DNA from: Salinibacterium sp.
Lineage (GTDB): Bacteria; Actinomycetota; Actinomycetes; Actinomycetales; Microbacteriaceae
Direction of reading: 5' to 3'
Length of the DNA stretch: 64,000 bases
NCBI GenBank assembly: GCA_019638845.1
Contig: JAHBSZ010000003.1
Span: 466,835 to 530,834, forward strand
The notes under the pieces were generated by a model, which saw only the letters and a program-made list of their open reading frames with translations, did not search any database and had not been told where the DNA came from. Shown piece by piece: positions 1 to 64,000 of the stretch. A program made the translations under genes and the position numbers. The number at the start of each line of letters is the position of its first letter. The first letter of the stretch is position 1.

Positions 1-1041
1 GCCACGGATGCCTCGGCGCAGCCCCTCATCGACCGCGCGACGATCACGGCAGAAGCCGTCCACACCGTGCGCGACCTGGTCAACACTCCCCCGAGCGATC
101 TCTACCCCGCGACTCTTGCTGACGCTGCACAGGCGCTGGCGAAGGACGCCCCAGTAACCGTGGAGGTGCTCGCCGAGAAGGAACTGCTCGCGGGCGGTTT
201 CGGCGGCATCCTGTCGGTCGGGCAGGGTTCGACACGTGGCCCGCGTCTCGTCAAGGTCAGCTACTCCCCTAGCGGCGCCACGAAACACCTCGCGCTCGTG
301 GGTAAAGGAATCACCTTCGACACCGGTGGCCTGTCACTCAAGCCGCCGGCCTCGATGATCGGGATGAAGTACGACATGACCGGTGCAGCGACGGTGCTCG
401 CGGTGGCGCTCGCCGCCGCAAAACTCGCCTTGCCCATACGCGTCACGGCATGGCTGTGTATTGCGGAAAACATGCCGTCGGGCGCCGCAATGCGACCCAA
501 CGATGTCATCCGGATTCGTGGGGGAAAGACCGTCGAAGTACTCAACACGGATGCCGAGGGACGCCTCGTGCTCGCCGACGGGCTCGTCGCCGCAAGCGAG
601 GAAGAGCCGGACGCCATCATTGACGTCGCAACGCTCACTGGCGCGGCATCCGTCGCAATGGGAACCCGGTACGTCGGAACGATGGGCGACGCGGAACTCG
701 CCCAGCGTGCCGTAGCCGCGGGCAACCGTGTGGGCGAAACTCTGTGGCACATGCCGATCGCAGCGGAACTACGGCCGCTCCTCGCTTCCGATATTGCCGA
801 CATCGCGAATATCAAACCCGGCAACACTGCTGGCGGAATGATGATCGCTGCCGCTTTCCTTCGCGAATTCATCGGAACAACCGGCGAAGGCGACGAGAAA
901 AAGACGATCCCCTGGGCTCATCTCGACATCGCCGGTCCCGCCAACAACAGCGGAAACGGCTGGGGCTTCACAGCTAAAGGACCGACCGGAGTGGCGGTAC
1001 GCGCGCTCATCGAACTGGCCGGGGAATTTAGCCGTCCGTAG
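1..1041 (+). CDS. pepA: Leucyl aminopeptidase (M17 family), 5' end outside the window
   Basis: Cytosolic metallo-aminopeptidase that removes N-terminal residues from peptides. The frame is open from base 1, so the gene begins upstream; the visible 346 codons hold the end of the N-terminal domain and the whole catalytic domain. The family signature NTDAEGRLVLADG (bases about 541-580) carries metal-binding Asp and Glu and the catalytic Arg, and VGKGITFDTGGLSLKP holds the metal-binding Lys and Asp. The stop is TAG at 1039-1041. lpdA follows after a gap of about 100 bp. The catalytic part looks intact; only the N-terminus is missing. Confidence 0.93.
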   Translation, partial: ATDASAQPLIDRATITAEAVHTVRDLVNTPPSDLYPATLADAAQALAKDAPVTVEVLAEKELLAGGFGGILSVGQGSTRGPRLVKVSYSPSGATKHLALVGKGITFDTGGLSLKPPASMIGMKYDMTGAATVLAVALAAAKLALPIRVTAWLCIAENMPSGAAMRPNDVIRIRGGKTVEVLNTDAEGRLVLADGLVAASEEEPDAIIDVATLTGAASVAMGTRYVGTMGDAELAQRAVAAGNRVGETLWHMPIAAELRPLLASDIADIANIKPGNTAGGMMIAAAFLREFIGTTGEGDEKKTIPWAHLDIAGPANNSGNGWGFTAKGPTGVAVRALIELAGEFSRP

Positions 1042-1140
1042 TAAGGTTTTTGAGGCGGGCTTTTCTCCGCCCCGATCCGGTCGCCCACCACACATCCTTG
1101 GCGTGCCGGTGCACAAATCCTTACAGAGGAGTTGCTGGGA

Positions 1141-2514
1141 TTGTCTGAGCACACGTTTGATCTTGTCGTTCTCGGTGGCGGAAGTGGTGGTTATGCCGCA
1201 GCGCTACGCGCAAGCCAACTCGGGATGACCGTGGGGCTGATCGAGAAGGGGAAGGTGGGCGGCACCTGCCTGCATGTCGGGTGCATCCCGACCAAAGCTC
1301 TCCTCCACTCGGCTGAGGTAGCGGACGTGACGCGCGAAGCAGCCAAGTACGGCGTCTCATCGACGTTCGGCGGCATCGACATCGCAAACGTCACCGCGTA
1401 CCGTCAAGAGGTCGTAGCCAGCAAGTACAAGGGCCTTCAGGGCCTCATCAAGGCGCGCGGGATCACGACGATTGAGGGCGAAGGCAAGCTCATCTCGCCC
1501 ACGACCGTTCAGGTCGGCGATGACACGGTCACCGGAAAGAACGTCATTCTTGCCACCGGCTCCTACTCCCGCTCGCTTCCCGGCCTTGAGATCGGCGGTC
1601 GGGTGATCACCTCCGAGCAGGCCCTCGACCTCGATTTCGTGCCCAAGAAGGTCGTCGTCCTCGGTGGCGGCGTCATCGGAGTCGAATTCTCCAGCGTCTG
1701 GAAGAGCTGGGGCGCTGAAGTCCAGATCGTCGAGGCCCTCCCTCACCTCGTTCCGAACGAGGACGAAGCGATCAGCAAGCAGTTCGAGCGCGCCTTCCGC
1801 AAGCGCGGCATCGAGTTCAGCCTCGGCGTTCGATTCCAGTCCGTCACCCAGAACGATCAGGGAGTGGTCGTCACTCTCGAAGACGGCAAAACGTTCGAGG
1901 GTGAACTTCTTCTCGTCGCGGTCGGGCGCGGACCGCAGACGGCCGGCCTCGGGTTCGAGGAAGTCGGCGTCACCATGGATCGCGGTTTCGTCATCACGAA
2001 CGAGCGTCTCGCCACGAACATCCCTGGCGTGTACGCCGTGGGCGACATCGTTCCCGGCCTCCAACTCGCGCATCGCGGGTTCCAACAGGGCATTTTCGTC
2101 GCCGAGGAAATCGCAGGCCTGAAGCCCGTGGTCATCGAGGACGTCAACATTCCCAAGGTCACCTACAGCGACCCCGAGGTTGCCTCGGTCGGCTTGTCCG
2201 AAGCCAAGGCTGCTGAGCAGTACGGCGCCGACAAGGTCAGCTCGTACGACTACAACTTGGCAGGCAATGGCAAGAGCCACATCATCGGCACTTCCGGTCT
2301 GGTGAAGGTTGTTCGCGTCAACGACGGCCCCGTCGTCGGAGTACACATGATCGGCGCTCGTGTGGGTGAACTGATCGGGGAGGCTCAGCTCGCGGTCAAC
2401 TGGGAGGCGTACCCGGAGGACATCGCTCCCCTGATCCACGCCCACCCCACGCAGAACGAGGCCCTCGGCGAGGCATTCCTCGCCCTCGCGGGCAAGCCGC
2501 TGCACGCGATCTAG
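1141..2514 (+). CDS. lpdA: Dihydrolipoamide dehydrogenase (E3)
   Basis: FAD/NAD-dependent E3 of 2-oxoacid dehydrogenase complexes; it reoxidises dihydrolipoyl groups on E2. The N-terminal GGGSGGYAAALRA loop binds FAD; GGTCLHVGCIPTK carries the redox disulfide (Cys43/Cys48); VVVLGGGVIGVEF is the NAD-binding Rossmann loop; HAHPTQNEALGEA near the C-terminus is the His-Glu catalytic dyad. I place the start at TTG 1141 because AGAGGA (1125-1130) is about 10 nt upstream; an in-frame TTG at 1132 is too close to that ribosome site. The length (457 aa) is normal. E2 follows after 47 bp, so the two are probably co-transcribed. Confidence 0.95.
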   Translation: MSEHTFDLVVLGGGSGGYAAALRASQLGMTVGLIEKGKVGGTCLHVGCIPTKALLHSAEVADVTREAAKYGVSSTFGGIDIANVTAYRQEVVASKYKGLQGLIKARGITTIEGEGKLISPTTVQVGDDTVTGKNVILATGSYSRSLPGLEIGGRVITSEQALDLDFVPKKVVVLGGGVIGVEFSSVWKSWGAEVQIVEALPHLVPNEDEAISKQFERAFRKRGIEFSLGVRFQSVTQNDQGVVVTLEDGKTFEGELLLVAVGRGPQTAGLGFEEVGVTMDRGFVITNERLATNIPGVYAVGDIVPGLQLAHRGFQQGIFVAEEIAGLKPVVIEDVNIPKVTYSDPEVASVGLSEAKAAEQYGADKVSSYDYNLAGNGKSHIIGTSGLVKVVRVNDGPVVGVHMIGARVGELIGEAQLAVNWEAYPEDIAPLIHAHPTQNEALGEAFLALAGKPLHAI

Positions 2515-2561
2515 CCCCGAACTAAGCTGTTGAGAAGAAGCGTCACAAAGGAGCATCACTG

Positions 2562-4109
2562 ATGAGCGAATCCGTCAACCTTCCGGCACTCGGCGAGAGT
2601 GTCACCGAGGGTACGGTTACCCGCTGGCTGAAGAAGGTCGGCGACCGTGTGGAGGTTGACGAGCCTCTGCTCGAAGTCTCCACCGACAAGGTCGATACCG
2701 AGATTCCCTCGCCCATCGCCGGCGTGATCGAAGCCATCCTCGTTGCCGAAGACGAAACCGTCGAGGTCGGAACCGCACTGGTCACCATCGGTGATGGCTC
2801 GGGCGCCGCTGCCGAGACTCCGGCTCCCGCTGCAGAGGCACCTGCCGCCGAAGCGGCCGAGGCTCCTGCTGCCGAGGCTCCCGCTGCACCTGCTGCCGAA
2901 GCTCCCGCTGCGGAAGCTCCCGCGGCCGAGCCCGCAGAGGTCGCTGCTCCCGCCGCGGAGGCTCCAGCGGAGGCTCCAGCGGAGGCTCCAGCCCCTGCGG
3001 CCGCTGCACCCGCCGCCGAAGCACCTGCGCCGGCGCCCGCGGCAGCCGCACCCACGGCAGCCCCTGCTGCGGCAGCTCCTGCTGCGACAGCCCCTGCTGC
3101 GGCAGCTCCTGCCGCACCCGAGACACCCGCTGCCCCGGCGGCCCCGGCCGCCACAGCGCCTGCCGCTGCCGCCCCCGCTGCCGAGGCGACGCCTGATTCT
3201 CAGGCGGGCTACGTGACTCCGCTTGTCCGCAAGCTCGCCAACGAGCGGGGCATTGACTTGGCCGCCGTCGCCGGTACCGGTGTTGGTGGACGTATCCGCA
3301 AGCAAGACGTGCTGAGCGCGTCATCCGCGACCGCGTCGGCTTCCTCGGCCCCTGCTGCCGCCGCTGCCCCGGCCAAGCCGCTCGAGGTCTCCGCGCTACG
3401 CGGTACGACGGTTCCGATGTCGCGGCTACGCAAGGTCATCGCCGAGCGTGCGGTGATCTCGATGCAGAGTTCGGCCCAGCTCACCTCGGTGGTCGAGGTC
3501 GACGTCACGTTGGTTGCGCACTACCGCGATCAGGTGAAGGCCGACTTCCAGGCCAAGACCGGGACGAAGCTTTCATTCCTTCCGTTCTTCGCGCTGGCGG
3601 CCGCTGAAGCGCTGCAGGCATATCCGATCATCAACGCGACCATCGAGGGTGACACGATCGTGTATCCGGCTCAGGAGAACATCTCCATCGCAGTCGATAC
3701 CGAGCGTGGACTGTTGACTCCGGTCATCCGCGACGCCGCATCGCTCAACCTGGCAGGTTTTGCGGCGCAGATCACCGATCTTGCGGAGCGCACTCGCGAC
3801 AACAAGCTCAAGCCCGATGAGCTCGCCGGCGGAACATTCACTCTCACGAATACCGGCTCTCGCGGAGCGCTGTTCGACACTCCAATCGTGTTCCTGCCCC
3901 AGTCGGCGATTCTGGGAACAGGTATCGTCACGAAGAAACCCGTCGTGGTAAGCGACGCTGGCGGCGATGCGATTGCGATCCGCTCGATGGTCTACCTTGC
4001 ACTGAGCTACGACCACCGCATCGTCGACGGCGCAGACGCCGCGCGGTTCCTCGTCGCGGTCAAGGATCGCCTCGAGAGCGGCGACTTCGCATCGAAACTC
4101 GGCATCTGA
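2562..4109 (+). CDS. sucB: 2-oxoacid dehydrogenase E2 (dihydrolipoyl acyltransferase)
   Basis: E2 core enzyme that carries acyl groups on lipoyl-lysine to CoA. Residues 1-80 form one lipoyl domain with lipoylated Lys43 in STDKVDTE. Residues about 84-215 are an Ala/Pro/Glu flexible linker of APAAEAP-like repeats. A peripheral E3-binding domain follows ([23 protein letters not shown]), then the catalytic domain ending with DHRIVDG (His485, Asp489). In related actinobacteria this E2 can serve both pyruvate and 2-oxoglutarate dehydrogenase, so substrate specificity is open. It lies directly after lpdA; a homodimeric E1 (aceE) lies 28 kb away, and lipB/lipA, which make its cofactor, are 1.4 kb downstream. 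Confidence 0.9.
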
Positions 4110-4131
4110 TCCTGCAGTTGTTCCGCATGGC

Positions 4132-5415
4132 CTACTCCTCCAGGTAGTCCCTGATACGCCAACCGGCCTCGCCCTTCACCAGAAGGACCGAGGCCGGTTC
4201 GCTGTCCGCCCCCAAGGAGATGAGTGCCGAATCCCCTAGTCGCTGGACAAGCTCAAGGTCTTGGAGGGACGGGAGCGTTGCGGCGCCACCGTCTACGATC
4301 GACCGCACGAGTGCCCGATCCTCGTCAAGCGCCGCAGAATTCCGTTGATCAACATCCCCGAAACACAGCTCGTCGAGGTCGCGGATGCACCGCTCCCTCG
4401 TCTCGAGAAGCACGCGTGCGGCGGCGATCGGATCGTCCCCATCGACCGGCCCCTCCCGCACAGAGACCGACTCAGGAGTGGCGGCGTGGACTGGCTGAGC
4501 GGCTTCCGGTTCCGCGCGCGGAAGAGCCACGACCGCAAGGAGCAGCGCGGCAAGCGACGCGCCCGCCGTTATCCACACGGGTCGACGCACGCGACGCAGC
4601 GCGTTGACGACGCGCTCGCGCCATGTTGGCGTCTGGGGCGCGATGTCGGCGACGTTCTCGGTGATCGCGCGGGAGGTCTCGATCACTCGCGAGGGCAGCA
4701 CTGCACCGTCGAGTTGGCGCGGGCGGAGGTCAACCGGGAGCGGCTGCGCCAGCTCGAAAAGCCGCTCAGCGAACTCGACCAGCCATGCGCCCGGGGCAGC
4801 CTCCGTGCGTGCACTCTGCGCGAGTTCAGTTGCGTTCGCCCGATCGAGCACTGTCGCGGCAAGCACACCGAAGGCAACAACATCGGCAAGCACTGCTGGC
4901 TCGGTTTCTATCCGTGCGACGGGGAGGTGCGGCGTGAATATACTCGCCCGGCCGAAACAGGCAAGTGTCGGAGCGCCCGCAGCGTCGAAGAGCACCGATC
5001 CGGGACCGAGGCTGCCGTGGGCTACGCCTGCCGAGTGCAGTCGAGCGAGAGCACTCGCGATCGGCGCAAGAATCGTGATCGCCTCACCCGCTTCGAGTGT
5101 TGCGCGATCGACAAGGACACGAGCGAGACTGCTCGCTGCATGGCGGCTGAGGATGAGTACGGGAGCACCCTCGAGAGTGGACGCGACATCGATGACCCGC
5201 ACGACGTGCTCCCCCGCGGCACGAGAGAGTGACTCGACCTCGAGGTATACCGATTCGTCGGTGACCGCCGGGCCATAGATCTTCATCACAACTGGGACGG
5301 CATGCGGCAGGTCGACCACGGGGTGGGCGATGAACACCTCTGCCCGCGAGCCCGCTCCGATGACACGCAGAAGCCGGTAGCCGCCGATGATCTGAGGGTG
5401 GGAAGAATGAGGCAC
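4132..5415 (-). CDS. Membrane-anchored protein kinase-like protein, probable pseudokinase
   Basis: 427 aa from a GTG start. The N-terminal about 210 residues follow a Ser/Thr kinase fold: a glycine-loop-like GAGSRAEVF (20-28), VVMKIY with Lys45 in the ATP-lysine position, and LARLHSAGVAHG in the catalytic-loop region. The catalytic HRD is HGS (133-135) and the Mg-binding DFG is CFG (153-155), so both catalytic aspartates are missing. A single membrane helix follows (WITAGASLAALLLAVVALP, about 280-298), then about 125 residues, presumably outside the cell, with two cysteines in RCIRDLDELCFG. It converges on sucB and is divergent from lipB. Function unknown; a scaffold or sensor role is inference. 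Confidence 0.75.
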   Translation of the reverse strand: MPHSSHPQIIGGYRLLRVIGAGSRAEVFIAHPVVDLPHAVPVVMKIYGPAVTDESVYLEVESLSRAAGEHVVRVIDVASTLEGAPVLILSRHAASSLARVLVDRATLEAGEAITILAPIASALARLHSAGVAHGSLGPGSVLFDAAGAPTLACFGRASIFTPHLPVARIETEPAVLADVVAFGVLAATVLDRANATELAQSARTEAAPGAWLVEFAERLFELAQPLPVDLRPRQLDGAVLPSRVIETSRAITENVADIAPQTPTWRERVVNALRRVRRPVWITAGASLAALLLAVVALPRAEPEAAQPVHAATPESVSVREGPVDGDDPIAAARVLLETRERCIRDLDELCFGDVDQRNSAALDEDRALVRSIVDGGAATLPSLQDLELVQRLGDSALISLGADSEPASVLLVKGEAGWRIRDYLEE

Positions 5416-5515
5416 GCCACGAGTGTCCTGCGAGCGAGGCCCGCTGGTGGCGAATGCTTCCGACGCCGGGGAACAGCTCGGAAGGTCTGCGCTGGGGAGG
5501 ACGTAGACTCATCAG

Positions 5516-6142
5516 GTGGTCGACTTTGTCGTCACGGGGCTAAGCGCCAACTCCGTGCCGTATGTCGAAGCCTTAGAGCTTCAACGCGCAACCCATCATG
5601 CCGTCGTGACCGGGGCCTCCCCCGACACCGTCATGTTCCTCGAGCACCCGTCGGTCTATACCGCGGGAAAGCGCACCGAGGACCATGAGCGTCCCACGGA
5701 CGGCACACCCGTCATCGATGTGGACCGTGGTGGAAAGATCACGTGGCATGGTCCCGGCCAGCTCGTGGGTTACCCGATCCTGCGCCTGCCAGAGCCGATC
5801 GACGTCGTCGGGTACGTGCGACGGTTGGAGGGCATCCTCATTGATGCGCTCGCGCGGTTACAGATCGAAGCTGACCGCGTCGAAGGCCGATCCGGGGTAT
5901 GGATGCGCGGAACCGACAAGATCGCAGCGATCGGTATCCGAGTGGCACACGGGGTGACCATGCATGGCTTCTCGCTCAACTGCAACAACACCTTCGAGGC
6001 ATACGACCGGATCGTCGCGTGCGGGCTTGCTGACGCCGGCGTCACATCGATCTCGCGCGAACTCGGTCGCGACGTCCCGACGACGCACGTCGTGCCGATC
6101 GTGCAAGCGGCGTTTATCGACACGATGGTGGGGATGCGATGA
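5516..6142 (+). CDS. lipB: Lipoyl(octanoyl) transferase
   Basis: Moves octanoyl from octanoyl-ACP to lipoyl domains, the first step of lipoate synthesis. The sequence has the family hallmark [17 protein letters not shown], the active-site Lys135 in [18 protein letters not shown], and the acyl-accepting Cys169 in [16 protein letters not shown] start at 5516; 208 aa, normal length. Its TGA overlaps the ATG of lipA (ATGA), so the two are translationally coupled. The substrate proteins (the E2 gene at 2562) and the ACP (acpP at 42816) are both in this window. Confidence 0.95.
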
Positions 6143-7131
6143 CCGAACGCAAGTTGTTGCGCCTTGAAGTACGCAACGCATCGACACCCATCGAGCGCAA
6201 GCCTGAGTGGATCAAGACCGTTGCCAAGATGGGTCCCGAATACCGTCAACTGCAGGATCTCGTAAAAGGCGAGAACCTACACACCGTCTGCCAGGAGGCC
6301 GGATGCCCAAACATTTTCGAATGTTGGGAAGACCGGGAGGCGACATTTCTCATCGGTGGCAGTCAATGCACGCGACGATGCGACTTCTGCCAGATCGACA
6401 CCGGAAAACCCGCGGACTATGACACGGATGAACCGCGACGCGTCGCGGAATCCGTCACGAAGATGAACCTCCGGTATGCCACGGTGACCGGCGTCGCGCG
6501 CGACGACCTGCCCGATGAGGGTGCCTGGCTCCACGCCGAAACCGTGCGCCAGATCCACGATCAGAATCCCGGCACAGGCGTTGAGATCCTCGCCACCGAC
6601 TTCTCGGGGAATCCAGAGCTCCTGGGCGTCGTCTTCGACTCTCGCCCAGAAGTATTCGCACACAACGTCGAGACGGTGCCGCGCATCTTCAAGCGAATTC
6701 GGCCGGCGTTTCGATACGAGCGTTCGCTGGATGTCATCACCCAGGCGCGTGCCGCTGGACTCATCACGAAGTCGAACCTCATCCTCGGCATGGGCGAAGA
6801 GCCGCATGAGGTGAGCGCCGCCCTCCGCGACCTTCACGATGCGGGAACCGACATCATCACCATCACCCAGTACCTGCGGCCCACCGCGAGACATCTGCCG
6901 GTTGCTCGGTGGGTGACGCCGCAAGAGTTCCTCGAGTTCAGCGACGAGGCCGAAGCGATGGGTTTCCTTGGCGTGCTCGCCGGGCCGCTCGTGCGCTCGA
7001 GCTATCGCGCGGGGCGCCTGTGGGCCCGGTCGATGCTCGCCAAGGGCCGTGACATCCCGGAGCACCTCACGCACCTCGCGGACAACGAACGCGGATTCGC
7101 GCAAGCGGTCTCCGGAAGGGCCTTATCCTAG
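6139..7131 (+). CDS. lipA: Lipoyl synthase (radical SAM)
   Basis: Inserts two sulfur atoms into protein-bound octanoyl chains. Two Fe-S clusters are visible: the auxiliary cluster from Cys51, Cys56 and Cys62 ([12 protein letters not shown]) and the radical SAM cluster from Cys77, Cys81 and Cys84 ([10 protein letters not shown]3CX2C). The C-terminal VRSSYRAG supplies the conserved Ser that ligates the auxiliary cluster. 330 aa, normal length. It starts inside the lipB stop (ATGA) and is followed 4 bp later by the DUF4191 gene, the usual actinobacterial order. Confidence 0.96.
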
Positions 7132-7135
7132 GAGC

Positions 7136-7858
7136 ATGGCACGCACCACCACGACCCCTGCCCCCGCCGCAAAGGCTCCCAAGGAGCCCGGACGCCTGAA
7201 GCAGATGTACCAGGTCTTCACGATGACCATCCGGTACGACAAGCTGGCTATCTGGTGGCTTCTCGCCGGCTTCCTGTTGCCGGTATTGGCCGGATTGGCG
7301 CTCGCATTCATCCTGTCGCGCGATCAGGTGCTCGGCTTCGTGCTCTACATCGTCTCGGGCGTGCTCGGCGGTGTTCTCGTCTTCCTCATCATTCTCGGCC
7401 GCCGCGCAGAACGGGCCGCCTACTCGCAGATCGCCGGACAGCCGGGTGCCGTGGGCGCCGTGCTGAAGAGCTCGCTTCGTCGTGGCTGGACGGCGAGCGA
7501 AATGCCCGTGGCCGTGAGCCCGAAGACCCAGGATGCCGTCTACCGCGCCGTGGGCAAGGGTGGAGTCGCCCTTATCGGTGAAGGCCCGAAGTCTCGCACC
7601 CAAACCATGCTCGAAGCGGAGCGCAAGAACGTCTCGCGCATCCTGCCGAACGTACCCGTGACTTTCTTGTACGTCGGCCCCGATGCCGAGGCGACACCCC
7701 TGTACAAGCTGCCGACAAAGTTGCGGGGCATCAAGTCCGTTCTGCGCAAGCCGGAAATCCTTGCGGTGTCGAACCGGCTGAACTCCTTGGGCCGCAACGG
7801 GCTTCCCATCCCCAAAGGCATGGACCCGCTCAAAGCCCGCGCCCCTCGGCCCCGCTAG
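7136..7858 (+). CDS. DUF4191 family membrane protein
   Basis: 240-aa protein of unknown function that commonly follows lipA in actinobacteria. A short N-terminal tail rich in Thr, Pro, Ala and Lys precedes two adjacent membrane helices (about residues 40-62 and 68-90). The remaining 150 residues are hydrophilic and probably cytoplasmic, with an LRRGWTASEMPVAV segment and a basic Pro-rich C-terminus. I start it at ATG 7136, preceded by GGAG and overlapping the end of lipA; longer in-frame starts would run deep into lipA. Its stop overlaps the convergent RDD gene by 4 bp. Confidence 0.85.
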   Translation: MARTTTTPAPAAKAPKEPGRLKQMYQVFTMTIRYDKLAIWWLLAGFLLPVLAGLALAFILSRDQVLGFVLYIVSGVLGGVLVFLIILGRRAERAAYSQIAGQPGAVGAVLKSSLRRGWTASEMPVAVSPKTQDAVYRAVGKGGVALIGEGPKSRTQTMLEAERKNVSRILPNVPVTFLYVGPDAEATPLYKLPTKLRGIKSVLRKPEILAVSNRLNSLGRNGLPIPKGMDPLKARAPRPR

Positions 7859-8262
7859 CGCCTGACGAGTACCGTCGCTGGCCAGCGGTCGTGCATCCCG
7901 CGCTGGTCACGATCCCAGATGACGGCAGGGATGACCAGGCACAGCAAGATCGTGCGTGCAAAGGGACGCCATAGGCCCAGATAACCGCCCGCGACCGGAA
8001 CTACCCGCATGCCCAGCACGAGGTGACCGACGCTACCATTCGCTGTGAGAAGGAACACCACCTGGGCGACGGCGAAGATCGCCAAAGTTGCCCACGCTTC
8101 GTAGGAAAAGAACGCGACGGAGATAAGGATCGCGATGCCCCAGTCGAGGGCGAGAGCGATGAGTCGTCGGCCGGGTCGGGCAATCGAACGTGGACCATTT
8201 TCGGGGAGCCCGAGACGCTTCCCCGGCCAGTCGCGTGACGGTGTCGGAGTGCTTGGCATCAT
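7855..8262 (-). CDS. RDD family membrane protein
   Basis: 135-aa protein with three predicted membrane helices. The RDD family pattern is visible: [17 protein letters not shown] with the conserved Arg and Asp in the first helix, then a mid-protein helix and a C-terminal helix ([14 protein letters not shown]) followed by the family-typical [17 protein letters not shown] ending. Function of RDD proteins is generally unclear; transport has been suggested for some. Two consecutive ATG codons at 8262 and 8259 are possible starts. It is divergent from glnA, and the intergenic region holds the GlnR box. Confidence 0.85.
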
Positions 8263-8286
8263 CCGATCCTACCGAGCGACAGACGT

Positions 8287-8324
8287 GTAACCTCCCGGAA
8301 ACAATCGCGTGACAGGTGCGAAAC
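8287..8324 (+). promoter_or_regulatory. GlnR box upstream of glnA
   Basis: Four half-sites at exact 11-bp spacing: GTAAC (8287-8291), GAAAC (8298-8302), GTGAC (8309-8313), GAAAC (8320-8324), each separated by six bases. This equals the actinobacterial GlnR consensus gTnAC-n6-GaAAC repeated twice. It ends 67 bp before the glnA start. A TATTAA (8340-8345) or TACCCT (8335-8340) just downstream could be the -10. The site also lies upstream of the divergent RDD gene. Confidence 0.85.
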
Positions 8325-8391
8325 TGGGCACCCGTACCCTATTAACTGGCCGCGTCTGCAGCCGACTAGTACCAAGCCCTGGAGTTCCCCC

Positions 8392-9816
8392 ATGTTCAAA
8401 GACTCTTCCGAGGTCCTGAAGTTCATCAAGGACACCGACGTCAAGTTCCTCGACATCCGTTTCACCGACCTTCCGGGCGTGCAGCAGCACTTCAATATCC
8501 CGGCCTCAACAGTCGACGAGGAGTTCTTCTCGGTCGGCCAGTTGTTCGATGGCTCGTCCATCCGCGGTTTTGCCTCGATCCACGAGTCGGACATGCAGTT
8601 GATCCCGGATGTGACGACGGCGTATGTCGACCCGTTCCGCACCGAGCGCACGCTCATCATGGTGTTCGACATCTACAACCCGCGCAACGGTGAGATCTAC
8701 GGTCGCGACCCGCGCCAGGTGGCGAAGAAGGCGGAGAAGTACCTCGCCTCGACCGGGATCGCCGACACCGCGTACTTCGCACCCGAGGCCGAGTTCTACA
8801 TCTTCGACGATGTGCGCTACAGCGTGAAGCAGAACGAGAGCTTCTACGCCGTCGACTCCGAGGAAGGCGCCTGGAACTCGGGCCGCGTCGAAGAGGGCGG
8901 AAACCTCGCCAACAAGACGCCGTACAAGGGTGGCTACTTCCCCGTGAGCCCCGTCGACAAGCAAGCCGACCTGCGCGACGACATCAGCCTCAAGCTGATC
9001 GATGCGGGCCTTATTCTCGAGCGCGCACACCACGAGGTGGGCACCGGTGGCCAGGCGGAGATCAACTACCGCTTCGACACGATGGTTCACGCCGCTGACG
9101 ACATCCTGAAGTTCAAGTACATCGTCAAGAACACCGCCCTCGAGTGGGGCAAGGTCGCGACCTTCATGCCGAAGCCCCTGTTCGGCGACAACGGCTCGGG
9201 TATGCACACCCACCAGTCGCTGTGGAACGGCTCCGAGCCGCTCTTCTACGACGAAAAGGGCTACGGCGGGCTGAGCGACATCGCTCGCTGGTACATCGGC
9301 GGCCTGCTCAAGCACGCTCCCGCTGTGCTCGCGTTCACGAACCCGACGCTCAACTCCTACCGCCGCCTCATCCCCGGCTTCGAGGCTCCCGTGAACCTGG
9401 TCTACTCGGCCGGCAACCGTTCGGCCTCGATTCGTATCCCGATCACGGGCACGAACCCCAAGGCCAAGCGCATCGAGTTCCGCGCACCGGATGCCTCGGG
9501 TAACCCGTACCTCGCGTTCGCAGCGCAGCTCATGGCTGGTCTCGACGGCATCAAGAACAAGATCGAGCCGCATGAGCCCGTCGACAAGGACCTGTACGAG
9601 CTGCCGCCTGAGGAAGCCAAGCTCATCCCCCAGGTTCCCGGATCGCTCGGGGAGGCGCTCGATGCGCTCGAGGCCGACCACGACTTCCTCACCGAGGGCA
9701 ACGTGTTCACGCCTGACCTGATCTCGACCTGGATCTCCTATAAGCGCAACGCGGAGATCATCCCGGCAGCACAGCGTCCGCACCCGTTCGAGTACGAGCT
9801 GTACTTCTCGGTGTAG
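8392..9816 (+). CDS. glnA: Glutamine synthetase type I (adenylylatable)
   Basis: Makes glutamine from glutamate, ammonia and ATP; the main ammonium-assimilating enzyme. 474 aa, the length of GSI-beta enzymes. Visible motifs: FDGSSIRGF near the N-terminus, [11 protein letters not shown] in the active site, [12 protein letters not shown], the ATP-site NRSASIRIP, and the adenylylation loop [11 protein letters not shown] with Tyr402, the residue GlnE would modify. ATG 8392 follows GGAG about 9 nt upstream. Expression is probably under GlnR. A strong hairpin terminator follows. Confidence 0.97.
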
Positions 9817-9835
9817 TTCCAGCGCCACAGCACCT

Positions 9836-9869
9836 CAGCGGCCGCTCTCCTTGGGGAAGGCGGCCGCTG
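9836..9869 (+). terminator. Hairpin terminator after glnA
   Basis: Perfect 10-bp inverted repeat CAGCGGCCGC (9836-9845) / GCGGCCGCTG (9860-9869), 14-base loop, followed by TCGTTGT. It begins 20 bp after the glnA stop. Confidence 0.75.
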
Positions 9870-9887
9870 TCGTTGTAGCCTCGGTGC

Positions 9888-10304
9888 ATGAGCCCCGAGG
9901 AGATCGCCACCCTGACGCACCTGCGTCGCGCTCGCGATCTCATGGACCGGGAGTACGCCCGTCCCCTCGACGTTCCCGAGATGGCGAGGCACGCGCTCAT
10001 GTCGCCCGCCCACTTCTCGCGCCAGTTCAAGGCCGCCTACGGTGAGACCCCCTACGGCTACCTGATGACCCGTCGCATTGAGCGCGCGATGGCGTTACTC
10101 CGCGAGGGCACGAGCGTGACCGACGCGTGCATGGCCGTGGGGTGTACTTCGCTCGGATCGTTCAGCTCGCGCTTCACAGAGATCGTGGGCGTCACGCCGA
10201 CCGTGTATCGCTCGGGCATCCACTACGCCGTGATGGCGATGCCGACCCACGTCGTGAAGGCCCAGACGAGACCGAGCAGGAATCGAGAAGTCTCCCGCGC
10301 ATAG
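9888..10304 (+). CDS. AraC family regulator (DNA-binding domain only)
   Basis: 138 aa. Both helix-turn-helix motifs of an AraC/XylS DNA-binding domain are visible: LDVPEMARHALMSPAHFSRQF and SVTDACMAVGCTSLGSFSSRF, ending with the family-typical GVTPTVYR. There is no recognisable ligand-binding domain, so it is either a constitutive binder or sensed through a partner. It sits 18 bp upstream of a VOC-family gene in the same direction; such AraC-VOC pairs are common, and the regulator may control that gene. ATG start at 9888. Confidence 0.88.
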   Translation: MSPEEIATLTHLRRARDLMDREYARPLDVPEMARHALMSPAHFSRQFKAAYGETPYGYLMTRRIERAMALLREGTSVTDACMAVGCTSLGSFSSRFTEIVGVTPTVYRSGIHYAVMAMPTHVVKAQTRPSRNREVSRA

Positions 10305-10322
10305 CCTCCCTAGGCTTGCCGC

Positions 10323-10721
10323 ATGACCATCGCACTCAAATACGTCAACGTCACAGTCAATAACGTCGACGAGGCCCTCGCGTTCTACACGGACGGACTC
10401 GGGATGACCGTCCAGATGGATGTCGCCAACGGAGGATTCCGTTGGGTGACCGTCGGCAGCCCCGACCAGCCCGGGCTTGGCGTGGTGCTTTCCGAACCGC
10501 ACGCGGGCCGTTCACAGTCCGACGGTGACGCGCTGCAGGAGCTGCTCACGAAAGGGATGCTTCCCAGCATCGTGTTCTTGACGGACGACGTGGATGCCGC
10601 GTTCGAGCGACTGCGGGCATCCGGTGCCGAGGTGCTGCAGGAGCCCATCGAGCAACCTTGGGGGCCGAAGGATTGCGCATTCCGCGATCCGTCCGGCAAT
10701 CTCGTGCGGATCTCGGCCTAG
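10323..10721 (+). CDS. VOC (glyoxalase/dioxygenase superfamily) protein
   Basis: 132-aa protein with the paired beta-alpha-beta-beta-beta fold pattern of the vicinal oxygen chelate superfamily: an N-terminal KYVNVTVNNVDEALAFYTDGLGM and the C-terminal WGPKDCAFRDPSGNLVRIS. Members include glyoxalase I, extradiol dioxygenases and antibiotic-binding proteins; the substrate cannot be read from the sequence. Probably co-transcribed with the AraC gene 18 bp upstream. Confidence 0.85.
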   Translation: MTIALKYVNVTVNNVDEALAFYTDGLGMTVQMDVANGGFRWVTVGSPDQPGLGVVLSEPHAGRSQSDGDALQELLTKGMLPSIVFLTDDVDAAFERLRASGAEVLQEPIEQPWGPKDCAFRDPSGNLVRISA

Positions 10722-10730
10722 GGGTCGCGA

Positions 10731-11321
10731 CTAGAGCCGCCCCGCGGGCGGCTGCCAGCCCGCGTGCTGGTGTTCGCGCACGAGATCTGACACCCACGAC
10801 GACTCGCGCGCCTTCTCCGGCTGGCGCAGCGCCTGCTCGACGAGCAGTGCGCCGAGCTCGTGGTCGAGTCCGAGGCGCGGGTACTCGCGTTCTGCGGCGA
10901 TGCGGAGCTCGTCGGGGATCGACACGCTAAAGAAGTCGGTGCGCACCCCGAGGCGGGTGAGCATGGGCACGGGGCCGCGGCGCTCCACGATGCCGGGCGA
11001 GGTGTGCAAAGCGATCGCCTGCCAGACCTGGTCGGTGTCGGCGGGCGTTCGACCGTGGTATTCGAGAAGGGATGCCGCGGCATCCGCTGCCTCGACCTCG
11101 AATCGTTGCGGCCCATCGAAGGCTTCGGAAGCACCCAGATCGTGGAGAACACACGCGACGAAGAGCAACTCCGGGTCGTAGTCGACGGATGCCACGAGCT
11201 CGAGTTTCTGCGCATGAAGGAGCGCGTATCCGTGGGTGCGGACACTGTGGTTGAGCACCGAAGGGATCTCGTGGGCGGTCGCGAGATCGAGGGCGGCCGT
11301 TGTTAGCGCAGAGGAGGTCAT
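10731..11321 (-). CDS. HD domain protein (putative phosphohydrolase)
   Basis: About 196 aa with an HD-type metal site: NHSVRTHGYALLHAQ supplies the first His and VACVLHDLGAS the HD pair; a further His follows in the IALHTSP region. HD proteins usually hydrolyse phosphate esters or nucleotides; some of this size resemble cyanamide hydratase-like HD proteins. The substrate is unknown. ATG at 11321 is chosen; ATG 11342 and GTG 11348 are in frame and also possible, and none has a good ribosome site. It converges on the VOC gene. Confidence 0.8.
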   Translation of the reverse strand: MTSSALTTAALDLATAHEIPSVLNHSVRTHGYALLHAQKLELVASVDYDPELLFVACVLHDLGASEAFDGPQRFEVEAADAAASLLEYHGRTPADTDQVWQAIALHTSPGIVERRGPVPMLTRLGVRTDFFSVSIPDELRIAAEREYPRLGLDHELGALLVEQALRQPEKARESSWVSDLVREHQHAGWQPPAGRL

Positions 11322-11393
11322 GCGTTGATACTGCCGGGTCATTCTCACCGAAGACTGGCGATGGCAGTATTCCGATCGAATCTTGGCAGGAGG

Positions 11394-14312
11394 TCAGCGG
11401 CCGCCGTAGAAATTCTTCTCGAACACCTGTCGCGCCAACCGGGTGACGCGGAGGTAATCCTCCTCGAACTGGGAGGCGGCCCCGGGCGGGTACTCCAGCA
11501 AGCGCGCGACCCCCTCGAGTTGCGCGCGATCGATGGGGAGCACATCAGATGTCTTGGAGGTCCAGAGTGTCATCGCCGAGCGCGCTCGGGAGGCGAGAAT
11601 CCAAGCATCTCTGAGCTTCTTCGCATCCGGAGCGGTCACGAGCCTTTCCTCCTCGGCGGCCGCCAGCGCCCGAAGGGTTGATGTCGTGCGCAATCCCGCG
11701 ATATGAGCCCCATGCTGCAACTGAAGCAACTGGACGAACCACTCGACATCGCTGAGCGATCCGCGACCGAGTTTGAGATGACGGGCCGGGTCCGCTGCTT
11801 GAGGCAGCCGTTCCGCTTCGACACGCGCCTTGATCCGCTTCACCTCGCGCACGTCCTGCTCCGCGATCGCCTGTGGGTAACGCATCTCGTCGGCAATCGC
11901 GGTGAAGTCACGCAGCACAGACACGTCTCCCACCACAGGTCGAGCCCTCAGCAACGCTTGCGCCTCCCACGTGAGCGACCAGCGGGCGTAGTAGGCGCGA
12001 TAGCTTTCGAGCGATCTCACAATCGCACCGTTCTTGCCCTCGGGGCGGAGGTTGATGTCCAGATCCAGCGGGATGAGGAGGTCCTCCGTGAAGCGCGCGA
12101 GCGCATGCACGATCGCCTCGGCCCGCTGCTGAGCCTCGTCGTCGGTCGCGCCGACCGCTCGGTACACGTACATCACGTCGGTATCCGACCCGAATCCGAG
12201 CTCGGAACCGCCGTACCGCCCCATAGCCACGATGCCGAACTCGATCCCGTCGCCGTAGCGGTGCGCGAGTGCGAGGGCTCCGCTCAGAACCGCGGTGGTG
12301 ATATCCGTGAGCGCGAAACCGATCTCCTCGATCGTTGTAATCCCGAGAATGGCGCCGAGCGCGGTGCGCAACACCTCACGCCGACGACCGGTGCGCAATG
12401 CGAGCGCTGCCGCCGCATCATCACCGTCGTAGCGGGCAAGGGTCGCCGCAGACTCCTCGAGCAAGAGCGGCAGCGGTCGCGGTCGCAACTCCTTTTCGTG
12501 CTCCAACCAGGCGGCGGCCTCCGGGATCCGTTCGAACAGGTTGCCGACGAATCTCGATCCGGAGAGCACTTGGGTGAGTCGTTGGGCAGCGCCCGATGAA
12601 TCGCGCAGCATCCGAAGGAACCAGTAGGCCTCCCCCAAGTCGTCACTGAGGCGACGGAATGCGAGCAGCCCAAAATCGGGATCAGCACCTTCAGCGAACC
12701 ACTCGAGCATGACCGGAAGCAGATTCCGCTGGATGCTCGCCCTCCGCGACACTCCCCCCGTCAGTGCGCCGATGTGCTTGAGCGCGCCTCTCGGGTCACG
12801 GAATCCGATTGCCGCGAGTCGTGCTTCCGCCTGCGCGCTCGACAGGGCGATTCCGCCATCTGGCAGCGCAGCGACCGCCGACAACAACGGGCGATAGAAC
12901 AAGCGCTCGTGTAGTCGGCGCACAGCTTGTTTGGTTCGCTGCCATTGCTCGGTGAGATCGTTGGCGCTGGTCGCGAGACCGCTCGCGCGAGCCAGCACGC
13001 GAAGCGCTTCCGGCTCGGTGGGCATGAGGTGGGTGCGGCGCAGGCGCGAGAGTTGGAGCCGGTGCTCGAGAAGGCGCAGGAATCGGTAGTCCCGAGAGAA
13101 CTCGGCTGCCTCGACGCGCCCGATGTAGCCCTCATCAGCGAGGGCTTGCAAGGCGGGCAATGTTGCGCGCTGCCGCACCAGCGGATCCGACTGCCCGTGT
13201 ACAAGCTGGAGGAGTTGGATGGTGAACTCCACATCGCGGAGTCCTCCGGGGCCGAGCTTGAGTTGCACGTCGAGCTCGGCACTCGGGATGTTGTCGGTCA
13301 CGCGCTCGCGCATCCTCTGTACGGAGTCGACGAACCCCTCCCGCGCCGCGCTGGACCAGACCTTGGGTGCCAGAGCCTCGACATACTGCTGCCCCAGCTC
13401 AAGGTCACCTGCCAGCGGTCGTGCTTTGAGAAGCGCCTGGAACTCCCAGCTCTTGGCCCACCGGTCGTAGTAGGCGAGGTGGCTTTCGAGAGTCCGAACC
13501 AGCGCGCCGTCCTTGCCCTCCGGCCGCAGGTTCGCGTCAACCTCCCAGAGCCCGGGTTCCGTGGCGAGTTCGTTGATGCCCTTCATCGTGAGCATCGCCA
13601 ACTTCGTACCGATCTCGACTGCCTTGTCGCTGCCTTCCTCCGAGAAGGATTCGACGACGTAAATCACATCGACATCGGAAAGGTAGTTGAGTTCACGCGC
13701 ACCAGACTTGCCCATACCGATGATGGCGAGCCGGGTGTCAGCCACCTCGGATTCCGGATAGTTCACGTCCCTGCGCGCGACCGCAAGTGAAGCGTCGAGT
13801 GCGGCGCCGGCAAGATCGGCAAGAGCTGCGGCCACTGCGTCCACGACCGCGAGCGGGTCTGGCTGGGAGAGATCCCACCCCGTGAGCATGGCGAGGTGGT
13901 GGCGATAGCGAACCCGCAGCGCGACCCACGCCTCATCACCTTCGAGACCGTCCACGGTCGCGAGCAGGTCCGCGATATACGTTTCGGAGGTTGGCAGTCC
14001 GTTCAGGGGAGACATGAGCGACGAGAGTTCGGACGGGCGACGTTCGAAGAAGTGCCCGAGGCCGCTCGAGGCACCGAGAACACGGATGAGGCGCGCCGTG
14101 GCATCCGGACTTGCTAGGAGCGCTGCGATCTCCTCCGGTGCGCTGTCCCGTAACGACACCAGTAGGCGCAGTGCCTGATCCGGGTCTGCCGCGGAGGCAA
14201 AATGCGGGACGAGATCGGGCGCATCGAGCTCCACCAAACGGGCACTTGTCGCACCGAGCTCGGCAAAGCCGAGTCTCGCGAGTTCAGTCAGTGTTGTCTG
14301 ATTGCGGGACAT
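11394..14312 (-). CDS. glnE: Bifunctional glutamine synthetase adenylyltransferase/adenylyl-removase
   Basis: 972 aa. Controls GlnA activity by adding or removing AMP at the tyrosine of the adenylylation loop. Two nucleotidyltransferase domains are visible, each with the catalytic Asp-x-Asp: the N-terminal one (LNYLSDVDVIYV, residues about 208-219, deadenylylation) and the C-terminal one (LGFGSDTDVMYVYR, near residue 690, adenylylation); each is followed by a GlnD-PII-uridylyltransferase-like helical domain (GPGGLRDVEF and GRGSLSDVEW). ATG 14312. It lies 23 bp after glnA2 on the same strand, and its other partner glnA is 1.6 kb away. Confidence 0.96.
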   Translation of the reverse strand: MSRNQTTLTELARLGFAELGATSARLVELDAPDLVPHFASAADPDQALRLLVSLRDSAPEEIAALLASPDATARLIRVLGASSGLGHFFERRPSELSSLMSPLNGLPTSETYIADLLATVDGLEGDEAWVALRVRYRHHLAMLTGWDLSQPDPLAVVDAVAAALADLAGAALDASLAVARRDVNYPESEVADTRLAIIGMGKSGARELNYLSDVDVIYVVESFSEEGSDKAVEIGTKLAMLTMKGINELATEPGLWEVDANLRPEGKDGALVRTLESHLAYYDRWAKSWEFQALLKARPLAGDLELGQQYVEALAPKVWSSAAREGFVDSVQRMRERVTDNIPSAELDVQLKLGPGGLRDVEFTIQLLQLVHGQSDPLVRQRATLPALQALADEGYIGRVEAAEFSRDYRFLRLLEHRLQLSRLRRTHLMPTEPEALRVLARASGLATSANDLTEQWQRTKQAVRRLHERLFYRPLLSAVAALPDGGIALSSAQAEARLAAIGFRDPRGALKHIGALTGGVSRRASIQRNLLPVMLEWFAEGADPDFGLLAFRRLSDDLGEAYWFLRMLRDSSGAAQRLTQVLSGSRFVGNLFERIPEAAAWLEHEKELRPRPLPLLLEESAATLARYDGDDAAAALALRTGRRREVLRTALGAILGITTIEEIGFALTDITTAVLSGALALAHRYGDGIEFGIVAMGRYGGSELGFGSDTDVMYVYRAVGATDDEAQQRAEAIVHALARFTEDLLIPLDLDINLRPEGKNGAIVRSLESYRAYYARWSLTWEAQALLRARPVVGDVSVLRDFTAIADEMRYPQAIAEQDVREVKRIKARVEAERLPQAADPARHLKLGRGSLSDVEWFVQLLQLQHGAHIAGLRTTSTLRALAAAEEERLVTAPDAKKLRDAWILASRARSAMTLWTSKTSDVLPIDRAQLEGVARLLEYPPGAASQFEEDYLRVTRLARQVFEKNFYGGR

Positions 14313-14335
14313 GATGGGGTAGGGCTACGCCAAAA

Positions 14336-15673
14336 TCACAGGATCTCGAGGTTGCTCTCCAGCTCGTACGGAGTGACTTGGGCGCGGTATTCCTTCCACT
14401 CGCGCCGCTTGTTGAGGAGCACGTAGTTGAAGACCTGCTCCCCCAGTGCCTCGGCGACGAGCTCTGAGTCCTCCATGATCGAGACCGCGTGGTCGAGCGA
14501 CGCGGGAAGCTGGTTGTAGCCGAGTGCCCGACGCTCAGCGTCGGAGAGTTCCCATACGTTGTCTTCGGCCTCTGGCGGGAGCTCGTAGCCCTCCTCGATG
14601 CCCTTGAGACCCGCCGCAAGCAGAAGTGAGAAAGTCAGGTACGGGTTCGCTGCGGAGTCGATAGCGCGGTACTCGACACGAGCGCTTTGGCCCTTGGTGG
14701 GCTTGTACAGCGGAACGCGAACGAGCGCCGAACGGTTGTTGTGACCCCACGTGACGAAACTCGGCGCCTCGTCTCCACCCCACAACCGCTTGTAGGAGTT
14801 GACGAATTGGTTGGTGACGGCCGTGATCTCCGGCGCGTGCTTCAGCAGTCCGGCAACGAACTGGCGACCGATCTTCGAAAGCTGGTAGTGACCCGCCGCA
14901 TCGAAGAAGGCGTTGCTGTCGCCCTCGAACAGCGACATGTGCGTGTGCATCCCTGAACCGGGCTGACCGGAGAGCGGCTTTGGCATGAATGTCGCATAGA
15001 CACCCTGCTCGATCGCCACCTCCTTGACCACCGTGCGGAAGGTCATGATGTTGTCAGCCGTCGTCAGCGCATCGGCATAGCGAAGATCGATCTCGTTCTG
15101 ACCGGGACCGGCCTCATGGTGGCTGAACTCAACCGAGATACCGAGGTCTTCGAGCATGCGAACGGAACGGCGACGGAAGTCGTGCGCGGTGCCGCCGGGA
15201 ACGTTGTCGAAGAATCCCGCCGAGTCGACGGGCTCCGGGCGGCCGCCCTTGAGCTTCGAGGACTTGAGCAGGTAGAACTCGATCTCGGGGTGCGTGTAGA
15301 ACGTGAATCCGCGGTCCGCAGCCTTCGCGAGCGCGCGCTTGAGTACGTTTCGGGGGTCGGATGCCGAGGGCTGGCCGTCAGGCGTCGTGATGTCGCAGAA
15401 CATGCGCGCGGTGGGGTCGATCTCACCGCGCCACGGCAGGATCTGGAACGTTGTGGGATCCGGATGCGCAAGCATGTCGGCTTCGTAGGCCCTGGTGAAA
15501 CCTTCGATCGCCGAGCCGTCGAAGCCGAGCCCCTCGGCAAACGCACCCTCGACCTCGGCGGGCGCGATGGCGACGCTCTTGAGCGTGCCCACGACATCGG
15601 TGAACCAGAGTCGAATGAACTTGATGCCCCGCTCTTCGATCGTACGTAGAACGAAGTCGCGCTGCTTGTCCAT
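14336..15673 (-). CDS. glnA2: Second type I glutamine synthetase, lacks adenylylation Tyr
   Basis: 445 aa. Full GSI core: RLWFTDVVGTLKSVAI, GFDGSAIEGF, GSGMHTHMSLF, NNRSALVRVP. The loop that in GlnA reads [11 protein letters not shown] here reads DNVWELSDAER, so the adenylylation tyrosine is replaced by Trp and GlnE should not modify it. In actinobacteria this paralogue is usually beside glnE, as here. Whether it acts on ammonia or on another gamma-glutamyl acceptor cannot be told. ATG 15673 has GAGGAG five bases upstream; a TTG at 15676 is less likely. Confidence 0.93.
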   Translation of the reverse strand: MDKQRDFVLRTIEERGIKFIRLWFTDVVGTLKSVAIAPAEVEGAFAEGLGFDGSAIEGFTRAYEADMLAHPDPTTFQILPWRGEIDPTARMFCDITTPDGQPSASDPRNVLKRALAKAADRGFTFYTHPEIEFYLLKSSKLKGGRPEPVDSAGFFDNVPGGTAHDFRRRSVRMLEDLGISVEFSHHEAGPGQNEIDLRYADALTTADNIMTFRTVVKEVAIEQGVYATFMPKPLSGQPGSGMHTHMSLFEGDSNAFFDAAGHYQLSKIGRQFVAGLLKHAPEITAVTNQFVNSYKRLWGGDEAPSFVTWGHNNRSALVRVPLYKPTKGQSARVEYRAIDSAANPYLTFSLLLAAGLKGIEEGYELPPEAEDNVWELSDAERRALGYNQLPASLDHAVSIMEDSELVAEALGEQVFNYVLLNKRREWKEYRAQVTPYELESNLEIL

Positions 15674-15745
15674 CAAGCTCCTCTGTCAGGGTTCGACAAT
15701 GCCACAGGCATCACCTCCAAGGTTACCCGTAGTTAGACTTGCGCC

Positions 15746-16585
15746 ATGAGCGACACCGCCGCCGCAGCGGCAGCACAGGCAAACCTCAAACGCGTTCGCA
15801 CTAGGCACTTTCAGAGCGCCAAGGAGAACGGCATCAAGATCACCGGCCTCACGAGTTACGACCAACTCACCGCCGGCATCTTCGACGAAGCGGGGATCGA
15901 CTTTCTGCTCGTCGGCGATTCGGCGGGAAACAACGTCTACGGCTACGACACGACGCTGCCGGTGTCGATCGATGATCTGATCCCTCTCGCCCGCGCGGTC
16001 GCTGGCGCGGTCTCGCGCGCCTTCGTCGTCGCCGACATGCCGTTCGGCTCGTACGAAACGGGTGCGGATGAAGCGCTGCACACCGCATTCCGCTTCATGA
16101 AGGAAACCGGCGCTCATGCCGTCAAGCTCGAGGGCGGCGTTCGCAGTGCCGAGCAGATCCGCCGCATCGTGAGTGCGGGCATTCCCCTCATGGCGCACAT
16201 CGGGTTCACCCCGCAGAGCGAGCACGGACTCGGCGGGCACGTCATCCAGGGTCGCGGCGATCAGATCGACCAGCTTCTCGCGGACGCGCACGCCGTCGAG
16301 GATGCCGGCGCGTTCGCGGTGGTGCTCGAGATGGTTCCAGCGGATGCCGCAGCACGGGTCACCGAAGAACTCCGCATCCCGACCATCGGTGTCGGCGCGG
16401 GCCCGCACGTCGATGGGCAGCTCCTCGTCTGGACCGACTGGGCCGGATTCACCAAGGGCCGCATCCCCAAGTTCGTCAAGCAGTACGCAAACCTGCGCCA
16501 GACCCTGACCGATGCCGTAACCGAATACCGTGGCGATGTCGCGGACGGAGCGTATCCCGGCCCCGAGCACTCGTACGAGGGCTAG
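15746..16585 (+). CDS. panB: 3-methyl-2-oxobutanoate hydroxymethyltransferase
   Basis: First step of pantothenate synthesis: ketoisovalerate plus methylene-tetrahydrofolate to ketopantoate. 279 aa, normal length. Family motifs are visible: ITGLTSYDQLTAGIFDEAGID near the start, VVADMPFGSYE, AVKLEGG with the conserved Lys, AHIGFTPQ, and IPTIGVGAGPHVDGQLLVWTD. ATG 15746; divergent from glnA2. The DUF72 gene starts 6 bp after its stop and is probably in the same transcript. No other pan genes are in the window. Confidence 0.96.
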   Translation: MSDTAAAAAAQANLKRVRTRHFQSAKENGIKITGLTSYDQLTAGIFDEAGIDFLLVGDSAGNNVYGYDTTLPVSIDDLIPLARAVAGAVSRAFVVADMPFGSYETGADEALHTAFRFMKETGAHAVKLEGGVRSAEQIRRIVSAGIPLMAHIGFTPQSEHGLGGHVIQGRGDQIDQLLADAHAVEDAGAFAVVLEMVPADAAARVTEELRIPTIGVGAGPHVDGQLLVWTDWAGFTKGRIPKFVKQYANLRQTLTDAVTEYRGDVADGAYPGPEHSYEG

Positions 16586-16591
16586 CCCACG

Positions 16592-17446
16592 GTGAGCGGT
16601 CGGGCGGTTGTCGGCATGGCCGGCTGGGTCTATCCCGACTGGCGCGGCACGTTCTATCCGAAGGGGCTCACCCAGAAGAACGAGTTGCAGTACGCCTCGA
16701 CCCACGTCACCTCGATCGAACTGAACGGCTCGTTCTATTCACTCCAAAAGCCGACGAGTTGGACGAATTGGCGAGATGCAACTCCCGACGAGTTCGTTTT
16801 CTCGGTTAAGGCTCCGCGATTCATCACGCACATTCGCAAGCTCGACGACGTGCACGAGCCTCTCGCGAACTTCTTCGCCTCGGGCATCCTTTCCCTCGGT
16901 GCCAAGCTCGGCGCGGTGATGTGGCAGCTTCCCCCCTCGCTCGCGTTCGATGCCACCCTGATCGAGCAGTTTCTCGCCCAACTCCCCCACACCACGACCG
17001 AAGCCGTCGCTCTCGCCCGGCTTCGCGGTGCACGGATGTCCGGGCGCGAGTACCTCGACACCGACGCCGACCGTCCGGTGCGCCACGCGCTTGAGGTGCG
17101 ACACCACAGTTTTGACACGCCCGAGTTCATCGCACTGCTGGAGAAGCACCGTGTCGCCGCCGTGCTCGGCGAGAACGCCGGCAAGTGGCCCATGATCGAC
17201 GCGACGACCTCCGATTTTCGATACGCGCGGCTGCACGCCGACGAAGTCATGCGCGAGGGCGGTGTCTACGACGACGCCGCCATCGAAGAGTGGGCGCAGC
17301 GCATCGAGAGTTGGCTCGACGATGGCCTCGACGCGTACGTGTATTTCGACAACGACACCAAGGTGCGTGCGCCGATCGACGCGATGAGCCTTATCGAGCG
17401 GCTCACCTACGACCCGGACGACACGCCCGGAATCTTCAGCCTTTAG
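16592..17446 (+). CDS. DUF72 family protein (YecE-like)
   Basis: 284 aa. Family hallmarks: WVYPDWRGTFYPKG and YASTHVTSIELNGSFYSLQKP near the N-terminus, FVFSVKAPRFITH, and the C-terminal AYVYFDNDTKVRAP. The fold is a TIM-like barrel; the reaction is not established. GTG 16592 starts 6 bp after the panB stop. The gene ends 9 bp before a small convergent gene. Confidence 0.88.
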   Translation: MSGRAVVGMAGWVYPDWRGTFYPKGLTQKNELQYASTHVTSIELNGSFYSLQKPTSWTNWRDATPDEFVFSVKAPRFITHIRKLDDVHEPLANFFASGILSLGAKLGAVMWQLPPSLAFDATLIEQFLAQLPHTTTEAVALARLRGARMSGREYLDTDADRPVRHALEVRHHSFDTPEFIALLEKHRVAAVLGENAGKWPMIDATTSDFRYARLHADEVMREGGVYDDAAIEEWAQRIESWLDDGLDAYVYFDNDTKVRAPIDAMSLIERLTYDPDDTPGIFSL

Positions 17447-17455
17447 CCGCGTTCT

Positions 17456-17626
17456 CTAGTCGTCGGCGGCTTCCTCGGCCGCCCACTTGCGAGCGCGCTC
17501 GGCGATGATTTCGGGAGCGCGTGCCGCATCCTCGCGTGATGCGAAGGGTCCGTCACGATCGAGCCCTAGCGACTGCGGTCCCTCTTCGACAGCACCGGTC
17601 TTGTTGTTGTACCACCACTCGGTCAT
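17456..17626 (-). CDS. Small conserved-looking protein (SPOR-like, 56 aa)
   Basis: Fifty-six codons from ATG 17626 to TAG 17456, with GGAGG six bases upstream. The protein begins MTEWWYNNKTGAVEEG, continues with DRDGPFASREDAARAPEII, and ends in an acidic tail. The tryptophan-rich start and the GPFASREDA segment resemble SPOR-type peptidoglycan-binding fragments, and I recall similar short proteins beside map in related genomes. Function is inference. It is divergent from map (start codons 26 bp apart). Confidence 0.75.
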   Translation of the reverse strand: MTEWWYNNKTGAVEEGPQSLGLDRDGPFASREDAARAPEIIAERARKWAAEEAADD

Positions 17627-17652
17627 GTAAGCCTCCGTCTAGAATCAAGACT

Positions 17653-18537
17653 ATGCCTCGGGACGAACAGGGACACCTCGTCCCCGGACGAGTCTCCCCC
17701 GCACTCCCCATTCCCGCGAAGATCACCCGCCCGGAGTATGTCGGTCGACCGGGTCCTCGTGAGTTCACCGGGTCTGATGTCTATTCCCCCGAGCACATCG
17801 AACTCATCCGTGAGTCGGGCCGCATCGCCGCCCAAGCTATCGAGGTCGTGGGTGCGGCGATCCGGCCCGGTATCACGACCAATGATCTCGATGTGATCGC
17901 GCACGAGTTCATCATCGGCCACGACGCCTACCCGTCGACGGTGGGCTATCGCGGCTACCCGAAGTCGGTGTGCACGAGCCTCAACGAGGTCATCTGTCAC
18001 GGCATCCCCGATGACACCGTCCTCGAAGACGGCGACATTATCAACCTCGACATCACCGCCTTCAAGAATGGCGTGCACGGAGACCTCAACAAGACGTTCA
18101 TCGTCGGTACCGCTACTCCGGAGGTCACGGCGCTCGTCGAGCGGACGCAGGAAGCCCTCACGCGGGGCATCAAGGCCGTTGCTCCGGGCCGTCAGATCAA
18201 CGTCATCGGCAGGGCCATCGAGTCCTACGCTCGTCGGTTCGGGTACGGCGTCGTTCGCGACTTCACCGGCCACGGCGTTGGCGCCGCGTTCCACTCCGGG
18301 CTCATCGTGCCCCACTACGACGCGGCCCCCAACTTCGACACGGTCATGGAGGTAGGCATGGTGTTCACCATCGAGCCCATGCTCACCATCGGCACTCCTG
18401 AACACCCCGGATCCATCACCTGGGACCAGTGGGACGACGACTGGACTGTCACCACCAAAGACAAGACCTGGACCGCACAGTTCGAGCACACCCTCGTGGT
18501 GACCGAGCGCGGCGCCGACATCCTCACCCTCCCGTAA
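17653..18537 (+). CDS. map: Methionine aminopeptidase, type I
   Basis: Removes the initiator methionine from new proteins. 294 aa from ATG 17653. The five metal ligands are in place: Asp133 (NLDITAFKNG), Asp144 (HGDLNKTF), the His in FTGHGVGAAFH, the Glu in FTIEPML and the Glu in QFEHTLVVTE. An N-terminal extension of about 40 residues with the actinobacterial PxxxPxxIxxPxYV pattern (VSPALPIPAKITRPEYV) precedes the catalytic domain. ppgK follows after 18 bp. Confidence 0.96.
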   Translation: MPRDEQGHLVPGRVSPALPIPAKITRPEYVGRPGPREFTGSDVYSPEHIELIRESGRIAAQAIEVVGAAIRPGITTNDLDVIAHEFIIGHDAYPSTVGYRGYPKSVCTSLNEVICHGIPDDTVLEDGDIINLDITAFKNGVHGDLNKTFIVGTATPEVTALVERTQEALTRGIKAVAPGRQINVIGRAIESYARRFGYGVVRDFTGHGVGAAFHSGLIVPHYDAAPNFDTVMEVGMVFTIEPMLTIGTPEHPGSITWDQWDDDWTVTTKDKTWTAQFEHTLVVTERGADILTLP

Positions 18538-18555
18538 CGCACGAAGGACACCACC

Positions 18556-19299
18556 ATGGCAAAGGCGCTCGGCATCGATATCGGCGGCACGGGCATCAAA
18601 GGTGCCCTCGTCGACACTGCCACCGGTGAACTACTCACCGATCGCATCAAGCTCGCCACTCCGGACGGCGGCAGTCCCGACGACATCATCGCCACGGTCG
18701 TTGACCTCATCGCTCAGCTCGGCGGCGTCGAGGACGCCGTGCCATTGGGCGTCTGCTTCCCCGCGATCGTCAAGAACGGGCGCACCATGTCGGCGGCAAA
18801 CGTCTCCAAGAAGTGGATCGGGCTCAAGGCGGAGAAGCTCTTCGAAAAGGCTCTCGGTCGAGACATCCATTTCGTCAACGATGCTGATGCTGCCGGCTAT
18901 GCCGAGGTGCGGTATGGGGCCGCGAAGGACGTGACTGGACTCGTCATCCTCACCACTCTGGGCACCGGGATCGGTTCCGCCCTCATCTACAACGGTGTAC
19001 TCATCCCCAATTCCGAGCTCGGGCACCTCGAGATCGACGGCAAAGACGCGGAAAAACGAGCCGCCTACTCCGTCAAAGAACGGGACAACCTCGACTGGAA
19101 GGACTGGGCGAAGCGCCTTCAGGTGTACTACGAGCACCTCGAACTGCTGTTTTCCCCCGACCTCTTCATCGTCGGTGGTGGTGTCTCGAAGACCCCGGAG
19201 GAATTCTTGCCCCTGCTCACCCTCGACACACCGATTGTGCCCGCCGTGCACCGGAACAACGCTGGGATCCTCGGGGCAGCAGCTCTCGCGTCCAACTGA
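18556..19299 (+). CDS. ppgK: Polyphosphate glucokinase
   Basis: ROK-family kinase that phosphorylates glucose with polyphosphate or ATP; typical of actinobacteria. 247 aa. Visible: phosphate-binding GIDIGGTGIKGALVD, the FVNDADAAGYAE catalytic region, TLGTGIGSALI, and the glucose-binding NSELGHLEI. ROK zinc-motif cysteines are absent, as usual for PpgK. ATG 18556 follows a purine-rich ribosome site 18 bp after map; a DUF2218 gene follows 13 bp later. Confidence 0.94.
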   Translation: MAKALGIDIGGTGIKGALVDTATGELLTDRIKLATPDGGSPDDIIATVVDLIAQLGGVEDAVPLGVCFPAIVKNGRTMSAANVSKKWIGLKAEKLFEKALGRDIHFVNDADAAGYAEVRYGAAKDVTGLVILTTLGTGIGSALIYNGVLIPNSELGHLEIDGKDAEKRAAYSVKERDNLDWKDWAKRLQVYYEHLELLFSPDLFIVGGGVSKTPEEFLPLLTLDTPIVPAVHRNNAGILGAAALASN

Positions 19300-19312
19300 T
19301 CGGAGGTCGCAC

Positions 19313-19600
19313 ATGTATACCCTCAACTCTCGCGCGGACGTCGTGACGGAGCGCCCCGGTCGCTGGGCCAAGCAACTGGTGTCGCACCTGAGCAACAAGG
19401 TCAGCCACGAGAAGACCGAGCGCGGCGACGAGCTGGCAATCGGCGACGGTCTCGGCGTCGTGATCGTGGAATCAGGGTCGATCGTGCTTGAGGCTCATGC
19501 CGACAGCGCGGAGGACCTGGCACGGGTCGAAGACGTGCTCGGCCGTCACCTCGAACGTTTCGCCGAGAAAGACGGGCTCAAAGTCACCTGGTCACGATGA
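19313..19600 (+). CDS. DUF2218 family protein
   Basis: 95 aa from ATG 19313 with GGAGG eight bases upstream. Matches the small DUF2218 family: MYTLNSRADVVTERPGRWAKQLVSHLSNK at the start, a central region with acidic strands, and the C-terminal VLGRHLERFAEKDGLKVTW. Family members are often near siderophore-interacting proteins, but no iron genes are seen here. Function unknown. Its last 17 bp overlap the convergent methyltransferase gene. Confidence 0.82.
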   Translation: MYTLNSRADVVTERPGRWAKQLVSHLSNKVSHEKTERGDELAIGDGLGVVIVESGSIVLEAHADSAEDLARVEDVLGRHLERFAEKDGLKVTWSR

Positions 19601-20318
19601 CCACGGTCGTACTGATGCTTGCTGTCAGGCCATAGCCCCGAGCGATTTCTGCCACGAGAGGCGCCTGCTTCGTGCTCACCTCGGTGAGCAGCGTGCCGCT
19701 CGGCGCGAGCCACTGCGCTGCTTCAGCGAGGATGCGACGCACGAGGTCGAGGCCATCCGCTCCCCCATCCAGCGCTAGTGAGGGCTCAAAGTCGCGCGCC
19801 TCGTGGGGCAAGAGTGCAATCTCGTCCGTCGGAACGTAGGGAGCGACCACGACGATGAGGTCGAACACCACGCCCCGTGGGAGTGCGTCGTAGAGATCGC
19901 CCTCGAATACGCGCGACACGTTCTGACGGGCAACAGCGACTGCCACGGAGTCGAGCTCGGTCGAATACAGGTCAGCACCCAGCGCCGCGGCGACGGCGGC
20001 GCCTACGGCTCCACTTCCGCAGCACAGGTCGAGCACCGTGCGCCCGCCGCGTGCGACCGCCAGGTCGACGAGGCGCTCCGTTCGCGGCCGCGGTACGAAG
20101 ACTCCGGGAGCTACTGCGTAGCGACGTCCAGAGAACTCCGCCCAGCCGAGCACGTGCTCGAGAGGTAGACCGTCGACACGGAGCTTGATCATGCGCTCGA
20201 GTTCGGCGCTGTCGTCGGTCTCCGCAAGGAGGAGCGCTGCCTCATCCTCCGCGAAGACACACCCGGCGGCCCGAAGACGGAGCACCAGTTCGTCGACACG
20301 GTTCCCAGTCACAGGCAC
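19584..20318 (-). CDS. PrmC-like SAM-dependent methyltransferase
   Basis: 244 aa, homologous to protein N5-glutamine methyltransferases (PrmC/HemK): an N-terminal helical domain, LEHVLGWAEFSGRRYAVAPGVFVPRPRTE, the SAM-binding VLDLCCGSGAVGAAVA, and a catalytic loop reading VAPYVPTDE. The canonical catalytic NPPY is altered to VAPY, as in the second, uncharacterised actinobacterial PrmC paralogue, so release-factor methylation should not be assumed. It overlaps DUF2218 at its 3' end and is divergent from the SRPBCC gene, with starts 10 bp apart. Confidence 0.85.
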   Translation of the reverse strand: MPVTGNRVDELVLRLRAAGCVFAEDEAALLLAETDDSAELERMIKLRVDGLPLEHVLGWAEFSGRRYAVAPGVFVPRPRTERLVDLAVARGGRTVLDLCCGSGAVGAAVAAALGADLYSTELDSVAVAVARQNVSRVFEGDLYDALPRGVVFDLIVVVAPYVPTDEIALLPHEARDFEPSLALDGGADGLDLVRRILAEAAQWLAPSGTLLTEVSTKQAPLVAEIARGYGLTASISTTVVIVTR

Positions 20319-20327
20319 AATCTACCT

Positions 20328-20720
20328 ATGGAATCGCAGCACCTGAGCGTGTACATCCGGCGCAGCGTCGATGACGTCTACGCTTACGCGGCGAACCCGT
20401 CGAACCTTCCCGCGTGGGCGGAAGGGCTCTCCTCCGGCATCGAACTCGTGAATGGTGACTGGACGTCGATCTCGCCCATGGGAAAAGTCATCGTGGAGAT
20501 GATCGAGCCGAATGACCTAGGCGTTCTCGACCACTGGGTCACAACGTCGGACGGGAGTGTGTTCTACAACCCGATGCGAGTTATCGAGGCCGGCCACGGC
20601 TGCGAAGTGGTCTTCACCCTGCGCCGCCAACCCGGGATGTCTGACGACAGTTTCGAAACCGACGCGATAGCGATAATCACAGACCTGAGCACCCTCAAGG
20701 GCATCCTCGAGCGGGGCTAG
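20328..20720 (+). CDS. SRPBCC (START-like) domain protein
   Basis: 130 aa with the pattern of a polyketide cyclase/START fold: an N-terminal strand LSVYIRRSVDDVYAYAANPSNLPAWAEG, a run of beta strands, and a C-terminal long helix (DAIAIITDLSTLKGILERG). These proteins bind hydrophobic ligands in a helix-grip pocket; the ligand is unknown. ATG 20328. The RNase P RNA gene ends just downstream on the opposite strand. Confidence 0.78.
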   Translation: MESQHLSVYIRRSVDDVYAYAANPSNLPAWAEGLSSGIELVNGDWTSISPMGKVIVEMIEPNDLGVLDHWVTTSDGSVFYNPMRVIEAGHGCEVVFTLRRQPGMSDDSFETDAIAIITDLSTLKGILERG

Positions 20721-20728
20721 CGCTGTGA

Positions 20729-21120
20729 GTGAATGGGCCGGCTGATACGCCGGGTTCTGTCCACGCAACGAGTGCGCTGGACGGCCATCTATCTACGACG
20801 TACGTTGCCGCACGCCTCTAGCGGTCTACCCGGAAGCTGGGCGAGCCACCCGTAGCGCTTCCTGTCTGACCTTGCTCCGGACGAGGTTTACCTAGCCGGC
20901 CACGTCACCGCGGCCGCTGGTGGTCTCTTACACCACCGTTTCACCCTTACCTGCGCCTTGCGGCACCGGCGGTCTACTTTCTGTTGCACTGTTCTCGCGG
21001 GTTGCCCCGGGTGGGAGTTACCCACCGTCCTGCTCTGTGGAGCCCGGACGTTCCTCGGGAGCTGTAGCACTTCGAAAAGCACTGCGGCTCACGCGGCCGT
21101 CTTGCCGACCCATTCGGTCG
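20729..21120 (-). ncRNA. rnpB: RNase P RNA (class A)
   Basis: Catalytic RNA that matures tRNA 5' ends. On the minus strand the 5' region reads GAGGAACGTCCGGGCTCCAC, the universal RNase P start core, and the 3' region reads ACAGAACCCGGCGTATCAGC, the universal 3' core. Helix P1 is formed by GAATGGGTCGGC (plus 21104-21115) and GCCGGCCCATTC (plus 20731-20742), 12 bp with one G-U. That gives about 390 nt, typical of high-GC actinobacteria. Exact ends are approximate. Confidence 0.95.
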
Positions 21121-21141
21121 CTAAGCCTACCTCTGGAAGAG

Positions 21142-21882
21142 CTACAGACCAGACTCCGCGGTACGCACGAGAATCGCCTCGCTGCTCGCACACATGATGA
21201 CGTCGTCGGGCGCGGCGGCGCGAATCGCCTGCATCTCGTTTTCCAGCAGCTTCACTCCGGATGCCAGAGACACTCCGCCACGCAGCATCGACGCTCCCGT
21301 GCCGTACCGGGCGCGCTGACGCTCGTAGAGTGCAAGTAGATCGGCTGGAATCTTCGCCTCGAGCGCCGCTCGACCGCCTGCTGCAGTCGCGCGCTCGGCG
21401 CCGATCGACGAGAGCGCAGCATCGCGGTCGACCTCCACCTCGGCGGTACGGGCCTGAAGCGCTTCGAATGCGGCTGTCGTGTTGTCGACCTCTGTCTGAG
21501 CGGCTTCGAGCTTCTCCATGACGGTCAACTCGATCTCTTCGAGGTCATTGAGACGCTTCCGCAGTGCTGCAAGTTCTTGCTCGAGGGCCGAAACGTCCTT
21601 CACCGACGAGCTCACCTGAAGCCGCTCGGCGTCCCGCGCGATCCGCGCCTCGACCACCTCGACGTCGGACTCGATACGCCGGAGTTCGATCTTGACGTCT
21701 TCGACGGCGCCGTTCTGCTCCCCGAGCTTGAGCCGCAGCACGTCGGCGTCCTTCGCAAAGCCCGCAAGCGTGGCGAGCTCGGGAAGACTCTTCGCGCGGT
21801 GATCGAGCTGGGCAAGCTTCGTGTCGAATGCCTGCAGATCGAGTAGCAGTGCCTGGGTCTCTGGTGCGGCTTTCAGGGCCAT
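21142..21882 (-). CDS. Zinc-ribbon coiled-coil protein with degenerate zinc site
   Basis: 246 aa. Residues about 10-170 are a long heptad-rich coiled coil (LEQELAALRKRLNDLEEIE), and the C-terminus matches the position of the C4-type zinc ribbon found in this family (the typical end is a VCGGC...RC..CGRILVR pattern). Here it reads GGVSLASGVKLLENEMQ then DDVIMCASSEAILVR, so three of the four cysteines are gone. The family is usually upstream of a ribonuclease H-like gene and downstream of Nif3, as here. ATG 21882 is preferred over GTG 21888 because of GAGAAG spacing. Role unknown. Confidence 0.8.
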   Translation of the reverse strand: MALKAAPETQALLLDLQAFDTKLAQLDHRAKSLPELATLAGFAKDADVLRLKLGEQNGAVEDVKIELRRIESDVEVVEARIARDAERLQVSSSVKDVSALEQELAALRKRLNDLEEIELTVMEKLEAAQTEVDNTTAAFEALQARTAEVEVDRDAALSSIGAERATAAGGRAALEAKIPADLLALYERQRARYGTGASMLRGGVSLASGVKLLENEMQAIRAAAPDDVIMCASSEAILVRTAESGL

Positions 21883-21895
21883 CGTCACACTTCTC

Positions 21896-22714
21896 TCATT
21901 GGATGATCGTGAAATCCCACGGGTCGGTGCGCAATTCGCTCACCGTGACCACGACGCCGGGCAGTGCCTCGCGAAGTTCCGCTGCGGCGGCGTCGAGCCA
22001 GAGCCACTCGCTCGCCCAATGCGACACGTCGATGAGGGCCGGGCCTCGGGACGCTCGGGCGTTCTCGCGGGCCTCGGACGCCGGGTGGTGGCGCAGGTCG
22101 CTTGTGATGTAAACGTCGGCGGCGAGTACCTCGGGCGCCGAAAGGTAGGCGTCGCCCGCCCCGCCACACAGCGCCACTGTCGACACGGGCTGCTCGAAGC
22201 TTCCGGAAACGCGAATGCCACTTGCCGTCGCAGGGAGGATGTCTCCCAGGGCCCGAGCCAGAGTACCGAGCGTGGCGGGAGTGGGCAGCATGCCGACGCG
22301 ACCAATTCCGCGCGCCGGGTTCGCCGCCGGCACGATCGGACGCACGTCGAGCAGCCCCAGTTTCGCGGCGAACGTCCCGGAAGTGCCGCTCTCCACCACG
22401 TCAGCGTTCGTGTGAGCGGCCAGCAATGCACAGCCGCCACGGATGAGCCGGGTCAGGGCTGCACCCTTATAGCGGTCGCTGGCTACCGTTGTCACACCGC
22501 GCAACAGCAGCGGGTGATGCACGAGCAGCATGCCGACGCCCGCCTCGAGTGCCTCGTCGACCGTGTCCAGCACGGCATCGACCGCGAGGAGAATGGATTC
22601 GACTGGGGCATCGAGGTCGCCCGCGATCAGCCCAACCGCATCCCACGCTTCGGCACCGGCGGCGGGCCAGAGCCGTTCGACTGCAGCAGCGACATCGGCA
22701 ACGGTGGTGGACAC
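21896..22714 (-). CDS. Nif3-like dinuclear metal-centre protein
   Basis: 272 aa of the NIF3/YbgI family, which form hexameric toroids with a two-metal site. Visible: EAWDAVGLIAGD near the N-terminus, MLLVHHPLLLRG with the paired His ligands, ALLAAHTNAD, and the C-terminal DVSHWASEWLW. Biochemical role is not established. Followed 13 bp downstream by the coiled-coil gene, the standard pairing. Confidence 0.92.
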   Translation of the reverse strand: MSTTVADVAAAVERLWPAAGAEAWDAVGLIAGDLDAPVESILLAVDAVLDTVDEALEAGVGMLLVHHPLLLRGVTTVASDRYKGAALTRLIRGGCALLAAHTNADVVESGTSGTFAAKLGLLDVRPIVPAANPARGIGRVGMLPTPATLGTLARALGDILPATASGIRVSGSFEQPVSTVALCGGAGDAYLSAPEVLAADVYITSDLRHHPASEARENARASRGPALIDVSHWASEWLWLDAAAAELREALPGVVVTVSELRTDPWDFTIIQ

Positions 22715-22741
22715 GTCCTCAGTCTATTAGCGGCACACGGG

Positions 22742-25759
<3,018 letters not shown>

Positions 25760-25768
25760 GCCAAAATA

Positions 25769-26677
25769 CTACGGCGACAGGCTCCCTGAGGCGGGGCGCC
25801 GAGCCGTAGCAAGAACAGTTACTGCACCGAGAATCAGTGCGAGTCCGAGCCACCCGATGCCGCCCAAACGCTCCCCCACGACCACGATTGCGAGCACGGT
25901 CGCGACCACCGGCTCCAGCAAGGTAATGGTCGTCGCCGTGCTGGAACGCAATGTACGCATGCCCACGCCGAACAGCAGATAGGCCACGAACATCGGGCCC
26001 AAAGCGAGATAGGCCGCGATGCCCACCGATTGCCACGACTGCAGCAGGGGTGCCCCGAAGACGACCAAGACGGGCGCGAGAGCCACGGCTCCCAAACCGA
26101 ACATGCCGCCCATCACTCCACGTGATGACTGCCCCGCACGGATGCCCCTGCTCGAGCAAAACGTATACAGCGCGTAGGCCAGCCCGGCGACGAGGCCGAG
26201 AAGCACCCCGGGCACGATTGCCGGGGCATCCGTCGATTCATCGCCGAGGGAGAGCAGCACGATCCCGGCGATCGCTACAGCGGTGCACGCAGCCCACAGC
26301 GTGGACGGTCTGTGCCGCTCGACCACCCACTCCAGCAGAGCGGCGAACACGGGGCCAGTGCCCAGGGAGACGACATTGCCAATCGCCACACCCGCGAGAC
26401 TCATCGAGCTGTAGAAGGCGAGCGGATAGACGAACACCCCGAGGGCACCCAGAAGGAGCCAACGACGGCTCGTGGCATCCCTGATCGCTCGAAGGGCGGG
26501 ACGAAGTGACGCGGCAAACAGCAGCAGTCCGCCGACTGTCATCGTGGACGACCCCACTGCGAGCGGACTCACCGAATCGGGGAAGAAGCTTGCGGCCGTG
26601 CCCGTCGTACCCCACAGCAGGGAGGCGAGTACCAACGCCCATGCGCCCGAACCGCGAGACGGTGAGCTGGTGGTCAT
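25769..26677 (-). CDS. EamA/DMT superfamily transporter
   Basis: 302 aa, ten membrane helices arranged as two EamA repeats. Visible: SLLWGTTGTAASFFP in helix 1, LLLFAASLRPALRAIRD, LALGPMFVAYLLFGVGMRTL and SSTATTITLLEPVVATVLAI, the family-conserved end of the second repeat. Probable metabolite exporter in the cytoplasmic membrane; substrate unknown. ATG 26677. It ends 9 bp before the permease start and may share its transcript. Confidence 0.9.
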   Translation of the reverse strand: MTTSSPSRGSGAWALVLASLLWGTTGTAASFFPDSVSPLAVGSSTMTVGGLLLFAASLRPALRAIRDATSRRWLLLGALGVFVYPLAFYSSMSLAGVAIGNVVSLGTGPVFAALLEWVVERHRPSTLWAACTAVAIAGIVLLSLGDESTDAPAIVPGVLLGLVAGLAYALYTFCSSRGIRAGQSSRGVMGGMFGLGAVALAPVLVVFGAPLLQSWQSVGIAAYLALGPMFVAYLLFGVGMRTLRSSTATTITLLEPVVATVLAIVVVGERLGGIGWLGLALILGAVTVLATARRPASGSLSP

Positions 26678-26728
26678 GATGCGAGATTAGCGGCCATGGG
26701 AACGGGTGGCCGCCATGCCGGATGCTGG

Positions 26729-26754
26729 TGGGCCCTACCGGGCTCCAACGGATA
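26729..26754 (-). repeat. Copy of the tRNA-Val 3' end (attachment-site-like)
   Basis: Bases 26729-26746 are identical (18/18) to 29707-29724, the T-arm and acceptor end of the tRNA-Val gene, in the same orientation; extended to 26754, the match is 24/26. The rest of a tRNA is not present here. It lies between the EamA and TetR genes. Confidence 0.8.
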
Positions 26755-26858
26755 GTTTCGTGACGAAGAGCCTTCTGGGGCGGCGACTCGGGTGCATCCA
26801 GAATCTGTGCCCCATAGGGTGATGGTTGTCGAGGTCGACGACCCCAGAGAAAGGCGCC

Positions 26859-27452
26859 ATGGCCAGCCCCAAAGACCCCGCGGTCTCGCGCATCGATGTG
26901 GAACGCCACCGGCGGGCGCTACTTGCGGCCGCTGCGGATGAGCTCGCCCGCAATCCCGATTCGTCAATGTCGGATGTCGCACAGGCGGCGAATTTGACGC
27001 GGGCAACCCTTTATCGTCACTTTCGCAACCGTGAGACCCTGCTGAAGGCGATTCAAGCGGAGGCCTTCACTCGTGCCTCGGAGACACTCATCGCGTGTCG
27101 TCTCGATGAAGGAAGCGCTTTGGAAGCGATCGAGCGCGTGATCACCGCCTTGAGCACGCAGGGCATGCGGTTCCGCATGATCCTGATGCGAGTGTCCGAT
27201 AACGCGCGATTTCTCACGCAACGCGACCACATTCTCGCCCCCTTGATTGACGTTGTCACGCGAGGTCAGCGTGAAGGTGACATTCGCACCGACCTATCGC
27301 CGGAGTGGGTAGTTACCGTCCTTGCGTCCCTGCTCGTTGCCGCGGTGCGGGGCGCGCCGATAGCGAATCAGTCAGACTCTGACATCGCCGACCTAATCAG
27401 CCGAACCCTCATCGGTGGCATCTCGACAGGACGAGCGGCAGTCGATTCATAA
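26859..27452 (+). CDS. TetR family regulator
   Basis: 197 aa. N-terminal helix-turn-helix: RRALLAAAADELARNPDSSMSD followed by VAQAANLTRATLYRHFRNRETLL, a clear TetR DNA-binding domain. The C-terminal ligand domain is not diagnostic. ATG 26859 has AGAAAGG a few bases upstream; an in-frame start at 26826 lacks one. The MMPL transporter gene begins 88 bp downstream, so it is the obvious target. The pair lies between the tRNA-Val 3'-end copies. Confidence 0.9.
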   Translation: MASPKDPAVSRIDVERHRRALLAAAADELARNPDSSMSDVAQAANLTRATLYRHFRNRETLLKAIQAEAFTRASETLIACRLDEGSALEAIERVITALSTQGMRFRMILMRVSDNARFLTQRDHILAPLIDVVTRGQREGDIRTDLSPEWVVTVLASLLVAAVRGAPIANQSDSDIADLISRTLIGGISTGRAAVDS

Positions 27453-27456
27453 AACT

Positions 27457-27470
27457 AGACAAGCGTGTCT
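27457..27470. promoter_or_regulatory. Small inverted repeat, possible TetR operator
   Basis: AGACA-AGCG-TGTCT: perfect 5-bp arms in the 88-bp gap between the TetR and MMPL genes. Placement fits an operator, but the arms are short and could be chance. Confidence 0.35.
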
Positions 27471-27540
27471 CGTTTCATCTAGTCTCATCTCGGGCACCCG
27501 ACCGGGATGCCGCACCGATGAACTGTGATGGGACAGCCCC

Positions 27541-29697
27541 ATGCTTTCCGCGCTTGCTCGCTTCTCAACTCGCCACCGATGGATTGTCGTGGCGATGTGG
27601 CTACTGCTGATCCTCGGGGCACTCCTCGGTAGCCGCGCGGCCGGCGGCACATTCAGCAATGATCTGACCCTCGCCGGCACCGACTCGCAGGCGGCCTACG
27701 ACACCCTCCGAGCGCAGATCCCTGAACTCTCGGGCGACGGAATGCAAGTGCTCGTACACAGCGGTGACACCGCGAATCCCGTCACGTCAACGGCACTGCG
27801 GGCCGCCGTGGAGGAGGCCGTCGCCACGGTCGGAGCCCTGGACGGCGTGGCCGCCGCCCGGTCGCCCTATAGCCCGCCCCTTCCTATGATCTCCGCGGAT
27901 TCGACGACGGCGATGGTGACGATCCAGTTCACCGATCGAGCCAAGGACATCCCTGCCGCGACGTTGGCGGCGGCACAAGGCGCCTTCGATGGGGTGCGCG
28001 ATGTCGGCGGTCAGGTCGAATTCGGAGGTCCTGCGACGCAAGCCGAGTCGGGGCCGTCAGGAAGCGAGGCCTACGGTCTGCTCGCGGCAGCGTTGGTGTT
28101 GTTGCTGGTCTTCGGTTCTCTGTTCGCGATGCTGGCCACTCTCCTCACCGCAATCGTTGCCTTAGGGGTCGGGCTCGCCTCGATGTCGATGGTGGCTTCG
28201 TTTGTGACGATTGGCACGTCTGGCCCCATCGTTGCGGCGATGATCGGTCTTGGCGTGGGCATCGACTACGCGCTGCTCATCGTCACGCGACATCGAGAGG
28301 GGATTGCTCAGGGACTCGCTCCGAACGATTCAATCGTTATCTCTATGACCACCGCTGGACGTTCGGTCCTGGTGGCAGGTGCCACCGTGATCATCGCCAT
28401 TCTCAGCCTGTACGCGATCGGTATCCCTTTTGTGTCGTCCCTAGGGCTTGCCGCAGCCGTGGTGGTCAGCGCGACGATGCTGGCGGCGGTCACCCTGTTG
28501 CCAGCGCTATTGGCCATCTTCGGTCGGAACCTTGACCGCGTCCGCGTGCGCAAGATGGGGATCACGCGCCCTCTGGGAGCAGCCGCAGACGAGGGCGATC
28601 CGTCGCAGGATGCAGGCTGGAGGGGCTGGGTCGGACGCATCCAGCGACGGCGTTGGATCGCCGCGTTTGCCGCTCTGGTGGTTCTGGCGATTCTGGCCGT
28701 GCCTTTGCTCTCGCTGCGCCTCGGAACCGCCGACGGTGGTGCTCAAGCCGCCGACACAACGCAACGGAAGGCCTACGACCTCATCGTCGACGGGTTCGGG
28801 GCAGGATGGGCTGGCCCGCTACTGATCACCGCCGACTTCGGCGCGGATTCCTCGCCGGATCAGATCCAGGCATCGAGCGCCGAGCTGCGCACCGAGCTCG
28901 CCGCGGTCGACGGGGTCAGTGCGGTGACCCAGCCGCGCCTCGGAACCGACGGCACGACCGCGGTTTATACCGTGATACCCACCAGTTCGCCGGATGAAGC
29001 GGCCACCGAAACGCTGGTGCACATCCTGCGCGACAGGGTGCTGCCCGCGGCGGCGGCGGGAGCCGTGAGCCACGTCGGTGGTGCGACAGCGACGAGCATT
29101 GATCTGGCCGATACGCTCCTCGCACAGATCGGTTGGTTCATTCTGATCGTCGTTGGATTGGCGTTCATCGTGTTGCTGATCGAGTTCAAGGCGCCGTTCA
29201 TCGCCGCGATGGCAGTGCTGATGAACCTCCTCGCGGTCGGGGCGGCCTACGGGCCGGTCGTCGCGGTGTTCCAGTGGGGATGGTGGCCCGCAGACGTCCT
29301 CGGGGTGGTCCCCGGCCCGGTCGAGTCATTCGTGCCGGTCATGCTCTTCGCAGTGTTGTTCGGCCTGTCCACCGACTACACGGTCTTTCTGCTCAGCCGC
29401 ATTCGAGAGGAATTGGTCGGCGGCTCGAACCCCGACAGGGCGGTTCGCGATGGACTGGCCGCCACGGCAAGAGTCATTATGGCCGCAGCATCGGTGATGG
29501 TGGTCGTTTTCGGCAGCTTCATTCTCAACGATCAACGCACCGTGACGATGTTTGGCTTTGGCTTGGCCGTGGCTATCGCCGTCTATGCGGCTGTCGTGAT
29601 ACTCGTACTCATTCCAGCTCTGCTCGCAATCGCGGGGCGCGCCGCATGGGGGCGGCGGAGCAGTTCTCGGAGCGTGCCCCTAGTGGGCTCGCAATAG
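27541..29697 (+). CDS. MMPL/RND family transporter
   Basis: 718 aa, the length of YdfJ-type MMPL transporters. Twelve membrane helices in two sets, each preceded by an extracytoplasmic loop. Visible: ALARFSTRHRWIVVAMWLLL (helix 1), IGLGVGIDYALLIVTRHREG (helix 4, with the proton-relay Asp-Tyr pair), LFGLSTDYTVFLLSRIREE in the second half, and SVMVVVFGSFILN. Probable drug or lipid exporter regulated by the adjacent TetR protein. ATG 27541. It ends 10 bp before the tRNA-Val 3' end. Confidence 0.92.
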   Translation: MLSALARFSTRHRWIVVAMWLLLILGALLGSRAAGGTFSNDLTLAGTDSQAAYDTLRAQIPELSGDGMQVLVHSGDTANPVTSTALRAAVEEAVATVGALDGVAAARSPYSPPLPMISADSTTAMVTIQFTDRAKDIPAATLAAAQGAFDGVRDVGGQVEFGGPATQAESGPSGSEAYGLLAAALVLLLVFGSLFAMLATLLTAIVALGVGLASMSMVASFVTIGTSGPIVAAMIGLGVGIDYALLIVTRHREGIAQGLAPNDSIVISMTTAGRSVLVAGATVIIAILSLYAIGIPFVSSLGLAAAVVVSATMLAAVTLLPALLAIFGRNLDRVRVRKMGITRPLGAAADEGDPSQDAGWRGWVGRIQRRRWIAAFAALVVLAILAVPLLSLRLGTADGGAQAADTTQRKAYDLIVDGFGAGWAGPLLITADFGADSSPDQIQASSAELRTELAAVDGVSAVTQPRLGTDGTTAVYTVIPTSSPDEAATETLVHILRDRVLPAAAAGAVSHVGGATATSIDLADTLLAQIGWFILIVVGLAFIVLLIEFKAPFIAAMAVLMNLLAVGAAYGPVVAVFQWGWWPADVLGVVPGPVESFVPVMLFAVLFGLSTDYTVFLLSRIREELVGGSNPDRAVRDGLAATARVIMAAASVMVVVFGSFILNDQRTVTMFGFGLAVAIAVYAAVVILVLIPALLAIAGRAAWGRRSSSRSVPLVGSQ

Positions 29698-29706
29698 CAG
29701 TGTGAA

Positions 29707-29732
29707 GTGGGCCCTACCGGGCTCGAACCGAT
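29707..29732 (-). repeat. tRNA-Val 3' end, partner of the repeat at 26729
   Basis: Inside the tRNA gene: 18 bases identical to 26729-26746. Same-orientation copies almost 3 kb apart bracket the TetR-MMPL pair, the arrangement left by integration into a tRNA 3' end. Confidence 0.7.
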
Positions 29733-29780
29733 GACATCCACGGTGTAAACGTGGCGCTCTACCAACTGAGCTAAAGGCCC
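29708..29780 (-). tRNA. tRNA-Val (anticodon TAC)
   Basis: Seventy-three bases on the minus strand with all four arms: acceptor GGGCCTT/AGGGCCC, D-arm GCTC-AGTTGGTA-GAGC, anticodon stem CCACG/CGTGG around the loop TTTACAC (anticodon TAC), and T-arm with TTCGAGC. Discriminator A; no CCA is encoded. Its 3' end matches the repeat at 26729. Confidence 0.96.
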
Positions 29781-29854
29781 GTCACCCGGCATATCCGGGA
29801 CGACGCGTGACCATGTTACAGGCCCGTTGACCTTCGCAGGCATAGGCTCGGCCC

Positions 29855-30505
29855 ATGGCAAAACCGAAGGCGCCCGAGAAACACTTCGAGCACCGGTGGC
29901 CCATGCTGATCACAACCCTGGGCGCCTTCGCGCTGTACCTTCTGCTCCCCGCCGAGATCTCGTTCTTTCCGGGCTGGCTGGTCCCGGTGATCGGCCTCGT
30001 AGTTCTGGCTCCGCTCGTGTTCATGAACCCGAGACGGATCCACCGCGAGACCGTCTGGTCCCGTTGGATAGCCACCGGGTTCGCGATAGCCCTTGCCCTC
30101 GTCAATCAGGTGTATGTCGTCGTGATCGTGACCAGATTGGTCGACGGGCAGATCAAGGGCCCGACCATCCTCCTCGCCGCATTTGCAGTCTGGATCACCA
30201 ATGTGATCGCGTTCACCCTCGTGTATTGGGAGCTAGATCAGGGCGGTCCCTACGCACGCCGGATCGAGGGTGTGCGCGATGATGCACCCCAAGACTTCCG
30301 CTTTCCGCAGCAGGAGGACGGGTCTGCCTGGAACCCGGTGTTCTTCGACTACGCGTTCTTCTCGCTGTCGAACATGATGGCCTTCAGCCCCACCGATACG
30401 ATGCCGCTGACCCTGCGCGCCAAAGGTCTCATGGCATACCAAGCACTCACCGGATTCGTGCTTCTAGCGTTGGTGATATCGCGCGCCGTCAATATCCTTA
30501 CCTAG
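29855..30505 (+). CDS. Four-helix membrane protein, paralogue of the next gene
   Basis: 216 aa. Membrane helices near residues 18-35, 39-57, 70-95 and 190-213, with further hydrophobic stretches between. The segment FFDYAFFSLSNMMAFSPTDTMPLTLRAKGLMAYQALTGFV resembles a pore-helix plus inner-helix arrangement, but no potassium-channel GYG filter is present; the layout recalls DUF1345-like proteins. ATG 29855. The next gene is a clear paralogue (shared HRWP..., VFMNP/VAMNP, WSR, YWELDQGGP/YWEMDRGGP, AFSP.DAMPL). Function unknown. Confidence 0.75.
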   Translation: MAKPKAPEKHFEHRWPMLITTLGAFALYLLLPAEISFFPGWLVPVIGLVVLAPLVFMNPRRIHRETVWSRWIATGFAIALALVNQVYVVVIVTRLVDGQIKGPTILLAAFAVWITNVIAFTLVYWELDQGGPYARRIEGVRDDAPQDFRFPQQEDGSAWNPVFFDYAFFSLSNMMAFSPTDTMPLTLRAKGLMAYQALTGFVLLALVISRAVNILT

Positions 30506-30533
30506 GCGATTTCGGCGTCATACACTCTGCGTC

Positions 30534-31226
30534 ATGGCTTCCGTTGCACAACGCCGAGACCGCACCGAACACCGGTGGCCGGCCGTCGGATCCGTACTCT
30601 TCGCCCTCGCCCTGTACGCGCTGCTCCCCAGCAGCTTCCTCCCGCTGTTTCGCTATTCGGTGGTCGCGGTGTGTGCCCTACTTCTCATCCCCATGGTCGC
30701 GATGAATCCGGTGCGGCTCACTCGGCAGACTCCGTGGTCCCGTCGATTCTCGATAGCGCTGACGGTCGTGCTCGCGGTTGCCAACCACGTCGCAGTCGTC
30801 CAACTCATCATTCAACTGCTGCACGCGAAGAAGGATGACAGCGGAACACTCCTTCTTGCCGCAGCTCAGGTCTGGCTCACCCTCGTGGTTACCTTCGCCC
30901 TGATCTACTGGGAGATGGATCGTGGCGGACCCGTCGTGCGGACCACCATGCCGCGGGCAGAGCTGCCGCCCGCCGATATTCGATTCCCACAGGATGAAGA
31001 CGGGGACGCCGTTGTTGAGGTCGCAAAGGGGTCATCCGCGCGGTCGGACTGGACCGCGAATTTCGTCGACTACGCCTACTTCGCGCTCTCGAACTCAATG
31101 GCGTTCAGCCCTCCCGACGCGATGCCACTCAGCGGTCGGGTGAAGATCCTCGTCGGGCTTCAGGCATTCGTTGCTTACGTCATCCTCGTCTTGGTCATCG
31201 CCCGGGCGGTTTCACTGCTGGGGTGA
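30534..31226 (+). CDS. Four-helix membrane protein, paralogue of the previous gene
   Basis: 230 aa, the tandem paralogue of the gene at 29855. Same order: EHRWPAVGS start, two early helices, LIPMVAMNPVRLTRQTPWSRR, YWEMDRGGPVVR, an acidic loop about 12 residues longer than in the paralogue, then FVDYAYFALSNSMAFSP and a final helix. ATG 30534, 28 bp after the previous stop. No catalytic motifs are visible. The pair may form a hetero-oligomer; that is inference. Confidence 0.75.
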   Translation: MASVAQRRDRTEHRWPAVGSVLFALALYALLPSSFLPLFRYSVVAVCALLLIPMVAMNPVRLTRQTPWSRRFSIALTVVLAVANHVAVVQLIIQLLHAKKDDSGTLLLAAAQVWLTLVVTFALIYWEMDRGGPVVRTTMPRAELPPADIRFPQDEDGDAVVEVAKGSSARSDWTANFVDYAYFALSNSMAFSPPDAMPLSGRVKILVGLQAFVAYVILVLVIARAVSLLG

Positions 31227-31251
31227 GGTTCAACGGGAATACACTCCCCCC

Positions 31252-31680
31252 ATGAGCGCTCGAAAGCCCTACGACTGGCACGCACAACACGACTCCACGC
31301 TGACCCGCGGCCAGCGCGCCGCCGACGTCATGCGCAACACGATGGGAAGTTGGCCCTTCGTGGGCGGCTTTGTGGTCTTCATGATTGCGTGGGCCACGAT
31401 CAACAGCTTTAACCTCAAGTGGGACCCTTACCCGTTCATCCTGCTGAATCTGTTCTTGAGCATGCTGGCGGGGTTGCAGGGCGCGATCTTGCTGATCGCC
31501 GCAAAGCGACAGGATGCCCTTGCCGCAGCCCTCTCACAGCACGACTACGAGACGAATGTCGCAGCGAAGACCGACATTGAGACGCTTCTGGAGATCAATC
31601 GCAAGCAGTTCGTCATCATCTGTGAACTGCAGGAGGTGCTCCACCGCCTCGACGTGCGGCCCGCCGCCGAAGAACGCTAG
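31252..31680 (+). CDS. DUF1003 membrane protein
   Basis: 142 aa with the DUF1003 pattern: ADVMRNTMGSWPFVGGFVVFMIAWATIN (helix 1), WDPYPFILLNLFLSMLAGLQGAILLIA (helix 2 with conserved PY/FILLN), followed by AAKRQDALAAALSQHDYETN and a C-terminal helix. Two membrane helices and cytoplasmic tails. Function unknown. ATG 31252. The stop overlaps the convergent peroxiredoxin gene by 4 bp. Confidence 0.87.
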   Translation: MSARKPYDWHAQHDSTLTRGQRAADVMRNTMGSWPFVGGFVVFMIAWATINSFNLKWDPYPFILLNLFLSMLAGLQGAILLIAAKRQDALAAALSQHDYETNVAAKTDIETLLEINRKQFVIICELQEVLHRLDVRPAAEER

Positions 31681-32150
31681 ACGTGCTCGGCGTGCAACTC
31701 GCGCAATGCCTCGGTGTATTCGTCGATTGAACGAGCCTGTCCCGGCGCGGTGACGAATGTCGCGCGGATCACGCCATCGGTGTCGATGAGGAAGGTCGCC
31801 CGGTTGGCGAATCCCTTCTCCTCGATGAAGACACCATATTCACGAGCGACCTCCCCGTGGGGCCAAAAATCGGCAAGAAGGGTGAAGTCATAGCCCTCCG
31901 CCTCAGCAAATGCGCGGAGGGTCGCCTTTGAGTCAACCGATATGCCAATGAGCTCGACGCTGTCGGCTTTGAACAGCGCGATGTTGTCCCGCAGGTCGCA
32001 CAGCTCTGTCGTGCAGGTACTGGAGAAGGCAAGAGGGAAGAAAACGAGAACGACGGGTTTCTTGCCGCGGAAGTCGTGAAGCCGCACATGTTCACCGAAC
32101 TGGTTCGCCAACTCGAAGTCGGGCGCGGTCGTGGCTTTTTCGAGGGCCAT
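31677..32150 (-). CDS. Peroxiredoxin, AhpE-like
   Basis: 157 aa thiol peroxidase. The active site PLAFSSTC has the conserved Pro, Ser and peroxidatic Cys46; a second cysteine, Cys51 (TELCDLRD), could act as resolving residue, unlike one-Cys AhpE. The catalytic Arg appears in FANRATFLIDTDGVIR. ATG 32150 is chosen: the protein then begins MALEKATTAPDFEL as the family does, with AAAGGA about 11 nt upstream; an in-frame upstream start at 32222 would add 24 atypical residues. Divergent from aceE. Confidence 0.88.
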   Translation of the reverse strand: MALEKATTAPDFELANQFGEHVRLHDFRGKKPVVLVFFPLAFSSTCTTELCDLRDNIALFKADSVELIGISVDSKATLRAFAEAEGYDFTLLADFWPHGEVAREYGVFIEEKGFANRATFLIDTDGVIRATFVTAPGQARSIDEYTEALRELHAEHV

Positions 32151-32334
32151 GATCTGGCTAATCCTTTCGTGCCCATTTGTGGAGAGATTCACTGATCTCG
32201 GGCACACACGATCCGCAATCATACGCTGGTGCGGGACAGTATGGCTCCCACAACTAAGATCGATAGTCGTAGTAGATCACGGCACGTCGTAACCCGACTT
32301 CCGTGACCACCAACTCTCAAGAAAGAGGTTAAGG

Positions 32335-35061
32335 GTGACGGTAAACGACCAGGATCCGTACTCGGTGAATAACATCGATCGGGATCCGGAAGAAACCGCC
32401 GAATGGCAGGAATCCCTCGACAGCCTCGTTGCCCAACACGGTCACGAGCGTGGACGCGAGATCATGCTGAGCCTCTTGAAGCGCTCCAAAGACCTGCATC
32501 TCGGCGTGCCGATGGTTCCGACCACGGACTACCTCAACACGATCGCTCCCGAGAACGAGCCGGAGTTCCCCGGCAACGAAGAACTCGAGCGACGCTATCG
32601 CGCCTGGATCCGCTGGAATGCTGCGATCACCGTGCACCGGGCACAACGTCCCGGGATCGGTGTCGGCGGTCACATCTCGACCTATGCATCGTCCGCCGCA
32701 CTCTACGAAGTGGGCCACAACCACTTCTTCCGTGGTGCTGATCACAGCGGCGGCGGCGATCAGATCTTCTATCAGGGCCATGCCTCTCCCGGCATGTATG
32801 CCCGTGCCTACCTCGAAGGCCGGCTCACGGAAGATCAGCTCAAGGGTTTCCGCCAAGAGAAGTCGCAGGCGCCCAACGGCCTGTCGAGCTACCCGCATCC
32901 GCGCCTCATGCCGGAGTTCTGGCAATTCCCGACCGTGTCGATGGGCCTCGGTCCCATCAACGCGATTTATCAGGCGCAATCGAACCGCTACCTGACTAAC
33001 CGCGGCATCAAGGATGCGAGCGACCAGCAAGTGTGGGCGTTCCTCGGCGACGGCGAGATGGATGAGGTCGAAAGTCGGGGGGCCCTTCAATGGGCGGCGA
33101 ACGACGGTCTCGACAACCTCAACTTCGTGATCAACTGCAACCTGCAGCGCCTCGATGGCCCGGTGCGTGGCAACGGCAAGATCATCCAGGAGCTCGAAAG
33201 CTTCTTCCGCGGTGCCGGTTGGAACGTCATCAAGGTCGTATGGGGCCGGGAATGGGACGAGCTCCTCGCCCGCGACTCCGAGGGCGCTTTGCGCGACCTC
33301 ATGAACCGCACTCCGGACGGCGACTACCAGACCTACAAGGCCGAGAGCGGGGCCTACGTCCGCGAGAACTTCTTCGGTCGCGACCCGCGCACCCTCGAGA
33401 TGGTCAAGGACTACACCGACGACCAACTCTGGGGCCTCAAGCGCGGTGGCCACGACTACCGCAAGGTGTATGCGGCGTTCAAAGCAGCGCAGGAACACAA
33501 GGGTCAGCCCACCGTCATTCTCGCGAAGACCGTAAAGGGCTACGGCCTAGGCCCGAGCTTCGAGGGGCGCAACGCGACCCACCAGATGAAGAAGCTCACC
33601 CTCGATAACCTCAAGCAGTTCCGCGACGTGATGCGCATTCCGATCACCGACGCGGCCCTCGAGGCCGACCCGTACCAGCCACCGTTCTATCACCCCGGCG
33701 ACAACGACGAGGCGATTCAATACCTGCACGAGCGGCGCCGCGAGCTCGGCGGCTTCGTGCCGGAGCGTCGGTCGAAGTACACCCAGATCACCCTTCCGGA
33801 GCCGGAAGCCTACGAGATCGTCAAGAAGGGTTCAGGCAAGCAGGAGATCGCCACCACCATGGCGTTCGCCAGGTTGCTCAAAGACCTGCTCCGCGCGAAG
33901 GACTTCGGTCATCGCATCGTCCCGATCATCCCGGATGAGGCGCGCACGTTCGGCATGGACGCGTACTTCCCCACCGCGAAGATCTACAACCCGCAGGGGC
34001 AGCACTACACGTCTGTCGACCGCGAACTCCTGCTTGCCTACAAGGAGAGCCCGCAGGGCCAGATCGTGCACGTGGGCATCAACGAGGCCGGCGCCTTCGC
34101 GGCGTTCACCGCCGCGGGAACCCAGTACGCGACCAACGGCGAGCCACTCATCCCGGTCTACGTCTTCTACTCGATGTTCGGATTCCAGCGCACGGGTGAT
34201 GCCATGTGGGCGGCCGGCGATCAGATGGCCCGTGGCTTCATCATGGGCGCGACGGCCGGTCGCACGACCCTTACGGGTGAGGGTCTTCAGCACGCTGATG
34301 GCCACTCGCTGCTCCTAGCCTCGACGAACCCTGCGGTGGTCTCTTACGACCCGGCATACGGCTACGAGCTCGGTGTCATCGTCAAGGCTGGTCTTGAGCG
34401 CATGTATGGGGAGACCCATCCGAATCCCAACGTGATGTACTACCTCACGCTCTACAACGAGCCACTTCAGCAGCCCGCCGAGCCCGAGAACTTCGATGTC
34501 GAAGGCGCGGTGAAGGGCATCTACCACCTCAAGGCCGCGACCAACGAAGGACCACGCGCCCAGCTACTCGCGTCCGGTGTTGCCGTGCCGTGGGCGTTGG
34601 AAGCTCAGATGCTGCTCGCCACCGACTGGGACGTTTCGGCCGATGTTTGGTCGGTGACCAGTTGGACCGAACTTCGTCGCGACGGGATCGCTGCTGAAGA
34701 ACACAACTTCCTCAACCCCGATGCCGAAGAGCGCGTGCCCTACGTCACGCAGAAGCTCTCCGGTTCGGATGGCCCGTTCGTCGCAGTTACCGACTTCATG
34801 CATGCGGTCCCCGACCAGATCCGTCAGTTCGTCCCGGGTGACTTCGCGACTCTGGGTGCCGATGATTTCGGATTCTCGGATACTCGTGCCGCCGCCCGTC
34901 GGTTCTTCAAGATCGACGGACCGTCCGTTGTTGTCCGCACCCTCCAGTCGCTCGCCAAGCGCGGCCTGGTCGACCGGTCACTTCCCGCGCAGGCGATCGA
35001 AAAGTACCGCCTCCACGATGTGAACGCCGGAACCACCGGGTCGGCCGGCGGCGAGAGCTAG
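32335..35061 (+). CDS. aceE: Pyruvate dehydrogenase E1, homodimeric type
   Basis: Thiamine-diphosphate-dependent decarboxylation of pyruvate and acyl transfer to E2 lipoyl groups. 908 aa. Visible: [19 protein letters not shown], the TPP motif GDGEMDE...[17 protein letters not shown], and [21 protein letters not shown] in the second half. GTG 32335 has AGAGG six bases upstream. It is not linked to the E2/E3 genes here (2.5-4 kb in this window). A FasR-like regulator gene follows after 22 bp. Pyruvate-derived acetyl-CoA supplies the fatty acid genes further along. Confidence 0.97.
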
Positions 35062-35083
35062 GCGAAACGCCTTCGCGAAGCCG

Positions 35084-36274
35084 ATGACGACGGTGCAGAA
35101 GACCAAGGAGCAAACCCTTGCGTGGCTGAGGACGATTTCGGGTGAGCTAGCAACAGCGACCCTGAAACGGCTTGACGAGACCCTGCCGTGGTATGGCGAC
35201 ATGCCACCGGGGCGCCGCTCTGCCGTGGGCCTCGTGGCGCAGGCGGGCATCACGAGTTTCATCTCGTGGTTCGAAGATCCAAAGTCGACACCATGGATCG
35301 CCGCTGACGTCTTCGGGGCCGCACCACGAGAGCTGCTCCGCTCCGTTTCACTCACACAGACCCTCCAGCTCATCCGCCTCACCGTGGAAGTCGTCGAGCA
35401 CCGAATCAAGAACGATGACGACGTGCTGCGCGAAGGCATCTTGCTGTACTCACGTGAGATCGCGTTCGCCGCGGCCGACGTGTACGCCAGGGCCGCCGAA
35501 GCGCGAGGGCTGTGGGATGCCCGGCTCGAAGCACTCGTCGTCGACTCGATCCTCAGCGGCGAGTACGACAACGAGCTACCCTCGCGCATCGCCGCCCTCG
35601 GCTGGAACGGCCACGGTGAGGTGTGCGTTCTCGTGGGCACGGCCCCGAAGATGCTCGATGTCGACCAGCTGCGCCGCACAGCGCGTCACCTCGATGCCGA
35701 CGTGCTCATCGGGGTGCAGGGCAGTCGCCTCGTTCTCGTGATCGGCAGGGCGAGCCCCCGCGTCGACGATCCTGATGTCGCGAGCCCCATGCCGTTCCTC
35801 GACATCGCCAAGCAACTCGAGCCGGGTTTCGGCCCGGGACACCTCGTTCTCGGTCACGAGGTTCCGACTCTCGTCGACGCGTCCAAGAGCGCCAAGGCGG
35901 CATTGGCCGGATTCGCCGTAGCTCGGTCGTGGCGCAACGCCCCGCGACCCACCTTGGCTGACGACCTCTTGCCCGAGCGCGCGTTCGCCGGTGACCCGCT
36001 GGCGCGTTCGACCCTCATCAACAAGATCTACCGTCCGTTGCAGGCCCACTCCACCGATCTGCTCGCAACGCTGTGGTGCTACCTCGACAACGGCCGATCG
36101 CTCGAGGCGACGGCGCGCGAGCTGTTCGTGCATCCGAACACTGTGCGTTACCGCCTGAAGCGGGTCAGCGACGTGATCGGGTGGGATGCCACGGGCGCAC
36201 GTGAGGCGCTGATCTTGCAATCCGCCCTCATCGTCGGATCGATCGCGGACCCGGACTCTGCCAAACGACGCTAG
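35084..36274 (+). CDS. PucR/CdaR-type regulator, FasR-like
   Basis: 396 aa. The C-terminal helix-turn-helix is clear: YLDNGRSLEATARELFVHPNTVRYRLKRVSDVIGWD, the PucR-type C-terminal domain. The central part (ILSGEYDNELPSRIAALGWN...) matches a GGDEF-like CdaR segment. In related actinobacteria this protein sits between aceE and fabD and activates fatty acid synthase genes (FasR). Here fabD is 4.6 kb away. ATG 35084. Stop overlaps the next convergent gene by 4 bp. Confidence 0.85.
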   Translation: MTTVQKTKEQTLAWLRTISGELATATLKRLDETLPWYGDMPPGRRSAVGLVAQAGITSFISWFEDPKSTPWIAADVFGAAPRELLRSVSLTQTLQLIRLTVEVVEHRIKNDDDVLREGILLYSREIAFAAADVYARAAEARGLWDARLEALVVDSILSGEYDNELPSRIAALGWNGHGEVCVLVGTAPKMLDVDQLRRTARHLDADVLIGVQGSRLVLVIGRASPRVDDPDVASPMPFLDIAKQLEPGFGPGHLVLGHEVPTLVDASKSAKAALAGFAVARSWRNAPRPTLADDLLPERAFAGDPLARSTLINKIYRPLQAHSTDLLATLWCYLDNGRSLEATARELFVHPNTVRYRLKRVSDVIGWDATGAREALILQSALIVGSIADPDSAKRR

Positions 36275-37470
36275 CCGACGAACCGCGCAACAGTATCGAT
36301 CAGGGTAGAACCGATCACTTTGGCAAGGCCGAGCCACGGCCACGGCTGGGCAAAGTCGGCAGGGAGCCAATGCGGCAACCCCCAGAGTGTCGTATACAGG
36401 ATGACCGTCAGCCAGGTCCACGCTCGGGAGAACGTGTTCTGAATGGGGCCCGCGGCGATGCAGAACACGAGAGCCATGACGATCATGTTGATCCAGCGCC
36501 CGTAGTCGGTAACGATCACGAACAACGGCAGGAAGGCCAAGGCGATGAGCAGCGCCCAGCCCCAGTTGCGGCGAATCCAGGGCGTGGTGAGCACGGGAAT
36601 GATCGCCAGCAGCGCCAACGGGAGGTAGCCGACGTACAGCGGAAAGCTCGCGGTCACGGAATCGAGCGTGTACTGAGAGGTCCAGCCGATGGCGTCGATC
36701 GCACCGGAGCACAGGTCGGCGCGAGTGAACCCGTGCTCCCGCACGACGTCGCAGATCGCCTGTGCGGTGGCCACCGAGCCGTGGAAGAGCGTGCCGAGTG
36801 CGAGCCCCGTGCCACCGACGAGGAGGAAGGCGCCCGCGAGAACACGTCTGAAGAGCAGGCTCAGGCCGAGGTCATCCCCCCGACGCACCAGAAGGTAGAG
36901 AAACGCGGGCAGGAAGAGTGCGCTCGTCTCCCATGAGAAAACCGCGAGAGCGAAGACCAGCAGCGACAGCACGGTAAGCACCACCGCGATCAAGCGGCGC
37001 CGCACTGCAACAAGCGCCCATACCACGAGTGACAAAGACACGTAGGCCAGCACCTCCTTGCGGAAGGCTGCGGCCGGGTCCCACGCAAAGAATCCGAGCG
37101 CGGCAGGCCCGCACACCAGAGCGATCATCGGCCACGAGAATCGGGCGCGCGCGAGCGCCCACACGGCGAACCCGAATACCACCGCGTACAGAAGCCCTTG
37201 AACCGCGAAGAGCGCCCACAGTCCGGCGCTGCCCGATGGCGCGAGCGCGAGGAACACCTCGCCGAACAGCCCGCGACGCACAAAGCCGTCGGCGTAGCTG
37301 ATGAGCCAATCGGCGGTCTGGTATGCCGCTCCCCCGTCGCGCGTGTCGAGGGCCCGATAGTAGAGCAGGTAACCGAATTCGATAGCGAGAAGCGCGACGG
37401 CGAAGACTGCGCGGAAGACTCGTGTGGTGTCGGTCGGTGGCCGGTCGACGTCAGGTGCGGCTGCTGTCAC
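36271..37470 (-). CDS. Polytopic membrane protein, cell-surface glycan type
   Basis: 399 aa with about ten membrane helices. Near the N-terminus it has TADWLISYADGFVRRGLFGEVF, a motif seen in uncharacterised membrane proteins linked to surface polysaccharide loci. Several Arg/Asp residues lie in loops, but no glycosyltransferase signature is definite. GTG 37470. Ten base pairs separate it from GtrA upstream, so it is probably part of the UbiA-GtrA operon. Confidence 0.7.
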   Translation of the reverse strand: MTAAAPDVDRPPTDTTRVFRAVFAVALLAIEFGYLLYYRALDTRDGGAAYQTADWLISYADGFVRRGLFGEVFLALAPSGSAGLWALFAVQGLLYAVVFGFAVWALARARFSWPMIALVCGPAALGFFAWDPAAAFRKEVLAYVSLSLVVWALVAVRRRLIAVVLTVLSLLVFALAVFSWETSALFLPAFLYLLVRRGDDLGLSLLFRRVLAGAFLLVGGTGLALGTLFHGSVATAQAICDVVREHGFTRADLCSGAIDAIGWTSQYTLDSVTASFPLYVGYLPLALLAIIPVLTTPWIRRNWGWALLIALAFLPLFVIVTDYGRWINMIVMALVFCIAAGPIQNTFSRAWTWLTVILYTTLWGLPHWLPADFAQPWPWLGLAKVIGSTLIDTVARFVG

Positions 37471-37479
37471 AGGGCGATC

Positions 37480-37905
37480 CTAAAGGGATGCCCGCGGCTC
37501 AGGGTCACCGGGCGCGCGCCGCAGCACCACGAAGTTGACGACCGCGAAATTCACCAGGAACGAGATCGGCAGGCTCACGAGCTTCCAGAGCGTGGGTGTT
37601 CCGCCGAACTGGACCCACGCCGTGTCGATCGCGAGAGCGAAACCCGTGATCGAGATGGCGTACCAGACCACGTAGGCGAGCATCCGTCTCGGCGAGTACC
37701 GCACCCGGAAGACGAGCCTGCTCGACGCGAAATAGGTCGAACAGACAGCTATCGACGAACTCATGATGGATGCCACCGACGGTCTGGCGCCCAGTGCCAC
37801 CAGCAGGGTAAAGATCGCCACGTCCAGTAGTACCCCGGCAAGGGCCACGACGAAGAATCGCACGAGAGTGGACTCTGCGAGGCGGGCTACCACTCCGCGC
37901 ATCAC
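37480..37905 (-). CDS. GtrA family membrane protein
   Basis: 141 aa with four membrane helices typical of GtrA: VRFFVVALAGVLLDVAIFTLL, VASIMSSSIAVCSTYFASSRLVFR, YVVWYAISITGFALAIDTAW and VSLPISFLVNFAVVNFVVLRR. GtrA proteins are proposed to flip lipid-linked sugars across the membrane. GTG 37905 overlaps the stop of the UbiA gene (GTGA), so the two are coupled, which suggests that GtrA acts on the prenyl-phosphate sugar made there. Confidence 0.88.
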   Translation of the reverse strand: MMRGVVARLAESTLVRFFVVALAGVLLDVAIFTLLVALGARPSVASIMSSSIAVCSTYFASSRLVFRVRYSPRRMLAYVVWYAISITGFALAIDTAWVQFGGTPTLWKLVSLPISFLVNFAVVNFVVLRRAPGDPEPRASL

Positions 37906-39350
37906 GCCCCCACGAACGTCGCGAGTGCGAAAGCGCCGACCACAAAGGCCCCGACGAGGTAGCTCGTCTTGTCGCGGATCGCGAACACGAGCGGGTCGTC
38001 GTGCATCTCACCCCGGTGCGCGATGAGCCACACGCGTGAGACCCAGAACAGGAGTAGCGGCACAGTCACCCAGAGAAACTGCGGACTCGGATACAGGCTC
38101 GCCGTGCGCTCGTCGTAAACGTACAGCGCGACGATGAGCGCCGAGACGTATCCCGCCGCGGGACCCAAGCTGACGACCAGCGGAAGGTCCGTTGCAAAGT
38201 AGCCACGGCCCGGAAGCTTCGCCGGAGTTGGTATGGCCGGAAGGCTGATGTCGTCCCGAAGCTCGTTGTAGCGCTTCACCAGCGCGAGACTCAGGAAGAA
38301 GAACATGGCGAAGCACAACAGCCAGAACGACGGCTCGACCCCGATTGCCACAGCCCCGGCGATGAGTCGCGCGAGGTAGAGCAGTGCAAGGGCCAGAACA
38401 TCCCACATCGCGCGCTTCTTGAGCACGAATGAGTAGGCGAGCGTCAGCAGGAAGTAGCCCGCGAGCACGAGCAGGAACATCGGCGGCAGCAACAGCACCG
38501 TACCGATGATGGCGAGGGCAAGGAGCGTCGGCCACAGGAGCCAACCCGCCCCGAGGCCAAGATCCCCCGAGGCGAACGGACGGAACTTCTTGCGACGATG
38601 ATGACGGTCGTCCGTGACATCCGCGAGGTCATTGAGCACGTACACCCCGGATGCCACGAGCGAGAACAGCAGGAAGGCGACAAGTGCCCGCACCACGTCG
38701 ACCGGCTCGCCGAACCGATGCGATGCGATGAGCGGGATGAACACCAGCAGGTTCTTGGTCCATTGGTGGGGCCGAACCGCCCGCACCAGTGAGCGGAGCC
38801 GCCCTCGGCGCCCCGACGGGAACACCCGTTCGACACCGCCGATCCGGGTGATCAGCGCGGAGCTGTCCGACACGACGTAGGCCTTCGACGCGACTTTCCA
38901 GACCGCGAGATCCGCTGCATCGTTGCCGACGTAGTCGAAGCCACGCTCGCCGAACCGTTCAACCAGTGCTGTTGCTTTGCGTGACGCTGTGAGGTTGGTG
39001 ATCTCGTCCGAAGCGATGACCTCGTCGACGAGCCCGAGGTGGGCAGAAATGCGCTCCGCGATGAGGTGGCTCGTGCCCGTGGCTAGCACGATACGTCTGC
39101 CGGCCTCTCGCTCGTCGCGCAGAAAACGCAGGAGTTCTTCGTTGTACGGGAGCACCGAGGCATCCGGAGCTACCCGGCGAGCAAGAAAGTCCTTCAATTT
39201 CGGTCGGCCGGCGAAGAGTGGCCCAACGAGAGCGAACGCCCGCCAGGGCTTGCCCGAGAGGTATTCGTTCACCGACTCGAACAGCATGTCCCCCGTCAGG
39301 AGCGTGCCGTCCAGATCAACGACAAGCGGGAGGTCGTTGGAGGTCGTCAT
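37902..39350 (-). CDS. HAD phosphatase-UbiA prenyltransferase fusion
   Basis: 482 aa. Residues 1-about 190 are a HAD hydrolase (VVDLDGTLLTGD with the nucleophile Asp, and DYVGNDAADLAVW). Residues about 195-482 are a UbiA prenyltransferase with RPHQWTKNLLVFIPL and the Asp-rich NDLADVTDDRHH. Such fusions occur for decaprenyl-phosphate phosphoribose synthesis (Rv3806c-like), where UbiA transfers phosphoribose and a HAD protein removes phosphate. That role is inference. ATG 39350. Confidence 0.88.
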   Translation of the reverse strand: MTTSNDLPLVVDLDGTLLTGDMLFESVNEYLSGKPWRAFALVGPLFAGRPKLKDFLARRVAPDASVLPYNEELLRFLRDEREAGRRIVLATGTSHLIAERISAHLGLVDEVIASDEITNLTASRKATALVERFGERGFDYVGNDAADLAVWKVASKAYVVSDSSALITRIGGVERVFPSGRRGRLRSLVRAVRPHQWTKNLLVFIPLIASHRFGEPVDVVRALVAFLLFSLVASGVYVLNDLADVTDDRHHRRKKFRPFASGDLGLGAGWLLWPTLLALAIIGTVLLLPPMFLLVLAGYFLLTLAYSFVLKKRAMWDVLALALLYLARLIAGAVAIGVEPSFWLLCFAMFFFLSLALVKRYNELRDDISLPAIPTPAKLPGRGYFATDLPLVVSLGPAAGYVSALIVALYVYDERTASLYPSPQFLWVTVPLLLFWVSRVWLIAHRGEMHDDPLVFAIRDKTSYLVGAFVVGAFALATFVGA

Positions 39351-39405
39351 GGCGTCCTATCGGCTGGCGCATCGGGTCACGCGTCTTACCAGTTTCCCGC
39401 TCTTC

Positions 39406-39876
39406 TCACGCCGGCGGCACCACCAGTCCGGGGGCGGTCATCTGCCGCGCAGCGATGGCATTGCCTGCCGGACTGCCCGCCACCAGAAGGTGGAGGTAGT
39501 CCACGGCAGCGCTCGGATCGCCCGCCGCGTCGATCGCGTCGTACAGGGCATCCTCGATCACCCGCACTCGATGCTCTCGTCGCCGTCCTTCCTCAGTGAG
39601 ATCGAGCAGCACGCGACGACGGTCATCCCCCGGCCGCCGGTGCACGAGCCCTGCCGTCACCAGCCGGTCGATGAGGCGACTCGGGTTGACGCCGCTTTCG
39701 CACACGAGCAACTCGCCGACCCGGCCGATCGTGAGCGGAGCATGATCTCCGAGCAGCCTCAAGACCTCCGCTTGCGAGGGGGTGAGGTTGATCGACCGCA
39801 GCGCGGCGGCCAGCAGGCGATTGCCTTCGCGCTGCGCGGCAAGAACTAGATAGCGCACCTGCTCGGCTCGCCTCAA
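39406..39876 (-). CDS. MarR family regulator
   Basis: 156 aa. Winged-helix pattern: LTPSQAEVLRLLGDHAPLTIGRVGELL, then SRLIDRLVTAGLVHRRPGDDRRRVLLDLTEEG, the wing with the conserved DDRR. The TTG start at 39876 overlaps the stop of the metallo-hydrolase gene (TTGA); GTG 39858 is the alternative. The coupling makes it very likely that it regulates its own operon, perhaps at the palindrome 40718-40737. Confidence 0.85.
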   Translation of the reverse strand: MRRAEQVRYLVLAAQREGNRLLAAALRSINLTPSQAEVLRLLGDHAPLTIGRVGELLVCESGVNPSRLIDRLVTAGLVHRRPGDDRRRVLLDLTEEGRRREHRVRVIEDALYDAIDAAGDPSAAVDYLHLLVAGSPAGNAIAARQMTAPGLVVPPA

Positions 39877-40712
39877 CTGCGTGCCCCGTCGAGGAGCGCA
39901 CCGGCCGCCGGGTCGTGAGCGGCCAGCACGACTAGGTCGGGATAGTGCGCACGCAGTTGCGCGACCATTCGAGTCGAATCGCGCAACCCTCGACGCGAAC
40001 CGACGCCGGGGATTCGACCTGCCCAGAGCAGGTCCACGTCGTACGTGAGGTCGCCCACCAGCAGCAGTGGACGTAGCCCGGGCATCCGCACGAAAAGGGA
40101 GAGCGACCCGGGGGTGTGTCCGGGTGTCGGCAGCAGGACGAGGCTCCCGTCCCCTCGGACATCGTGTGCGGAGGTGAAGGGGGCGATCGTCGGGTCGACG
40201 ACCGGATCGGTGGTCACGGGAGTCCACCGAAGCCCCGGGAGTGTCACGTGGTCAGCAAGTACTCCGTTAAGTTCTGGCAGCGGCGCGCTCACCTGCGCCC
40301 ACTCGGTCGCGCTCACCACGATCTCCGCATGACCCAATTCGGGTAGGCCGCCGATGTGGTCTTGGTGGAGGTGGGAGAGGATCACCGTGCGTACGTCGGC
40401 GATGTCGTGGCCGATGGATGCGAGCTGAGCGGTCAGCGTGTCGGTCGGTCCCAGGTCAAAGGACGCCAGACGACCATACAGAAACCGGACGAGGCCGCGC
40501 GGGAAGTATTCCGGATCTGTGAGGGAGGCGCGATCCTGCCCGGTGTCGAAGAGCACGAGCCCTTCCGGATGCTCGATGACATACACGTTGATCGGGCGCG
40601 GGGCCGTCCAGCGACGGGAGGTCAGTAGCCACCACGCAAAAGGCGAGCCATCGGTTTCGACATGCTGGGGACGAATCCGCACGCTTCCCGTGCTCAGAAC
40701 GGTCACTGTCAT
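39873..40712 (-). CDS. Metallo-beta-lactamase-fold hydrolase (AHL lactonase-like)
   Basis: 279 aa. The metal-binding HLHQDHIGG (HxHxDH) is visible, followed by ATEW, PTPGHTPGSLSLFV and GDLTYDVD, and a late His (VVLAAHDP). N-acyl-homoserine lactonases of this superfamily share this layout, so quorum-signal or lactone hydrolysis is possible but unproven. ATG 40712 is preferred because the upstream reading frame is unlike the family. The MarR gene overlaps its stop. Confidence 0.88.
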   Translation of the reverse strand: MTVTVLSTGSVRIRPQHVETDGSPFAWWLLTSRRWTAPRPINVYVIEHPEGLVLFDTGQDRASLTDPEYFPRGLVRFLYGRLASFDLGPTDTLTAQLASIGHDIADVRTVILSHLHQDHIGGLPELGHAEIVVSATEWAQVSAPLPELNGVLADHVTLPGLRWTPVTTDPVVDPTIAPFTSAHDVRGDGSLVLLPTPGHTPGSLSLFVRMPGLRPLLLVGDLTYDVDLLWAGRIPGVGSRRGLRDSTRMVAQLRAHYPDLVVLAAHDPAAGALLDGARS

Positions 40713-40717
40713 ACGGA

Positions 40718-40737
40718 TTATGTTACACAACACATAA
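40718..40737. promoter_or_regulatory. MarR-type palindrome upstream of the metallo-hydrolase gene
   Basis: TTATGT-N8-ACATAA, perfect 6-bp arms, 20 bp total, starting 6 bp upstream of the hydrolase start codon. Size, symmetry and place fit a MarR operator that autoregulates the hydrolase-marR operon. Confidence 0.55.
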
Positions 40738-40839
40738 ATCTCGACTGTCGGGTCTCTCTGAAGACATTGCACAACGATTCGGCAAGTTCTTGAGATGTTG
40801 CCCCCTGCGGGGAGCCCCAAGAGTTGGCACACTAGAGAA

Positions 40840-41757
40840 GTGATCGTCATCGTCGCGCCCGGACAGGGCTCCCAAACTCCCGGTTTCCTCGCCCCATGGC
40901 TCGACTTGCCTGGCGCGAGCGACCAACTCGGCACCATCTCGGACAGCGTGGGGATGGATCTCCTCGCACACGGCACACTCAGCGACGCCGACACCATCCG
41001 CGACACGAAGGTCGCACAGCCGCTGATTGTTGCCGCAGGACTCCTGACCCTCACCGCGCTGCTCGCCGATGGTCGTCGCGCGAAAGTCGGCGGCATCGCT
41101 GGCCATTCGGTTGGTGAGATCACCGCGGCCGCGGGAGCGGGCATCCTGAGCGAGACGGACGCCGTGAGCTTCGTGCGTGAACGCGGTCGTGCGATGGCGG
41201 ATGCCGCGGCCCTCGAGTCGACCGGAATGTCCGCAGTGATCGGCGGCGATGAAGCCGCCCTGCTCGAGCGACTCGCGGAACTCGGCCTCCAGCCCGCCAA
41301 CTTCAATGGTGGAGGGCAAATCGTGGTCGCCGGCGCTCTCCCGGCCCTCGCAGCTCTCGCCGAGAACCCGGTCGCCGGAACGCGGGTCATCCCGCTGCAG
41401 GTGGCGGGCGCGTTCCACACGCGGTATATGCAGCCCGCAGTGGCGAGTCTCGAGCTCTTCGCCGCAGGGCTGGAGAAACACGACCCCACCCTTCCGATCT
41501 GGACGAACCGCGACGGATCACGCATCGAGAGCGGCGACCATTTCGTGCAACTGATGGTCGGTCAGGTCTCCTCCCCCGTACGCTGGGATCGCGCCATGGA
41601 GTCGTTCGCCGCTGCCGGAGTTACCGGCCTCATCGAACTCGCGCCGGCCGGTGCCCTCGTAGGCTTGGCCAAACGCGGCCTCAAGGGCGTACCGTCCGTG
41701 GCCGTCAAGACCCCGGAAGACCTCGCAGCCGCATTCGACATGATCGACGGAAAGTAG
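40840..41757 (+). CDS. fabD: Malonyl-CoA:ACP transacylase
   Basis: Loads malonyl groups on ACP. 305 aa. Visible: VIVAPGQGSQTPGF at the start and GHSVGEITAAA with nucleophile Ser90; the active-site His is in VAGAFHTRYM. GTG 40840. fabH starts 4 bp after the stop, so the fab genes form an operon. The promoter region is shared with the divergent metallo-hydrolase gene. In most relatives the FasR gene precedes it directly; here 4.6 kb lie between. Confidence 0.95.
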   Translation: MIVIVAPGQGSQTPGFLAPWLDLPGASDQLGTISDSVGMDLLAHGTLSDADTIRDTKVAQPLIVAAGLLTLTALLADGRRAKVGGIAGHSVGEITAAAGAGILSETDAVSFVRERGRAMADAAALESTGMSAVIGGDEAALLERLAELGLQPANFNGGGQIVVAGALPALAALAENPVAGTRVIPLQVAGAFHTRYMQPAVASLELFAAGLEKHDPTLPIWTNRDGSRIESGDHFVQLMVGQVSSPVRWDRAMESFAAAGVTGLIELAPAGALVGLAKRGLKGVPSVAVKTPEDLAAAFDMIDGK

Positions 41758-41761
41758 AACC

Positions 41762-42760
41762 GTGCCTACCCTCAAGCAGTCCCACGGCGTGGAGTTCACG
41801 CGCATTTACAGCTACGGCGCAGCCCGCGGCGATCTGGTGGTGCCGAACGACGAGCTCGTCGGCCCCATCGACTCGAGCGACGAATGGATTCAGCAGCGCA
41901 CCGGAATCATCACCCGCACGCGCGCGTCGGCCGGCATTCTCGCCGTCGACCTCGCCACGGACGCCGCGCAGGAGGCCATCGCGAAGTCGGGCATCCCCGC
42001 CGACAAGATCGACCTCGTGATCATCGCGACCATTGGAAATGTGCAGCAGACACCCTCGATGGCCGCTGTCGTCGCAGACCGAGTCGGGGCAAATCCGGCG
42101 GCAGCCTACGATTCCAACGCCGCGTGCGCTGGCTTCAGCTACGGCGTGACCCAGGCGGATGCCCTGATCCGCAGCGGCGCCGCACACTACGCCCTCGTGA
42201 TCGGCGCCGAGAAGCTCTCCGACATCGTCGACCCCACCGATCGCTCCATCTCCTTCCTGCTGGGTGACGGCGCGGGCGCCGTAGTCATCGGCCCCAGCGA
42301 CGCCCCGGGCATCGGCGCTGCCGTGTGGGGCTCTGACGGCTCGAAGGCCGACGCCGTGGGGATGAACGCCACCCTTGTGCAGTTCCGCGACGGCGACGCC
42401 GAGTGGCCGACTCTGCGCCAGGACGGCCAGGTCGTATTCCGCTGGGCGGTCTGGGAGATGGCCAAGGTCGCCAAGCAGGCACTCGCGGCGGCCGGCATTG
42501 AGGCCGCCGATCTAGCCGCGTTCGTTCCACACCAGGCGAACATGCGCATCATCGACGAGCTTGCCAAGCAGCTCAAGCTTCCCGACAGCGTCATCATCGG
42601 CCGTGACATCGCGACAACGGGCAACACGAGCGCCGCCTCGATCCCGCTCGCGACGCACCGGTTGCTGGAGGAACATCCCGAGTTGAGCGGTGGGCTGTGC
42701 CTGCAAATCGGCTTCGGGGCCGGTCTCGTCTTCGGCGCACAGGTTGTCGCCCTGCCGTAG
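41762..42760 (+). CDS. fabH: Beta-ketoacyl-ACP synthase III
   Basis: Starts each fatty acid by condensing acyl-CoA with malonyl-ACP. 332 aa. The Cys-His-Asn triad is visible: Cys122 (NAACAGFSYG), His in VPHQANMRIID and Asn in ATTGNTSAASIP. GTG 41762. Length and motifs are normal. It sits between fabD (4 bp) and acpP (55 bp), the usual FAS II order. Confidence 0.96.
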   Translation: MPTLKQSHGVEFTRIYSYGAARGDLVVPNDELVGPIDSSDEWIQQRTGIITRTRASAGILAVDLATDAAQEAIAKSGIPADKIDLVIIATIGNVQQTPSMAAVVADRVGANPAAAYDSNAACAGFSYGVTQADALIRSGAAHYALVIGAEKLSDIVDPTDRSISFLLGDGAGAVVIGPSDAPGIGAAVWGSDGSKADAVGMNATLVQFRDGDAEWPTLRQDGQVVFRWAVWEMAKVAKQALAAAGIEAADLAAFVPHQANMRIIDELAKQLKLPDSVIIGRDIATTGNTSAASIPLATHRLLEEHPELSGGLCLQIGFGAGLVFGAQVVALP

Positions 42761-42815
42761 TCGGCGCACCCTAAACTTGCTAACGGTCAAAAACACATCC
42801 CCAAGGAGAAAAAAC

Positions 42816-43064
42816 ATGGCATTGTCCACCGAAGAAGTCCTGGCCGGCCTGGCCGAACTCATCAACGACGAGACCGGCATCGCGACGGACACGGTCGAGC
42901 TGGACAAGTCGTTTACCGACGACCTGGACATCGACTCGATCTCGATGATGACCATCGTCGTCAACGCCGAAGAGAAGTTCGACGTCAAGATTCCCGACGA
43001 AGAGGTCAAGAACCTCAAGACCGTCGGCGACGCCGTGAGCTTCATCACCGGCGCACAGGGCTAA
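42816..43064 (+). CDS. acpP: Acyl carrier protein
   Basis: 82 aa, acidic. The phosphopantetheine site is DIDSISMM with Ser41 (the usual DSL is DSI). ATG 42816 follows AAGGAG eight bases upstream. It supplies acyl chains to FabF and octanoyl to LipB. Confidence 0.96.
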   Translation: MALSTEEVLAGLAELINDETGIATDTVELDKSFTDDLDIDSISMMTIVVNAEEKFDVKIPDEEVKNLKTVGDAVSFITGAQG

Positions 43065-43081
43065 GTACCGTCCGCGGTCGG

Positions 43082-43106
43082 CCAGCCGGGGACTTCTCCC
43101 GGCTGG
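43082..43106 (+). terminator. Hairpin between acpP and fabF
   Basis: CCAGCCGGG (43082-43090) / CCCGGCTGG (43098-43106), perfect 9-bp arms, 7-base loop, no strong T-tract. Could attenuate transcription so that acpP is made in excess over fabF. Confidence 0.5.
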
Positions 43107-43152
43107 TCACCCCGCAGGCATGCAGTGTTGGGCTCCAGAGGACAGTGGAAAA

Positions 43153-44388
43153 ATGACCAAGAAGATTGTTGTAACAGGCATCGGCGCTAGCTCGCCGCTG
43201 GGCGGCACTGCCCCCGAATCGTGGCAGGCGCTGCTCGCTGGTGAGTCGGGCGCACACACACTTGAGCACGAGTGGGTTGCTCAATACGACCTGCCCGTGA
43301 CGTTCGCCGCCGAGGCGAAAGTTCGCCCGGAAGAGGTGCTCGAGCGCGTCGAGTACAAGCGACTGGACCCGTCAAGTCAGTTCGCTCTGATCTCCGCTCG
43401 CGAAGCCTGGGCTGACGCTGGCTCCCCCGACATCGACCCCACCCGCGTCGGAGTCGACTACTCCACCGGCATCGGTGGCCTCTGGACTCTCCTCGACGCC
43501 TGGGACACCCTGCGCGAGAAGGGCCCTCGTCGCGTCCTCCCCATGACCATTCCCATGCTCATGCCGAATGCCGCAGCCGCTGCCATCAGCATGTCGATTC
43601 CCTCGCGCGCATACGCCCGCACGGATGTCTCAGCCTGCGCCTCGAGCACCGAGGCCATCGCCAACGCCTACATGCACTTGCAGGAGGGTCTGGCCGACGT
43701 GGTTCTCGCCGGCGGCACCGAGGCGGTCGTGCATCCGTTGCCCATTGCTGCCTTCGCCTCGATGCAGGCGCTCTCCAAGCGCAACGACAGCCCCGCGACT
43801 GCGTCGCGCCCGTATGACATTTCCCGCGACGGCTTCGTGCTGGGCGAGGGCGCGGGCACGATCGTGCTGGAGACCGAGGAGCACGCGCTCGCCCGCGGTG
43901 CCCGGATCTACGCCGAACTTGCGGGCGGTTCGGTCACGAGCGATTCGTACCACATCACGGCTCCGGACCCGGAGGGTTCGGCGGCAGCCCGCGCGATGCT
44001 CGCGGCGCTGGCTCAAGCCGGAGCATCCATCGAAGATGTCGTGCACATCAATGCCCACGCCACCAGCACGCCCGTGGGCGACATCGCCGAGTACAACGCC
44101 ATGCTGCGCGTGTTCGGCGATCACCTCCCGAAGATTGCCGTCTCGGCAACGAAGGGCGCTACCGGCCACCTCCTCGGCGGCACCGGAGCTCTTGAGGCGA
44201 TCTTCACGATCCTCGCGCTGCACCACCGCACCGCACCGCCGACCATCAACATCACCGAGCAAGATCCGGCGATTCCGCTCGACGTGGTCACGTCACCCCG
44301 GTCGCTCGGCGACGGGCCACTGCTCGCACTGAGCAACTCGTTCGGTTTCGGCGGCCACAACTCGGTCGCAGCGTTCCGCAGTTACTGA
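43153..44388 (+). CDS. fabF: Beta-ketoacyl-ACP synthase II
   Basis: Chain-elongating condensing enzyme of FAS II. 411 aa. Triad: Cys162 (DVSACASSTEAI), His in NAHATSTPVGD and His in GATGHLLGGTGALE. ATG 43153; the upstream in-frame ATG at 43120 lies inside the acpP-fabF spacer. Followed by a large hairpin terminator. Confidence 0.96.
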   Translation: MTKKIVVTGIGASSPLGGTAPESWQALLAGESGAHTLEHEWVAQYDLPVTFAAEAKVRPEEVLERVEYKRLDPSSQFALISAREAWADAGSPDIDPTRVGVDYSTGIGGLWTLLDAWDTLREKGPRRVLPMTIPMLMPNAAAAAISMSIPSRAYARTDVSACASSTEAIANAYMHLQEGLADVVLAGGTEAVVHPLPIAAFASMQALSKRNDSPATASRPYDISRDGFVLGEGAGTIVLETEEHALARGARIYAELAGGSVTSDSYHITAPDPEGSAAARAMLAALAQAGASIEDVVHINAHATSTPVGDIAEYNAMLRVFGDHLPKIAVSATKGATGHLLGGTGALEAIFTILALHHRTAPPTINITEQDPAIPLDVVTSPRSLGDGPLLALSNSFGFGGHNSVAAFRSY

Positions 44389-44424
44389 GCAGCTACTGAG
44401 CAGCTACTAGGCATCATCAAGGAC

Positions 44425-44472
44425 TCGATGAGGCTGGAGCGGCCATCCATGGCCTATCTCCAGCCTCATCGA
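44425..44472. terminator. Long hairpin between fabF and the convergent peptide gene
   Basis: Perfect 15-bp arms (44425-44439 / 44458-44472) around an inner GGCCA-TCCA-TGGCC element. It lies between two convergent genes and probably stops transcription from both sides. There is no long T-run. Confidence 0.75.
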
Positions 44473-44493
44473 CTCCCGAATGATGAGGGTGTG

Positions 44494-44646
44494 TCAGATC
44501 GGTCGACACCCCTCGTGGATGAAGCATTCGCCCCCGAAGCTGAGCATGTCATCCTCTGTGACCAGTCGCTCAAGCTCTTGCATGTCGATCAGTGATGGAG
44601 CCACCTGCTCGATGAGCTCTTCGAGCTCCCTGTTCAACGTATCCAT
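44494..44646 (-). CDS. 50-residue peptide with Cys-containing C-terminus
   Basis: ATG 44646 to TGA 44494, two bp after DUF3145 and with AGGTGGG upstream. The first 35 residues are acidic and helical (MDTLNRELEELIEQVAPSL start), the end is FGGECFIHEGCRPI with two Cys six apart. The leader/core look with a Gly-Gly before the Cys part resembles precursors of modified peptides, but no modifying enzyme is in the window. A small regulatory or metal-binding protein is equally possible. A strong hairpin lies just after the stop. Confidence 0.6.
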   Translation of the reverse strand: MDTLNRELEELIEQVAPSLIDMQELERLVTEDDMLSFGGECFIHEGCRPI

Positions 44647-44648
44647 GC

Positions 44649-45167
44649 TCAACCCACCTGATGCAGCCATACGACTGCCGAGTCCTGGCTCGCGTGGCGG
44701 AATGCCTCGAGCTCGTCGTCCCACGCCTGTCCGAGTGCCAGGCGAAGCTCGCGATGCAGCTCGATCGCGCTCGCACCAGCGACGTCCATCGCGTAGCGAA
44801 CCCGATCTTCCGGGATGACAGTGTTGCCCACCGTATCCGTCTGAGCGAAGAAGATGCCGAGGTCGGGCGTGTGCATCCACCGACCCCCGTCAGTGCCGAG
44901 CCCAGCGTCTTCCGTGACCTCATAGCGCAGGTGTTCCCACCCACGTAGCGCGGAGGCGAGCTTCGCCCCGGTGCCTCGCGGGCCCTCCCAGTAATACTCC
45001 GTGCGCTGAGAACCAGGCAGCACTGGCTGCTGATCCCAATCGAAATTTACGGCACGCTCAAGGGCGCGACCAGCAGCCCACTCGATATGTGGGCAGAGCG
45101 CGCGAGGAGCGGAGTGCACGAAAAGCACTCCGCGAGCCTGGTGTTGGGCAACACTGTGTGCAGTCAC
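44649..45167 (-). CDS. DUF3145 protein
   Basis: 172 aa of a family found throughout actinobacteria next to the fatty acid synthase genes. Visible: GVLFVHSAPRALCPHIEWAAG at the start, TEYYWEGPRGTGAKLASALRGW, RWMHTPDLGIFFAQTD and the VWLHQVG ending. Function unknown; its constant place beside fab genes suggests a lipid-related role (inference). GTG 45167 follows a GGAG. Transcribed convergently to fabF. Confidence 0.9.
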   Translation of the reverse strand: MTAHSVAQHQARGVLFVHSAPRALCPHIEWAAGRALERAVNFDWDQQPVLPGSQRTEYYWEGPRGTGAKLASALRGWEHLRYEVTEDAGLGTDGGRWMHTPDLGIFFAQTDTVGNTVIPEDRVRYAMDVAGASAIELHRELRLALGQAWDDELEAFRHASQDSAVVWLHQVG

Positions 45168-45261
45168 GATTTCTCCGTTCCGTTGGATGCGACTTCCCCA
45201 TCGACCCGTGGAACGGTTTCTTGACTGCGTGTGTGAAATTGTGCGGCGAACCGCTGGGGTA

Positions 45262-45291
45262 ATTATGACCTATACCACCACGGAATGACAA
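45262..45291 (-). promoter_or_regulatory. Promoter for the DUF3145 gene
   Basis: On the minus strand: -35 TTGTCA (plus 45286-45291), 18 bases, -10 CATAAT (plus 45262-45267), about 95 bp upstream of the start codon. Confidence 0.45.
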
Positions 45292-45327
45292 GCGTGTTAT
45301 TTCGAGGGGGAAACGGATGCCCGACGC

Positions 45328-45882
45328 CTACGACACCGTGGCGGTGGCGGGTCGCCCGCGGCGAGGCGGATCGATCTCGAGTCCGTAGGGCTCTGCTTCA
45401 CCAATAAGCGCCTCGCAACGGTCAAGCCAGTGCAATTCGGCTTGGGTGGAGAGCGTCCGGGCGTCCCCCACGAGACGTGCGGCAAGCGTGGTGTGCTCCC
45501 GGGCGAGGTGTGCTGCGATCGCCGCTGTTGCGCGGGAACGCTGCGCCGCGATCAACGCAGCCGGATCCGCGCCCGGTAGCGTCATCGCGAGAGCCAGCTT
45601 CGCGGCGAGATCGTCACGCGCGGGCGCCGGCACGGGGGCCGCGAGCCATTCCCGCACGGCATCGTGCCCAGCATCCGTGATCTCGTAGTAGACGTGACCC
45701 GCGGAATCCGGTTCGCGCTTGGTGACCAGCCCGTCCCGTTCGAGTCGATCGAGGGTGGCATAGACCTGACCGACGTTGAGTGGTGAGGATGGCGCCGTGC
45801 GACGCTCGAATTCGAGGCGCAGTTGGTAGCCGTAACACGGTCCAAGGTCGAGAATCGCGAGCAGGCTCTGACGAATCGACAT
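45328..45882 (-). CDS. PadR family regulator
   Basis: 184 aa. N-terminal winged helix typical of PadR: LLAILDLGPCYGYQLRLEFERR, LNVGQVYATLDRLERDGLVTKR, and VYYEITDAGHDAVREWL, followed by a C-terminal helical dimerisation domain of PadR-s2 type. ATG 45882. A 6-bp palindrome directly upstream (45883-45897) fits autoregulation. Target genes are not obvious; no transporter adjoins it. Confidence 0.9.
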   Translation of the reverse strand: MSIRQSLLAILDLGPCYGYQLRLEFERRTAPSSPLNVGQVYATLDRLERDGLVTKREPDSAGHVYYEITDAGHDAVREWLAAPVPAPARDDLAAKLALAMTLPGADPAALIAAQRSRATAAIAAHLAREHTTLAARLVGDARTLSTQAELHWLDRCEALIGEAEPYGLEIDPPRRGRPATATVS

Positions 45883-45897
45883 ACATACACGGTATGT
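45883..45897. promoter_or_regulatory. Palindrome abutting the padR start, possible autoregulatory operator
   Basis: ACATAC-ACG-GTATGT, perfect 6-bp arms, immediately upstream of the PadR start codon. Confidence 0.5.
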
Positions 45898-45938
45898 GTT
45901 GGCGGCGCGAGCCGGTGACAGGCTCCGCCCGCGAGTCG

Positions 45939-47591
45939 CTACTTCGCCTCGCCGTAGTTGTCGACCGTGGCGATGGTGAGTGGGAAGGTTACGGGCAGCT
46001 CCCCGAAGAGCAGGCGTCCGGCTTCGGCAGCTGCGTCGGCGAGGAGGACACTCACGGGCACGGTGAGCTCTGCGGGGGTGTGCACGACAACCTCGTCATG
46101 GAGAAAGAACACGAGGTGCGGGGCATCCGTAAGCCAGCGATCGTCGAGTTCGCCCAGACGTCGACGGATGCTCGCCATCCAGCACAGCGCCCACTCGGCC
46201 GCTGTGCCCTGCACGATGAAGTTTCGGGTGAACCTCCCCCACGCGCGGGAACGCTCCCGAGCCCGCGACGTATCGGCTTCCGACCGGGCCTCGTTCCAGC
46301 CCTCGAATCGCTGACCGGGCGGAGAACTCCGACCGAGCTGGGTCGTGACGACCTCGCCTCGCTCGCCTGCTCGCGCGGCCTCCTCGACTTTCGCGATCGC
46401 GCGCGGATAAGCCTGCGAAAGTCGCGGCATGAGCCTGCCGCTCTCCCCGGTCGTCGCCCCGTACATCGCGCCGAGCATCGCGATCTTGGCTTGATCGCGA
46501 GTTTCGACGGCGCCGCTCGCGACAATTCCGGCGTAGAGGTCGCCCGTCGCGCCCGCTTCCACCATTCCTCGATCGCCGGCCATGGCCGCGAGGATTCGCG
46601 GCTCGAGTTGCGAAGCATCCGCGACGACGAACTTCCACCCCTCATCCGCGATGACGGCGCCCCGCACCTGCTTCGGGAGCTGGAGCGCTCCCCCACCGCT
46701 GGTTGCCCATCGACCGGTGACGACACCGCCCGGCACGTAGTCGGGACGGAACCGGCCGTTGACGACCCAGGTGTCGAGCCAGTGCCATCCGTTGGCCGAT
46801 AGCAAGCGCGCAAGCTTCTTGTACTCGAGCAGCGGGGCGATGGCCGGGTGCTTGAGCTGCTTCAGTTCCCATGACCGCGTCGAGGCGACTTGGAGCCCGG
46901 CAACCCCGAGCGCCCTCAACAAATCTGCAGGAGAATCGGGGTTCAGGTCGGGCGATTCAAGTTTTTCGCGCACAATCTCGAGAATCTCCTGCAATTTCTG
47001 TGGGCGCGCGGACTCGAGGGGGCGCGAACCGAGGATGCTCGTGAGGATCGCGTCGTGAGCGTCCGCCCGCCACGGCAGGCCAGCGAAACGCATCTCCGCG
47101 GCGATGAGGGCTCCGGCGGACTCGGCAGCGAGCAGTCGCCCTATGCGCCCGGGTTCCGCCGACCCCGCGACGGCGGCGCGCTGGAGGGTGAACTCCGCGA
47201 GCGGGTCGGCGAGGACGGGCACCGCCCCGGGGTCGACGTCGAGGTCGAAGAGGGCTGCGCCCCGCTCCGGTCGGGGCGTCACGACGGAGGCGGGGGCATC
47301 CCACACGCCCTGCGGTGCCGTGGCGAGGGCAGATTCGGCGGTCAGTGCAGAGGAACGCAAGATCGCGTGACACAGTCTCAGGTCGAAACACCGCTCGATC
47401 CGGATGCCCGCCGCCAGCAGTTCCGGATACCAGGTACTCGTGTCATCCCACACCCAGCGCGGGTGTTGCGGCTCTTCCTTCCTCACGAACTCTGCGAGGT
47501 CGGACACGTACTCGATGCCGAGCGCCCCACCGTCGTCGCTGATCTTCGCCGCCATCGTGCGAGAGTCGACGCGCGCGAGAACGATGAACAC
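45939..47591 (-). CDS. DNA polymerase I-like (family A) protein, degenerate exonuclease domain
   Basis: 550 aa. The C-terminal half holds family A polymerase motifs: A (DASQLEPRILAAMAGD), B (RDQAKIAMLGAMYGATTG, with Leu where Klenow has Phe762), and C (LHDEVVVH). There is no 5'-nuclease domain, and I cannot find the DxE exonuclease motif in the N-terminal 200 residues, though relatives are annotated as bifunctional 3'-5' exonuclease/polymerase. GTG 47591 starts 3 bp after the DUF222/HNH stop, so both are one operon, behind a LexA box. A repair role is likely but unproven. Confidence 0.88.
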   Translation of the reverse strand: MFIVLARVDSRTMAAKISDDGGALGIEYVSDLAEFVRKEEPQHPRWVWDDTSTWYPELLAAGIRIERCFDLRLCHAILRSSALTAESALATAPQGVWDAPASVVTPRPERGAALFDLDVDPGAVPVLADPLAEFTLQRAAVAGSAEPGRIGRLLAAESAGALIAAEMRFAGLPWRADAHDAILTSILGSRPLESARPQKLQEILEIVREKLESPDLNPDSPADLLRALGVAGLQVASTRSWELKQLKHPAIAPLLEYKKLARLLSANGWHWLDTWVVNGRFRPDYVPGGVVTGRWATSGGGALQLPKQVRGAVIADEGWKFVVADASQLEPRILAAMAGDRGMVEAGATGDLYAGIVASGAVETRDQAKIAMLGAMYGATTGESGRLMPRLSQAYPRAIAKVEEAARAGERGEVVTTQLGRSSPPGQRFEGWNEARSEADTSRARERSRAWGRFTRNFIVQGTAAEWALCWMASIRRRLGELDDRWLTDAPHLVFFLHDEVVVHTPAELTVPVSVLLADAAAEAGRLLFGELPVTFPLTIATVDNYGEAK

Positions 47592-47594
47592 AGG

Positions 47595-48917
47595 TCAATA
47601 CTGCATGCTGCCAGCGACTGCGCGTTGTCGGGCACCCCAACGCTGCGCTGATATGGGCGTGCAGGATGCGTCGATCGACACGGGCGGGATCAACCAGTGC
47701 TCGCCCGCTCTCTCATCGATCTCCCAGCCGTTGTTGTGCATGAGCATGTGGTGATGTCGGCACAGGAGTACCCCGCGAGAAATGTCTGTGCTGCCCTCGT
47801 CGCGTGCCCAAAAGTCGATATGGTGCGCCTCGCACCAGCTCGGTGGCCTGTCACATTCGGGGAACACGCAGCCGCCGTCACGCGCTGCCAACGCGACCCG
47901 CTGCCGCCAGTTGAACAATCTCTCGGATCGACCGACATCGAGGGGCTGTGATCCGTCGAACAAGACCGGCACGTATCCGCCGGCGCAGGCTAGCCGAGCC
48001 GCGGTGGCCATCGACACGCGAGCCGACTGCCCCTCGAGGTGCGCTGAGCCGACGCCCGCCTGCAGATCGGCGAGAGTGACGTGAAGGCGAACCGTGGGTG
48101 CAGTCACCCCGAACAGCGACCCCTGGTCTGCCATTGTCGCGAGCTTCACCATGTCAACGAGCGCGTCGGCGGTGAGCTGGTCGGTGGTGCGAGGGTCATC
48201 GACGACCCGCTCCGAGCGCGAAACCGCTTCGGCATCGACAAATCGCGGCCCACCGCGGCGCGGGGCCGTGATCGAGTCGACGGCCGCAACGACTACCGCT
48301 GCCGACTCAGGGTCGAGCAGACCGTAGATCTTGGTCATGCCATCCGGTTGCGGGCTCAGTCGCACAAATCGCTTGTCGCGCAGCTGCTCCTCCCGGTTGG
48401 CAACACCCTCACGATCGAGGTCGTCGCGAATGGAACGCGCTGCCGCGGCCACGCGCTCCGGAGTCGTCTGCTCTGCCGCGGCTACAAGACGGTGGGCAGC
48501 CTCGGTGAGGTCGTCGTTGCTCACCGAACTGCCTGGCTCGCCGAGCCCGGCCACGATGCCGTCGGCCGCGGCAATCGACAGGTCGCCTGCGGTCATCGCC
48601 GCGACGACGGGGGCGAGCCATGGCGACGAACCGTCGAGCGCACCGCCCACCCGGATGAGCGCTCGAGCCTCTCCACGTGTGACACCGGTGACGTGCTGCA
48701 CAAGGGCTTCCGGAGTGCGCAACCCCATGCGCTGCGCAAGCCCGGAGTACCCCAACTCGGGCGCCGAACGGCGACCCACCTCGGCAGACAGCCGGACGCT
48801 CAGAGCGTCGAGCTGTCGGCGCGACTCGGCGACCTCAGCCTGCAGCGAGAGCAAGGTGGCATCGTCGAGTGAAGCAAGTTCTTGGTGATCCGGCACGATC
48901 ACGGAGGCGATCGTCAT
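47595..48917 (-). CDS. DUF222/HNH endonuclease domain protein
   Basis: 440 aa of the actinobacterial 13E12-type family. The N-terminal about 300 residues are DUF222 (ALSVRLSAEVGRRSAPELGYSGLAQRMG). The C-terminus is an HNH nuclease with CVFPECDRPPSWCEAHHIDFW and LLCRHHHMLMHNNGWEI, including the zinc cysteines and catalytic His residues. ATG 48917. Function in the cell is unknown; many copies occur per genome. It is first in an operon with the polymerase gene and has a LexA-like box 21 bp upstream. Confidence 0.9.
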   Translation of the reverse strand: MTIASVIVPDHQELASLDDATLLSLQAEVAESRRQLDALSVRLSAEVGRRSAPELGYSGLAQRMGLRTPEALVQHVTGVTRGEARALIRVGGALDGSSPWLAPVVAAMTAGDLSIAAADGIVAGLGEPGSSVSNDDLTEAAHRLVAAAEQTTPERVAAAARSIRDDLDREGVANREEQLRDKRFVRLSPQPDGMTKIYGLLDPESAAVVVAAVDSITAPRRGGPRFVDAEAVSRSERVVDDPRTTDQLTADALVDMVKLATMADQGSLFGVTAPTVRLHVTLADLQAGVGSAHLEGQSARVSMATAARLACAGGYVPVLFDGSQPLDVGRSERLFNWRQRVALAARDGGCVFPECDRPPSWCEAHHIDFWARDEGSTDISRGVLLCRHHHMLMHNNGWEIDERAGEHWLIPPVSIDASCTPISAQRWGARQRAVAGSMQY

Positions 48918-48937
48918 ACAGGTATTGTATCAGTCAG

Positions 48938-48953
48938 TCGAAACTTTGTTCGA
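48938..48953 (-). promoter_or_regulatory. LexA (SOS) box, one mismatch, upstream of the HNH-polymerase operon
   Basis: Minus strand TCGAAC-AAAG-TTTCGA against the actinobacterial consensus TCGAAC-N4-GTTCGA (one mismatch). A TACAAT -10 candidate (plus 48924-48929) lies between the box and the start codon, so the box would overlap the -35. Confidence 0.65.
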
Positions 48954-48988
48954 ATGTCACAGAGGGACTGTGGAGAGAACCACGCGAA

Positions 48989-49025
48989 GCTGAGGCCCTC
49001 GAAGGATCGCTTCGAGAGCCTCAGC
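48989..49025. terminator. Hairpin terminator after aceB
   Basis: Arms 48989-49004 and 49010-49025 pair over 16 bp with one mismatch, around GATCG. It lies downstream of aceB (minus strand) and upstream of the LexA box. Confidence 0.7.
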
Positions 49026-49029
49026 TCCC

Positions 49030-49073
49030 ACTACGCAGCTCCCACTACGCAGGGGCCAACTACGCAGGGGCCA
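49030..49073. repeat. Tandem repeat at the aceB 3' end
   Basis: Three direct units starting ACTACGCAG: one of 14 bp (49030-49043) and two identical ones of 15 bp (49044-49058, 49059-49073). They lie directly after the aceB stop and each brings a TAG into the transcript. Not coding. Confidence 0.85.
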
Positions 49074-49074
49074 A

Positions 49075-50688
49075 CTAAGCGGCAACCGGCTGGCGGTCCT
49101 CCACGAGGTAGCGCGCATACGCGGCGATCGTGAGGAAGGTCGGGAAGTCCTCCTCGAGCGTTACCGCCCGGAAGATCTCCGCCGCCTCCGCGAACCGACC
49201 GTCGGCGGGCGCCGACGCGAGTTCCGCCGCGAGCTCGTGCTCCACCAGGCTGTGCGTGACGGGTGTGCCCTCTGCGGTGATCACGCGCTGGTGCATCCAC
49301 TGCCAGAGCTGGCTACGACTGATCTCGGCGGTCGCGGCGTCCTCCATGAGGTTGTCGATGGCCGCAGCGCCCACGCCCCGCAGCCAGCTCTCGATGTAGC
49401 GCACGGCGATCGACACGTTCGCGCGAACGCCCGCGTCCGTCACTCTGCCGTCGATGCGAAGGTCGAGCAGATCGGCTGCCGTGACGTGCACATCGTCGCG
49501 CTGGCGATCGAGCTGATTCGGTCGGTCGCCCAACACGGCATCGAACTCGGCTCGCGCGGTTTCCACAAGCCCAGGATGCGCGACCCACGTGCCGTCGAAA
49601 CCGTCAGTAGCCTCGCGCAGCTTGTCGCTCGACACCGCGTCAAGCGCCCGAGCAGTCACCTCAGGGTCCTGACGGTTCGGGATGAACGCGCTCATCCCCC
49701 CAATCGCATGCGCCCCACGCTTGTGGCAGGTGGCGACGAGCAGTTCGGTGTAGGCCCGCATGAAGGGAACGGTCATCGTGATGGCGGAACGGTCCGGCAG
49801 CGTGAAGTTTGCCCCCCGACCGCGGAAGTTCTTGATGATCGAGAAGATGTAATCCCACCGGCCGGCGTTCAGGCCTGCACAGTGTTCGCGCAACTCGTAC
49901 AGGATCTCCTCCATCTCGAACGCCGCCGAAATCGTCTCGATGAGCACAGTCGCGCGAATCGTTCCGTGTTCGATGCTCAGGGCGTTCTCCGAGAAGGTGA
50001 AGATGTCATCCCACAGCCGAGCCTCGAGGTGGTTCTCGAGCTTCGGCAGGTAAAAGTACGGCCCGGATCCTCGTGCGATGAGCTCAGCCGCATTGTGGAA
50101 GAAGTACAGACCGAAGTCGACTAGCGAGGCCGAAGCCGGTGAACGCTGGCCCGCCCGGTCGGTGTATCGCAGGTGCTTCTCCACCAGATGCCAGCCCCGC
50201 GGACGCATCACGATCGTTGGGGTGGTCTCCCCGAGCCGGTACTCCTTGCCCTCCGCCGACGTGAAGTCGATCTGGCGTCGGATCGCGTCGTGCAGATTGA
50301 GCTGACCACCGATGACGTTCGCCCAGGTGGGGCTCATGGCATCCTCGTGATCTGCGAGCCACACCTTCGCGCCCGAGTTCATCGCGTTGATCGTCATCTT
50401 CCGGTCGGTGGGGCCGGTGATCTCTACGCGCCGGTCCTCGAGCCCTGGGCCCGCCCCCGCAACCCGCCAGGTCGGCTCGGTGCGCACCGCTTCGGTCTCC
50501 TGGAGGAAGCGCAAGTCCCGTCCGTTGTCGATGTGCTTGCGCTTCTCCATGCGCGCAGACAGCCTGTCGTGCCGGCGGCCCCCGAACTGATCGTGCAGCC
50601 GAGTGAGGAAGCGCAGGGCATCCGGGGTCAGCATCTCGTCGTATCGGTCGTCGAGATCAGCGAGGATCTCGATGTGTGATGTGGTCAT
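49075..50688 (-). CDS. aceB: Malate synthase A
   Basis: Second enzyme of the glyoxylate shunt: glyoxylate plus acetyl-CoA to malate. 537 aa, the length of the A isoform. The signature is REHCAGLNAGRWDYIFS with the catalytic Arg-Trp-Asp; other motifs include TPTIVMRPRGWHLVEKH and GGMSAFIPNRQDPE. ATG 50688. It lies downstream of aceA in the same direction, 20 bp apart, so both are co-transcribed. Tandem repeats and a hairpin follow the stop. Confidence 0.97.
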   Translation of the reverse strand: MTTSHIEILADLDDRYDEMLTPDALRFLTRLHDQFGGRRHDRLSARMEKRKHIDNGRDLRFLQETEAVRTEPTWRVAGAGPGLEDRRVEITGPTDRKMTINAMNSGAKVWLADHEDAMSPTWANVIGGQLNLHDAIRRQIDFTSAEGKEYRLGETTPTIVMRPRGWHLVEKHLRYTDRAGQRSPASASLVDFGLYFFHNAAELIARGSGPYFYLPKLENHLEARLWDDIFTFSENALSIEHGTIRATVLIETISAAFEMEEILYELREHCAGLNAGRWDYIFSIIKNFRGRGANFTLPDRSAITMTVPFMRAYTELLVATCHKRGAHAIGGMSAFIPNRQDPEVTARALDAVSSDKLREATDGFDGTWVAHPGLVETARAEFDAVLGDRPNQLDRQRDDVHVTAADLLDLRIDGRVTDAGVRANVSIAVRYIESWLRGVGAAAIDNLMEDAATAEISRSQLWQWMHQRVITAEGTPVTHSLVEHELAAELASAPADGRFAEAAEIFRAVTLEEDFPTFLTIAAYARYLVEDRQPVAA

Positions 50689-50708
50689 TTCTGTGTCCCT
50701 AGGTCTCT

Positions 50709-52004
50709 TTAGTGGAATTGTGCGGTCTCGGTGCTGCCGACGAGGGCGAGTGTCTCGCTGTCGGGGTTGAGCGCCGTGGCGATCCGATCGAAGTAGCCGG
50801 TGCCGACCTCGCGCTGGTGGCGCGTGGCTGTGTAGCCGTCCTGTTCGGACGCGAACTCTGCCTCCTGCAACTCCACGTACGCGCTCATGTGGCGCTGCGA
50901 GTAGTCCCTCGCGAGCGTGTACATGGAGTGGTTGAGCGCGTGGAATCCAGCGAGAGTGATGAATTGGAACGCGTAGCCCATGGCCGCGAGCTCACGCTGG
51001 AAGGTCGCGATCGTCGCGTCATCGAGGTGGCTCTTCCAGTTGAACGAGGGCGAGCAGTTGTAGGCGAGCTTCTTGCCGGGAAACTCCTTGTGGATGCTCT
51101 CCGCGAACGTGCGCGCCAGCTCGAGGTCGGGCTCCGCGCTCTCCACCCAGAGCAGGTCGGCGTACGGGGCGTAGGCGTGGCCGCGTGCCAGCACGGTGTC
51201 GATGCCGGGCGTGGTGCGGTAGAAACCCTCGCTCGTACGGTCCCCGGTGAGGAACGGCTTGTCGCGCTCGTCGACGTCGCTCGTGATGAGGTCTGCGGCG
51301 AGCGAGTCGGTGCGCGCAATCACGAGCGTCGATACTCCCGCCACGTCGGCCGCGAGACGGGCCGCGTTGAGGGTGCGGATGTGCTGCCCTGTGGGGATCA
51401 GCACCTTTCCGCCCATGTGTCCGCACTTCTTCTCCGAGGCGAGCTGGTCCTCCCAGTGCACACCCGCTGCGCCAGCTTCGATCATCGACTGCATGAGTTC
51501 GTAGGCGTTGAGCGGCCCGCCAAAGCCTGCCTCAGCATCGGCCACGATCGGTGCGAGCCAGTCTGTACCCGCATCCCCTTCGGAACACTCGATCTGGTCA
51601 GCACGCAGTAATGCGTTGTTGATGCGGCGCACGACCGCCGGAACCGAGTTCGCCGGGTAGAGGCTCTGATCGGGGTAGGTCTGGCCCGAGAGGTTGGCGT
51701 CGGCGGCAACCTGCCAGCCGCTCAGGTAGATCGCTTTGAGCCCCGCCCGCACCTGCTGCACCGCCTGATTGCCGGTGAGGGCTCCGAGGGCCGGCACCCA
51801 CTCCTCCGAATGGATGAGGTTCCACAGGTTTTCCGCGCCGCGCTTGGCCAGCGTGCGCTCCTCCCGAACAGTACCGCGCAGGGCGATCACATCCTCGGCG
51901 CTGAACTCGCGTTCGATGCCGTTCCAGCGCGCATCCGTCTTCCACTCGTTCTCGAGCTCAGCGGCAGTCTGGGTCTGGTCTCCCGGTCGGGTCGTGCTGG
52001 TCAT
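50709..52004 (-). CDS. aceA: Isocitrate lyase
   Basis: First enzyme of the glyoxylate shunt: isocitrate to glyoxylate and succinate. 431 aa. The catalytic signature [16 protein letters not shown] with Cys194 and the substrate site WEDQLAS are present. The start is ATG 52004 because GAAGGAG lies six bases upstream; an ATG at 52010 touches the ribosome site, and a longer frame upstream is non-homologous. aceB follows. Divergent from ramB, its probable regulator. Confidence 0.97.
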
Positions 52005-52064
52005 ATCCATCTCCTTCGGTGGGGCGTCTGGTTCGACTCTGTGGCCGGCACGGTGGTTCTTCTC

Positions 52065-52111
52065 CAAGAAGTAGGGCAGAATTCTTGCCATTCTTCTATT
52101 TCTCGCAAGAA
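52065..52111. promoter_or_regulatory. TTCTTGC half-sites in the aceA-ramB intergenic region
   Basis: CAAGAA (52065-52070), TTCTTGC (52082-52088) and GCAAGAA (52105-52111). The last two form an inverted repeat with a 16-base spacer. The set resembles the TTTGCAAA-like RamB motif known from Corynebacterium only loosely. Confidence 0.45.
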
Positions 52112-52130
52112 GAGCGCCGAGGAGGCCCCC

Positions 52131-53597
52131 GTGACCGGGTTGGACACCGCGAAAGCGGCACAGGATGAAGACGTGCTCGATTCCCTGACCGTCGGACGTC
52201 GCATCCGGCAACTCCGCACCGATCGCGGGCTCACGCTCGACGACCTCGGCGCCAAACTCGGACGCGCCGCGTCGCAGGTCTCAGTGATCGAGAACGGCAA
52301 GCGCGAACTCAAACTCGGCGAGCTACAAAAGCTCGCGCGCATTCTCGGCGTATCGATCGACACTCTGTTGAGCCCGGATGCCCCGAGCAAACGTGCTGCG
52401 CTCGAGATCGCCCTCGAGCGCGCGCAACGGGGACCCCTGTACTCGTCGCTGACGCTCCCCGCGCTCCCGGTTCGCAAATCGCTGAGCGACGAGGCGATCG
52501 AGACGATCCTCGGGCTGCACGACGAACTTCAGCGATTGCACCGCGAGCGTGCCGCCACGCCCGAGGAGGCGAGGCGGGCGAATACCGAGTTGCGCCGGGC
52601 CATGCGCAAGCGCAACAACTACTTCGCCGATCTGGAAGTCACTGCGCGAAGCCTGCTCGATGCCGTCGGCCACGCAGGGGGACCGCTCTCCCAACGCGTC
52701 GCGTCAGACCTCGCCAGCCACCTCGGGTTTTCGCTGCACTACGTGCCCGATCTGCCGGGTTCGACGAGGAGCGTGACCGATCTCAAGAACGGTCGCATCT
52801 ACCTGCCCGTCGGACAGGCCGCCGGTAGCGACCCGCGATCAACCCTGCTCCAGGCACTCGCGAGCCATGTGCTGGGCATCACTGAGCCGAAGGACTACGC
52901 CGACTTCCTGCGCCAACGCGTCGAGACGAACTACCTCGCAGCCGCCCTCATGGTTCCCGAGCACACGGCGATCTCATTCCTCGAGGCGGCAAAGGAGAAG
53001 CGCGAGCTTTCTGTGGAAGACCTGCGCGACGCCTTCGCGGTGAGTTACGAGACCGCGGCCCACCGCTTCACGAACCTGGCTACCGAGCATCTCGGCATCC
53101 CCCTTCACTTCCTCAAGGTGCACGAGAGCGGCACGATCTCCAAGGCCTACGAGAACGACAACGCGGCCTTCCCCACGGATGCCCTCGGCGCGGTCGAAGG
53201 ACAGCTCGTGTGTCGCTACTGGAGTGCGCGGCAAGTGTTCGACGTCGCTGACCGGTTCAGCCCGTATCACCAGTACACGGACAAGCCGGGCGGCACCTAC
53301 TGGTGCACCTCGCGCATCCAGTCCACTGCTCGCGGCGACTTCTCGGTGAGTGTGGGGACGCCGTTCGCCCACGTGAAATGGTTCCGAGGTCGGGATACGG
53401 GGCATCGGGCGACCTCGACCTGCCCCAACGAGAATTGCTGCCGACGGCCACCGGAAGGGCTTGAAGTGCGCTGGAAGGGTCACTCGCTCCCGAGCGCTCG
53501 GCTCAACAGCTCGTTGCTCGCGGCGATGCCGACCGGGATGTATCCCGGCGTCGACTCGACAGAGGTGTACACCTTCCTGGAGACCCACAGCCCGTAG
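52131..53597 (+). CDS. ramB: RamB-type regulator of acetate metabolism
   Basis: 488 aa. N-terminal XRE helix-turn-helix ([40 protein letters not shown]), then an IrrE/ImmA-like DUF955 region and a C-terminal DUF2083 with cysteines ([23 protein letters not shown]). This is the architecture of RamB, which controls aceA and aceB in Corynebacterium. GTG 52131 has GAGGAGG about six bases upstream; the in-frame region before it is unlike the family. Divergent from aceA. Confidence 0.88.
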
Positions 53598-53613
53598 CTG
53601 CCGATCCGTGCAT

Positions 53614-53736
53614 CCCGACCCGCCGCGCCACCCGACCCGCCACGCGTCCCGACCCGCCGCGCCACCCGACCCGCCACGCCACCCGACCCGCCGCGCCACC
53701 CGGACCCGCCGTCCCGCCCCGCCGTCCCGCCCCGCA
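53614..53736. repeat. C-rich tandem repeat (17-bp units)
   Basis: Five units of 17 bp starting CCCGACCCGCC (53614-53698), then degenerate CCGTCC/CGCCCC copies. Lies in the non-coding 383 bp between ramB and the DUF1684 gene. No coding sense is supported on either strand. Confidence 0.85.
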
Positions 53737-53818
53737 CATGAATCGATCCAAAATCCAGTTATTGCGCGCACAGACATTCCCCTCGCCGCAAGTGGAGTTT
53801 GGAACGTTTCACGGGCGG

Positions 53819-53932
53819 GTGGGGCGCGGCGGGCGGGCGCGGCGGGCAGGGCGCAGCGGGCAGGGCGCAGCGGGCGCGGCGGGCAGGGCGCAGCGGGCGC
53901 AGCGGGCGGGCGCAGCGGGCGGGGATGCAGCA
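53819..53932. repeat. G-rich tandem repeat (14-bp and shorter units)
   Basis: Units of GGGCAGGGCGCAGC and GGGCGCGGC. This is the opposite-strand composition of the array at 53614, about 80 bp away. The two arrays can partly pair (GCCGCGCC with GGCGCGGC). The segment 53933-53980 between the array and the DUF1684 stop holds nothing else that I can see. Confidence 0.85.
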
Positions 53933-53980
53933 CGCGGGCAGCAGGCAGCGGCGATCCGCGCCGCCAGATCCGTGCGAACG

Positions 53981-54802
53981 TCAGACCTCGTGCAGCAGCG
54001 TGCCATCCTTCTTGAGCACGTTCTTCTCCCCGGCCTCGATCGCGACCGCAAACCGGTTCTGCTTGGGCGGCATCGGGCAGTTGAACGCGTAGCTGAACGC
54101 ACACGGGGGAAGCACAGCAAGGTTGAAGTCGAGGGTGATCGTGCCGTCAGGGTTGGGTGCGAGGAACAGGAAACGACCGACGCTGTAGGTGTCGACTCCG
54201 TTCGTGGCATCCGCGTAGACGAGTTGCAGGGCGCGGCCCGACTTGAAGGCTGCGAGGTTGTAGTCGACCCCGTCCTTCGTGAAGGTGATCTCGCCGGGGA
54301 TGACCTGCTCTTTGGTCTTGCCGTCGTCTTTGAGGTGCTCAAATCCCATTGTCGTACCATCGGGATTGGCGGAGAACGTCGCGGTGATCACCCAATCGGG
54401 GTTGTAGGGGTAGGCGTCGATACTGCCGAATTCCTGGATGCCCTCCGAGTTCGCATCCCACACCCGCAGTGCATAGTTGCCATCACCGGCGATCACGAAG
54501 CCGGTGACGGTGTCGCTGAAGACAACCTCGCTGGGGTCCGCGTCACTCTTGGCACGTACGAGTGCCGTGCCATCCACGACCGTGCCATCCACGATGATGT
54601 TGTCGGATGCCGCTGCCGTGACCGTCAAGCCGCCCGCCGCGGGCGCCCACGTGCCGGGCACGCCCCAGATCGTCTGTTCGGAGTCGACCCATTGCGTGTT
54701 CACGAGCGCGAGACTGCCCTTGGGCTGAACCACGGATTCTTCGCGGCGCGAGCGGAACGTTGCGAGTCGGGCTTCGGGCGTCACAGCGGCGGTGTCGGTC
54801 AT
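53981..54802 (-). CDS. DUF1684 protein
   Basis: 273 aa. Family features: RSRREESVVQPKGSLALV near the start, a beta-rich middle and a C-terminal DFNLAVLPPCAFSYAFNCPMPPKQNRF, with the invariant PPCAFS..F.CPLPP-type motif. Function unknown. ATG 54802 with AAGGA about 8 bases upstream. The CoA-transferase gene ends 49 bp upstream on the same strand. Confidence 0.87.
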   Translation of the reverse strand: MTDTAAVTPEARLATFRSRREESVVQPKGSLALVNTQWVDSEQTIWGVPGTWAPAAGGLTVTAAASDNIIVDGTVVDGTALVRAKSDADPSEVVFSDTVTGFVIAGDGNYALRVWDANSEGIQEFGSIDAYPYNPDWVITATFSANPDGTTMGFEHLKDDGKTKEQVIPGEITFTKDGVDYNLAAFKSGRALQLVYADATNGVDTYSVGRFLFLAPNPDGTITLDFNLAVLPPCAFSYAFNCPMPPKQNRFAVAIEAGEKNVLKKDGTLLHEV

Positions 54803-54851
54803 TCGTCCATCCTTATCGAGTCTCACGATGCCAACCACCGACGACACGGCG

Positions 54852-56183
54852 TTATTTCCAGCGCGGCTCGCTCGACCCCCACGCAACGACCGGCGACGGC
54901 CATTCACCCGGTCCCCCGTCGTAGTGCGGAGCAGGCAGCGCGGTCGTGAGCTCGTCGTGCGTGCCGACGGTCGGTTCCCATGACGGATGCCCGATCCACG
55001 GGCTGCGCGGTGCATCCAGTAGTTCCTGCGCGACACGAGCGAGCGACGTCTCGACGAGCCAAGAACCACCCTCGTCCAGTCGTCGACGCAGGGCGGATGT
55101 GATCGCGGCAGCGAGCAGGTACCCCGCCGAGTGGTCGAGTGCCTGGGCCGGGAGTGCACCGGGTTTCGCGGCATCCGGACTTTCGATCCACCCGATGCCA
55201 CTCGCGGCCTGAACGATGCTGTCGAACCCGCGGCGGACGGCGAATGGCCCGGTCGTGCCCCACGCGCTCAAGCGTGCGACGACGAGCCCGGGGTGGCGCT
55301 CGACGAGGGCCTCGGGCGACAGGCCGAACCGGTCGAGCGCGCCGGGGCGGTAGCCCGTGACGACGACGTGTGCGTCGGCGAGCAGGGACTCCACGACGTC
55401 GCGGTCGGCCGCCAGGTCGAGGATCACTGAGCGCTTGCCCGCTCCCGTATCGAGGTGCTGTGCCGGGATCTCGGGGTGATCGGGTCCGTCGACGCGCAGC
55501 ACATCGGCACCCCACAGCGCGAGCGTGCGGGTCGCGACCGGTCCTGCGATGACCCGGGTGAAGTCGAGTATCCGGATGCCCGTGGCGGGGGCATCCGCGG
55601 CGGCGAGCTCGAGCTCGGGCGCGTCGCCGATCCGCTCGACCGACACGAGCGGGGAACGCGCCACGGCCGCGAACTGCTCGTGCTCGCGCCACTGAGCCTC
55701 CGTGCGTACCGCGATCGCGACTCCTCCCCCGGCCGCGACAACTTCTTCGACCTCAAGCGCGTTCCGACCGTGTAGGTGTCGCAGCAGCTCGTCAGCCGTG
55801 GTCTCGTTCGGAAGCCCCAGCGCGCCGAGCAGTCGGTCGCGATGGTGCGGGTAGTTCGCGTGGGTACGAACCCACCCGTCGGCTGTGGGCCAGAACCCGG
55901 AAAGTTCGGCCCACGCGTTCATCGGCTCGCCGGCCAGCCGGTAGTGGCGTTCGCTTGTCACTGCCGTCGCGACCCGCACAGGGTCGAGTTCGACGGGCGG
56001 CACCGCCGAATCTGCGCGCCGCGCGAGCAAGAGGGCGGCCGACAGCGATGCGGCAGCGACCGCATCGTGCACGAGGGCGGCGACGGGCAGCACCGAGTCC
56101 AACGGAACCTCGTGGGGACGAACGAGATCGAGGGCGGCGGGGTCTTCACCGAGAGACGACCACGCGGTTGCAAGGAAGTTCAT
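54852..56183 (-). CDS. Class III CoA-transferase (CaiB/BaiF-like), permuted order
   Basis: 443 aa. The family N-terminal signature (ILDFTRVIAGPVATRTLALWGADVLRVDGP) begins near residue 210, and IGWIESPDAAKPGALPAQALDHSAGYLLAA follows. The first 210 residues (ERHYRLAGEPMNAWAELSGFWPTADGWVRTHANYPHHRDRLL) resemble the C-terminal half of the family, so the order seems circularly permuted. CoA acceptor unknown. ATG 56183 has no clear ribosome site. Divergent from a LexA-box gene. Confidence 0.8.
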   Translation of the reverse strand: MNFLATAWSSLGEDPAALDLVRPHEVPLDSVLPVAALVHDAVAAASLSAALLLARRADSAVPPVELDPVRVATAVTSERHYRLAGEPMNAWAELSGFWPTADGWVRTHANYPHHRDRLLGALGLPNETTADELLRHLHGRNALEVEEVVAAGGGVAIAVRTEAQWREHEQFAAVARSPLVSVERIGDAPELELAAADAPATGIRILDFTRVIAGPVATRTLALWGADVLRVDGPDHPEIPAQHLDTGAGKRSVILDLAADRDVVESLLADAHVVVTGYRPGALDRFGLSPEALVERHPGLVVARLSAWGTTGPFAVRRGFDSIVQAASGIGWIESPDAAKPGALPAQALDHSAGYLLAAAITSALRRRLDEGGSWLVETSLARVAQELLDAPRSPWIGHPSWEPTVGTHDELTTALPAPHYDGGPGEWPSPVVAWGSSEPRWK

Positions 56184-56215
56184 GCTTGATCGTACGACCA
56201 TGCGCTGCCGGGTGA

Positions 56216-56247
56216 TTGACGTAGTCAAGATTCGAACGTATGTTCGA
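56216..56247 (+). promoter_or_regulatory. Promoter with perfect LexA box (leaderless)
   Basis: -35 TTGACG (56216-56221), 17 bases, -10 TATGTT (56239-56244). The LexA box TCGAAC-GTAT-GTTCGA (56232-56247) matches the consensus exactly and covers the -10. The ATG of the next gene (56251) is 6 bases after the -10, so the transcript should begin at the start codon. Confidence 0.8.
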
Positions 56248-56250
56248 GAC

Positions 56251-56745
56251 ATGCCGCACCACTGGCGACCCAGCGATCATCTCGAACGGTCACCGCAAGG
56301 CGGCGTGTGGCTGCTCGTGGAGCGCGGGCGCCGGGTCGGCAGTATCGAATACGGCAAGGTTCGGCAGCGACGGGCCTTTCGTGCCGTGACGCCGACGGGC
56401 GAGCTCGTCGGCTACACGTGGTCGCTCGAGCGGGCATGCGATCGGCTGTGGGATTGGTCGGTGCGCACTGGGAGAGGAGCAGGGTTGACAGCGTGGCCGT
56501 GGCCGCCGATTCAGGTTGCCGAGAACGAATGGGTGATCATGCGCAATAGTCCGTCGCTACCGAAAGCGGTGGTGCGGTTCTTCGACGCCACGGCCGCCCG
56601 GCCGGCCTACTATCGCGCCGTGACGTGGGCCCCTGGTTCCGAGGGGCGCGAGCTCATCGGGTACTTCCTCACGCTGGAACTCGCCGACGAGGCGGTGCTC
56701 GAAGACTCCCCCGGACGCATCTCGACCGAGCCCGATCGTCGCTGA
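56251..56745 (+). CDS. Unknown protein with internal repeat, LexA-box promoter
   Basis: 164 aa, basic and Trp/Tyr-rich. Two modules share a pattern: AFRAVTPTGELVGYTWSLERACD (first) and YYRAVTWAPGSEGRELIGYFLTLELADEA (second), so it may be a tandem duplication of a small alpha-beta unit. No enzyme motif or membrane helix is seen. ATG 56251 is probably a leaderless start because the -10 is only 6 bases away and no ribosome site exists. DNA-damage induction is inferred from the LexA box. Function unknown. Confidence 0.7.
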   Translation: MPHHWRPSDHLERSPQGGVWLLVERGRRVGSIEYGKVRQRRAFRAVTPTGELVGYTWSLERACDRLWDWSVRTGRGAGLTAWPWPPIQVAENEWVIMRNSPSLPKAVVRFFDATAARPAYYRAVTWAPGSEGRELIGYFLTLELADEAVLEDSPGRISTEPDRR

Positions 56746-56809
56746 CGGCATCAGACTGGCGAGCAGGATCGGAGAAGACCCCCTAGGCCGACGGGGCTAT
56801 GGTCGGGGC

Positions 56810-57232
56810 ATGAGCGAATCAAAGAAGCCCGAGTTCAGCGCGGAAGAAAAGGCCGCCATGAAGGAGCGGGCCAAGGAATTGAAGACTGCCGCGACGAAAG
56901 CGGAGGCCGAAGCGGACGTGCTCGCGAAGATCGCCGATATGCCAGAGCCCGACCGATCCATCGCTACGCGGATACACGAACTGGTCAAAGAGGTAGCTCC
57001 CGAGCTCTCGGCGAAGACCTGGTACGGCTCCCCCGCGTGGAACCGAGATGGCAAGACCGTGCTCTTCTTTCAGGACCGCGCCAAGTTCAAAACGCGCTAC
57101 TCGACGCTTGGGTTCAGCGAGGAAGCATCGCTCGACGACGGCAGCATGTGGCCCTCGTCCTATGCGGTGCTGGAGCTTGGCAAGAAGGAGGAAGAGATGG
57201 TCACGAAGCTCCTGAAAAAGGCTCTGGGATGA
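56810..57232 (+). CDS. DUF1801 protein (YdhG-like)
   Basis: 140 aa. N-terminal charged helix (KKPEFSAEEKAAMKERAKELK), then the DUF1801 core: RIHELVKEVAPELSAKTWYGSPAW with the conserved W-Y-G-x-P, VLFFQDRAKFKTRYSTLGF and a final lysine-rich helix. Function unknown. ATG 56810, 64 bp after the previous gene; no strong terminator lies between. Confidence 0.85.
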   Translation: MSESKKPEFSAEEKAAMKERAKELKTAATKAEAEADVLAKIADMPEPDRSIATRIHELVKEVAPELSAKTWYGSPAWNRDGKTVLFFQDRAKFKTRYSTLGFSEEASLDDGSMWPSSYAVLELGKKEEEMVTKLLKKALG

Positions 57233-57299
57233 CCCCCGCGTAGACTGAGGCTGCAATGGGGCGTCCGTCCTTCTTTTTCTGACCGCCCAGGAGCGCTCC

Positions 57300-58823
57300 A
57301 TGACTGCTATTTCCACGCCCGCCGACCGTCCGTCGCGCTATCGCAGCGAACCCACAGTTCTGCAGGCGCTCCGCAGCCCCCGGATCCTCACGCGCGAGGT
57401 TCTCGCCGGACTCGTCGTCGCGATCGCCCTCATCCCCGAAGCGATCGCCTTCTCGATCATCGCGGGCGTCGACCCACGGGTCGGACTGTTCTCCTCGTTC
57501 GTCATGGCCGTGGCCATCGCGTTCCTTGGCGGCCGCCCCGCAATGATCACTGCTGCGACCGGTGCGATCGCACTCGTGGTCGCACCGATAGCCCGCGAGT
57601 ACGGCGTCGACTATCTGATCGCGACGGTGCTACTCGGCGGCCTCATTCAGGTTGTTCTTGCCGTCTTAGGGGTGGCGAAACTCATGCGCTTCATCCCCCG
57701 CAGCGTCATGGTTGGCTTCGTCAACGCCCTCGCGATCCTCATCTTCATCTCGCAGCTACCTCAGCTCATCGGCGTGCCGTGGCTGGTCTATCCGCTCGTG
57801 GCCATCGGGCTGCTCATCATGTACCTGATGCCACTCGTCACCCGGGTGGTGCCTGCACCGCTCGTGGCGATCATCCTGCTCACTGCGGCCGTCGTCGTAT
57901 TCGGGATGAACGTGCCGACTGTCGGCGACCAGGGCGCACTGCCACGCAGCCTCCCGCAGCTGTTCGTGCCCAACGTTCCCCTCACGTTCGAAACCCTTCA
58001 GATCATCGCGCCGTTCGCCGCAGCGATGGCCGTCGTCGGCCTTCTTGAATCGCTCATGACCGCCAAGCTCGTCGACGACATCACCGACACTCACTCCCGC
58101 AAGACGCGTGAGGCGTGGGCACAAGGCGTTGCGAATCTCCTTTCCGGTGTCTTCGGCGGCATGGGCGGCTGCGCCATGATCGGCCAGACCATGATCAACG
58201 TGAAGGCGTCCGGCGCCCGCACTCGAATCTCGACATTCCTCGCTGGCGTGTTCCTGCTCGTGCTGGTGCTCGCGTTGGGCGACGTCGTAGCGATCATCCC
58301 GATGGCCGCTCTCGTCGCCGTCATGATCGTGGTCTCGGTAGCAACGTTCGACTGGCACAGCATTCGGCCCGCCACCCTCAAGCGCATGCCCAAGAGCGAG
58401 ATCGTGGTGATGGTGATCACGGTCGGCATCACGGTGTGGACCCACAACCTCGCGATCGGCGTCATCGTCGGTGTCGTGACAGCGATGGTCTTGTTCGCTC
58501 GGCGAGTCGCGCATTTCACGACCGTCACCCGCACTATCGATGAGACGGCCAACGTGCCGACTGCGCTCTACACGGTCGACGGCGAGCTGTTCTTTGCCTC
58601 CAGCAACGACCTCACCACTCAGTTCGACTACGCGGATGACCCGGAGCGCATCGTCATCGACATGTCCCGCTCCCACATCTGGGATGCCTCGACCGTTGCG
58701 ACCCTCGACGCGATCGTGACCAAGTACGAGCGACACGGCAAGCGCGTGGTGCTGGAAGGCATGAACGAGGCCACGACGATCTTGCACGGGCGACTGAGCG
58801 GCGGGGTTACGGGCGCCCACTAG
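57300..58823 (+). CDS. SulP family anion transporter
   Basis: 507 aa. Membrane part of about ten to twelve helices ([57 protein letters not shown]), then a short C-terminal STAS domain ([21 protein letters not shown]). Family members carry sulfate, bicarbonate or other anions; this one resembles actinobacterial bicarbonate/sulfate types but the substrate cannot be told. ATG 57300 follows AGGAG. Its stop overlaps the convergent next gene by 4 bp. Confidence 0.92.
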
Positions 58824-59173
58824 CTCCGTTCGACGGCGGATGCCCACACCCAGGCGTGGTGGACGGCACCGGTCTTGGTGGTCCACTCGATGGCCACCGC
58901 TTTCGTCGTCCATGCCACGACGCGCGCGTCGACTTTCATCCCGGTCTTTCCGTAGCGAACCCACGCCATGACGTGCTGCGGACGGCGCGTGCGCGTGAGG
59001 TCGTGGGTGTCGAGTTCGAGTTCTTCGTCGGTCAGGGAATCCGGCTCGCCATCGCTCGCGACGATGTCTCGCGTCTGTGCATCCCTCCGACGATCGATCG
59101 CGTCGGCATAGCGTTTATTGGTGCCCACGACTCCTTCTTGGCGTGTCGCGTGACTCGGGGTTATTCTCGACAC
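58820..59173 (-). CDS. Unknown small protein, LexA-box promoter (117 aa)
   Basis: Acidic middle (SLTDEELELDTHDL) and a C-terminal beta segment (VMAWVRYGKTGMKVDARVVAWTTKAVAIEWTTKTGAVHHAWVW). The C-terminal repeats of VAW/IEW strands look like a small beta sheet with an SH3-like feel. The GTG at 59173 lies 5 bases after the -10 in the LexA-box promoter, which suggests a leaderless start; an alternative start is GTG 59128 behind AAGGAG. Function unknown. Confidence 0.65.
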   Translation of the reverse strand: MSRITPSHATRQEGVVGTNKRYADAIDRRRDAQTRDIVASDGEPDSLTDEELELDTHDLTRTRRPQHVMAWVRYGKTGMKVDARVVAWTTKAVAIEWTTKTGAVHHAWVWASAVERS

Positions 59174-59175
59174 TC

Positions 59176-59208
59176 TCGAACATACTTTCGAATGGCAAGG
59201 AGAGTCAA
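59176..59208 (-). promoter_or_regulatory. Promoter with LexA box for the 117-aa gene, divergent to the 83-aa gene
   Basis: Minus strand: -35 TTGACT (plus 59203-59208), 18 bases, -10 TATGTT (plus 59179-59184). The LexA box (plus TCGAAC-ATAC-TTTCGA, 59176-59191) has one mismatch. Read on the minus strand it is TTCGAAAGTATGTTCGAGA, against TTCGAACGTATGTTCGAGA at 56231: one difference in 19 bases. Confidence 0.75.
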
Positions 59209-59460
59209 ATGAGTCTGCTCAGCGGAAACACGGTGGTTCCCCTGCTGGTGTCGGGTGTGCCCAACCGCATCCTGTGGAGCGGAAAGCGGTACGTCGTCAC
59301 CGACACCCCTACGCCGCTCGAGGAGCTCACCTACGGCCTCACCCACCCGATCGACCTGACCGGCTGGCGCTTTCAGGGCACAGACCGAGATGGGGTATCC
59401 CGGATGTTCGAGATCGTCCTACGCGACGGCAGTTGGGAGCTCGTGCGGGTGTACGACTAG
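59209..59460 (+). CDS. Unknown small protein, divergent from the LexA-box gene (83 aa)
   Basis: Small beta-rich protein: NRILWSGKRYVVTDTPTPLEEL, LTGWRFQGTDRDGVSRMFEIVL, ending WELVRVYD. The frame starts at ATG 59209 with AAGGAG about six bases upstream, so unlike its divergent neighbour it has a normal ribosome site. The LexA box 59176-59191 lies upstream and could control it too. I recall similar short proteins near error-prone polymerase genes in this family, but no imuB or dnaE2 lies here. Function unknown. Confidence 0.7.
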   Translation: MSLLSGNTVVPLLVSGVPNRILWSGKRYVVTDTPTPLEELTYGLTHPIDLTGWRFQGTDRDGVSRMFEIVLRDGSWELVRVYD

Positions 59461-59495
59461 CGGGCGGACGACCGAGGTAGCTCCGCCACCGGACA

Positions 59496-60449
59496 TCACC
59501 GCCGCTTGTAGTAGTTTCTCCAGACCAGCCGATGGATCGGGATCAACCGGGGCAGATCCCTGAGACCTGGGATGAACGGCACGAGCACCAACAGAAGCGT
59601 CAGAATCGCGACGACGAACACCACGAGGATATCGGCGTTCGGCGCCGATGCGAACGGCTCGATCTGGTAGAAGAACGAGAACAGCCACAGCCACGACTGG
59701 CCAGGGTAGTTGCCCGTCTCATTCAACATCCCCCATTGATCACCGCTGAGGTGAAGAGATGTCGCGAGGTCGTTGAGATACGCGCCGTCGCCGAGGAACA
59801 ATACGGACTTCGTGTAGTCGAAGTTGTAGAAGGATCCGCCGGACTCGAGCACGCTATCGAGTGAGCCCTGCTTCGCCATGGCCAACAGCGACCCGGTCAA
59901 TGCCGGCACCGGGCCGTAGTCGCCGGCCGCGACCTGAGCGGGATCGTTGTTCGGCGCTGCACTCAACGCGTCACCATAGGCCTGGGTCCAGGTAGCGCGC
60001 TCGGTTTCGGTCGCGCTGTTCCAGACCGCGACCGACGCTGGCGGCGACGGAAGTGTGCTGAGCGGGCCGACCACGAAGTCGTTCGCAGTGTCGATGGGTA
60101 GCTTCACCCCGGCAAAGCTCTGCAGGTCGAGCGCGCCGATCGTCTGGGTCGCATCTGGTGTCGAGTTGTACGGCGGGCCGTATTGCGCGGTCTCGCTGGT
60201 GCCGCCGAGTTCTGCGGTCGCAGTGGCGACAAAGTCAGCGGGCTGGGTCGTCGCCCACGACTTGAGTGTGACGCTCGCGTCATCCGGCGAGCCGAAGATC
60301 GCGGAAGCCGCGAGTACGAGAACGGACACGGCGATGACGCCGATCGTCAGTTCCTTGAACAGGTCGTATTCGCGGATGCTGCCCTTCCAGGGTCGCCCCG
60401 CGATGCCGTTTCCCGTGCGCCACGATGTCTTACTCAGGTTCTTGCTCAT
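59496..60449 (-). CDS. Extracytoplasmic/membrane subunit of the split cytochrome b module
   Basis: 317 aa. A membrane helix near residues 35-53, a large extracytoplasmic domain (about 55-265), then a second helix (272-292). The C-terminal end PGLRDLPRLIPIHRLVWRNYYK resembles the end of b-type cytochrome or subunit IV proteins. Its ATG overlaps the stop of the cytochrome b gene (ATGA), so it is the third gene of the operon. No heme or metal motif is visible. Function is inference from context. Confidence 0.7.
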   Translation of the reverse strand: MSKNLSKTSWRTGNGIAGRPWKGSIREYDLFKELTIGVIAVSVLVLAASAIFGSPDDASVTLKSWATTQPADFVATATAELGGTSETAQYGPPYNSTPDATQTIGALDLQSFAGVKLPIDTANDFVVGPLSTLPSPPASVAVWNSATETERATWTQAYGDALSAAPNNDPAQVAAGDYGPVPALTGSLLAMAKQGSLDSVLESGGSFYNFDYTKSVLFLGDGAYLNDLATSLHLSGDQWGMLNETGNYPGQSWLWLFSFFYQIEPFASAPNADILVVFVVAILTLLLVLVPFIPGLRDLPRLIPIHRLVWRNYYKRR

Positions 60450-61156
60450 TTGCCTGCCTCGCTCGAGGTTGCCTGATGCGATGCGACGAGCTGTGCATCC
60501 GTCTCGGCCGCATCGAGTGGTGGAACCACGCCGTGCTTACGTACCAGCAGCACGTGCAGGGCCACGATCGCGGCAACCGCAAGCGGGAGCAGCGTGATGT
60601 GCCACATGAACATCTGGCCGACATTGGCAACGTTGAACCATGCGCCGATGCCCGCCGCGTTGAGTGCATCCTTCGCTTCGAAGGAGATCCATTCTGATTC
60701 AAAGTTGGTCTGCAGTAGGTACCCGGTGAACGCCGCGCCGATGGACACCGCGAACGAGATCACCCCGGTGATCCAGGTGAGGGCGCGCCCGCCGCGCCAG
60801 GCGGCCATCCAATACTTGCCCCACAGGTGGACGACCATGAAGAGGAAGAAGAACTCGACGCTCCACAGGTGGGTGCTGTTGACGAAGTGGCCCAGCGACG
60901 ACAAATGCCACCAGCTCGGACCGTTGAGGCTGAGCACGACGCCCGACGCGATGATCACCACGAGCGAGGCGATCGCACCCATCCCGAACACATAGATCCA
61001 AGATGCTACGTAGCTCGGCTGGTCTTCGGGAAGCAGTTTTTCGGGCGGAAGGATCGTGAGCACCCAGCGGCGCGCCTTGCCGGTCCAGGTCGAGAACTCT
61101 TCGGGGTCGGTGGTGTCCGTCGGCGGTGCGACGGGGCCCGTCTTAACGGTACTCAC
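60446..61156 (-). CDS. Cytochrome b6-like membrane protein
   Basis: 236 aa with four helices and four heme-ligating histidines: His96 and His110 in the second helix, His186 and His201 in the fourth. The spacings (14 and 15) are those of cytochrome b6 rather than the 14/14 of full-length cytochrome b. GTG 61156 overlaps the stop of the 54-aa gene (GTGA). No Rieske protein or cytochrome c is in the window. Probably a quinol-oxidising membrane electron-transfer module; the electron acceptor is unknown. Confidence 0.85.
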   Translation of the reverse strand: MSTVKTGPVAPPTDTTDPEEFSTWTGKARRWVLTILPPEKLLPEDQPSYVASWIYVFGMGAIASLVVIIASGVVLSLNGPSWWHLSSLGHFVNSTHLWSVEFFFLFMVVHLWGKYWMAAWRGGRALTWITGVISFAVSIGAAFTGYLLQTNFESEWISFEAKDALNAAGIGAWFNVANVGQMFMWHITLLPLAVAAIVALHVLLVRKHGVVPPLDAAETDAQLVASHQATSSEAGK

Positions 61157-61317
61157 TTGCGCTTCCTCCCTGTCGGGAAGGGAAGGACGAGAGCGAGAAC
61201 GAACAAGAGGATCATCACCGAAATGACGATGAAGTTGCCGAGTTGAATGGTGAAGGCACCCCAGCCCAGATAGATCGTGGGTATGTCCTCGTTTGCCACC
61301 GCGAGCAGAGCGTGCAC
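61153..61317 (-). CDS. 54-aa single-helix membrane protein of the cytochrome b operon
   Basis: GTG 61317 to TGA 61153, with AAGGAGG about five bases upstream. One membrane helix (about 24-46, NFIVISVMILLFVLALVLPF) and a basic C-terminus (GRKRK), so the tail is cytoplasmic. It overlaps the cytochrome b start, the coupling expected of small subunits in a complex. Probably a structural subunit. Confidence 0.75.
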   Translation of the reverse strand: MHALLAVANEDIPTIYLGWGAFTIQLGNFIVISVMILLFVLALVLPFPTGRKRK

Positions 61318-61384
61318 GCTGGCCTCCTTAGTCTTGTTCGGAGGCTACGCCGCGGCCGGTCGCCGCTGCAGGACTTTAGTCCCG

Positions 61385-62671
61385 TCACATCCGAGGGTCG
61401 GTGAGCTCCCTCCCGATGGCGTCGATCGCCCCAACATCGAGACCGGCTTCGCCCGCGAACTGCGGCCACGAGGTGAGCGCGTCTGCCACGTCAGCGATTG
61501 CACGTTTCGCGCCCGGAACCGCGAACCGATCTGCCACTGCGAGAAGGTCTTTGTTGCGGATGTCGGAAAACGTGCCATTGACGGCCATGAGGTGTTGGTT
61601 GAGCCAGACACTGGCAGTATCCCGCGCATAGGTGATGTCATAGGCCGGCGAAAGCTCCCATTGACCGCCCTCGCGCAGCAGGAACGCGTGGTTCTTGGAG
61701 TGGTCGTCATGGTTCGCCGCCGCAACGTTGAAGACCATCCGCCGGAATATCTCCGTCATCGCCGTCTCGCCGAGCTGCAAGGACTGCGCGGCGGTGAACA
61801 GTTGCGCGTAGTCGTTGACCGCGATGAGGTTGAAATCGACAGCGGCAAGACCGCAGAGCGACAGCATATGGATGCGCTCATCGGCACTTCGATCAAACCT
61901 TCGGGTGAGGAAGTGACTGCGGCCGTTCTCGGCCAGTAGCCTCGTCGGGGCCATGGTGATGCCAGCGGCGCGTGCCATGAGCGAGTAGGCATACTCGATG
62001 CGCGTGTATTGCTGGGAGTCACCCAATTGGCGATCCAGTCCGACCCCATCGAACTTCAGCAGCCACGCTTCCTCCCCCGGGCCGGGAGCGTTCTGCCCCG
62101 ACCGGATCTCCCGCGTCGTGTCGTTGATGTTGACGAGCGCTTTCGCACGGGCGCCGCCAGCGCTGGTGCCGACGGAGATAATCTGGCTGAGGGCATCCGC
62201 CGCATGTCGGTCGTCGTCAAGGGTGCCCGCGAGAACTGACCGGGCGGTGAGGATGAGCTCCCCCAGGTCGAGGGCGGTCGGGATGGGATCGGCGGGCCCG
62301 AGGTCGGGGACGAACTCGAGGGCGCCCATTCCCCGTTGCCCGAGATATGCAAGACGATCGAGTGGCGTGATGCGGGCCCGGTCGATGCCCTCCGACGCGA
62401 GCCACGCGTCGACGACGCTGTTGCCGAACTTGTCGGGAAGGGCATCCGCGAGCATCGGCGGTAGTCCGTGGAACGTCTCCTCGCTGAGGCCGCGGAACGT
62501 GAACACCGAGCGCCGGTCGGTGGTCGGCATCAGGATGGGGCTGAGCTCGACACCCGAGCGCTTCCACTCGGGGGTGTACTGGAATCCATAGCCCGATCTC
62601 GTGGCGCTCACTGCGCCGACCGATCGACCCCACGCCCGCACCTCGACGACGGTTGTCGGTTGGTATGGCAT
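61385..62671 (-). CDS. hipA: HipA-type toxin kinase
   Basis: 428 aa. Ser/Thr kinase of the HipA family. Visible: SVGTSAGGARAKALVNI (nucleotide loop), AAANHDDHSKNHAFLL (catalytic Asp with Lys-Asn) and LSPAYDITYARD (metal-binding Asp). In E. coli HipA phosphorylates GltX and causes persistence; the target here is unknown. ATG 62671 starts 3 bp after the hipB stop. The catalytic residues look intact. Confidence 0.92.
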   Translation of the reverse strand: MPYQPTTVVEVRAWGRSVGAVSATRSGYGFQYTPEWKRSGVELSPILMPTTDRRSVFTFRGLSEETFHGLPPMLADALPDKFGNSVVDAWLASEGIDRARITPLDRLAYLGQRGMGALEFVPDLGPADPIPTALDLGELILTARSVLAGTLDDDRHAADALSQIISVGTSAGGARAKALVNINDTTREIRSGQNAPGPGEEAWLLKFDGVGLDRQLGDSQQYTRIEYAYSLMARAAGITMAPTRLLAENGRSHFLTRRFDRSADERIHMLSLCGLAAVDFNLIAVNDYAQLFTAAQSLQLGETAMTEIFRRMVFNVAAANHDDHSKNHAFLLREGGQWELSPAYDITYARDTASVWLNQHLMAVNGTFSDIRNKDLLAVADRFAVPGAKRAIADVADALTSWPQFAGEAGLDVGAIDAIGRELTDPRM

Positions 62672-62674
62672 GGG

Positions 62675-62995
62675 CTACCCCTGCGCCTTGCGCACTCGCC
62701 GCGGGGCGGTGGCGCCTCGCGATTGCGCCAACAGCTCTAGCGGTGTGGGACCCAGGTCGGGCATGAGGCTGTCGAAGACGTCGAGCCGATCGAGCGCGCG
62801 CAGCACCGCCAACAGTGTGTGCAGCCGCGTGCCCGCCCCCTGCTCCAGCGCTTGCACCGCAGAACGGGAGATGTTGGCTCGTTCCGCCAGCGCGATCTGG
62901 TCATAGCCCGCGTCAATGCGAGCCTGACGAATGGCAGCGCCGACTCGCTGCTCCCACTCGTCGAGGGAGACATTCATGCCCGAAATATCAGTCAT
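62675..62995 (-). CDS. hipB: HipB-like antitoxin (XRE family)
   Basis: 106 aa. Helix-turn-helix (GAAIRQARIDAGYDQIALAERANISRSAVQALEQG) with a C-terminal tail (PTPLELLAQSRGATAPRRVRK). It would repress its operon and neutralise HipA. ATG 62995. Direct repeats upstream are the probable operator. Confidence 0.9.
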   Translation of the reverse strand: MTDISGMNVSLDEWEQRVGAAIRQARIDAGYDQIALAERANISRSAVQALEQGAGTRLHTLLAVLRALDRLDVFDSLMPDLGPTPLELLAQSRGATAPRRVRKAQG

Positions 62996-63038
62996 TAGGG
63001 AAGATTACGCCTATTACGCTTGAAACACCAGTCATTGT
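62982..63038. repeat. Direct repeats around the hipB start
   Basis: GAAAYAYCAGTCATT-like units at 62982-62997 and 63023-63038 (41 bp apart, 14/16 identical); the first covers the hipB start codon. Between them ATTACGC occurs twice in tandem (63005-63011, 63014-63020). Possible HipB operator sites. Confidence 0.65.
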
Positions 63039-63051
63039 GGCGCGAGGGCCG

Positions 63052-63510
63052 CTATCTGCAGTCAGTGCCACTGCGCAGCGAGTGAATCATCTTCTGCAGA
63101 ACTCGGAACGCGTCCGACTGCTCGATCTCGGTCATCCCTGCCAACATTGTGACCTCGACTGATCTAACCGCCACGGTCGCCTTTTCAAGGCTCCGTCGGC
63201 CGAGAGGCGTGAGCTGGGCGGGAAGAACCTTGCCGAAGGGAGCCCGTGCAGGTCTTGATACGTAGCCCTCGCGTTCGAGGTTCTGAAGCAGCACGTTCAT
63301 CGACTGTCGTGTGACGAACGCGCCCCTCGCGAGCTCGGAGCTCGACAAACCTGGTCGCTGAGCTAACAATTCGAGGCAAGAGTAGTGCGTCACGCTCATC
63401 CCGAGCGGCCGCAGCGCCGCCTCCATGGCTACGCGGAGCGTGCTGGACGCCACTTTCAGCAGGTAGCCCAGTGACGTCTCTAGGTCGACGCCGACACTGT
63501 CTTGCCTCAT
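63052..63510 (-). CDS. MarR family regulator
   Basis: 152 aa. Winged helix: GMSVTHYSCLELLAQRPGLSSSELARGAFVTRQSMNVLLQNLEREGYVSRP, with the family wing PFGKVLPAQLTPLGRRSL. ATG 63510 is the start (MRQDSVGVD...); an in-frame GTG much further upstream would run through the palindromes. Divergent from a VOC gene, with starts 60 bp apart and two palindromes between; the pair is probably a regulator and its target. Confidence 0.9.
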   Translation of the reverse strand: MRQDSVGVDLETSLGYLLKVASSTLRVAMEAALRPLGMSVTHYSCLELLAQRPGLSSSELARGAFVTRQSMNVLLQNLEREGYVSRPARAPFGKVLPAQLTPLGRRSLEKATVAVRSVEVTMLAGMTEIEQSDAFRVLQKMIHSLRSGTDCR

Positions 63511-63526
63511 GTCAATATTTTGACAT
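63509..63526. promoter_or_regulatory. MarR-type palindrome (perfect, 7-bp arms)
   Basis: ATGTCAA-TATT-TTGACAT, overlapping the MarR start codon; 18 bp. Classical size for a MarR operator. Confidence 0.75.
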
Positions 63527-63530
63527 AGAT

Positions 63531-63560
63531 TGTTGTGTGTCAGAAGCCTGACACACAACA
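63531..63560. promoter_or_regulatory. Perfect palindrome with 13-bp arms between marR and VOC
   Basis: TGTTGTGTGTCAG-AAGC-CTGACACACAACA, ten bp before the VOC start codon. The inner TGTCA/TGACA core is shared with 63509-63526. Either a second operator or an RNA hairpin in the VOC leader. Confidence 0.75.
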
Positions 63561-63570
63561 GAGGAGCATC

Positions 63571-63939
63571 ATGCCCGCGACCGGCCCCGACTTTATTTCG
63601 CTCCAAGTGCGAGACCTCGACGCTTCGCAAGCGTTCTACGAGCGATACCTCGGCCTTGTCCGCTCACAAGCTGGGCCCCCGCACGCGGTTGTCTTCGAGA
63701 CCAAGCCGATCGCGTTCGCGCTCCGCGACGTCATCCCTGGGACCGATCTCGCATCCGTCACTCAACCCGGCATCGGTGTCGCGATCTGGCTCCACGCCAC
63801 AGATGTCCAGGCCATTCACGACGCTCTCGTCGCGGACGGGCGCACCATCGTCTCCGGACCAATCGACGGACCCTTCGGTCGAACATTCACATTCGCCGAC
63901 CCCGACGGCTACCAGATCACCCTCCACGACCGCGCCTGA
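63571..63939 (+). CDS. VOC family protein
   Basis: 122 aa. Vicinal oxygen chelate fold: ISLQVRDLDASQAFYERYLGLVR at the start and GRTFTFADPDGYQITLHDRA at the end. Members include glyoxalase- and antibiotic-binding proteins; the substrate is unknown. ATG 63571 has GAGGAG five bases upstream. The rest of the window (63940-64000) holds no recognisable feature. Confidence 0.85.
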   Translation: MPATGPDFISLQVRDLDASQAFYERYLGLVRSQAGPPHAVVFETKPIAFALRDVIPGTDLASVTQPGIGVAIWLHATDVQAIHDALVADGRTIVSGPIDGPFGRTFTFADPDGYQITLHDRA

Positions 63940-64000
63940 TCGGTGAACCGGGAACGTCGCGCGCCAAGCTCGGTGTGCTTGGGCGCCGTTGTGGTAGGGC

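Follow-up and report, generated by a model that had tools for sequence, protein, structure and literature searches.

A probable LexA-repressed gene of an undescribed Microbacteriaceae damage-response family in Salinibacterium

The window analyzed here, a 64,000-nucleotide stretch of a contig (JAHBSZ010000003.1) from Salinibacterium sp., a genus of the Microbacteriaceae, contains a gene for a 164-aa, two-module protein (positions 56251 to 56745, forward strand; here P0002) that is quite likely a LexA-repressed member of an undescribed Microbacteriaceae damage-response family, acting through the mechanism proposed below. Since the gene carries a perfect LexA box and among its relatives the site of either of two damage switches occurs, P0002 is, judging from sequence comparison, very probably a new DNA-damage-response protein.

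The gene is preceded by a sigma-70-type promoter pattern, TTGACG-N17-TATGTT (56216 to 56244, forward strand), with the −35 element at 56216 to 56221, a spacer of 17 nucleotides, and the −10 element at 56239 to 56244. This −35/−10 pair is unique within 56100 to 56900 (shuffle mean, 0.1), and a similar geometry of −35, box, and start is found in genus g51. Overlapping the −10 is a LexA (SOS) box, TCGAACGTATGTTCGA (56232 to 56247), which matches the actinobacterial LexA motif at 12 of 12 palindrome positions; when the window was shuffled 100 times with dinucleotides preserved, a perfect TCGAAC-N4-GTTCGA never arose. Six bases (56245 to 56250) separate the −10 from the ATG (56251 to 56253), and the stop lies at 56745. 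The original prediction had described the promoter, the perfect box over the −10, and the ATG six bases beyond it, and all three were found as described. The reading frame itself is supported by a coding signal in which changes relative to five relatives fall mostly at codon position 3 (e.g., 0.16/0.20/0.48), and by a conserved N terminus, M-x-HHWR-[PA]-SD in all eight aligned N-module sequences and M-x-HHWRPSD in all six aligned full-length proteins.

The box is kept in relatives, often at a near-fixed distance from the start codon. Among ten congeneric loci with the N-terminal module, the window included, nine carry a box matching at least 10 of 12 positions, and in seven of these nine the start codon lies 2 to 4 nt past the box, so that those messages should be leaderless. 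A degenerate congeneric locus (G008) has no box. In one relative (L028) the box lies 46 nt from the ATG, and GGAGAG precedes that ATG, which independently supports the same start codon. Outside the genus, seven loci of g51 combine TTGACA or TTGACT with a box covering the −10 and an ATG three bases past the box, and four loci of g3 likewise have a box with the ATG at three bases, two of these boxes matching at only 10/12.

To these we can add a wider set of 110 C-module loci, the window included, in which a LexA box of at least 11/12 lies within 350 nt upstream of 29, compared with 0/110 downstream and 0/110 when the pattern is reversed. Of these boxes, at least two look doubtful (G301, at −181, and G052, at −334). 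With the threshold lowered to 10/12, the counts are 33/110 upstream, 7 downstream, and 1 for the reversed pattern. The set consists of 30 loci plus 80 further matches, taken in roughly descending score among the matches listed; it does not include one listed match (G329) or any that were weaker or unlisted, and a duplicate pair (L055 and L097) was counted once. Drawn from 93 genomes in 35 genera, the loci are not independent.

The window's genome encodes the machinery that such a box would require. LexA and RecA are both present; LexA matches numbered one, and the lexA gene has a weaker upstream box (10/12). A whole-genome pattern scan of the 2.96-Mb genome found three perfect LexA boxes in total, the second at the start of imuA′ (NF058630, 183.9 bits) and the third inside a family-2 glycosyltransferase gene. 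Sites with at most one mismatch number 46 genome-wide versus 17 for a reversed control pattern, and many one-mismatch sites are therefore chance matches. Those with one mismatch include boxes before recA (C1:37346), before a PF13532 oxygenase gene, whose product we take to be AlkB-like, and at the start of a DUF222-HNH gene (L019). Inside the window, another one-mismatch LexA-like box (48938 to 48953) lies 20 bases before a DUF222 gene on the reverse strand (47598 to 48917). The predicted LexA control thus gains support from a box kept in congeners and in other genera, from the presence of LexA, RecA, and ImuA′, and from further boxes at recA and imuA′, and we regard SOS control of the P0002 gene as well supported. 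The glycosyltransferase box is probably a chance site; the P0002 box could by the same token be accidental or vestigial and the gene free of damage control. Against this, the distance to the start is kept in several genera and shuffling never produced a perfect site, and we consider a chance site nearly excluded, the only alternative to which we give that grade.

Under the LexA-repressed reading, the position of the box and the known biology of LexA suggest that at rest LexA would occupy the site over the −10 and block RNA polymerase. Upon DNA damage, RecA filaments would induce LexA self-cleavage, transcription would start at or beside the ATG, and the resulting leaderless mRNA would be translated directly into a product in which one strand-rich module, closed by a helix, occurs twice. 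Leaderless translation is probable and fits the conserved start geometry.

Many relatives without a LexA box carry a different damage-associated promoter pattern. A RecA-independent promoter consensus, tTGTCRgtg-8nt-TannnT, is given in the accessible part of one study (PMC5656591), and the accessible part of another attributes this promoter to PafBC (PMC8223512). We found the pattern TGTC[AG]G-N10-11-TANNNT, which fits the published consensus but was settled after these loci had been viewed, within 200 nt upstream of 37 of the 77 loci that have no LexA box of at least 10/12, and in only 2 of the 33 that do (39/110 in total). Downstream, reversed, and opposite-strand controls each gave 0/110, and the same loci hold 39 matches in 22 kb of upstream sequence versus 2 in 389 kb elsewhere. 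With the more stringent TGTC[AG]GNGG, 18/110 loci matched (opposite-strand control, 1/110). Neither element was seen at 40/110 loci under the 350-nt box limit; a 200-nt limit gives 43 loci without an element, the window's gene among them because its box lies 262 nt from the C-module. The window's gene differs from the PafBC regulon in having no PafBC-type motif upstream of 56251, and family members differ in the regulator site they carry.

Of the 35 genera, 10 have boxes of at least 11/12 (200-nt limit; the window's genus not among them) and 17 have PafBC-type patterns; both kinds of element occur in four genera, although for g38 the box is doubtful. Two genomes (G282 and G348) have one LexA-type and one PafBC-type copy each. 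In the family loci, the pattern would presumably act through PafBC, and the window's genome has a gene for a PafC-type protein (115 bits). With about half of the box-less relatives carrying the pattern, damage induction appears to be conserved and the regulator to have been exchanged, and the family's members appear to have been rewired between two DNA-damage switches. The original proposal of a new DNA-damage protein is strengthened accordingly by relatives that lack the box on which it was built.

PafBC-type loci (e.g., L063, L076, L107, and L148) also have a conserved leader that begins a few bases past the −10. Of 49 such leaders, 28 contain GGCCGG within 40 nt, often followed by a short hairpin in which GCTCC pairs with the Shine-Dalgarno sequence GGAGC. 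With each locus's own arms, 156 of 168 pairs form, compared to 95 on average when arms are exchanged; however, the arms were chosen as the best at each locus, and the best stems have on average 5.6 pairs versus 5.0 in shuffled tails. An Rfam search of eight leader loci returned tRNAs only. In the window's genome, the sequence upstream of recA (L173) holds, besides the LexA box, a PafBC-type pattern, TGTCGGTCGGCGAGCGTAGCGT.

The family is patchily distributed. Matches to the whole of P0002 were obtained in 33 of 149 relatives and, within the genus, in 10 of 26 other genomes searched; genomes with relatives include Leifsonia sp. SCN 70-46, two Rhodoglobus MAGs, and three Salinibacterium genomes. 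The module profile was matched in at least 142 of 349 Microbacteriaceae genomes, a lower bound since 16 candidates were scored per genome. A class-wide draw gave matches in 4 of 296 genomes, the window's own included, all of them Microbacteriaceae, and as far as tested the family would be an innovation of the Microbacteriaceae. Architecture varies as well: the two modules are joined in the window's genus and elsewhere are single or encoded by two overlapping genes, as in a Rhodoglobus locus (L061) whose second gene has its own GGAGG. One genome (G007) encodes the two modules at separate places, and the C-module alone occurs in many Microbacteriaceae.

We considered a divergent CoA-transferase as a conserved partner of the box and rejected it: it lies 1.4 to 1.6 kb off on the divergent side in two of six named relatives, is downstream in one, and did not turn up within 5 kb on either side in the other three. 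A gene at window positions 56810 to 57232 has a weak likeness to DUF1801, below the cutoff, and a DUF1801-like gene also lies about 0.2 to 0.9 kb from P0002 relatives in L056, L057, and L061.

P0002 was predicted to consist of two similar modules, and this proved right: profile comparison of the N-terminal module (residues 1 to 75; 56251 to 56475, forward strand) with the C-terminal module (residues 81 to 155; 56491 to 56715, forward strand) gave 96.5% (E value, 7.7e-10), from which it follows that the two are homologous. Both modules are predicted to have four strands and one helix, in the order β-β-β-β-α in the N-module, which has a calculated pI of 11.0; the C-module is acidic (calculated pI 4.6, residues 81 to 152). 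AlphaFold2 models of the full protein (pLDDT 81.9, pTM 0.68) and of the N-module alone (pLDDT 87.0, pTM 0.73) show each module as main strands with a closing helix. P0002 had no match in Pfam, NCBIfam, or PADLOC. The C-module profile had no match among PDB sequences, and 23 C-modules searched against Pfam and PHROGs gave isolated weak matches only, those in PHROGs to seven families, each with one of the 23 members (E values, 0.025 to 0.23). Within the window's genome, a paralogue search at E values up to 1 recovered only P0002's own two modules.

What the protein does is a more tentative matter. The basic N-module and weak fold leads raise the possibility, which we hold with low confidence, that P0002 is soluble and acts at damaged or single-stranded DNA, either as an adaptor or by binding nucleic acid, the N-module providing the contact surface. 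Foldseek searches of the PDB with the full model and the N-module gave nothing at an E value of ≤0.001 (best E value, 0.1; TM, 0.22). Nonsignificant top lists include Pur-alpha for the full model (from E 0.1) and ThermoDBP-RP2 for both models (E 0.24 and up). A Pur repeat consists of four strands and a helix. Both proteins bind single-stranded DNA, but at E values of 0.1 to 1.5 and TM scores of ≤0.40 the likeness to P0002 is nonsignificant and may serve as a lead only. Also against a nucleic-acid role, unrelated folds rank level with the single-stranded DNA binders, the single-module list consisting largely of GRK2 kinases, and the C-module is acidic. A more specific version, which we think doubtful, is that the family comprises lineage-specific damage effectors made from one strand-rich module, which would act as a homodimer where it is single and as an internal pseudo-dimer where it is doubled; these effectors would bind single-stranded DNA at sites of damage and would have moved repeatedly between LexA and PafBC control.

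The best fold matches were instead predicted structures of small phage proteins without known function (E values, 1.2e-3 to 1e-2), one of them from Arthrobacter phage Sonali; the top match had an E value of 1.2e-3, a probability of 1.00, and a target TM of 0.72. Together with the patchy distribution, these could be taken to mean that P0002 derives from a phage or plasmid and has been domesticated under SOS control, for instance as a defense module triggered by damage. We regard this as rather unlikely, given that a search of 50,697 phage records found no sequence matching P0002 (or one single-module relative), that a plasmid search gave only two weak partial matches, both to Microbacterium plasmids, and that the absence of a PADLOC match speaks against a defense module. 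Division inhibitors such as SosA and DidA are common among small SOS proteins of unique sequence, and P0002 might in the same way be an SOS-induced brake on cell division or replication, SosA- or SulA-like in action and unrelated in sequence. The P0002 model is compact and soluble, however, with no obvious membrane segment by eye, and a brake of this kind strikes us as quite improbable.

A second putative SOS gene lies about 2.5 kb from the P0002 gene, each with its own box. It encodes an 83-aa protein (P0003; 59209 to 59460, forward strand) of a second SOS family, whose members often adjoin P0002-family genes, and has a LexA box with one mismatch at 59176 to 59191. All 18 scored members of the P0003 family have a LexA box of at least 11/12 and none (0/18) has a PafBC-type pattern; 20 loci were fetched, the others being cut off by contig ends. 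P0003-family frames occur in the flanks (0.6 to 1.5 kb) of 10 of the 110 P0002-family loci, against an estimated chance expectation of about 0.1 per 110 loci at roughly one copy per genome. Eight of the ten are divergent and have a box of at least 11/12, which lies between the genes or within the P0003 frame; the remaining two are codirectional, and one of them lacks a box. G004 is an eleventh case, also divergent. P0003 and four relatives had no hmmscan match, and no DUF6504 protein scored above the cutoff in the window's genome. The P0003 family nevertheless shows a remote profile likeness to DUF6504 (PF20114; hhalign, 89%; E value, 2.2e-6; 77 columns; based on 13 of 14 DUF6504 loci), P0003 itself falling below the family cutoff.

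DUF6504 genes probably sit by dnaE2 clusters. It is conceivable that P0002 and the DUF6504-like P0003 assist the ImuA′-ImuB-DnaE2 mutasome as accessories of translesion synthesis, and the linkage of two LexA-boxed families, the DUF6504 likeness, and the perfect box at imuA′ all point in this direction. However, the two families differ in distribution and the imu operon is distant from the window's gene (C7:267788 versus C7:523066), and a mutasome role therefore seems to us unlikely.

Another SOS-like gene, that for P0004 (85 aa; L020:2037-2314; genome C8, CDS 246656-246910), had no Pfam or NCBIfam match. We considered P0004 as a third copy of the P0002 module and rejected this, the profile comparisons being nonsignificant (3.7% and 8.6%). 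At this gene TGTCGGTGG immediately abuts TCGAACATAGTTTCGA, and a PafBC-type pattern merged with a LexA box at the −10 was present in 22 of 23 scored P0004 relatives; 25 loci were fetched, and those cut off by contig ends include the window genome's own locus, whose box was seen separately. With the two sites merged, a single promoter would carry the signals of both an activator and a repressor.

Genes under SOS control are well known as a class, and other actinobacteria have many LexA-bound genes without an assigned function: the accessible part of a study of the Streptomyces venezuelae LexA regulon gives the motif tCGAAC-N4-GNNCGa and reports that most damage-responsive LexA-bound genes are of unknown function (PMC9380542). 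The P0002 gene has the same palindrome, and its genome also has boxes at recA and imuA′. That part of the study names no P0002-like protein, and kinship of P0002 with some of its unknown-function targets is possible. Relative to the RecA-independent promoters described in the accessible part of PMC5656591, the same kind of pattern stands before 37 of the 77 box-less family members. In the open-licence literature, we found neither the P0002 family nor an exchange of LexA- and PafBC-type promoters among its members, and nothing on a LexA/SOS box, a mitomycin SOS response, or PafBC in Microbacteriaceae or Microbacterium. Damage responses in this family of bacteria seem little studied, and a comparative study, in its accessible part, lists Leifsonia xyli as a species with an uncharacterized SOS response. 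A protein family whose members carry sites of two independent damage regulators makes it possible to ask why bacteria keep both, and the P0002, P0003, and P0004 families provide a small set of uncharacterized damage proteins that can be tested.

Elsewhere in the window, two G+C-rich repeat regions lie upstream of the P0002 gene, a tandem repeat with 5.7 copies of a 17-base unit (53614 to 53711) and a block of overlapping 9- to 23-base repeats (53812 to 53924).
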